Origin: Alphaproteobacteria bacterium | Lineage (GTDB): Bacteria; Pseudomonadota; Alphaproteobacteria; Sphingomonadales; Sphingomonadaceae | DNA length: 33,119 nt | Assembly: GCA_019232625.1 (NCBI GenBank) | Contig: JAFANP010000026.1 | Coordinates: forward strand, 1-33,119 | Direction of reading: 5' to 3' | Shown here: in pieces, positions 1 to 33,119 of the stretch | How the letters are laid out: the number at the start of each line of letters is the position of its first letter | How positions within the stretch are numbered: the stretch's first letter is position 1 | The notes under the pieces: generated by a model | The model's input: the letters and a program-made list of their open reading frames with translations, nothing else | What the model was told of the DNA's origin: nothing | Database searches by the model: none | Program-made: the position numbers and the translations under genes

Positions 1-55
1 CAACACCGAAGCCGAGGGCAACGCGCCCGAAGCCGATGAATCCAAGGAGGGCTGA
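1..55 (+). CDS. rplC: Large ribosomal subunit protein uL3, 3' end only
   Basis: Only the last 17 codons and the TGA stop are present, reading NTEAEGNAPEADESKEG. An acidic, Glu/Ala-rich tail directly before rplD fits the C-terminus of L3, which precedes L4 in every S10-type operon. The call rests mainly on position, because the conserved L3 core lies upstream of the window. The tail contains the AAGGAGGG Shine-Dalgarno sequence (about 44-51) used by rplD, so the two genes are translationally close, with only three bases between stop and start. Confidence 0.8.
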   Translation, partial: NTEAEGNAPEADESKEG

Positions 56-58
56 GCC

Positions 59-685
59 GTGAAGGTGAAGGTCCAGAAACTCGACGGCAAGGCCGCCGGC
101 GATATCGAGCTCAACGATGCCGTGTTCGGCGTCGAGCCGCGCGCCGACATCCTCCATCGCGTCGTCACCTGGCAGCTCGAGAACCGCCGCGGTACGGCCC
201 GTCCGACCCGCGAGCGTTCCGATGTCGCCCGTACCGGCAAGAAGTGGGGTCGCCAGAAGGGCGGCGGCACGGCTCGCCACGGCGATCGCCGCGCCCCGAT
301 CTTCATCGGCGGCGGCAAGGCGCACGGCCCCCGCGTCCGCGACTTCAACCCGTCGCTGAACAAGAAGGTGCGCACGCTCGGCCTCCGGATGGCGCTCTCT
401 TCGAAGGCGCGCGAGGGCAACCTCATCGTCGTCGAGAATCTCGACGTCGCCGAGGCGAAGACCAAGGCGGTCCGCGAGCAGCTGGCCGGCCTCGGCCTCG
501 GCCGCAACGCGCTGGTCATCGACGGCGAGGCGCTCTCCGTCGGCTTCGCCCGCGCCTCGGCCAATCTCGGACAGATCGATCTCCTCCCGGCGGTCGGCGC
601 CAACGTCTACGACATCTTGAACCACGAGACGCTGGTCCTGACCCGCGCCGCGGTCGAGCAGCTGGAGTCGCGTTTCAATGGCTAA
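59..685 (+). CDS. rplD: Large ribosomal subunit protein uL4
   Basis: The protein has 208 residues, the usual L4 length. L4 binds domain I of 23S rRNA and sends a basic loop into the peptide exit tunnel; that loop is visible at about residues 45-90 ([19 protein letters not shown], then [13 protein letters not shown] and GGGKAHGPR). The C-terminal Rossmann-like half ([17 protein letters not shown]) is also typical. The start is a GTG, chosen because AAGGAGGG lies seven bases upstream in the rplC tail and the [10 protein letters not shown] beginning matches the family. The 3' end overlaps rplW by 8 bases. In enterobacteria L4 represses its own operon; nothing here shows whether that holds in this lineage. 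Confidence 0.98.
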
Positions 686-998
686 GGCAGCGAAGAAGCA
701 GGCGCAGGTCGACATCAACCATTACGACGTCGTCCTCGCCCCGCACATCACCGAGAAGTCGACCCTCGTCTCCGAGCAGAACGCGGTCGTCTTCAAGGTC
801 GCCAAGGACGCCACCAAGCCGCAGATCAAGGCGGCGGTGGAGGCTCTGTTCGGCGTCAGCGTGACGGGCGTCAACACGCTCAACCAGAAGGGCAAGACCA
901 AGCGCTGGAAGGGCCGTCCCTATCAGCGCTCGGACCTCAAGAAGGCGATCGTGACGCTGGCCGAAGGCCAGACCATCGACGTCACCACCGGCATTTGA
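678..998 (+). CDS. rplW: Large ribosomal subunit protein uL23
   Basis: The protein has 106 residues. L23 sits at the exit of the peptide tunnel and is the docking site for trigger factor and the signal recognition particle. The family signature is clear: [16 protein letters not shown] near residue 15, [23 protein letters not shown], then the basic loop [24 protein letters not shown]. The ATG lies inside the end of rplD (8-base overlap), so translation is probably coupled to that of L4. The first 10 residues are Lys/Ala-rich, slightly longer than in enteric homologues. Confidence 0.98.
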
Positions 999-1010
999 GG
1001 CTAGGGCATC

Positions 1011-1847
1011 ATGGCACTCAAGACCTATAACCCGACGACCTCGTCGCAGCGCGGCCTGATCCTCGTCGACAAGTCGTCGCTGTGGAAGGGCAAGCCCGTC
1101 AAGGCGCTGACCGAAGGCAAGCGCAAGACCGGCGGCCGCAACAACAAGGGCCACGTCACCTCGCGCGGCATCGCCGGCGGCCACAAGCAGCGTTACCGCT
1201 ACATCGACTTCAAGCGTCGCAAGTGGGACCAGCCGGCCACCGTCGAGCGGCTGGAATACGATCCCAACCGCACCGCCTTCATCGCGCTGGTGAAGTATGA
1301 GGACGGCGAGCTCGCCTACATCCTCGCCCCGCAGCGCCTCGCCCCGGGCGACAGCGTCGTCGCCGGCCGCAAGGTCGACGTGAAGCCGGGCAACGCGATG
1401 GAGCTGGGCTCGATCCCGGTCGGGACGATCGTCCACAACGTCGAGATGAAGCCGGGCAAGGGCGGCCAGATCGCCCGCTCGGCCGGCACCTACGTCCAGG
1501 TCGTCGGCCGCGACCGCGGCATGGTCATCGTCAGGCTCAATTCAGGCGAGCAGCGCTATATCCGCTCGGACTGCATGGCGACGATCGGTGCGGTGTCGAA
1601 CCCCGACAACCAGAACCAGAATTTCGCCAAGGCAGGCCGCAGCCGCTGGATGGGCAAGCGCCCGCTGACCCGCGGCGTCGCCAAGAACCCGGTCGACCAC
1701 CCGCACGGCGGCGGCGAAGGCCGGACCTCCGGCGGCCGCCACCCGGTCACCCCGTGGGGCAAGCCGACCAAGGGCGCCCGCACCCGCAACAACAAGGCCA
1801 CGGACAAGATGATCATCCGGTCCCGCCACGCGAAGAAGAAGAGGTAA
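1011..1847 (+). CDS. rplB: Large ribosomal subunit protein uL2
   Basis: The protein has 278 residues, full length. L2 is needed for subunit association and supports the peptidyl transferase centre. The N-terminal part ([19 protein letters not shown]), the OB/SH3-like middle ([27 protein letters not shown]) and the conserved C-terminal stretch [20 protein letters not shown] are all present; the HPH histidines implicated in peptidyl transferase function fall near residues 230-232. The gene lies 12 bases after rplW and just before rpsS, the standard order. Confidence 0.99.
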
Positions 1848-1849
1848 CA

Positions 1850-2125
1850 ATGGCCCGCTCCGTCTGGAAAGGTCCGTTCGTCGAGCTTTCGCTCCTGAAG
1901 AAGGCGGAAGCTGCGCAGGAGGCCGGTGGCCGCGCCCCGATCAAGACCTGGTCGCGTCGCTCCACCATCCTGCCGCAGTTCGTCGGGCTCACGTTCAACG
2001 TCTACAACGGCAAGAAATTCATCCCCGTGTCCGTCAACGAGGACATGGTCGGCATGAAGCTCGGCGAGTTCGCGCCCACCCGCTACTTCCCGGGCCACGC
2101 CGCCGACAAGAAGGGCAAGAGGTAA
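1850..2125 (+). CDS. rpsS: Small ribosomal subunit protein uS19
   Basis: The protein has 91 residues and begins [20 protein letters not shown], the standard S19 N-terminus. S19 forms a complex with S13 in the head of the 30S subunit near the A-site tRNA. The conserved core [26 protein letters not shown] and the C-terminal [20 protein letters not shown] are intact. The ATG was chosen over an upstream in-frame start at 1754 that would run antisense to no known domain and overlap rplB by almost 100 bases. Only two bases separate it from rplB. Confidence 0.99.
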
Positions 2126-2128
2126 GCC

Positions 2129-2509
2129 ATGGGTAAAGAGGCATCCCCCCGCAAGGTCGCCGACAATGAGGCGCTGGCGGTCGGCACCCAGATTCGCGGC
2201 TCGGCCCAGAAGCTGAACCTCGTCGCCCAGCTCATCCGCGGCAAGAAGGCCGAGGACGCGCTGAACATCCTCTCCTTCTCCCCGAAGGCGATGGCGGTCG
2301 ACGTGCGCAAGGTGCTCGCCTCGGCGATCGCCAATGCCGAGAACAACCACAATCTCGACGTCGACAGCCTGGTCGTCGCCGAGGCGTCGGTCGGCAAGAG
2401 CCTCAGCATGAAGCGGTTCACGCCGCGCGCCCGCGGCCGCTCGAGCCGGATCATCAAGCCGTTCAGCCGCGTCCGCATCGTCGTGCGCGAAGCCAGCCAG
2501 GAAGCTTAA
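2129..2509 (+). CDS. rplV: Large ribosomal subunit protein uL22
   Basis: The protein has 126 residues. L22 contacts all 23S rRNA domains and its beta-hairpin lines the exit tunnel, where changes can cause macrolide resistance. The family core starts near residue 22 ([20 protein letters not shown]) and continues with [39 protein letters not shown] and the tunnel hairpin [20 protein letters not shown]. About 15 extra residues precede the core, as is common in alphaproteobacteria. Three bases separate it from rpsS and three from rpsC. Confidence 0.98.
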
Positions 2510-2512
2510 AGC

Positions 2513-3208
2513 ATGGGTCAGAAAACCTCCCCGATCGGCCTCCGGCTGCAGATCAACCGCACCTGGGACAGCCGCTGGTTCGCCGAGGGCGCCGATTACG
2601 GCCGCCTGCTCCTCGAGGATCTCAAGATCCGCAACTTCATCCTGAAGACGATCCCCCAGGCGGCGATCTCCAAGGTGGTGATCGAGCGCCCGGCCAAATT
2701 GTGCCGCGTCTCCATCTATGCCGCGCGCCCCGGCGTGATCATCGGCAAGAAGGGCGCCGATATCGAGAAGCTGAGGAAGCAGCTCGGCGCGATGACCTCG
2801 TCCGACGTCAGCCTCAACATCGTCGAGATCAGGAAGCCGGAGATCGACTCCAAGCTCGTCGCCCAGGGCGTCGCCGACCAGCTCGAGCGCCGCATCGCCT
2901 TCCGCCGCGCGATGAAGCGGGCGGTGCAGTCGGCCCTGCGCCTCGGCGCCGAGGGCATCCGCATCACCTGCTCGGGCCGCCTCGGCGGCGCCGAGATCGC
3001 CCGCACCGAATGGTATCGCGAGGGCCGGGTGCCGCTGCACACGCTGCGCGCCAACGTCGATTATGCCGAGGCGACCGCCCACACCGCCTACGGCGTGTGC
3101 GGAGTCAAGGTGTGGATCTTCAAGGGCGAGATCCTCGGCCACGACCCGCTCGCCCAGGACCGGCTGATGATGGACGCCCAGACGTCCGGCGTCCGCCCCG
3201 CCCGCTGA
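2513..3208 (+). CDS. rpsC: Small ribosomal subunit protein uS3
   Basis: The protein has 231 residues. S3 lies at the mRNA entry channel and contributes to the ribosomal helicase activity together with S4 and S5. It begins [12 protein letters not shown], has the KH type 2 RNA-binding domain with the GXXG-type loop in [19 protein letters not shown] (about residues 75-95), and the C-terminal domain with [16 protein letters not shown] and [18 protein letters not shown]. The end ([15 protein letters not shown]) is short, without the long acidic tails seen in some alphaproteobacteria. Confidence 0.99.
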
Positions 3209-3223
3209 TTTAGGAACTAAAAG

Positions 3224-3655
3224 ATGCTGCAACCCAAACGCACCAAGTTCCGCAAGGCCTTCAAGGGCCGCATCCACGGCGACGCCAAGGGGGGCACGGC
3301 GCTGAACTTCGGCGCCTATGGCCTCAAGGCCATGGAGCCGGAGCGGATCACCGCCCGCCAGATCGAGGCCGCCCGCCGCGCCATCACCCGCCACATCAAG
3401 CGGCAGGGACGCCTTTGGATCCGCATCTTCCCGGACGTGCCGGTCTCCTCCAAGCCCGCCGAGGTCCGAATGGGCTCGGGCAAGGGCTCGCCGGAATTCT
3501 GGGTGGCGCGGGTCAAGCCGGGCCGCGTGCTGTTCGAGCTGGACGGAGTCCCCGGCCACATCGCCAAGACGGCTTTCGAGCGCGCCGCCGAGAAGCTGCC
3601 GATCAAGACCAAGGTCATCGCCCGGCTGGGCGAGTCCCTGCTCGAGGACGCATAA
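3224..3655 (+). CDS. rplP: Large ribosomal subunit protein uL16
   Basis: The protein has 143 residues. L16 helps position tRNA at the A and P sites near the peptidyl transferase centre. The N-terminus [19 protein letters not shown] and the motifs [52 protein letters not shown] and [17 protein letters not shown] are canonical, including the basic [13 protein letters not shown] loop. It follows rpsC by 15 bases and precedes rpmC by 3. Confidence 0.99.
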
Positions 3656-3658
3656 GAC

Positions 3659-3865
3659 ATGGCTACCGACGATCTCAAGACCCGCACCGACGACCAGCTC
3701 TCCGAGCAGCTGGGCGAGCTGAAGCGCGAGCAGTTCAACCTGCGCTTCCAGGCGGCGACCAACCAGCTCGAGAAGCCGTCGCGGGTCCGCGAGGTGCGCC
3801 GCACCATCGCCCGCATCAAGACGCTGCAGTCGGAGCGCGCCCGCAGCGCTCAGGCCAAGGCATAA
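3659..3865 (+). CDS. rpmC: Large ribosomal subunit protein uL29
   Basis: The protein has 68 residues, the normal size. L29 is a small two-helix protein beside L23 at the tunnel exit, contributing to the binding platform for nascent-chain factors. The signature [26 protein letters not shown] followed by [23 protein letters not shown] is clear. It lies three bases after rplP and 13 before rpsQ. Confidence 0.98.
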
Positions 3866-3878
3866 GGAGTTAGACGGA

Positions 3879-4148
3879 ATGCCGAAGCGCGTTCTCACCG
3901 GCCGGATCGTGTCGGACAAGACCGAGAAGACCGTCGTGGTCCTCGTCGAGCGGCGGGTGAAGCACCCGCTCTACGGCAAGATCATCAAGCGGTCGAAGAA
4001 GTATCACGCCCATGACGAGGGCAACGAATATCGCGAGGGCGAGACCGTGCGCATCGAGGAGACGGCGCCGATCTCGAAGCTCAAGACCTGGCGGGTCGTC
4101 GACCGGGTCGACACCCACGCCACCCCGGCCAAGGCGGACGTGGCGTAA
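3879..4148 (+). CDS. rpsQ: Small ribosomal subunit protein uS17
   Basis: The protein has 89 residues. S17 is a primary 16S rRNA-binding OB-fold protein of the 30S body. Motifs: [21 protein letters not shown], then [25 protein letters not shown] and [21 protein letters not shown]. The last ten residues ([11 protein letters not shown]) form a short extension. Downstream is the largest gap of the S10 part of the operon (155 bases), filled by a palindromic repeat before rplN. Confidence 0.99.
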
Positions 4149-4156
4149 CGCAATTT

Positions 4157-4239
4157 CGTCATGCCGGACTTGATCCGGCATCCACCTTCCCTTCGGCCCG
4201 GAAGAAGGAGGTGGACCCCGGATCAAGTCGGGGGTGACG
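4157..4239. repeat. Palindromic intergenic repeat between rpsQ and rplN
   Basis: A long imperfect inverted repeat: the left arm at 4157-4186 begins CGTCATGCCGGACTTGATCC and the right arm at 4210-4239 ends AAGTCGGGGGTGACG; the loop (4187-4209) holds a smaller TTCC/GGAA stem. The sequence belongs to the 'CGTCATGCCGGACTTGATCCGG' type of dispersed intergenic element that is frequent in alphaproteobacterial genomes. It lies within the transcribed ribosomal operon, so the RNA will carry a large hairpin here. There is no U-run, so it is not an ordinary terminator; RNA processing or partial attenuation is possible but not shown. Confidence 0.85.
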
Positions 4240-4303
4240 GTTCAGGGTAGTTGAAGCTGATCGCCGGGCACGTCCCGGTTGAAGTGAAGAAGGAATTGGA
4301 TCG

Positions 4304-4672
4304 ATGATCCAGATGCAGTCCAATCTCGACGTCGCCGACAATAGCGGCGCGAAGCGCGTCCAGTGCATCAAGGTGCTGGGCGGCTCCAAGCGGCGCTTCG
4401 CCGGCGTCGGCGACATCATCGTCGTCTCGGTGAAGGAGGCCGCGCCGCGCGGCCGCGTCAAGAAGGGCGACGTCCACAAGGCCGTCATCGTCCGCACCGC
4501 CAAGGACATCCACCGTCCCGACGGGTCGACCATCCGCTTCGATTCGAACGCGGCGGTGCTGGTCAACAACAACCAGGAGCCGATCGGCACCCGTATCTTC
4601 GGCCCGGTCGTCCGCGAGCTGCGCGCGAAGAAGCATATGAAGATCATCAGCCTCGCGCCGGAGGTGCTGTAA
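4304..4672 (+). CDS. rplN: Large ribosomal subunit protein uL14
   Basis: The protein has 122 residues, the exact usual length. L14 lies at the subunit interface and contacts L19 and 16S rRNA. The N-terminus [20 protein letters not shown] and the motifs [53 protein letters not shown] and [13 protein letters not shown] are canonical. It opens the spc-like half of the cluster after the palindromic element; AAGGAA (about 4288-4293) serves as ribosome-binding site. Confidence 0.99.
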
Positions 4673-4675
4673 GCC

Positions 4676-4988
4676 ATGTCCGCATCGAAGATTAAGAAAG
4701 GCGACCGCGTCGTGGTCCTGTCCGGCAAGGACAAGGGCAAGCACGGCGAAGTGACGAAGGCCATGCCCAAGGACGGCAAGGTGATCGTCGCCGGCGTCAA
4801 CGTCATCACGCGGCACCGCAAGCCGAGCCAGGCCAACCCGCAGGGCGGGCTGGAGCGCTCGGAGGCGCCGCTCCACGTGTCGAAGGTCGCGGTCGAGGAT
4901 CCGAAGACGGGCAAGCCCACGCGCGTCCGCTTCGAGACCCGCGACGGCAAGAAGGTCCGGGTCGCGGCCCGCTCCGGGGAGCTGATCA

Positions 4989-4996
<8 letters not shown>
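4676..4996 (+). CDS. rplX: Large ribosomal subunit protein uL24
   Basis: The protein has 106 residues. L24 is an early assembly protein of the 50S subunit. The KOW motif is at the N-terminus ([20 protein letters not shown]), followed by [17 protein letters not shown], the [20 protein letters not shown] segment and a C-terminal [15 protein letters not shown]. The gene starts three bases after rplN, and its last codons overlap the rplE start by 8 bases. Confidence 0.99.
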
Positions 4997-5570
<574 letters not shown>

Positions 5571-5578
5571 CCGAAACT

Positions 5579-5672
5579 GGCCCCTCCCCTTCGGGGGAGG
5601 GGTTGGGGTGGGGCCTGTTGTCGAACGGGCCAACCCCACCCCCGGCCCCTCCCCTGAAGGGGAGGGGGGAAA
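5579..5672. repeat. Palindromic GC-rich repeat between rplE and rpsN
   Basis: Nested inverted repeat: CCCCTCCCCTTCGGGGGAGG at 5581-5600 is itself a hairpin, the spacer carries TTGGGGTGGGGCC / GGCCAACCCCACC arms (about 5603-5615 and 5628-5640), and CCCCTCCCCTGAAGGGGAGG (about 5647-5666) is a second hairpin. The same kind of unit occurs at 8250-8380 and near 33000. It looks like a mobile or dispersed palindromic element of the chromosome and is inserted inside the essential ribosomal operon without breaking a gene. Confidence 0.8.
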
Positions 5673-5697
5673 GACAAGGAAAGAGAGCTTAAGTCCC

Positions 5698-6003
5698 ATG
5701 GCGAAACTGAGTTCGATCAACAAGAACGAGCGTCGCAAGAAGCTCGTCAAGAAATATGCCGGCAAATATGCCCGGCTGAAGGCGATCGCGGAGGATGAAT
5801 CGCGCGACGACACCGAGCGGCTGATCGCGCGGCTGAAGCTGGCCGAGATCCCGCGCAACGGCAATCCGACGCGCGTACGCAACCGCTGCGGCCTCACCGG
5901 CCGCCCGCGCGCCAACTATCGCAAGTTCGGGCTGTCGCGGATCATGATCCGGGAGCTGGGCAACAAAGGCCTGATCCCCGGTCTCACGAAGTCCAGCTGG
6001 TAA
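5698..6003 (+). CDS. rpsN: Small ribosomal subunit protein uS14 (zinc-free type)
   Basis: The protein has 101 residues and begins [21 protein letters not shown]14 helps assemble the head of the 30S subunit. This is the long, zinc-independent form: the CXXC pairs of the 61-residue type are missing and only one cysteine remains ([10 protein letters not shown]). The conserved C-terminal [19 protein letters not shown] is intact. An upstream in-frame extension into the palindrome is not family-like, so the ATG at 5698 was chosen; GAGAG lies about 12 bases before it. Confidence 0.98.
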
Positions 6004-6014
6004 GGTATTAAGAG

Positions 6015-6410
6015 ATGCCCTTGACCGATCCTCTGGGTGATATGCTCACCCGCATCCGCAACGGCCAGCAGGCGCGCAAGGACAGCGTGGTCTCCCCCGC
6101 GTCCAAGCTGCGCGTGCGCGTCCTCGACGTGCTCCAGCGCGAAGGCTATATCCGCGGCTATGTCGAGGAAGCCCTCGGCAGCCACCCGGGCCTGCGCATC
6201 GAGCTCAAATATTTCGAAGGCCGCCCGGCTATCCAGCATCTCTCGCGCGTCTCGAAGCCCGGCCGCCGGGTCTATTCGGGAAGCCAGGAGCTGCCCCGGG
6301 TCCGCAACGGCCTCGGCATTACCATCGTCTCGACGCCCAAGGGCGTTCTCTCCGACGCGGAAGCGCGCGAGCAGAATGTCGGCGGCGAGGTGCTGGCGGA
6401 GGTATTCTAA
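6015..6410 (+). CDS. rpsH: Small ribosomal subunit protein uS8
   Basis: The protein has 131 residues. S8 is a primary binder of the central domain of 16S rRNA. Motifs: [40 protein letters not shown], then [20 protein letters not shown] and the C-terminal [20 protein letters not shown] with [11 protein letters not shown]. In Escherichia coli S8 represses the spc operon by binding its mRNA; nothing in this sequence proves that here. One base separates it from rplF. Confidence 0.99.
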
Positions 6411-6411
6411 G

Positions 6412-6945
6412 ATGAGCCGCATTGGAAAAGTCCCCGTCGCCCTCCCCAGCGGCGTCTCCGCCACGGCGGAAGGATCGGTGCTGTCGGTGAAGGGCCCCAA
6501 GGGCACCCTCACCATGCCGATGCTCGACGACATCAGCTACGGCATCGAGGACGGCCGGATCGTCGTCCGTCCGGCCAACGACACCAAGCGGGCGCGCTCC
6601 TTCTGGGGCATGCACCGCACCCTGGTGCAGAACCTGGTCACCGGCGTCACCGACGGCTTCACCAAGGTGCTCGAGATCACCGGCGTCGGCTACCGCGCCG
6701 CGGCGCAGGGCCGCAATCTCAGGCTCCAGCTCGGCTACAGCCACGACGTCAACATCGCAGTGCCGGAAGGGCTCGAGGTGAAGACCCCGGACCCGACCAC
6801 GGTCGAGATTTCGGGCAACGACCGCCAGCGCGTCGGTCAGCTCGCCGCCGAGATCCGCCAGTGGCGCAAGCCGGAGCCCTACAAGGGCAAGGGCATCAAG
6901 TATCGCGGCGAGTTCATCTTCCGCAAAGAAGGCAAGAAGAAGTAA
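6412..6945 (+). CDS. rplF: Large ribosomal subunit protein uL6
   Basis: The protein has 177 residues, standard for L6. L6 lies near the GTPase-associated centre and the sarcin-ricin loop. Motifs: [66 protein letters not shown] and the C-terminal [19 protein letters not shown]. Two L6 repeats are recognisable. It is three bases from rplR. Confidence 0.99.
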
Positions 6946-6948
6946 GCC

Positions 6949-7302
6949 ATGGCCAAACTCACGCTCTTCGAGCGGCGCCGCCAGCGCGTCCGCACCTCGC
7001 TCCGCAAGCGCGGCGGCACCCGTCCGCGGCTGTCGATCCACCGCTCCGGGCGGCACATCTACGCCCAGGTCATCGACGATGCGGAAGGGCGCACCGTCGC
7101 CTCCGCCTCGACGCTCGACAAGGATCTCAAGGGCAAGGCCGGCGCGACCGTGTCGGGCGCTCAGGAGGTGGGCCGGACGCTCGCCGAGCGCGCCAAGGCG
7201 GCCGGCGTCACCCAGGTGGTTTTCGACCGTGGCGGTTTCCTGTTCCACGGCCGCGTGAAGGCTCTCGCCGATGCCGCGCGCGAAGGCGGATTGGAGTTTT
7301 AA
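6949..7302 (+). CDS. rplR: Large ribosomal subunit protein uL18
   Basis: The protein has 117 residues. L18 binds 5S rRNA in the central protuberance. Motifs: [49 protein letters not shown], and the C-terminal [26 protein letters not shown]. The stop codon is immediately followed by the ATG of rpsE with no spacing. Confidence 0.99.
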
Positions 7303-8064
7303 ATGGCTGACGAGAACAACATCGACACCCAGGCGCCCGCGGAAGCCGCGGCGCCCGAGGCGGCCGCCCCCGGCGCTTCGTCGCAGCCCGAGACCGGCGC
7401 TCCGGCGCGCGAGGGCCGCGGGCCCCGCGGCGGACGCGGCGGGCGCGGCGGCGGCCAGGGCCGCGGCGGCGATCGCGGCGGCCGGGGCCGGCGCGACGAG
7501 CGCGGCCGCGGGCGCGGCGGCGACGACGACGGCGGCGAGGAGCTGATCGAGAAGCTCGTTCACATCAACCGCGTCTCGAAGACGGTGAAGGGCGGCAAGC
7601 GCTTCGGCTTCGCGGCTCTGGTCGTGGTGGGCGACGGCAAGGGCCGCGCCGGCTTCGGCCACGGCAAGGCGCGCGAGGTGCCCGAGGCGATCTCCAAGGC
7701 GACCGCGGCGGCCAAGAAGGCGATGGTCCGCGTGCCCTTGAAGGAGGGCCGCACCCTCCACCACGACGGGCGGGGCCATTTCGGCGCCGGCCGCGTCACC
7801 GTCCGCACGGCGCCCGCCGGCACCGGCATCATCGCCGGCGGCCCGATGCGCGCGGTGTTCGAGAGCCTTGGCGTCGCCGACGTGGTGACCAAGTCGGTCG
7901 GCACGTCCAACCCCTACAACATGATCCGCGCCACGTTCGACGCGCTGGGCGACCAGACCTCGCCCAAGTCCGTCGCCCAGCGGCGCGGCAAGAAGATCGC
8001 CGACCTGCTCGGCCGCGGCGGCTCGCAGAGCGCCGAGGCGGACGCCGCGGCGGTGACGGAGTAA
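7303..8064 (+). CDS. rpsE: Small ribosomal subunit protein uS5 with RGG-rich N-terminal extension
   Basis: The protein has 253 residues, against about 165 in Escherichia coli. S5 works in decoding fidelity and in the mRNA entry helicase. The normal S5 core begins near residue 78 ([20 protein letters not shown]) with [21 protein letters not shown] and the second domain up to [13 protein letters not shown]. The first roughly 75 residues are not part of the family core: an Ala/Pro/Glu-rich stretch, then a block of RGG, RGRG and GDRGG repeats (about 36-73) ending in DDDGG. This resembles disordered RNA-binding RGG regions. The ATG directly abuts the rplR stop, so the extended start is very likely real. 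Confidence 0.97.
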
Positions 8065-8069
8065 GCGTC

Positions 8070-8246
8070 ATGGCGACGATCAGGATCACCCAGACGGGCT
8101 CGCCCATCCGCCGCACGCCGGACCAGCGCAAGACGCTGATCGGCCTCGGCCTCAACAAGATGCACCGCACCGTGGAGCTCACCGACACCCCCGAGGTGCG
8201 CGGCATGATCCGCAAGGTGCAGCATATGGTGAACGTGGAGGGGTAA
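8070..8246 (+). CDS. rpmD: Large ribosomal subunit protein uL30
   Basis: The protein has 58 residues, beginning [20 protein letters not shown] and ending [10 protein letters not shown]30 is a small 50S protein on the 23S rRNA domain II/V surface. The motif [19 protein letters not shown] followed by [10 protein letters not shown] is diagnostic. It starts five bases after rpsE, and is followed by a GC-rich palindromic element before rplO. Confidence 0.98.
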
Positions 8247-8249
8247 GGA

Positions 8250-8382
8250 TTCCCCTCTCCCCTTCAGGGGAGAGGGCTAGGGAGAGGGGGAGTCCGGACG
8301 CCCCACTGGCGTTTCGCGATTTCCCCTCTCCTTCGCCGCCCTTCGGCGGCTCTTCCTCTCCCCTGAAGGGGAGAGGGGCGCG
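8250..8382. repeat. Palindromic repeat between rpmD and rplO
   Basis: This gap of about 160 bases holds several hairpins: CCCCTCTCCCCTTCAGGGGA and following (8252-8278), a second arm group CCCCTCTCC ... CCCTTCGGCGGC (8323-8350) and CTCTCCCCTGAAGGGGAGAG (about 8357-8376). The outer parts of the first and last hairpins are complementary to each other, giving a composite palindrome. It is the same general type as the element at 5579-5672, again inside the ribosomal operon. Confidence 0.75.
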
Positions 8383-8408
8383 ACAACAGCGAAAGCGAGT
8401 GCAAGGAC

Positions 8409-8927
8409 ATGAAACTCAACGATCTTCGGGACAATAAGGGCGCCCGCCAGTCCCGCGTGCGGGTCGGCCGCGGCATCGGCTCGGGCCTCGGCAAGACCGC
8501 CGGCCGCGGCCAGAAGGGCGCCAAGGCGCGCTCGGGCGTGTCGGTCGCCGGCTTCGAGGGCGGCCAGATGCCGCTCCACATGCGGCTTCCGAAGCGCGGC
8601 TTCAACAACCCGTTCGCCAAGGATTATGCCGAGGTGAACGTCGGCGCCATCCAGAAGCTGGTCGACGCCGGCAAGCTCGCTGCCGACGGTACGCTCGATC
8701 ACTCCGCGCTCAAGGCCGCCGGCCTCGCCCGCGGCGGCAAGGACGGCGTCCGCCTGCTCGGCAAGGGCAGCCTCTCGGCCAAGCTCGCCTTCCGCGTCGC
8801 CGGCGCCTCGGCGGGCGCGCGCCAGGCCGTCGAGGCGGCGGGCGGCTCGATCGAGCTGATCGAGATCGTCCCGGCGTCCGAGAAGGCCGCCGCCAAGAAG
8901 AACAGCGTCAAGCAGCGCAAGGCCTGA
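8409..8927 (+). CDS. rplO: Large ribosomal subunit protein uL15
   Basis: The protein has 172 residues. L15 is a late-assembly 50S protein. Motifs: [22 protein letters not shown] (start), [37 protein letters not shown] and the C-terminal [21 protein letters not shown]. The C-terminus has an extra Ala/Lys-rich tail ([16 protein letters not shown]) of about 20 residues. AAGGAC sits five bases before the ATG. It precedes secY as in most bacteria. Confidence 0.98.
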
Positions 8928-8968
8928 GGCTGACAAGCCGGAACCAGGGCCTATATACGGCACGTCCC

Positions 8969-9072
8969 CGCTCATCCTGAGTAGGGACTGAGCTCTGGCG
9001 AAGGCCCGTATCGAAGGACCGTCCTTCGATACGCCGCTTCGACTTCGCTCAGCGGCTACTCAGGATGAGCGG
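8969..9072. repeat. Nested palindromic element between rplO and secY
   Basis: Outer arms CCGCTCATCCTGAGTAG (8969-8985) and CTACTCAGGATGAGCGG (9056-9072) are exactly complementary; inside is a perfect 12-base hairpin GTATCGAAGGAC / GTCCTTCGATAC (9008-9019, 9021-9032). This is the 'CCTGAGTAG ... TATCGAAGGA' class of intergenic repeats common in sphingomonads. It occupies most of the rplO-secY gap and would form a strong RNA structure just upstream of secY. No U-run follows. Confidence 0.88.
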
Positions 9073-9121
9073 GTGCGGGGGGCCAGCCGCTCCCTGGGCG
9101 TCTTTTGAGGATCGAACACAC

Positions 9122-10489
<1,368 letters not shown>

Positions 10490-10526
10490 CCCGGTTGGAC
10501 ACGGCTTTGAGGGAGGCCCGGCGAGA

Positions 10527-11186
10527 GTGAACATCATCCTGCTTGGCCCGCCCGGCGCGGGGAAGGGCACCCAGGCCCAGCACCTCATCGCGGCGCGCGG
10601 CCTCGTCCAGCTGTCGACCGGCGACATGCTGCGCGAGGCGATCCGCTCGGCCTCGCCCGTCGGCCTGCGCGCCAAGGCGCTTATGGAGGCCGGCGCGCTG
10701 GTCCCCGACGAGGTGGTGAACGAGCTGATCGCCGCCCGCCTCGACGCGGCGCCCGCCGGGGCGGGGGGCGGCTTCATCTTCGACGGCTATCCCCGCACCG
10801 AGGCCCAGGCGGTGTCGCTCGACGCCCTGCTCGCCGAGCGGGGCATGAAGCTCGACCATGTCGTCGAGCTCCTCGTCGACGAGGAGGCGCTGGTCGACCG
10901 CATCACCGGACGCTTCTCCTGCGCCATGTGCGGCGAGGGCTATCACGACCGCTACAAGCTGCCCAAGGTGGCCGGGCGCTGCGACGTCTGCGCCTCGGCC
11001 GAGTTCAAGCGCCGGCCCGACGACAACGAGGCGACGGTGCGCACCCGCATGGCGGAATATCGCGCCAAGACGGCGCCGATCCTGCCTTATTACGAAGCGC
11101 GCGGCCTGGTTCGCCGCGTCGACGGCATGGCCCCCATCGCGGAGGTCCAGCGCGCGCTCGACGCGCTCCTCGGCGAGGCCGGCTAG
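10527..11186 (+). CDS. adk: Adenylate kinase, long form with zinc-type LID
   Basis: The protein has 219 residues. It interconverts ATP plus AMP and two ADP in the cytoplasm. The P-loop GPPGAGKGTQ is at residues 7-16, the NMP-binding part carries LSTGDMLREAI, and FDGYPRTEAQA is the conserved catalytic region. The LID has four cysteines in two CXXC pairs (132/135 and 152/155), the pattern of a structural zinc site. Start is GTG, 38 bases after secY, preceded by GGGAGG (about 10511-10516). Location between secY and rpsM is the common alphaproteobacterial order. Confidence 0.98.
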   Translation: MNIILLGPPGAGKGTQAQHLIAARGLVQLSTGDMLREAIRSASPVGLRAKALMEAGALVPDEVVNELIAARLDAAPAGAGGGFIFDGYPRTEAQAVSLDALLAERGMKLDHVVELLVDEEALVDRITGRFSCAMCGEGYHDRYKLPKVAGRCDVCASAEFKRRPDDNEATVRTRMAEYRAKTAPILPYYEARGLVRRVDGMAPIAEVQRALDALLGEAG

Positions 11187-11322
11187 CCGCGCCCCGGAAC
11201 GGAACGCGGCGGCGACCGGCTGCCTTCCGCGCTCTCGAGTCCCCTGCGGCGCGGATTCCCCCGATGTCGCCGCGCCTCGGCCGCGGCGCGCGCCACTTTC
11301 GCCAACATCCGTCCGGCGCGGC

Positions 11323-11351
11323 TTGACACCCGGCGGTCCAAATCCTATCTG
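11323..11351 (+). promoter_or_regulatory. Predicted sigma70 promoter upstream of rpsM
   Basis: A perfect -35 box TTGACA (11323-11328), a 17-base spacer and a -10-like TATCTG (11346-11351, four of six consensus bases) lie 127 bases before rpsM in the 291-base gap after adk. The remaining gap has no gene that I can recognise. It would give rpsM-rpsK-rpoA their own promoter. The match is by eye; transcription start is not known. Confidence 0.6.
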
Positions 11352-11477
11352 CCCCTCATCCCGATAACCGGTCGTCCGGCGGCGCATCCGTGCGCTCGCC
11401 GGCTTTGCCTGTGGCGGGACTCGAAGCGCTGAGATGGGCGGGCCGCCACCCTCCCGTGGAGCAGGAGAAAATCGGTT

Positions 11478-11846
11478 ATGGCACGTATTGCGGGGGTGAA
11501 CATCCCCACCAACAAGAGGGTGGAGATCGCCCTTACCTACATCCACGGCATCGGCCGCACCAAGGCGAAGGAAATCACCGCCAAGCTCGGCATCGCCGCC
11601 GAGCGCCGGGTCCAGGACCTCACCGACCAGGAAGTCCTCCAGATCCGCGAGACGATCGACGGCGACTATACGGTCGAGGGCGACCTCCGCCGCGAAGTCG
11701 CGATGAACATCAAGCGGCTGATGGACCTCGCCTCCTATCGCGGCCTGCGCCACCGCAAGGGCCTCCCCGTCCGCGGCCAGCGCACCCACACCAACGCCCG
11801 CACCCGCAAGGGCAAGGCCAAGCCGATCGCCGGCAAGAAGAAGTAA
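11478..11846 (+). CDS. rpsM: Small ribosomal subunit protein uS13
   Basis: The protein has 122 residues. S13 is at the top of the 30S head and makes the bridge with L5. Motifs: [55 protein letters not shown], then the basic [29 protein letters not shown] tail. GGAGCAGGAG (11459-11468) gives a good ribosome-binding site. It is the first gene after the predicted promoter in the alpha-like part of the cluster. Confidence 0.99.
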
Positions 11847-11887
11847 ACCGTCCGGGGGACGGTTTACTCCGCCGGAGGCGCGCCTCC
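11845..11887 (+). promoter_or_regulatory. Two hairpins at the rpsM stop codon
   Basis: AAACCGTCC (11845-11853) and GGACGGTTT (11857-11865) form a perfect 9-base stem with a three-base loop that includes part of the stop codon; directly after it GGAGGCG/CGCCTCC (11874-11887) is a second perfect palindrome. There is no clear U-run, so this is not a strong terminator. It could stabilise or partially attenuate the transcript between rpsM and rpsK; that is inference. Confidence 0.45.
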
Positions 11888-11925
11888 GCAGGGCACAGGC
11901 ACAGGACAAGGTAAGGTAAAGACCC

Positions 11926-12315
11926 ATGGCACGCGAACCGCAGCGCCTCAGGAGGCGCGAGCGCAAGAACATCACCGCCGGCGTGGCGCACGTCAACGCC
12001 AGCTTCAACAACACGATGATCACCATCACCGACGCGCAGGGCAACGCCATCGCTTGGTCGTCGGCCGGCATGATGGGCTTCAAGGGCTCGCGCAAGTCGA
12101 CCCCCTATGCCGCCCAGGTCGCCGCCGAGGACGCCGGCAAGAAGGCCGCCGAGCACGGCGTCCGGACCCTCGAGGTGGAAGTGAAGGGCCCCGGCTCGGG
12201 CCGCGAGAGCGCTCTCCGCGCCCTCCAGGCGGTCGGCTTCCAGATCACCTCGATCCGCGACGTCACTCCGATCCCGCACAACGGCGTCCGGCCGTCCAAG
12301 CGCCGGAGGGTGTAG
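11926..12315 (+). CDS. rpsK: Small ribosomal subunit protein uS11
   Basis: The protein has 129 residues. S11 lies on the 30S platform near the mRNA in the E site. Motifs: [58 protein letters not shown] and the C-terminal [15 protein letters not shown] followed by [17 protein letters not shown], all canonical. The distance to rpsM is 79 bases and to rpoA 84 bases. Confidence 0.99.
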
Positions 12316-12399
12316 GAGTTCGACAGCGCGCCGTCGCGCGCTGCCGGTTCTAAATAGCCAAAGCCATCGCCGATGGTTTTGAGATCCTAGAGGAAAACC

Positions 12400-13467
12400 A
12401 TGGCCGTCAACGCAAAGAACTGGCAGGAAATGAAGAAGCCCAACGCCCTCGAGAAGCGCGCCGCGGGCGGCGATTCGCGGCGCCGGGCGACCTTCGTCGC
12501 CGAGCCGCTGGAGCGGGGCTTCGGCCTCACCCTCGGCAACTCACTGCGCCGAGTCCTCCTCTCCTCGCTTCAGGGCGCCGCGGTCACCTCGATCCGAATC
12601 GAGGGCGTGCTCCACGAATTCTCGAGCCTCGCCGGAGTCCGCGAGGACATCACCGACCTCGTCCTCAATGTGAAGCAGATCGCGCTGAGGATGGAGGGCG
12701 ATCAGCCCAAAAGGCTTCAGCTCTCCGCGACCGGCCCCGGCGAGGTCACCGCCGGCCAGATCGCGACGTCGGGCGACATCGAGGTGATGAACCCGGGCCT
12801 GGTCCTGTGCCACCTCGACGAGGGCGCGACCTTGAACGCCGAGTTCACCGCCGAGGCCGGCAAGGGCTATGTCCCCGCCGCCTCCAACCGCCCGGCCGAC
12901 GCGCCGATCGGGATCATCCCGGTCGACGCGCTCTACAGCCCGGTGCGCCAGGTCAGCTACAAGGTCGAGAACACCCGCGTCGGCCAGGAGCTCGACTACG
13001 ACAAGCTGACGCTTACCATCGAGACCGACGGCACCGTCACCCCGGACGACGCGCTCGCTTATGCGGCGCGGATCCTCCAGGACCAGCTCCAGCTCTTCGT
13101 CCATTTCGACGAGGGCATGACGATGACGAGCGTGCCCACGGGCGGAGTCTCGGCCGTCTCGACCGGCGACACCGACCACGACGCCAACCAGCTCAATCGC
13201 TACCTTCTCAAGAAGGTGGACGAGCTGGAGCTCTCCGTGCGCTCGGCCAACTGCCTGAAGAACGACAACATCATCTACATCGGCGACCTCGTCCAGAAGA
13301 CCGAGGCGGAGATGCTGAGGACCCCGAACTTCGGCCGCAAGAGCCTGAACGAGATCAAGGAAGTGCTCTCGTCCATGGGGCTGCGGCTGGGCATGGACAT
13401 CCCCGGCTGGCCGCCGGAGAATATCGAGGAAATGGCCAAAAAATTGGAACAGGAGCTGCTCGGCTAA
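12400..13467 (+). CDS. rpoA: DNA-directed RNA polymerase alpha subunit
   Basis: The protein has 355 residues. Alpha dimerises to nucleate RNA polymerase assembly and its C-terminal domain contacts UP elements and activators. The N-terminal domain shows [41 protein letters not shown] and [14 protein letters not shown]; the C-terminal domain shows [37 protein letters not shown]. It ends [13 protein letters not shown]. The final codons are unusually AT-rich for this gene (GCCAAAAAATTGGAACAG), unlike the second copy of the same tail downstream, suggesting that the 3' end may have been replaced. A terminator follows directly; the usual next gene, rplQ, is not visible. Confidence 0.99.
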
Positions 13468-13486
13468 GCCGGCGGCATCGCTTTCC

Positions 13487-13516
13487 AAAGGGGTCGCTTC
13501 GGCGGCCCCTTTTTTT
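13487..13516 (+). terminator. Rho-independent terminator after rpoA
   Basis: Stem GGGGTCGC (13490-13497), loop TTCG, and GCGGCCCC (13502-13509, one G-T pair) followed by seven T residues (13510-13516). It lies 19 bases after the rpoA stop. It ends the ribosomal operon here. A related terminator sits after the second copy of the rpoA tail at 13724-13749. Confidence 0.85.
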
Positions 13517-13723
13517 GGCCCTCGATGTTCGAAGGCGGGTACCGCCGGAGATCGGCCGGGTCAGTCGGCAGTGCGGGGCACTGCCGGCCCGGCCGACAGA
13601 GGGAGCGCAGCGAAGCTGCGGGACCGACCCGTGACAAAGAAGAGATGGCGAAGAAGCTGGAGCAGGAGCTTCTGGGGTAACGTCGCAAAGTACTACTTTG
13701 CGCCGGGCCAGGCCGGAACAAGG

Positions 13724-13749
13724 AGGGTCGCCGAGAGGCGGCCCTTTTT
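13724..13749 (+). terminator. Second terminator, in the duplicated rpoA-tail unit
   Basis: AGGGTCGCC (13724-13732), loop GAGA, GGCGGCCCT (13737-13745) with one G-T pair, then TTTTT (13745-13749) and GTTT. It is similar in sequence to the terminator after rpoA and lies at a comparable place after tail copy 2, so it was probably duplicated along with the tail. Confidence 0.7.
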
Positions 13750-14009
13750 GTTTGCCATGTCCTGGATGTACGAAGGCGGTGAGAGCGCTGGGCATCGGAG
13801 AATGATCCGGACGGACCGGCGTCGAGGGGGCGCCCGGATCATCAGAGGGGCCGCAGCGCAGTTGAAGGCCCGGTTCTTGACAAGGAGAGAGAGCGAAGAA
13901 GCTTGGGCACGAGTCTCTGGCCGACAAAAGGGCGCGCGGCGAAGCTGCGGAACCAGCACCTAACGACAAGGAAATGTCGACGAAGCTTGAGCAGGAGCCT
14001 CTAGTCTGG

Positions 14010-14266
14010 GGTTTACGCTAGGCGTAATGTAGCGGGACGGCCCGTATCCGGAGGGCGCGACCTTGTCCGCTTTCTCCTCGCTGTCCAGAGCGGACGCCGG
14101 CCCGTCGGAGATTGGCTGGAGAGGCCGGCCGTGCGGGGAACCGCCGCGTGGGGCCGACAGAGCAGCCGCAGCCCAGGAGGACGCGCCTCATCCAGGACGA
14201 TGGCACAGGCAGCCGCCTCACCCGGACGACGCTACCGTCCGGGAGCGGACTGGCGAATTCCTTACA
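14010..14266. other. Non-coding stretch between repeat array and cassette
   Basis: No gene is supported here. It holds several small hairpins, such as TTACGC TAG GCGTAA (14013-14027), and another GGCCGACAGAGCAGCCGCAG segment (about 14151-14170) resembling the GGCCGACAGAGGGAGCGCAG upstream of tail copy 2. An in-frame extension of the next gene into this stretch (from 14131) lacks a convincing protein character. Confidence 0.5.
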
Positions 14267-14296
14267 TTGACACCATATGCTCGACATGCGCAGAAT
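14267..14296 (+). promoter_or_regulatory. Predicted promoter for the three-gene cassette
   Basis: Perfect -35 box TTGACA (14267-14272), an 18-base spacer and CAGAAT (14291-14296, four of six -10 consensus bases), ending 26 bases before the first cassette gene. Seen by eye only. Confidence 0.5.
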
Positions 14297-14322
14297 TCGG
14301 CACGCAACTGGGTGGATTTCGG

Positions 14323-14697
14323 ATGAGTAGGCCTCGAAAGGCAAACGCCCCCGCTTCCGTGGAGGTCGCTCGGGATGTTACGTTTACGAGATTCGTTGCC
14401 GATAAAATTATCTTTGCGGAGATCGGGCGTGACCTCGAGGTGTCTTTCCTGCAGTACGGACCCCTTCATACGCGCATAACGGATCAGGGTGACCATGAAG
14501 GTGTCGTGGCCAAGAACGTGGTGACCGAAGTGGCTCGAATGCGGACCGATTATCCCACGATGGTCACCGCCATGATGACATTCCTTCGCGAAGGCTTGAC
14601 CGGCGGTAGGTTAAAGCGAGACGCTGTCATCGACGCCATCGCGGAGTGGGGCGACGAAGCCGCGACGCAAGAGTCACTCGCAAAGGCTCAAGCATGA
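14323..14697 (+). CDS. Unknown protein, first gene of three-gene cassette
   Basis: This 124-residue protein is not recognised. It begins MSRPRKANAPASVEV; the start was chosen because it follows the predicted promoter and the upstream in-frame part looks like translated non-coding repeat. A short basic N-terminus is followed by a likely beta-rich region (FTRFVADKIIFAEIGRDLEV, then SFLQYGPLHTRI) and a helical C-terminal half. There is no signal peptide, membrane segment or obvious enzyme motif. Base composition is clearly more AT-rich than the flanking chromosome and codons such as TTA, AAA and ATA appear. Its stop overlaps the next start (ATGA), so the genes form an operon. Acquisition with the adjacent rpoA-tail repeats is likely. 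Confidence 0.75.
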   Translation: MSRPRKANAPASVEVARDVTFTRFVADKIIFAEIGRDLEVSFLQYGPLHTRITDQGDHEGVVAKNVVTEVARMRTDYPTMVTAMMTFLREGLTGGRLKRDAVIDAIAEWGDEAATQESLAKAQA

Positions 14698-15389
14698 CCA
14701 TGCGCTTGCAAGACGGTGTGGGGACCCATCGGGGGCTCATCGGGGTCAAGGGAGCGGAGGATGCTAGAGAGTTTCTTGCGGAAGGCATTGTAGCTTCTGC
14801 TCTTGGTGACACCGAGTTTCACAGAGCTTTCGTATCTGCTCGCGAAGATGATAAATTTTCTGCTGTCAGCACGAAGGGGCTTTTGAAGTTCAAGAGCTTC
14901 AAACCACTCGCACTTAAAACGTTGATCTCGGAGCGGCAACTTCATGACTTTGGTCTCTGTCTAGTCGGGGACGAAGATGTCCAGCGGTGGTTGGTTCCAA
15001 TTGATGCCGTTGAAGTAACAGAGGGCGCTTATGAGCCTGATTGGCTTCCAAGTCTCAAGAGCCGAGTGGACGAATTAAGAGAGTTGGCGCATGAGGAGGG
15101 GCTGCCATTCAGTGAGGAATCCGCTGAGCAGGCTATTGCATTCGTCACGCAGCTACGAGACTATCATCGTCCTAGCGCCTTTCTCATTGGAAACGGCAAT
15201 GTAAGGCTTCTTTGGGCGAGCTCGCATGGCGAGCAGATCGGCCTTCAATTTCTCGGCAAGTTTGAGGTTCAGTACCTGTTGATGGCAAGACGGGAGAGTC
15301 GCCTTGCCACGGTAATGGGAGCTGATCAGATCGACTCGATCATGCGCTACATTCAAGCAGCAGGCTTGGCGCAGCTTTTTAGGCGGTGA
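14694..15389 (+). CDS. Unknown protein, second gene of three-gene cassette
   Basis: This 231-residue protein begins MTMRLQDGVGTHRGLIGVKG, with its ATG overlapping the previous stop by four bases. The N-terminal half (to about residue 120) is of unknown type. The C-terminal part contains RPSAFLIGNGNVRLLWASS followed by GEQIGLQFLGKFEVQYLLM, which resembles a small beta-sheet pattern ('..NGN.R..W....G..IGLQFLG...VQY...') that I associate with uncharacterised proteins from accessory regions; the exact family name is not known to me. No signal peptide, membrane segment or catalytic motif is visible. Composition is AT-rich like the first gene. Together with the third gene it may act as one system. 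Confidence 0.75.
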   Translation: MTMRLQDGVGTHRGLIGVKGAEDAREFLAEGIVASALGDTEFHRAFVSAREDDKFSAVSTKGLLKFKSFKPLALKTLISERQLHDFGLCLVGDEDVQRWLVPIDAVEVTEGAYEPDWLPSLKSRVDELRELAHEEGLPFSEESAEQAIAFVTQLRDYHRPSAFLIGNGNVRLLWASSHGEQIGLQFLGKFEVQYLLMARRESRLATVMGADQIDSIMRYIQAAGLAQLFRR

Positions 15390-15865
15390 CTTCAGCAGAA
15401 GCCGAGAAGCGACGATTTGTCGCACGGGAGGAAGACGTGACGCGCTACGTAGGAGGGTCACATTTTGATCCCGACACGGGCGAGGTGAACGGAAGTGCAT
15501 TCGAGCGAACGCCGAAGGACACAGACGGCGTCTCGGTGACGCGCTGCCGATTTTTTTCAGCCGAGGTCGAGAAGGATCACGCTGAGATAAGGCGAATCGT
15601 GGGTTCGAGGCTTAAACTCGGAAAGACAGCGGTGTTCGTCGAGCTGAACACCGGAGCTATCCTTGATGCCTTGGCAAGTTTCGAAGAGGATGTCGCTGTA
15701 GTTGAGGATCCACTTCCTCGGGATGGGGAGGCGCTACCGAACCCTGCTCATGCTTTGATCATCGGATTTCCCTTTAAGGGCGAAGCAGTGGGATCCCTGA
15801 GGTCGGAAGAAGCAGGAGACGCGTTGCGAAAAATCATTCGTCGGAAGTTCCCTGCAGTGGCTTGA
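15386..15865 (+). CDS. Unknown protein, third gene of three-gene cassette
   Basis: This 159-residue protein starts at a GTG that overlaps the previous TGA (GTGA). It contains REEDVTRYVGGSHFDPDTGE, then NGSAFERTPKDTDGVSVTRC and, further on, RLKLGKTAVFVELNTGAIL and PAHALIIGFPF. The pattern 'R.....SHF.....V...AF.......D..SV.R' resembles uncharacterised proteins often found beside the second gene's family, but I cannot name it. No membrane segments. The AT-rich composition matches the two genes before it. The operon seems to end here; 400 bases without a gene follow. Confidence 0.7.
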   Translation: MTSAEAEKRRFVAREEDVTRYVGGSHFDPDTGEVNGSAFERTPKDTDGVSVTRCRFFSAEVEKDHAEIRRIVGSRLKLGKTAVFVELNTGAILDALASFEEDVAVVEDPLPRDGEALPNPAHALIIGFPFKGEAVGSLRSEEAGDALRKIIRRKFPAVA

Positions 15866-16266
15866 GTAAGTTGGGCGATTAAGTGGGTACGAGGGCGGCG
15901 TTAGCTCCATGCCTGAACGAAGTTGGTGATCGACTTCACGATGTCACCACGCGCTCAGGGTGGCGCGAACAGTTCGGCCGATCTGGTAACGGGCTTTGCG
16001 AACGAACGTGCAGCGAGGTCGCGGCGATCTGGTCGAGCGATCTCTGCACGTTAGCCACGAGCTCAAGGAAGTGTGCAGGGAGGTTTTTCTCTTTATCTCG
16101 CTGATGATTGCCGCTTCGGATCGGATCGACTTCATGCGTCGGAGCGGGCTTATGCGTGGGAAGATTGGCTCACGCGACGACGCAAAGCCGCGAACGAAGC
16201 GACGCGGTCACGATTGAGCCGTGTGCCGCACGAGGTCATTCGCCGTGCCGACGACCCGCGCAGCCC
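15866..16266. other. Gene-free stretch after the cassette
   Basis: Only short overlapping frames occur on both strands and none has a recognisable domain, good start or consistent codon use. The composition is intermediate between the AT-rich cassette and the GC-rich chromosome. An imperfect inverted repeat CGTGCAG ... CTGCACG (about 16009-16051) is present. It may hold remnants of a lost mobile element, but I cannot identify one. Confidence 0.45.
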
Positions 16267-16516
16267 TCAGCGCTTGAAGCAATGCTCCCGGTGCCACCGC
16301 AAATAGCTCGGGTGCGGGCGGTGGGCCGGGTTGGCCGGGGCGGCCGCGCGCCGGGTCTCGTTGACCAGGCCCCACACGCTTGCCGGGTCGTTCACCTGCC
16401 GCGAGACCAGAACCTCCAGGTCGTCCGACAGGCCGATGAGGCCGCGGTCGAACATCCAGTGGGCGGTGCGGATCGCCCTCCTGGATCGAATTGCCCCCGG
16501 CTCCGCGCCCCCTGCG
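16267..16516 (-). pseudogene. HNH endonuclease remnant, 5'-truncated and frameshifted
   Basis: Reading the minus strand, the C-terminus of a putative HNH-type restriction endonuclease is recognisable: TAHWMFDRGLIGLSDDLEVL, VSRQVNDPASVWGLVNETR and PANPAHRPHPSYLRWHREH ending CFKR. In intact relatives a segment of the type GG(N)DSIQNGIALSGTAHWMF precedes it; here the same DNA in another frame reads GGNSIQEG and the bridge to TAHW is lost, pointing to a small deletion and frameshift near 16465-16490. Everything upstream (the HNH core) is missing and replaced by the start of the terminase region. The family call is from memory of the pattern, so moderately sure. Confidence 0.65.
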
Positions 16517-16520
16517 TCGC

Positions 16521-16549
16521 TTGACTTGTGGGAATCAGAGAACATAACA
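16521..16549 (+). promoter_or_regulatory. Predicted promoter with LexA-like half-sites
   Basis: TTGACT (16521-16526), 17-base spacer, ATAACA (16544-16549). It lies 78 bases upstream of the small-terminase-like gene. Overlapping the -10 region is GAAC-N7-AAAC (16540-16554), one base off the alphaproteobacterial LexA pattern GAAC-N7-GAAC. Regulation by DNA damage is possible but unproven. Confidence 0.4.
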
Positions 16550-16626
16550 GAAACGGATCGGCGGAATCTGGAGGGACGGACCGTGCGCTCGCGAGGCGCG
16601 GCGGGGCTGTCCGGTGGAGGACGCCG

Positions 16627-17481
16627 ATGGCGAAGCGAGCAAAGCGAGAGACGGGAGAGACGGGAGCGACGGGAGCGACGGGAGCGGAGGGAGCGAAGGG
16701 AGCGACGGGGGCGAGGGGAGCGAGGAAGAGGTGGCGGGGAGTGTTCCTGCGGGCGTTGGCGCGGAGCGGGAACGTGCGGCTGGCCGCGCGGCGGGCGGGC
16801 GTGGACAAGACGACGGCTTATGCCCTGCGGCACCGCGACGGGCGCTTCGCCGCCGCGTGGCTGAGGGCGAAGGAGTCGGCACAGGCGCGGGTCGGCGCGG
16901 GGGCCGGCGCGGGGGCCGGTGCCGGGGCGGGCGGCGGCGGGGCGCCGGCGGGGCTGGTCGTGCGGGTGTCGAAGAAGGACGGGGCTCAGCTCGTCGCGGC
17001 GGGCGAGGGACGCTGGTCGCGCGAGGTCGAGCGGCGGTTCCTCGCCTCGCTCGCGCACAAGGCGACGGTGCGCCGGGCGGCGGCGGACGCCGGCGTCTCG
17101 ACCACCGCGGCCTACCAGCGCCGCCGGCGCGACCCCGGCCTCGCCCGCCGCTGGGCGGAGGCGAAGGAGCAGGGGATCATGCGCGTCCAGACGCTGCTGA
17201 TCGAGGCCGCGGAGGCGCGGCTCGACCCGCGGATCGACGCCGACGCCGAGCGGCTTCCGCCGGTGAGCGTCGCCGAGGCGATCGCCATCGTCAGGCTGCA
17301 GGGCGGCGGCGGCGGAGGGCGTGGGGGCGGGGGGCGGCCCGCGGGCGGGCCGGGCGACGGGCGGCGCTGGCGGCCGGTCGAGCTGGTGCCGATCGAGACG
17401 GCGCGCGAGGACATCCTGCGGCGGATCGACGCGATCCGGGCGCAACGCGCGCGCGACGGCCGCGAGGGAGAGCCCTGGTGA
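16627..17481 (+). CDS. Terminase small-subunit-like DNA-binding protein with collagen-like repeat
   Basis: The protein has 284 residues, starting MAKRAKRETG; GGTGGAGG lies six bases before this ATG, which decides the start. Residues 10-32 are a Gly-X-Y run (GETGATGATGAEGAKGATGA), encoded by a degenerate nine-base tandem repeat. Two similar helix-turn-helix-like units follow: FLRALARSGNVRLAARRAGV-DKTTAYALR (about 39-70) and FLASLAHKATVRRAAADAGV-STTAAYQRR (about 135-165), separated by a Gly/Ala spacer. The C-terminal part is basic and Gly-rich, ending in REDILRRIDAIRAQRAR. Directly before the large terminase with a GTGA overlap, it is best read as the DNA-recognition partner for packaging in a GTA- or prophage-like system. 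Usual small terminases are shorter, so the duplication is odd. Confidence 0.7.
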   Translation: MAKRAKRETGETGATGATGAEGAKGATGARGARKRWRGVFLRALARSGNVRLAARRAGVDKTTAYALRHRDGRFAAAWLRAKESAQARVGAGAGAGAGAGAGGGGAPAGLVVRVSKKDGAQLVAAGEGRWSREVERRFLASLAHKATVRRAAADAGVSTTAAYQRRRRDPGLARRWAEAKEQGIMRVQTLLIEAAEARLDPRIDADAERLPPVSVAEAIAIVRLQGGGGGGRGGGGRPAGGPGDGRRWRPVELVPIETAREDILRRIDAIRAQRARDGREGEPW

Positions 17482-18788
17482 AGGCGTGGCGCGACCTGGT
17501 CGGCCTGCTCGCGTCGGCGCCGGCGGAGGAGGCGCGGGCGATCGTCGCGGCGCTGGGCGAGGCGGAGGCGCGCAGCCTCCTCGCCGACTGGGGGGCGTGG
17601 CGGCATTCCGGGCAGGGCGCGCCGGACGGCGACTGGCGGGTGTGGGTGATGCTCGCCGGCCGCGGCTTCGGCAAGACCCGCGCCGGGGCGGAGTGGGTGG
17701 CGGACTTCGCCCGCGCCCATCCCGGCGCGGCGATCGCCCTCGTCGCCGCGACTCCGCTCGAGGCGCGGCGGGTGATGGTCGAGGGGCGCTCGGGGCTGCT
17801 CGCCGTCGCCGGCCGCCGCGAGCCGGTCGCCTGGGAGCCGAGCCTCGGCCGGCTGACCTTCTTCGGCGGCGCCCAGGCCCAGATCTTCTCCGGCGCCCAT
17901 CCGGACGGGCTGAGGGGGCCGGAGCATCACATCGCCTGGTGCGACGAGCTCGCCAAATGGGAAAGGCCGGCCGAGGCCTGGACCAACCTCCAGCTCGGCC
18001 TGAGGTGCGGCGCCCGGCCGCGGACGCTGGTGACGACGACCCCGCGCAGCCTCAAGGCGCTGAGGGCGATACTCGGCGAGGAGGGGGTGGCGGTGAGCGG
18101 CGGGCCGTCGCGGGCCAATCCGCACCAGTCTCCGGCCGGGCTGGCGGCGATGGAGCGGATGCTCGGCGCCACCCGCCTGGGGCGGCAGGAGCTTGGCGGC
18201 GAGCTGCTCGCCGAGGCGGAAGGGGCGCTGTGGCCGCGCGCCCTGATCGAGCGCTGCCGGGCGGCGGGCGGAGGGCCTCATGTGCGCGTGGTGGTCGGGG
18301 TCGACCCGCCGGCGGGCTGCGACGGCGATTCGTGCGGGATCGTCGCCTGCGGGCTCGGCGCGGACGGAATCGGATACGTGCTCGCCGACCTCAGCGCCGG
18401 CGGGCTCTCGCCCGAGGGCTGGGCGCGCAAGGTGGCGGCTGCCGCGGAGGCGCTCGGAGCCCACCGGGTGGTGGCCGAGGCGAACAATGGCGGCCGGATG
18501 GTGGAAAGCGTGCTTCGCGGCGCGGGCGCGGGGCTGCCGGTGAAGCTCGTCCATGCGAGCGAGGGCAAGACGGCGCGGGCGGAGCCGGTGGCGACCCTGT
18601 TCGAGAGCGGCCGGGCGAAGCTGGCGGGCTGCTTCCCAGAGCTCGAGGACGAGATGGCCGGCTTCGCCTATGGCGGCGGCTATGACGGGCCGGGGCGCTC
18701 GCCCGACCGGGCCGACGCGATGGTCTGGGCGATGACGGAGCTGATGCTCGGGCCGGCGCAGGCCGAGCCGCGGGTCCGGCGGCTGTGA
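17478..18788 (+). CDS. Terminase large subunit, gene transfer agent type
   Basis: The protein has 436 residues. Large terminases are ATP-driven DNA packaging motors with a nuclease domain. The Walker A motif GRGFGKTRAG is at 61-70, the Walker B AWCDELA has D157/E158, and TLVTTTPRS (about 183-191) matches the coupling motif. The C-terminal RNase H-like nuclease is seen from VVVGVDPPAG (D276), VVAEANNGG (E334) and SPDRADAMVWA (D410, D413), so all key acidic residues are present. GTG start overlaps the previous stop. The order small-like then large terminase fits the start of the alphaproteobacterial GTA cluster, but the portal, protease and capsid genes that should follow are absent; opposite-strand genes begin 264 bases later. 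Confidence 0.92.
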   Translation: MKAWRDLVGLLASAPAEEARAIVAALGEAEARSLLADWGAWRHSGQGAPDGDWRVWVMLAGRGFGKTRAGAEWVADFARAHPGAAIALVAATPLEARRVMVEGRSGLLAVAGRREPVAWEPSLGRLTFFGGAQAQIFSGAHPDGLRGPEHHIAWCDELAKWERPAEAWTNLQLGLRCGARPRTLVTTTPRSLKALRAILGEEGVAVSGGPSRANPHQSPAGLAAMERMLGATRLGRQELGGELLAEAEGALWPRALIERCRAAGGGPHVRVVVGVDPPAGCDGDSCGIVACGLGADGIGYVLADLSAGGLSPEGWARKVAAAAEALGAHRVVAEANNGGRMVESVLRGAGAGLPVKLVHASEGKTARAEPVATLFESGRAKLAGCFPELEDEMAGFAYGGGYDGPGRSPDRADAMVWAMTELMLGPAQAEPRVRRL

Positions 18789-19052
18789 CTCCGCGCGGGG
18801 AGGCGGCGCAGGACGCGGGACTCGTCGTCAGAGCCGAACTTGGGGCTTGCGCTCATCGCTTTTGCGTGAATAGATGGGCGGCCCGTCTTCGTCGGCGGGC
18901 CGGGGCTTGGTAACCTCGCGGGTGGGTCGCGGCTCGGCGCGGGCCGGATGGCGGGCGTCATGTCCAAGCCGGGGCGGTCCCTCTCCGCCCGGCCAAAAAC
19001 GTCCGCGCCTGTCACTCGCAGGTTATCAACGTCCGGTTCGCCGCCGGGCGGG
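18789..19052. other. Gap after the terminase without recognisable gene
   Basis: No portal-protein start or other gene is seen on either strand. The stretch ends at the 3' end of the convergent minus-strand amidase gene. Short GC-rich inverted repeats such as GGCGGCCCG ... CGGGCCG (about 18875-18904) could act as a bidirectional terminator, though no T-run follows. Confidence 0.4.
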
Positions 19053-19814
19053 TCAGGTGAAGTCGATGAACCCTTTGAGCGTGGTGTCGGCGGTGCGGCG
19101 GCGGTTGAGCTCGAAGACGCCGAGGCCGTTGCTGCTTCCGCTCGGGTTGGTGTTGCCCTCGACGGTGCGCAGCGGGCCGGCGAAGGGCTGGCGGACGAAG
19201 CCGGCATGGCCGTGGCCGCCGCCGAAATCGAGGATGAAGACGTGGCCGGGCTTGACCAGCGACGGGTCGGCGAGGGCGGCGGCGCGGGTGATGAGGCGGC
19301 GCGGCTGCCGGGCCTTCACCCGGTTCCAGGCGTCGAGGCAGCCGGCGGTGGCGGGGAACGGATTGGCGACGCCCTGGTGGACGGCGGCCTCGCGGAAGCA
19401 CCAGTGGACGAAGGCCATGCACCAGAAATTGCCCGGCGGCGTCCGCACCGAGGCGAGATAGAGGTCGACCATCGGCCCGCGGTTCGAGCCGAGCGGCACC
19501 TCCATCACGCCGAGCTGGGTCACCGCCATGCCGAGCGCGGCGACGGCGAGGCTCGAGGCGGTCGGAGCGGTCACCGAGGCGCCGAACAGCGCCCCCCAGG
19601 TCAGTGCCCCGACCTCGCCGTCGATCGCCAGCGGCTGGCCGGCGCGATCGACGTTCTGGCTCTGGAAGGTCCGGACGAGCGACTTGAAGCGGGCGTCGAA
19701 CCGGCCCGGCGGGGAGGTGGAGACATAGCCGCGCGCGGCGAGGCCGGCGGCGATGTGGGCGACGACGGCGGCGTCGCTCTCGCCGACCTTGATGATGCGT
19801 CCGGGGAAATCCAT
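19053..19814 (-). CDS. Peptidoglycan-binding and CHAP-type amidase, endolysin-like
   Basis: The protein has 253 residues and begins MDFPGRIIKVGESD, with AGGAGGG about seven bases before the ATG. Residues about 15-78 look like a PG_binding_1 domain (IAAGLAARGYV, FQSQNVDRAGQPLAIDGEVG, TWGALFG). The C-terminal half is a CHAP/NlpC-like amidase: GNFWCMAFVHWCF places the nucleophile at C132, GGGHGHAGFV supplies H201 or H203, and TVEGNTNPSG supplies a third residue. There is no signal peptide, as in many phage-type lysins, so delivery would need another route. It lies 31 bases downstream of a secreted cysteine-rich protein gene in the same orientation. Proximity to terminase genes suggests a phage or GTA origin, but such amidases also occur elsewhere. 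Confidence 0.8.
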   Translation of the reverse strand: MDFPGRIIKVGESDAAVVAHIAAGLAARGYVSTSPPGRFDARFKSLVRTFQSQNVDRAGQPLAIDGEVGALTWGALFGASVTAPTASSLAVAALGMAVTQLGVMEVPLGSNRGPMVDLYLASVRTPPGNFWCMAFVHWCFREAAVHQGVANPFPATAGCLDAWNRVKARQPRRLITRAAALADPSLVKPGHVFILDFGGGHGHAGFVRQPFAGPLRTVEGNTNPSGSSNGLGVFELNRRRTADTTLKGFIDFT

Positions 19815-19845
19815 GGCTCGGCCCTCCTGAGGCGGTCGCGCGGCC

Positions 19846-20610
19846 TCACGGCTTGAGGAAGAAGCCGGAGCATTCGGGATGAATGCCGGCGGCGAAGCGG
19901 CGGTCGTCGGGGCAGCAATCGAGCCCGTCGCGGCCGACGAAGGTGCCCGGGCGGCAGGCGGCCGGGAGCAGGATCCTCCAGCGCGTGCCGCGGCTGTTGG
20001 GGCCGCCGAGGCTCGCCTTGGAATAGAGGCAGTCGAGGGCGCGGCGGCGGCGCGGGTCGGCCTGGCCCGCATTGTAGCGCGCCTCGCCGAGGCGGCGGCA
20101 GAGCGCCAGCCGGGAGACGTCGCGGGCTCGGAGGGCGCGGGCCGAGGCGAGGACCGGCGCGCAGCGCGGATCGGCGGCGCCGCCCAGGCAATCGACGCGG
20201 CGGTCGTAGCCGGAGGCGCTCACCGTCCGGTCGAGCGCCGCGCACTGCGCCGCAAGCGCCGCCGGAACGTCGCTTCGGCCGCAATTCGCGGCGTAGAAGG
20301 CCGGGGTGGCGTCGATCGTCCGTGGCGACGGGCCGCCGCCGCGATAGACGGCGCTCATGCAGGTCTCGTCGCCGTCGCCGAAGCAGATGCGGCAGGCGCG
20401 CCCGACGACGCAGGGGCGCGGCGCGGTGCGCGGCGATGCCGGGTCCGAGACGAATTTGCCGCCATTGTCGGCCGGGTTTGCGACGACGTGCGCATCGCAG
20501 CCGGCGGGGCAGGAGAGGCCGTCGTCGTAAATGGTGAGCCGCATCACCTGGCCTCCGGCCGGGCCGGCGGTCGTCAGCAGCAAGGCGAGGCCGGCGAGGA
20601 GAAGGCGCAT
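19846..20610 (-). CDS. Secreted cysteine-rich protein of unknown function
   Basis: The protein has 254 residues. The N-terminus MRLLLAGLALLLTTAGPAGG is a clear signal peptide, with cleavage probably near residue 20. The mature part has 16 cysteines, several closely spaced (CVVGRACRICFGDGDETC, DCCPDD), and ends in HPECSGFFLKP. Many disulphides are likely in the periplasm or outside the cell. I recognise no domain. It precedes the amidase gene by 31 bases on the same strand, so they may be co-transcribed. The upstream gap of about 110 bases separates it from a divergent Crp/Fnr regulator. Confidence 0.75.
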   Translation of the reverse strand: MRLLLAGLALLLTTAGPAGGQVMRLTIYDDGLSCPAGCDAHVVANPADNGGKFVSDPASPRTAPRPCVVGRACRICFGDGDETCMSAVYRGGGPSPRTIDATPAFYAANCGRSDVPAALAAQCAALDRTVSASGYDRRVDCLGGAADPRCAPVLASARALRARDVSRLALCRRLGEARYNAGQADPRRRRALDCLYSKASLGGPNSRGTRWRILLPAACRPGTFVGRDGLDCCPDDRRFAAGIHPECSGFFLKP

Positions 20611-20721
20611 GAGGATCGCTCCCGAAAGGTGGAACCGAGCCTTGGCGCTACGCCGTCCGGCGGCCCGCGGATGTGACCGCCGTCACGCCCCCGCGCCCCG
20701 GTCGCCGGGCCGGGCGACGGC

Positions 20722-21444
20722 TTGCGCGGGCTGCGCGGGCGCGGCATTCTTCGCCCGCTGGACGGGGGGAGCGGGCGGATTCAAAGCGAGCGCTGCGATC
20801 TGGAGGCCGTCGGCGCCGCGCTCGCCTGCCCGGAGGCGACGGCGGCGCAGATCCTCGGCCAGGGGCGGATCCGCCACTATGCCCCCCACGTCCACATCGT
20901 GAGGCGGGGCGACAGGGCCGCGACCGCCTACCTGGTGGTGATCGGACGGGCGCAGGCCCTGCTCTACGGCTTCGACGGCCAGCTCATCCTGCTGCACGAA
21001 TTCGGCCCGGGCGACCTGTTCGGCGCGCTCGGCGGGCTCGGCGGGGTGGAGGAGGAAGCCGACATCGTCGCCGCCGAGGCGGTGCGCGCCTTCCTGCTCG
21101 AGGCGGGCGTGCTGGTCGCGCTGGCCGAGCGCCACGGCGCCATCGGCCTCGCCTTGTCGCGGGTGCTGCTCAAGCGGCTGCGGGCGACGTCGGTCAGGAT
21201 GTACGAGCGTACCGCCCTGTCGGCGCCGGGGCGGGTCTGCGCCGAGCTCGCCCGGCTCGCCCGCGCCGGCCGCGGCACGATCCGGCCGGCGCCGATCGTC
21301 GCCGAGCTCGCGCTGCGCGCCGGCACGACCCGCGAGACGGCGTCGCGGACGGTGAACGGCCTCGAGCGGCGCGGGATCATCCGCCGCGACGCCGACGCCC
21401 TCACCGTCGTCGCACCGGGGCGCCTCGAGGGCGAGATATTATAG
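20722..21444 (+). CDS. Crp/Fnr-family transcriptional regulator
   Basis: The protein has up to 240 residues. An N-terminal cyclic-nucleotide-binding-like beta-roll is visible (HIVRRGDRAATAYLVVIGRA, LLHEFGPGDLFGALG), then the long dimerisation helix and a C-terminal Crp-type helix-turn-helix: TTRETASRTVNGLERRGII. The usual GE(L)...ERSA phosphate-binding signature of cAMP-responsive Crp is not present (GDLFGALGGLGGVEEEADIV), nor are Fnr-type N-terminal cysteines, so the ligand is unclear. The proposed TTG start is weak; the true start may lie some codons downstream. The gene is convergent with, and overlaps by 6 bases, the cyclase-like TPR gene. Confidence 0.8.
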   Translation: MRGLRGRGILRPLDGGSGRIQSERCDLEAVGAALACPEATAAQILGQGRIRHYAPHVHIVRRGDRAATAYLVVIGRAQALLYGFDGQLILLHEFGPGDLFGALGGLGGVEEEADIVAAEAVRAFLLEAGVLVALAERHGAIGLALSRVLLKRLRATSVRMYERTALSAPGRVCAELARLARAGRGTIRPAPIVAELALRAGTTRETASRTVNGLERRGIIRRDADALTVVAPGRLEGEIL

Positions 21445-22986
21445 GCGCGGCTTGACCGCGTAGAGGTCGACGGCGGCGCCGCCGTCGCCGGCGGCGAGCT
21501 CGCCGATCAGCTCGGCCTGGAAGGGGGCCGCGCCGGCCGCCGCCAGCGCCGCCGCGAAATCGGCCGTGACGCAGGCTGTGCCGGGAGGCGCGGATGCCGC
21601 GGCGGCGGCGGCGAGGGCGGCGGCGTCGCCGGTCAGCCGCGCCTCGCCGGAGAACGGGTCGTCGGCGAGGTCGACCATTCCGTAATGGCCGCCGACGCCG
21701 AAGCCCTCGCCCCCCGCCGGCGCGGCGGCGAGCGCCGCCGCCGCCTCGGCCGCGGCGACCGGCTCGGCATAAGCGAGCACGACCTCGCGGCCGGTGAAAT
21801 AGGGCGGCACGGCGGCGGCCGGCGATCCCCCCAGGCGCGCGGCGAGGGAGGCGAGACGGGCGGGATCGGAAGCCGCCACCGCGAGCAAGGCGAGGCGGCG
21901 ATGGGGGGCGAGCGGAAGGGCCGGCGGGTCCCCGGGCGGCAGCGCCTCGCGCGGCGCGGTGACGACGCGCCGCCGCACCGCGCCCGCCGCCGGATCGGCG
22001 GGCGCCTCGGCCAGCACCAGCAGCTGAAGCGCGACGCTCTGCAGACGGCGCGCGTTCATCGCCGCCGCGCCCATCGCGATCTCGTCGCCGAGCGCGATCA
22101 TCCGCCGGTCGGGCCGGGTCGCCAGCGGCCGCACCGCGCGCACCGTCGCGGCGGCGGCGAGGAGGCGGTCGAAGCGCCGCCGCCAGCCGCGCCCGAACGG
22201 ATCGACCGAGACGGCGGCGAAGGCCTCGGCGCCGCCGGGCAGGACGGCGTGCAGCTCGGCGCCGCGCTCGACCAGGGCCTCGGCGATGAGGATGTCCGCG
22301 CCGGCGGCGAGCGCGCCGTAGCCGAACCCGACCTTCTCCTCGTCGAGCACGGCGCGGATGCGGTCGTCGACATGGCTGCGGCGGCCGACCCGCGCGTCGA
22401 ACGACATGTGGCCGCCGAAATGGAGGGAGCTGGGCGGGCGGTGCGCGCCGAGCCAGGCGGAATCGCGGCCCTGCGCGGCGAGGATCAGGGCGAACTGGCG
22501 CAGGGTGGAGGCGTGGTCCTCCCAGGCGCGCGGCGCGAGCGCGACCGCCTCGGCCAGGGCCTCGCGCGCATCCGCCTCGCGGCCGAGAAGGAGGAGCGCC
22601 TCGGCGCGGGTCGCGGCCCGCCAATAGGGTGTCTCCGGCTCGTCGGGCTCGGCGGCGATCCGGTCGAGCACCTGGGCGGCGAGGATCGCGGCCTCCGCCT
22701 CCTCGCCGGCGAGGAGCGAGAGGGTGGCGGCGTTGATCAGCGGATAGGTGGCGGGCCTGAGCCGCGCCGCCCGCTCGTAGGCCGCCGCCGCGTCCCGGTA
22801 GAGGGCGGCATGCTTCCCCGGGGCCTGGCCCGCCGCCCGGTCCTTGAGCAGCCGGCCGTGGATGCAGGCGACCTCCGGATCGTGCGAGTCCCTGTCCAGG
22901 CCGGCGGCGGTGAACATCCGCCAGGCCCGGTCGACGGCGCCGGCGCGAGCGTTGGCGAGGATCGCGAGCAGCGCGGGGCTCGTCAT
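21439..22986 (-). CDS. TPR protein with Rossmann-like and degenerate cyclase-like domains
   Basis: The protein has 515 residues. Residues 1 to about 185 form TPR-like helical repeats (DPEVACIHGRLLKDRA, YRDAAAAYERAARLRPATYP, ALAEAVALAPRAWED). Next, about 190-260, is a Rossmann/SLOG-like segment: LHFGGHMSFDA, EEKVGFGYGALAAGADILIA, then ELHAVLPGGAEAF. The C-terminal 120 residues resemble a class III nucleotidyl cyclase fold in its last part (GHYGMVDLADDPFSGEARLT and PPGTACVTADFAAAL), but the metal-binding aspartates and the substrate-recognition residues are not evident, so it is probably not active as a cyclase. The ATG at 22986 starts MTSPALLAILANARAG. It is last in the minus-strand TIR group, after a 144-base gap with hairpins. 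Confidence 0.75.
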   Translation of the reverse strand: MTSPALLAILANARAGAVDRAWRMFTAAGLDRDSHDPEVACIHGRLLKDRAAGQAPGKHAALYRDAAAAYERAARLRPATYPLINAATLSLLAGEEAEAAILAAQVLDRIAAEPDEPETPYWRAATRAEALLLLGREADAREALAEAVALAPRAWEDHASTLRQFALILAAQGRDSAWLGAHRPPSSLHFGGHMSFDARVGRRSHVDDRIRAVLDEEKVGFGYGALAAGADILIAEALVERGAELHAVLPGGAEAFAAVSVDPFGRGWRRRFDRLLAAAATVRAVRPLATRPDRRMIALGDEIAMGAAAMNARRLQSVALQLLVLAEAPADPAAGAVRRRVVTAPREALPPGDPPALPLAPHRRLALLAVAASDPARLASLAARLGGSPAAAVPPYFTGREVVLAYAEPVAAAEAAAALAAAPAGGEGFGVGGHYGMVDLADDPFSGEARLTGDAAALAAAAAASAPPGTACVTADFAAALAAAGAAPFQAELIGELAAGDGGAAVDLYAVKPRL

Positions 22987-23130
22987 CTTCGCTACCTCGA
23001 CCCGCGCGGCGCGGTGTGCATGGTCATCAGCCTAGCCATGAAGTAGAGCCTGCATACAGGACCGCCCGCTCGCTCGCCAGCGGCCGGGCGGACCTCGGAG
23101 GGCCGCCCGGCCGGGCCACCCGCCCGCGCA
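22987..23130. other. Intergenic gap with GC-rich inverted repeat
   Basis: The gap between the DPDIRFPG gene and the TPR gene contains GGACCGCCCG ... GGCCGGGCGG (about 23058-23093) and GGCCGCCCGGCCGGGCCACC (about 23101-23120), which can form stems on the minus strand. This could reduce read-through into the TPR gene or separate the units; no T-run follows. Confidence 0.4.
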
Positions 23131-23778
23131 CTAGGTGCTCGACCCGCCGGGGAAGCGAATGTCCGGATCGATCATGATCGGAAGGATCCGCGGCGCGTCG
23201 TCGTCGACATGGGGCTTCTGGATCAGCTCGACGTTGAAGTTGAAGCCGTGCCGATAATCCTTCGCAGGGGGGTTCGCGGTGAAGAAGATCAGCCGACAGC
23301 TCTCGATCGGCGCGGTGTAGATTTTCCCGGCATCGTCCACGTAGGTCAGCCCTCCGTAGAACTGGGCTTCCTCTTCGCGCTTGTGAGTGACGGCGGGAAG
23401 GCTTTGGCTGAAGCGCCAGTTGAGCCGCTGATCGAGCTTGAACACGATATAAGCGGGCCCGTCCTCCCCGCGCAGGCCGAGGTCGAGCGGGGTCTCGGCC
23501 GTGCCCAGCCCCGCGCCGGTCAGACCGAGGGAGGAGGGGAAGCTGCTCGCCATCAAGGTGGGCACGATCCCGCGAATCTCGCTCGATCCGATGGCGACGG
23601 CGCGGCCCGGGTCGCGATAGAGGAACTGGAGGCCATCGCTGTCCATCAGGAAGCTGATCTCGCGGATCACATAGCGTTGCGGCTCAACGTCCTCCATGCC
23701 GGGCCGGATCGGCGTATGATCGTTGCGGGCCGGCTGTGTCACCGGATCGGGACGTTCGTTCAGCAATGCGGTAGCCAT
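23131..23778 (-). CDS. DPDIRFPG-motif protein B of the TIR group
   Basis: The protein has 215 residues starting MATALLNERPDPVTQPA; AAAGGAG lies seven bases before the ATG. I cannot assign a function. Features shared with the neighbouring upstream gene product: a central segment reading AYIVFKLDQRLNWRFSQSLP, 'YVDDAG..Y.......CRLIFFTANPP', and a C-terminus ending in IDPDIRFPGGSST. No signal peptide or membrane segment; mostly beta-strand pattern is likely. The pair probably arose by duplication. It is translated from the same minus-strand unit as the TIR protein, with a 16-base gap to the gene before it. Some database proteins with similar tails carry the name 'nucleotide synthetase', which I do not consider supported by any visible motif. 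Confidence 0.75.
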   Translation of the reverse strand: MATALLNERPDPVTQPARNDHTPIRPGMEDVEPQRYVIREISFLMDSDGLQFLYRDPGRAVAIGSSEIRGIVPTLMASSFPSSLGLTGAGLGTAETPLDLGLRGEDGPAYIVFKLDQRLNWRFSQSLPAVTHKREEEAQFYGGLTYVDDAGKIYTAPIESCRLIFFTANPPAKDYRHGFNFNVELIQKPHVDDDAPRILPIMIDPDIRFPGGSST

Positions 23779-23794
23779 GTCCGTGCTCCTTTCA

Positions 23795-24421
23795 TCAGCT
23801 GGACCCGGCGCCGGGGAACCGGATGTCGGGGTCTTCGAACCGGGTACCCCCGGTGGGCAGGTCCATTACGTAGACGATGCGCTGCTGATACGAATTCTTC
23901 GCGTTCTTCATCTTCCTCGCCTGGAAGAAGGCTATGCGGCAATTCGGAGCGGGATCGTCGTGAAGAACCCCGCTGTCATCGCAGTACCTGAGGTTCGCGT
24001 AATGCGATAAGGGATCGGGATGGTCCCCCGTCAGCCACATCAGGCTAATGCCTTCCAGAGGCACCTGGGTGACCGGATCGACCAATGTCGTAAATGTGAA
24101 GCCGAGATAGCGATCGAGCTCAATGATAACGTAAGAGTCCCGGCTTATCTTTATGTCGAGAGGGTTATTTTCAGGCTTCTCGACAGGAGGCGAAGGATTC
24201 CTCGTGTAGCCGTTCAAGGCAATATTTTTGACAAAAGCTTCGATATCAAAGTTATTGCCATCGATCTTCGTGGGGCGATCGATATCATCATAGCCGGGAT
24301 ATTTGCCGAATAGGGTAAATTCCTTATAGACCACTTGCACGGGGGCGAAGTTAGGAAGCTGCTGATCGCGTATATCGTTCAGCGGCAACTGGCTGAGAAG
24401 GGACGGGGTCAAATACGCCAT
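23795..24421 (-). CDS. DPDIRFPG-motif protein A of the TIR group
   Basis: The protein has 208 residues starting MAYLTPSLLSQLPLNDIRDQ; the ATG is preceded by AGAGGAAGAG and lies 10 bases after the TIR gene's stop. Function unknown. Parallels with the next gene product: SYVIIELDRYLGFTFTTL matches AYIVFKLDQRLNWRFSQ, 'RYCDDSGVLHDDPAPNCRIAFF' matches the 'YVDDAG...CRLIFF' segment, and both end in DPDIRFPG followed by Ser-rich residues. The gene is noticeably more AT-rich between 24160 and 24420 than the TIR gene, hinting at separate acquisition. Cytosolic by the absence of a signal peptide. Confidence 0.75.
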   Translation of the reverse strand: MAYLTPSLLSQLPLNDIRDQQLPNFAPVQVVYKEFTLFGKYPGYDDIDRPTKIDGNNFDIEAFVKNIALNGYTRNPSPPVEKPENNPLDIKISRDSYVIIELDRYLGFTFTTLVDPVTQVPLEGISLMWLTGDHPDPLSHYANLRYCDDSGVLHDDPAPNCRIAFFQARKMKNAKNSYQQRIVYVMDLPTGGTRFEDPDIRFPGAGSS

Positions 24422-24431
24422 GATCTCTTCC

Positions 24432-26003
24432 TCACTTCGGTGTGGTGTGCGGGGTCTCGGCGGAAGCAGCACGGATGCGGGACTGCCAGGCCTTCCAATC
24501 CGCGTTGGCGGGATCGTGGGCTCGGAGCTGCGCGACCGTGGCCGCCGCGTCCGCCAGTCGGGCGCGGGCCTCGGCGACGTCGCCATGCTCGAGGAGGATC
24601 TCGGCGATGCCGAACTGGGCCTTCATCCAGATGTCGCGATAGTCGACATTGGCGGGATCGGACCTGAGGAGGGCGCCCATCAGCTCCTCCTGGCGCGCCT
24701 TGTGGTAGAGCACCTTGTCCCAGCGGCCGTTGGCGTTCCAGGCCTTCATCATCCACAGGTGGCGGTTCAGCACCTCCTGCAGGGCGGCGGGATCGTTGCC
24801 CGAGCGGCGCCGGACCTCCTCCATGCGCTGGAGGGCGAGCGCGCAGAGCCGCAGCGCCGCCCGGCCGTCCACCGGCGGGCCGAGGACCGTGGAGCACACG
24901 CTGCCGGCGCCGTAGCCCGCCTCCTTCAGCCAGTCCGTCCGCGACGGATCGATCGCGACGAGGCGCTCGGCCAGCGTCTTGTACCGCTCGAAGGCGGGGC
25001 GCGCGGCCGCGAACCGGCCCTGGTCGTAATCCGCCCGCCCGATCCAATATTCGCTCTGCGAATGGGCGAAGATGCGATCCGGATCGTCGGAAGCGTCGGC
25101 GAGCAGCTTGGCGGTCGTCCGCGCCGCCTCGCGGAAATGGGCGAGCGCGCGCTCTCTCTGTCCGAGATCCAGCTCGTCCTCCCCGATCATGTGGAGCATG
25201 CGGGCCCGCCGCTCCAGCGCGTCGGGAGGGAGGCGGCTCAGGTCCTGCGATTGGTAATGGCGGAGCGCCCGCTGGTCGACGGCGGCGAAGACGTCGAGGC
25301 GCCTCACCCCCTTCAGCTTGGTGCGCAGGTCCGTCAGCATGAACTCGACCAGTCCTTCCGCTTCGGCCCTCTGGCGCTCCGCCTCCCGGCGGGCGTTCAG
25401 GGCGACTGCCGTCAACACCGCCATGACTAGCATCGCCGCCACGGCCAGGGCCGTGACGGCCGTCACGCGGCGGAGGCGGCGCTGGGCGTCGCGCTGGACG
25501 AGGGCGTCGAGCGGCACTCCGGCGAGCCCGGCGACGAGCTTGAGGACTCCGAGCCGGCGGCCGTCGCGGCCGGGGCGAAGGTCGGCGGCGAGCGGCTCGA
25601 CTCCTTCGCCCGCCGCGAGGCCAGCGGGAAAGCATTGGGCCGGCTCGCCGTCGAGGATGGCGGCGAGGATCGGCCGGTCCGGGTGGAGCGCTCGGAAGGT
25701 GGCGATCTCCTTCGCGACCCAGGGGGAGGCGGCGCTCGCCGGGGAGCAGAGGATGACGAGGCTGGCGGAGGCGGCGAGCGCGGCGCGCACCCGCTCGCTG
25801 AGGTCGCCCGCGGCGGGGAGCTCCTCGCGATCGCGGAAGATCGGAGTGAGGCGCGCCGGGACCGGGCCGTGCTCGCCCTCCGCGCCGACGAGGCGCCGCG
25901 GCAGGCGATAGGCTTCGAGCCGGCGGTGGAGCCATCGCGCCGCCGCCGCATCCTTGTGGCTATAGCTCAAGAAGGCGGCGTACCGCCTGTTTTCCTGGTC
26001 CAC
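24432..26003 (-). CDS. Membrane TIR-domain protein with TPR-rich C-terminus
   Basis: The protein has 523 residues, with a GTG start seven bases after GGGGAGG. Residues 7 to about 130 are a TIR domain: YAAFLSYSHKDAAAARWLHR, IFRDREELPAAGDL, SLVILCSPASAASPWVAKEI. The WxxxE motif (W95-E99) that supplies the catalytic glutamate in NAD-cleaving TIR domains is intact. A single membrane segment is at about 180-202 (VTAVTALAVAAMLVMAVLTA), followed by a charged coil (NARREAERQRAEAEG) and TPR-like helices to the C-terminus. The likely topology puts TIR in the cytoplasm and the helical repeats on the periplasmic side. It is the first gene of the minus-strand group. NAD hydrolysis or signalling is inference. 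Confidence 0.88.
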   Translation of the reverse strand: MDQENRRYAAFLSYSHKDAAAARWLHRRLEAYRLPRRLVGAEGEHGPVPARLTPIFRDREELPAAGDLSERVRAALAASASLVILCSPASAASPWVAKEIATFRALHPDRPILAAILDGEPAQCFPAGLAAGEGVEPLAADLRPGRDGRRLGVLKLVAGLAGVPLDALVQRDAQRRLRRVTAVTALAVAAMLVMAVLTAVALNARREAERQRAEAEGLVEFMLTDLRTKLKGVRRLDVFAAVDQRALRHYQSQDLSRLPPDALERRARMLHMIGEDELDLGQRERALAHFREAARTTAKLLADASDDPDRIFAHSQSEYWIGRADYDQGRFAAARPAFERYKTLAERLVAIDPSRTDWLKEAGYGAGSVCSTVLGPPVDGRAALRLCALALQRMEEVRRRSGNDPAALQEVLNRHLWMMKAWNANGRWDKVLYHKARQEELMGALLRSDPANVDYRDIWMKAQFGIAEILLEHGDVAEARARLADAAATVAQLRAHDPANADWKAWQSRIRAASAETPHTTPK

Positions 26004-26172
26004 ACGCGCCTCCCCCTGTTGCGGTGTCGAGTCGGAAGCTTAGTCCAATGGCGGCAAAGCGGAAGCGGGTGGGCGGGGCGCCCTTCACGCTTTGTTTGTC
26101 AATTTTTGCGACAGCGTTCGCCGTGTCGGAGAAGCTTACACCAGCCGCCCGGCGCGGCGGAGCGCGCGGGCG
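26004..26172. promoter_or_regulatory. Divergent promoter region between TIR group and EPS/prs operon
   Basis: This gap of 169 bases must carry starts for both directions. A TTGACA is present on the minus strand (26097-26102) but a matching -10 box is not obvious. The stretch around 26088-26110 is locally AT-rich. No -24/-12 RpoN-type sequence that I would defend is seen, although PrsR in this cluster is an RpoN-type activator. Confidence 0.35.
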
Positions 26173-27561
26173 ATGATCCGCCTGTTCAAGCATTACGTCC
26201 CGCACACCGTGCTCTTCCTCGGCGCGGTCGACTTCCTTCTGCTGATGCTCGCCGGCGAGGCGGGCTGGAGCCTCAGGGCCTGGCAGATCGGAAGCGACGC
26301 CGATTTCGACCCGGCCCTCCTCCCCCACCTCCTCGTCTTCGCCGCGACGCTGCAGACCGCGATGGTCGGCGTCGGCGCCTACGGGGTGGACGCGCTTCGG
26401 TCGATGCGGATCGCGGCGGCGCGGCTGGTGGTCGCCGTCTCGCTCGGAGTGCTCCTCCTCTCGCTGATCTTCTTCCTTCTGCCGACGGTCGGCTTCTGGC
26501 GCTCCAACCTGCTCTACGCGATGCTTCTGGCGCTCGCCGCTTTGTTCGCCGCCCGCCTCGTCTTCGAGCGGACGCTCGGAAGCGAGGCGTTCCGGCGGCG
26601 GGTGCTGGTGCTCGGCGCCGGCCACCGGGCGGCGCGGCTCGAGGCGCTCGCCAAGCGCGACGGCGCCGGCTTCGCCATCGTCGGCTATGTCGGCATGAAC
26701 GACGGCGCGGTGGCCGTGGCCGGCGCGGTCAACCGGGCCGACATACCCGACCTCACCCGGCACGTCGTCCGCCTCGGCGCGAGCGAGGTGGTGCTGGCGC
26801 TGGAGGAGAGGCGCAACGCCCTGCCGCTCGCCGACCTGCTGCGGATCAAGACGACCGGAGTCCACGTCAACGAAATCTCCTCCTTCCTCGAAAGGGAGAC
26901 GGGGCGGGTCGACCTCGACAGCCTCAACCCCTCCTGGCTGATCTTCTCGGACGGCTTTTCGTCGGGGCGGCGGCTGTCGGCGGCCGGCAAGAGGCTGTTC
27001 GACATCCTCGTCTCCGCGACGATCCTCCTCCTGTTCGCGCCGCTGATCGGGCTGACCGCCTTGCTGGTGAAGCTGGAGAGCGAGGGGCCGGCCTTCTTCC
27101 GGCAAAGGCGGGTCGGCCTCTACGGCCAGGGGTTCGAGATATTGAAGCTGCGCTCGATGCGGCAGGACGCCGAGGTCGGCGGCAAGGCGGTCTGGGCGCA
27201 GAAGGACGATCCGCGAGTCACCCGCGTCGGCGCCGTGATCCGCAAGTTGAGGATCGACGAGCTGCCGCAGGCCTGGACGGTGCTGAAGGGCGAGATGAGC
27301 CTGGTCGGCCCCCGCCCGGAGCGGCCGCAATTCGTCGCCGACCTCGAATCGCGCCTGCCTTATTATTCGGAGCGGCACGTGGTGAAGCCGGGGATCACCG
27401 GCTGGGCGCAGATCAACTTCCCCTACGGGGCGAGCGTCGAGGATGCCCGCCAGAAGCTGGAATACGACCTCTATTACGCGAAGAACTACACGCCCTTCCT
27501 CGACCTCCTCATCCTCCTCCAGACGGTGAGGGTGGTGCTCTGGCCGGAGGGGGCGCGATGA
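26173..27561 (+). CDS. Exopolysaccharide sugar transferase (polyprenyl phosphate glycosylphosphotransferase)
   Basis: The protein has 462 residues. It transfers a sugar-1-phosphate from a nucleotide sugar to undecaprenyl phosphate at the inner membrane, starting an exopolysaccharide repeat unit. The start [20 protein letters not shown] is the usual beginning of the PEP-CTERM-associated transferase type. Four N-terminal membrane helices span about 10-130, then a nucleotide-binding-like domain ([19 protein letters not shown]), a fifth helix ([20 protein letters not shown]) and the catalytic domain with [47 protein letters not shown] and [13 protein letters not shown]. An ATGA overlap couples it to prsK. 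Confidence 0.95.
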
Positions 27562-29636
27562 CCGCCTTCCTGCTCTTCTGGAGCCATGCGCTGGCGGCCG
27601 TGCTCTACGGGGCGCTGGCGCTGTGGCAGGTCCGCCGCTGGAACCAGGACCCGCTCAACCGGCCGCTCGCGGCGGCCTTCGCGGTCACCTCGCTGTGGGC
27701 GATCCTCACCGCGACGGTCGGCCCCTACAGCATGGCCGCGGGGCTCGCCGAGAGCGGCCGCAACTTCGCCTGCCTGGCCTTCATGTACGGCCTCATCGGC
27801 TCCGCCCAGCAGGACGAGCGGCAGCGCGCGGTTAAGCTCGTCTACACGGTGGTGGCGGGCGTGATCGGCCTGCAGCTGACCTTCGCCGGGGTCGCGCCCC
27901 AGTTCGTCGACAAGCCCCACGTCTACGAGGTGCTCGTCGCGACCGGCCAGATATTCGGGCTGACCATCGCGGCGGGCGCGCTCGTCCTTGTCCACAACCT
28001 CTACGGCCAGGCGTCGCCGGAGAGCCGCTGGGGGATCAGGCTGGCGATGATCGCGCTGGCGGGCATGTGGGTCTACGACCTCCACCTCTACACGGTCGGC
28101 TATCTCAGCCGCGGCCCGGTCGACGACCTGGTGGCGATGCGCGGCGCGATCCTGTCGGCGCTGGTGCCTCTGTTCGCGCTCGCGAGCCGGCGGAGCGCCC
28201 AGTGGCGGGTGCGGATCTCGCGCGCGGCGACGTTCCAGTCGCTCTCGGTGATGGCGATCCTGGGCTATCTCATCCTGATGATGTCGGCGACCCGGGCGCT
28301 GGAGATCGTCGGCGGCGACTGGGTGCGGGTCGGGCAGGTGGTGGTGATCTTTGCCATGACCCTGATCGCGGTCGTGCTTCTGCCCTCGGGGCGGATGAGG
28401 GCCTGGTCGCGGGTGATCCTCGCCAAGCATTTCTTCGAGCACCGCTACGACTATCGCGAGGAGTGGCTGCGCTTCACCCGCACCACCGGAGTCGCCGGCG
28501 AGGACGAGGCCGGCCTCGGCGAGCGCATCGTCAAGGCCGTGGCCGACATCGCCGACAGCCCCGGCGGGCTTCTGCTCGTGCCGGAGGAAGGCGGCCGGCT
28601 CACCGTCGCCGCGCGCTGGAACTGGGACCGCGAGGCGCCCGAATGCCTCCCCGATCCCGCCTTCGTCCGCTTCATCGAGGCGCATGCCTTCGTCCTCGAC
28701 TTCGAGGAGGCGCGCCGAGGCCGGGTCGTGGCCGGCGGCGAGTCGGTCGCGGCCCCGGCCTGGACGGCGGCGCTGACCCACGCCTGGGCGGGCGTCCCGC
28801 TGCTCCACAACGACCGGCTGGCGGGGCTGGTGGTCCTCGCCCATCCGCTGGTGAGGCGGCCGCTCGACTGGGAGGATTTCGACCTGTTCCGCACCGCCGG
28901 AATCCAGGCGGCGAGCTATCTCGCCGAGGCGCGGAGCCAGGAGGCGCTGGCGAACGCCCAGCGCTTCGACGAGTTCAACCGCCGCTTCGCCTTCATCATG
29001 CACGACATCAAGAACCTGGTGAGCCAGATCAGCCTCGTCGCCCGCAACGCCGAGCGGCACGCGGACAAGCCGGAATTCCGCCAGGACATGATCGCGACCC
29101 TGGAAAGCTCGGTGCGGAAGATGAACGACCTCCTCGCCCGCCTGAGCCGCGGCAATCCCAACGTGGAGGCCGAGCCGGTGCGCGCGATCGCCGCCGCGAG
29201 CGCCGCAGCGCGGGTCGCGGAGGTCAAGAGGCGCGTGCATCCGGTGGACGTCGCCGGCGACCTCGGCCTCGCCGCCCTCGCCGATCCGGCGCGGCTGGAG
29301 CAGGCGCTGATGCACCTCGTCCAGAACGCGATCGACGCGAGCCCGGACGGCGCGCCGGTTCGGATCGAGATCGGCCGGCGCGGCGAGGAGGCGGCGATCG
29401 ACGTGATAGACCGCGGCGCGGGCATGTCCGCCGACTTCGTCCGCACCCGGCTGTTCCAGCCCTTCGCCTCGACCAAGGCGAGCGGCTTCGGAGTCGGCGC
29501 CTTCGAGGCGAAGAGCCTGGTGGCGGCGATGGGCGGGCGCCTCGAGGTCGAGAGCCGCGAGGGCTTCGGCACCCGCTTCACCCTTTTCCTGCCGCTCGCG
29601 CCCGGCGCGGCGGCCGACCGACGGATGTGCGCATGA
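27558..29636 (+). CDS. prsK: PEP-CTERM system sensor histidine kinase PrsK
   Basis: The protein has 692 residues, the usual PrsK size. It is an inner-membrane histidine kinase that partners PrsR. The first 300 residues hold about eight to ten hydrophobic segments (for example FLLFWSHALAAVLYGALALW). A GAF-like domain covers about 305-460 (SPGGLLLVPEEGGRLTVAAR). The phosphoacceptor is probably H482 in FIMHDIKNLVSQISLVARNA; the ATPase domain has the N-box LVQNAIDASPDG near 588, DRGAGMS and ASGFGVGAFEAKSL. It is coupled to both neighbours by ATGA overlaps. The identity rests on the operon order (EPS transferase, PrsK, PrsR, PrsT) as well as on the domain order. Confidence 0.93.
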   Translation: MTAFLLFWSHALAAVLYGALALWQVRRWNQDPLNRPLAAAFAVTSLWAILTATVGPYSMAAGLAESGRNFACLAFMYGLIGSAQQDERQRAVKLVYTVVAGVIGLQLTFAGVAPQFVDKPHVYEVLVATGQIFGLTIAAGALVLVHNLYGQASPESRWGIRLAMIALAGMWVYDLHLYTVGYLSRGPVDDLVAMRGAILSALVPLFALASRRSAQWRVRISRAATFQSLSVMAILGYLILMMSATRALEIVGGDWVRVGQVVVIFAMTLIAVVLLPSGRMRAWSRVILAKHFFEHRYDYREEWLRFTRTTGVAGEDEAGLGERIVKAVADIADSPGGLLLVPEEGGRLTVAARWNWDREAPECLPDPAFVRFIEAHAFVLDFEEARRGRVVAGGESVAAPAWTAALTHAWAGVPLLHNDRLAGLVVLAHPLVRRPLDWEDFDLFRTAGIQAASYLAEARSQEALANAQRFDEFNRRFAFIMHDIKNLVSQISLVARNAERHADKPEFRQDMIATLESSVRKMNDLLARLSRGNPNVEAEPVRAIAAASAAARVAEVKRRVHPVDVAGDLGLAALADPARLEQALMHLVQNAIDASPDGAPVRIEIGRRGEEAAIDVIDRGAGMSADFVRTRLFQPFASTKASGFGVGAFEAKSLVAAMGGRLEVESREGFGTRFTLFLPLAPGAAADRRMCA

Positions 29637-30997
29637 AGGCCGATCTCAAACCCCGACTGCTCGTCGTCGAGGACGATGAGGGCCTGCAGCGCCAGCTGCG
29701 CTGGGCCTATGACGATTACGAGGTGCTGGTCGCCTCCGACCGGGACGCGGCGGTCAACCTGCTGCGCGCCGCCGAGCCGCCGGTGGTGACCCTCGACCTC
29801 GGCCTTCCGCCCGACCCGGACGGAGTGAGCGAGGGCTTCGCGACGCTCGAGACCATCCTGTCGCTCAAGCCCGAGACCAAGGTGATCGTCGCCTCCGGCC
29901 ACGGGGCTCGGGAGAGCGCGCTGAGGGCGATCGCTTCCGGCGCCTACGATTTCTACCAGAAGCCGGTCGACATCGACCAGCTCGGCCTGATCGTCCGCCG
30001 CGCCTTCCAGCTCCACGGAATCGAGACTGAGAATCGCCGCCTGGAGGAGAGAGCGGGCGACGAGAAGACGGTGCTCGGCACGATGATCACCGCCGCGCCC
30101 GAGATGCTGAAGGTCGCGCGCACGATCGAGCGGGTCGCCAATACCGGAGTCTCGGTGATGCTGCTCGGCGCCAGCGGCACCGGCAAGGAGCTGCTCGCCC
30201 GCGGCCTCCATTCGGCGAGCAACCGCGCCGGCGGCGGCTTCGTCGCGATCAACTGCGCGGCGATCCCGGAGAACCTGCTGGAGGCCGAGCTGTTCGGCTA
30301 CGAGAAGGGCGCCTTCACCGGCGCGATCAAGACCACGGAGGGGAAGATCGAGCTCGCCCATGGCGGGACCTTGTTCCTCGACGAGGTGGGCGACATCCCG
30401 CTCCCGCTCCAGGTCAAGCTGCTCCGCTTCCTGCAGGAGCGGGTGATCGAGCGGATCGGCGGGCGCAAGACCATCCCGGTCGACACGCGCATCGTCTGCG
30501 CGACCCACCAGGACCTGCCCGAGATGATCAAGGCGGCGAGCTTCCGCGAGGACCTCTATTACCGGCTTGCGGAGATCGTCGTGCGGATCCCGAGCCTCGC
30601 CGAGCGCCCCGGCGACGCGGCGCTCCTCGCCAAGCATTTCCTCCACGTCTTCGCCGGCCAGATGAACCCGCAGGTGAAGGGGCTCTCCGCCGGAGCGCTG
30701 GCCGCGATCGACGCCTGGCCGTGGCCCGGCAACGTGCGCGAGCTGGAGAACCGGATGAAGCGCGCCGTGATCATGGCCGACGGCAAGCTGGTGACCGCCG
30801 AGGACCTCGACCTGGAGGGCGCCGACGAGGCGCGCCTGCCGGTCAACCTCAAGGCGGCGCGCGAGGAGGCGGACCGCCGCGCCATCCGCCACGCTTTGGC
30901 GCGGGCCGACAACAACATCTCCAGCGCCGCCAAGCTGCTCGGCATCAGCCGGCCGACGCTCTACGACCTGATGAAGCAATACGAGCTTCAGCCGTGA
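29633..30997 (+). CDS. prsR: PEP-CTERM-box response regulator PrsR, sigma54 activator
   Basis: The protein has 454 residues. It has an N-terminal receiver with acidic pair D14/D15 and phosphorylation site D55 (VVTLDLGLPP), a sigma54-interaction AAA+ domain with Walker A GASGTGKE (about 179-186), the GAFTGA loop near 225 (EKGAFTGAIKTTEG), Walker B TLFLDEVGD, and a C-terminal Fis-type helix-turn-helix NNISSAAKLLGISRPTLYDL. It should turn on RpoN-dependent promoters of exopolysaccharide and PEP-CTERM genes when phosphorylated by PrsK. None of these target promoters was recognised in this window. ATGA overlap with prsK, GTGA overlap with prsT. Confidence 0.95.
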   Translation: MKADLKPRLLVVEDDEGLQRQLRWAYDDYEVLVASDRDAAVNLLRAAEPPVVTLDLGLPPDPDGVSEGFATLETILSLKPETKVIVASGHGARESALRAIASGAYDFYQKPVDIDQLGLIVRRAFQLHGIETENRRLEERAGDEKTVLGTMITAAPEMLKVARTIERVANTGVSVMLLGASGTGKELLARGLHSASNRAGGGFVAINCAAIPENLLEAELFGYEKGAFTGAIKTTEGKIELAHGGTLFLDEVGDIPLPLQVKLLRFLQERVIERIGGRKTIPVDTRIVCATHQDLPEMIKAASFREDLYYRLAEIVVRIPSLAERPGDAALLAKHFLHVFAGQMNPQVKGLSAGALAAIDAWPWPGNVRELENRMKRAVIMADGKLVTAEDLDLEGADEARLPVNLKAAREEADRRAIRHALARADNNISSAAKLLGISRPTLYDLMKQYELQP

Positions 30998-32862
30998 GGC
31001 GGCTCGCGCCCGCGGCCCTGCTGCTCGCCGCCGCCTGCTCGAACGCGCCGCCGCAATCGGCCGAGGGCGCCTACCGGCGCGGCCTCGCCGCCCTCGACGC
31101 CGGGCGGCCGCGGACGGCCCGGATCGAGCTGCTCAACGCCGTCAAGGCGGCGCCGGGCAGCCCGAGCGTCAGGCTGGCGAGCGCGCGGGCGGCGCTGAGG
31201 CTCGGCGACGGCGCGGCGGCGGAGGCGGAGATAGAGAGGGCGCGGCGGCTCGGCGCCCCCGCTGCGCAGACGCGGCACCTGATGGCCCATGCGTGGCTGC
31301 TCCAGGGCGAGCCCGACCGCGCGATCGAGGAGGCGGCGGGGGCGCCGCCGCGCTTCGCCGGCTATGCCGCGCGGATCCGCGGGCTTGCGCAGATGGACCG
31401 GGGCGACGGCGGCGCCGCGGCCGCCGCCTTCGGCGAGGCGCTGGCCGCGGCGCCGGAGGATGCCCGGGTCTGGGCCGACGTCGCCCGCTTCCGCCGCTGG
31501 TCGGGCGAGCTGGCCGGAGCCATCGCCGCCGCCGACCGGGCGGTCGCCCTCGACGCGGCGGACGGCGACGCGCTGGTCCTGCGCGGCGAGCTCACCCGCG
31601 GGCAATACGGCCTGGCGGCGGCGCTGCCCTGGTTCGACCGGGCGCTGGAGCTCGATCCCGCCGACGTCTCGGCGCGGCTGGCGCGGGCGGCGACCCTGCT
31701 CGACCTCGGACGCACCCGCGAGATGCTCGCCGACACGCGGCGGGTGCTCGCCGACGCCCCCGGCAACGGCCGCGCCTTCTTCCTGGAGGCGGTGCTCGCC
31801 GCCCGGGCCCGCAAGTTCGACCTCGCCCGCACCCTCTACGGGCGCACGGGCGGCGCCTATGACGAGGAGCCGGCGGGGATGCTCCTCGCCGCCGCCATCG
31901 ACTTCGAGACCGGCCACGCCGACCTCGCCGCCCAGCGGCTGGGGCGCCTCGCCGACCTGCAGCCGGACAATGCCAAGGCGCGCCGCCTGCTCGGCGCCGC
32001 CTTGTGGAGGCAGGGCGACGCGCGCGGCGCGTTCGAGGCGCTGAGGCCGCTCGCCGACCGTCCCGATGCCGATTCCTATACGCTCTCGGTGATGGCCGCG
32101 GCGCTCGGCAAGCTGGGCGACGGCCGCGCCGCCGCCTTCTACCGGGCGCGGGCGGCGGCGCCGCAGCGCCGCAGCGAGGCGGCCCTCCTCTCCCCCCCGG
32201 TCGACGACGCGACCCTGGCGGCGCTTCGGGCCGAGGCCGAGGCGAAGGGCAACGACGCGCCGGCGCAGGTCGCCTTGATCCGGGCCCTGCTCGGCCGCGG
32301 CCAAGGCGGCGAGGCGGTGGCCCGCGCTCGGCGCCTCGAGGCGGCCAATCCGGGCGCTCCCGACGCGCATGTGCTGGCCGGAGACTCGCTCGGCATAACC
32401 GGCGACTTCGCCGGGGCGGCGGAGGCTTATCGGCGCGCCGCCAACATCGCCTTCACCGAGCCGGTGGCGCTCCGCCTCATCGAGGCGCTCCGCAATGCCG
32501 GCGACACGCGCGGCGCGGCGCAGGTCCTGTCGCTGTTCATCGCCCAGAATCCCGAGAGCGTGCCGGCGCAGATGCTCGCCGCCAACGCCCTTCTGCAGGC
32601 GCGCCGGTGGGACGCGGCGATCCTGCGCTACGAGCGCCTTCGCGCGCGCCTCGGCGACCGCGACTCCACCCTCCTCAACAACCTCGCCTGGGCCTATTCG
32701 GAGACCGGCGACTACGAAGCGGGGCTTCCGCTGGCGCGCAAGGCCTGGGCGCTCGAGCCGCGCAACGCCGCCACCGCCGATACGCTCGGCTGGATCCTGT
32801 TCAAGAGCGGCCGGGATCGCACCCGCGGCCTGGCGCTGCTTCGGCAGGGCGCGCGAGGGTAG
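30994..32862 (+). CDS. prsT: PEP-CTERM system TPR-repeat lipoprotein PrsT
   Basis: The protein has 622 residues. GTG start overlaps the prsR stop. The N-terminus RRLAPAALLLAAACSNA carries a lipobox with the lipidated Cys at 15, so the protein is anchored in a membrane facing the periplasm. The remainder is a TPR array (for example AYRRGLAALDAGRPRTARIE, WFDRALELDPADVSARLARA, LNNLAWAYSETGDYEAGLPL, ALEPRNAATADTLGWILFKS). Typical PrsT proteins are longer, around 900 residues, so this is a short form; start and stop both look genuine. It probably helps export or secretion of the polysaccharide. Confidence 0.9.
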   Translation: MRRLAPAALLLAAACSNAPPQSAEGAYRRGLAALDAGRPRTARIELLNAVKAAPGSPSVRLASARAALRLGDGAAAEAEIERARRLGAPAAQTRHLMAHAWLLQGEPDRAIEEAAGAPPRFAGYAARIRGLAQMDRGDGGAAAAAFGEALAAAPEDARVWADVARFRRWSGELAGAIAAADRAVALDAADGDALVLRGELTRGQYGLAAALPWFDRALELDPADVSARLARAATLLDLGRTREMLADTRRVLADAPGNGRAFFLEAVLAARARKFDLARTLYGRTGGAYDEEPAGMLLAAAIDFETGHADLAAQRLGRLADLQPDNAKARRLLGAALWRQGDARGAFEALRPLADRPDADSYTLSVMAAALGKLGDGRAAAFYRARAAAPQRRSEAALLSPPVDDATLAALRAEAEAKGNDAPAQVALIRALLGRGQGGEAVARARRLEAANPGAPDAHVLAGDSLGITGDFAGAAEAYRRAANIAFTEPVALRLIEALRNAGDTRGAAQVLSLFIAQNPESVPAQMLAANALLQARRWDAAILRYERLRARLGDRDSTLLNNLAWAYSETGDYEAGLPLARKAWALEPRNAATADTLGWILFKSGRDRTRGLALLRQGARG

Positions 32863-32878
32863 GGCGCCTCGCGTGAAT

Positions 32879-32951
32879 GGGGACAGTAACCATTTTCCCG
32901 ACGGGCGGCGCGGTCGCGCGCGTGGCGTGGGGGAAAATGGTTACTGTCCCC
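32879..32951. repeat. REPIN-like perfect inverted repeat
   Basis: Two 21-base arms are exactly complementary: GGGGACAGTAACCATTTTCC plus C at 32879-32899 and the reverse complement at 32931-32951, with a 31-base spacer. The GGGGACAG(T)..ACCATTTTCC sequence is a widespread proteobacterial REP-type motif associated with REP-associated tyrosine transposases (RAYT). No RAYT gene is in the window. It lies 16 bases after prsT and could also act as a transcript-end stabiliser. Confidence 0.8.
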
Positions 32952-32998
32952 GGTTCCCCTTCTGAGCGCGTGGTTGGTCCTCCCTGTCGGCGGAGCCG

Positions 32999-33086
32999 AT
33001 GGGGAGGGGGACCACCCGAAGGGTGGTGGAGGGGCCGACGGCGCCCAAGGCCCCTCCACCATGCTTCGCATGGTCCCCCTCCCCAT
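32999..33086. repeat. Large GC-rich palindrome at window end
   Basis: The left arm (32999-33035, starting ATGGGGAGGGGGACCACCC) and the right arm (33049-33086, ending GGTCCCCCTCCCCAT) are largely complementary, each containing a small internal hairpin (CCACCCGAAGGGTGG; CCATGCTTCGCATGG). It is of the same general kind as the elements in the ribosomal operon. The gene to the right, if any, is outside the window. Confidence 0.75.
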
Positions 33087-33119
33087 GCGCTTCGCGCACG
33101 GGGAGGATCGGTGCTCCTT

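What the first reader, a model, noticed from the sequence alone, without database searches (positions are those of the whole stretch)
13429..14009. Array of decaying copies of the rpoA 3' end, with terminator, downstream of rpoA
Seen directly: copy 2 encodes the same last residues of RpoA ([12 protein letters not shown], stop) as the gene itself but with other synonymous codons, and is followed by a related terminator; copies 3 and 4 retain AKKL.. and EM..KLEQE.L in more decayed form. Synonymous divergence means copy 2 came from a functional, diverged rpoA rather than from simple local duplication of the present allele. The genuine tail is AT-rich compared with the rest of rpoA, as if it were brought in by an element that rebuilds the gene's end on insertion. 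This is what repeated site-specific integration at the 3' end of rpoA, or repeated recombination there, would leave. I know of no described integration site in rpoA.
Basis: partly seen in the sequence, partly recalled or inferred. Interest (0 to 1): 0.78.

Follow-up and report, generated by a model that had tools for sequence, protein, structure and literature searches.

The report
Duplicated and inverted rpoA gene tail
In a few related Sphingomonadales bacteria the last codons and stop signal of an essential gene (rpoA) have been copied, forwards and backwards, into the DNA just after it; this looks more like the scar of DNA-copying slips and later recombination than of a visiting mobile element.

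Summary
Downstream of rpoA (12400-13467) lie one intact copy of its last 13 codons plus stop (13639-13680) and two decayed copies (13882-13920, 13966-14004), in units with terminators and palindromes. Inverted and direct copies occur together in 4 of 25 congeneric rpoA loci (window genome, G003, G011, G014); the other 21 lack the inverted copy and any clear direct one. In 80 named Sphingomonadales loci neither passed threshold.

The carriers fall in a moderately supported six-genome clade; two members lack the array, one with a recombination-like junction. Two carriers have it directly before rplQ without an island, and no recombinase gene was found near rpoA in a carrier (G011 shows only 7 kb). 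Best reading: a direct-inverted-direct duplication by template switching at the terminator palindrome, later expanded and lost by recombination. Two AAA codons of the window's rpoA are exactly complementary to its terminator T-tract, suggesting that arm homogenisation rewrote coding DNA. The mechanism is inferred from sequence.

The parts
12400..13467 (+). rpoA (RNA polymerase alpha subunit), functional copy
   Evidence: ORF; 80 named relatives by tblastn
13426..13467 (+). tail copy 1: last 13 codons and stop of rpoA
13399..13443 (.). 5' (coding) arm of the long inverted repeat; includes GGCCAAAAAA (13434-13443)
13490..13516 (+). intrinsic terminator 1 (GC stem and T7 tract)
   Evidence: sequence and fold; the consensus scan did not list it
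13511..13552 (-). 3' arm: inverted copy of rpoA codons, beginning in the terminator T-tract
   Evidence: alignment; 0 of 1000 shuffles reach the score
13553..13595 (.). hairpin H1 with GTGC-GGG-GCAC apex
   Evidence: apex shared with G003 and G011
13606..13620 (.). hairpin H2, CGCAGC-GAA-GCTGCG
13639..13680 (+). tail copy 2, intact coding [13 protein letters not shown] and stop
13684..13702 (.). small palindrome after copy 2
   Evidence: (I18)
13725..13749 (+). terminator 2
   Evidence: not listed
13761..13779 (-). relic of the inverted arm in unit 2
   Evidence: (D10, 89% to 13520-13538)
13882..13920 (+). tail copy 3, decayed
   Evidence: (79% to copy 2)
13966..14004 (+). tail copy 4, decayed
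   Evidence: (77% to copy 2)
14005..14175 (.). unit 4 remainder: degraded terminator, inverted-arm and hairpin relics
   Evidence: (14102-14162, 75% to 13542-13601)

Best explanation
The array is a local mutational scar at the 3' end of rpoA, not a mobile element. Proposed steps: (1, inferred) in the ancestor of a six-genome clade, replication past the strong terminator hairpin switched template, copied about 40 bases of rpoA backwards, then returned to rpoA near codon -14 and copied tail and terminator again, giving a direct-inverted-direct structure; (2, inferred) the intervening palindromic stretch grew by further switches; (3, shown as pattern, cause inferred) the unit was expanded to four in the window genome and lost in two relatives, as recombination between the repeats would do, since every exchange restores an intact tail, stop and terminator; (4, suggested) homogenisation between the inverted arms rewrote synonymous codons of the functional gene (Lys codons to AAA AAA, the inverse of the terminator T-tract).
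For: Inverted arm and direct copy are present together in the same 4 of 25 genomes (inverted score 35-46, 0 of 1000 shuffles each; other 21 at most 20; direct copy 0 of 1000 in three carriers, 10 of 1000 in G011). Long-range pairs between rpoA codons and the region after the terminator: 30-35 in carriers, 0-25 in the other 21. G003 and G014 share the 208 bp unit at 86% identity; a G003+G014 clade is rejected (p-AU 0.00045) as is G000+G011 (p-AU 0.02), so one gain and two losses fits (3 changes). G015, which lacks the unit, joins copy-1-like sequence before the terminator to copy-2-like sequence from the terminator on. Shared bases in the inverted arm that differ from rpoA (TCGAAGGCRGCCAGC in G003 and G011) point to one origin. 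No dispersed relatives of the unit: in its own genome the best match outside the array has E 0.07; for G011, outside the rpoA loci, only 28-29-base matches covering its terminator. AAA at codons 8 and 9 from the end occurs in 0 of 20 non-carriers and in none of the other 3 carriers; the window's arm fits its own rpoA best of 25 (37; next 35; median 29).
Against: About 70-110 bp of hairpin DNA between inverted and direct copy is not explained by one template switch. Copy 2 of the window is perfectly coding although its flanks have diverged strongly, which asks for gene conversion or a recent event. The leucine/methionine difference near the end follows the host lineage in G003, G014 and the window, which needs conversion or homoplasy if there was one origin. 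Arm homogenisation is seen only in the window and, tied with G003's rpoA, in G014; in G011 another genome's rpoA fits the arm better (own tied second) and in G003 two do (own tied third). In the GC-rich sample at least 5 other of 222 ORFs reach inverted scores of 37 or more (top six listed), through REP pairs, a short near-repeat or probably spurious ORFs. Support for the six-genome clade is moderate (95/98, 85/89); shuffled labels need as few changes in 112 of 500; the AU groups were named after I had seen a first tree.
Confidence: 0.55

Rival explanations
1. Remnants of repeated site-specific integration: elements entered at the 3' end of rpoA, each restoring the tail, and later decayed, leaving att copies.
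For: Direct copies start at about the same point (-42/-43) in G000, G003 and G014; functional tails of G003 and G000 are synonymously odd, while copy 2 of G003 differs from the tail of its relative G015 at 1 codon; foreign-looking low-GC genes follow the array in the window.
Against: G003 and G014 have the unit with no island; no recombinase gene found near rpoA in the carriers (G011 judged on 7 kb only); nothing similar in phages or plasmids; in G014 it is the gene's own tail, not copy 2, that is nearer to G015 (copy 2 differs at 5 codons; own tail at 3 of 11 same-residue codons); the model does not predict the inverted copy.
Confidence: 0.1
2. Ordinary tandem duplication of tail and terminator by slippage or unequal crossing-over, with the inverted arm and hairpins arisen separately.
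For: Units share order and are head to tail; loss in G015 looks like recombination between direct repeats.
Against: The inverted copy occurs in exactly the genomes that have the direct copy, and in none of the 21 rpoA loci of the genus without it, so it is not a copy of a pre-existing feature of those loci.
Confidence: 0.2
3. A selected RNA device: tandem terminators and a long outer stem that stabilise or end the rpoA transcript and insulate rplQ.
For: Terminator hairpins are present after both tail copies in the window, G003 and G014; H1 keeps its GTGC-GGG-GCAC apex with different self-complementary stems in the window, G011 and G003; fold z-scores against 60 shuffles -8.6 (window), -8.4 (G011), -6.0 (G003), -4.5 (G014).
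Against: Absent in 2 of 6 clade members, decayed in units 3 and 4 and in G011; two non-carriers reach similar z-scores (G002 -6.0, G020 -4.7); template switching is proposed to make and keep stems without selection (PMC8794818, passages read).
Confidence: 0.12

Closest known systems
Quasipalindrome-associated template-switch mutation (E. coli thyA hotspot and lacZ reporters; PMC7202029, passages read)
   Same: Imperfect inverted repeats become more perfect by copying one arm from the other; could explain AAAAAA opposite the T-tract.
   Different: Here an essential gene's 3' end and its terminator form the palindrome, and a direct copy of the gene tail accompanies it.
Inverted triplication / tandem inversion duplication (PMC4689423, passages read, on yeast; the bacterial work is recalled)
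   Same: Direct-inverted-direct order with palindromic junctions.
   Different: Cases known to me are kilobases or more and often unstable (recalled); this one is about 200 bp and shared by species.
Template-switch creation and maintenance of RNA hairpins (PMC8794818, passages read)
   Same: A single switch makes a new stem; compensatory changes in one event.
   Different: Studied there in rRNA genes; here across the end of a protein gene.
Genomic islands at 3' ends of protein genes (recalled, e.g. guaA, trmE)
   Same: Direct repeat of the gene's 3' end.
   Different: No recombinase or island associated in the island-free carriers; extra inverted copy.
REP/BIME palindromes with Y1 (RAYT) transposases (recalled)
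   Same: Short GC-rich hairpins after a gene.
   Different: The unit was not found dispersed in the genome; other REP-like pairs are.

Membership tests
Genomic island with tyrosine or serine recombinase at a gene 3' end | recombinase gene adjacent to the attachment site | tested here: not met
   PF00589 and PF00239: no match (E <= 0.001) on the contigs with rpoA in the window genome (33 kb), G003 (95 kb), G011 (only 7 kb); nearest in G014 about 170 kb and 216 kb away
Genomic island with tyrosine or serine recombinase at a gene 3' end | direct repeats flank an inserted island | tested here: not met
   In G003 and G014 the repeats are about 207 bp apart with rplQ next; in the window low-GC genes follow the array, but no further tail copy was seen beyond them in the 600 bases after each unit that were compared
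Integron cassette array | integron integrase | tested here: not met
   TIGR02249: 0 of 26 genomes over the cut-off of 265 bits; weaker matches in 26 of 26 and in 14 of 14 controls, the strongest two genes on G003:C11 (pieces of 90-94 bits), not the rpoA contig
REP/MITE-type dispersed element | copies elsewhere in the genome | tested here: not met
   best match outside the array E 0.07; GTGCGGGGCAC once in 339 kb of G000 sequence, in the array
Group II intron or diversity-generating retroelement | reverse transcriptase near the repeat | tested here: not met
   PF00078: none in the window genome or G014; in G003 and G011 on other contigs
Template-switch (direct-inverted-direct) duplication | inverted copy lying between direct copies | tested here: met
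   4 of 4 carriers (G011 direct copy partial)
Template-switch (direct-inverted-direct) duplication | junctions at palindromes or microhomology | tested here: inconclusive
   arm begins in the terminator T-tract in the window and G003; the other junction is blurred by hairpin DNA
Quasipalindrome correction | arms more alike within a genome than between genomes | tested here: inconclusive
   own rpoA is best fit of 25 in the window, tied best in G014, tied second in G011, tied third in G003
Template-switch duplication | arises de novo in replication | not testable with these tools
   needs an experiment

The most novel reading that the evidence does not exclude
The end of an essential gene and its terminator form a self-renewing palindromic repeat: terminator and decayed tail copies act as templates that rewrite the gene's last codons, while selection keeps only synonymous changes and recombination between units always restores a working end. 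A terminator could thus edit coding sequence without any mobile element.
Probability: 0.22. Interest if true: 0.62.

Novelty: new variant of a known kind. Interest (0 to 1): 0.4.

Why it matters
Gene-tail repeats are easily read as integration scars. This locus shows how such a repeat can come from local copying errors at a terminator hairpin, with an inverted copy as the tell-tale. If arm homogenisation is confirmed, it is a route by which a non-coding terminator changes codons of an essential gene, and it gives a test case for template switching in bacterial evolution.

Tried and rejected
Integration site: tested by recombinase families, island-free relatives, phage and plasmid searches; rejected as main reading. 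Integron: no integrase over the cut-off. Dispersed palindromic element: no copies found; a hairpin between rpoA stop and terminator in the non-carrier G002 gave only itself, its own reverse strand and 7 weak scattered matches in 7 other genomes. Other G000 genes with tail copies: 224 ORFs (direct) and 222 (inverted) in 333 kb; only rpoA has both convincingly; one further ORF passed both thresholds (39 and 30) but looked like a GC-rich frame with gapped matches. Copies of the tail beside rplQ: none convincing in 14 genomes (direct hits of 26 in G011 and 28 in G041, an inverted one of 26 in G024; in G002 and G024 the strong hit was rpoA itself; upstream sequence was short in G000, 606 bases, and G004, 1103). 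Rfam: 3 matches up to E 1, all far below gathering score. The three low-GC genes after the array (about 14323-15865, G+C 55% over all) have no Pfam or PHROG match, one weak PADLOC match (E 0.001), and a relative of the middle one in 1 of 395 other genomes; they were not pursued. Literature: rpoA with integration site, genomic island and att site (0 papers); with guaA, rpsI and integrase (2, not relevant by title and abstract start); with rplQ, intergenic and Sphingomonas (0). I found no report of this array within those searches of an open-licence library.

Full report
Observation. The window's rpoA ends at 13467. Its last codons recur at 13639-13680 (exact protein, [13 protein letters not shown] and stop), 13882-13920 and 13966-14004; start-to-start spacing is 213, 245 and 84 bases. 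Aligned, the stretches follow one plan: tail, terminator, inverted stretch, hairpins, next tail; unit 3 is truncated and unit 4 degraded. Copy 2 differs from the gene at 10 of 14 codons, none changing the protein. A control over 224 ORFs of 333 kb of this genome gave 17-28 matching bases of 42 for all but rpoA (32) and one probably spurious ORF beside a short near-repeat (32).

Directly after the terminator lies an inverted copy of rpoA codons, so the coding DNA and the stretch after the terminator form a long imperfect palindrome around the tail and terminator. In the genus, 26 genomes are held and 25 give an rpoA end (G022 none). The inverted score is 35-46 in the window genome, G003, G011 and G014 and at most 20 in the other 21; 0 of 1000 shuffles reach it in each of the four. 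The direct copy scores 60, 48 and 44 in G003, G014 and the window (0 of 1000) and 28 in G011 (10 of 1000); the best non-carriers have 25 (G002, 27 of 1000) and 24 (G019, 37 of 1000) without an inverted copy. Of 80 named Sphingomonadales rpoA loci, the best 80 of a larger capped list, 0 passed the threshold of 27 for either within 1.2 kb (two loci had only 492 and 638 bases; a copy as decayed as the direct one in G011, score 26, would be missed). One of the 80 (L029, UBA2369) appears to be the contig of G016, judging by its length and coordinates.

History. Trees of rpoA and of rpoA without its last 25 codons plus rplQ, 23 genomes, put the four carriers in a clade with G010 and G015 (support 95/98 and 85/89). 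G014 pairs with G015 and the window with G010; holding G003+G014 or G000+G011 together is rejected (p-AU 0.00045 and 0.02), with the caveat that I had seen the first tree when I named these groups. The unit of G003 and G014 is alignable over 208 bp at 86%, and that of the window and G011 over 144 bp at 76%. So one gain and two losses is the simplest history (three changes), although shuffled labels need as few in 112 of 500, so the tree alone does not show clustering. In G015 the bases just after the stop resemble copy 1 and those from the terminator on resemble copy 2 of its relatives, as expected for a deletion by recombination. In G011 the two downstream tail relics are separated by a stretch with a 90-residue ORF on the other strand.

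Mechanism. Integration is disfavoured: G003 and G014 carry the unit with rplQ as next gene; no PF00589, PF00239, PF01797 or PF00078 match lies on the rpoA contig of the window genome, G003 or G011 or within 170 kb of rpoA on that of G014 (in G011 the contig is 7 kb with 1.2 kb downstream); no integron integrase passes its cut-off in 26 genomes; phage and plasmid collections have no match; the unit was not found dispersed. An inverted copy between direct copies is what template switching yields. Switch-away at the terminator, backward copying of about 40 bases and return at codon -14 would give the plan in one event. That step is inferred, and the 70-110 bp of hairpins between inverted and direct copy need further events.

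A possible consequence for the gene. The last 14 codons show the highest synonymous divergence of 24 genomes in G003 (0.61) and the window (0.57), the tail being the most deviant of 82 windows of 14 codons in each; G011 and G014 are not unusual (0.40, 0.38), and the 20 non-carriers range from 0.24 to 0.42. In the window, Lys codons 8 and 9 from the end are AAA AAA, where 20 of 20 non-carriers have AAG AAG. GGCCAAAAAA (13434-13443) is the exact inverse of the end of the terminator (TTTTTTTGGCC at 13510-13520), and the window's arm fits its own rpoA better than that of any of the other 24 genomes (37 against 35 at best). This is what quasipalindrome correction does in E. coli (PMC7202029, passages read). 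In G014 the own rpoA ties for best, in G011 one other genome's rpoA fits better and in G003 two do, so this is suggestive only.

Open points. Copy 2 of the window is perfectly coding while its surroundings have diverged, which suggests conversion from a functional tail or a recent exchange. The Leu/Met residue follows the host lineage. Both would follow from recurrent exchange between units, but that was not shown.

Known and new. Template switching, inverted triplication and hairpin homogenisation are known (PMC8794818, PMC7202029, PMC4689423: passages read; the bacterial duplication work is recalled). In the searches made no listed title or abstract start speaks of such an array at rpoA or at another gene end; long result lists were cut at 10-15. 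I file it as a new variant of a known mutational kind.

Noticed in passing
G000:C49 (L156 about 490-606) and the same place in 24 other genomes: The leader of rplQ has two predicted hairpins with many compensatory changes (8 and 9 pairs, 23-25 of 25 sequences paired, up to 6 pair types) and a conserved ACGAACG before the start region; no credible Rfam match in the window genome's copy (best E 0.14, under gathering). A candidate ribosomal-protein leader RNA.
   Followed up: partly
window 14323-15865: Three small low-GC genes (55% over all, 51-58% in 500-base windows) of unknown family right after the array; the middle one has a relative in 1 of 395 other genomes of the order.
   Followed up: partly
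window 16614-18788: Terminase large subunit (Terminase_6N/6C), with an endolysin-like CHAP gene at 19053-20072 on the other strand; possibly a gene transfer agent or prophage remnant.
   Followed up: no
L173, L174, L177, L179, L181 (G000 sample): A REP-like palindrome CCCCTCCCTGCACGCAGGGAGGGG and near-copies recur, often in pairs about 80 bp apart.
   Followed up: no
rpoA-rplQ junction in the genus: rplQ was not found beside rpoA (another contig, or over 200 kb off) in 12 of 25 genomes, the window genome included; some are drafts with short contigs. That the two genes are usually neighbours is recalled.
   Followed up: partly
L145 about 1328-1400 (G002): A large hairpin with the same GTGCGGGGCAC apex sits between the rpoA stop codon and the terminator in a non-carrier.
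   Followed up: partly
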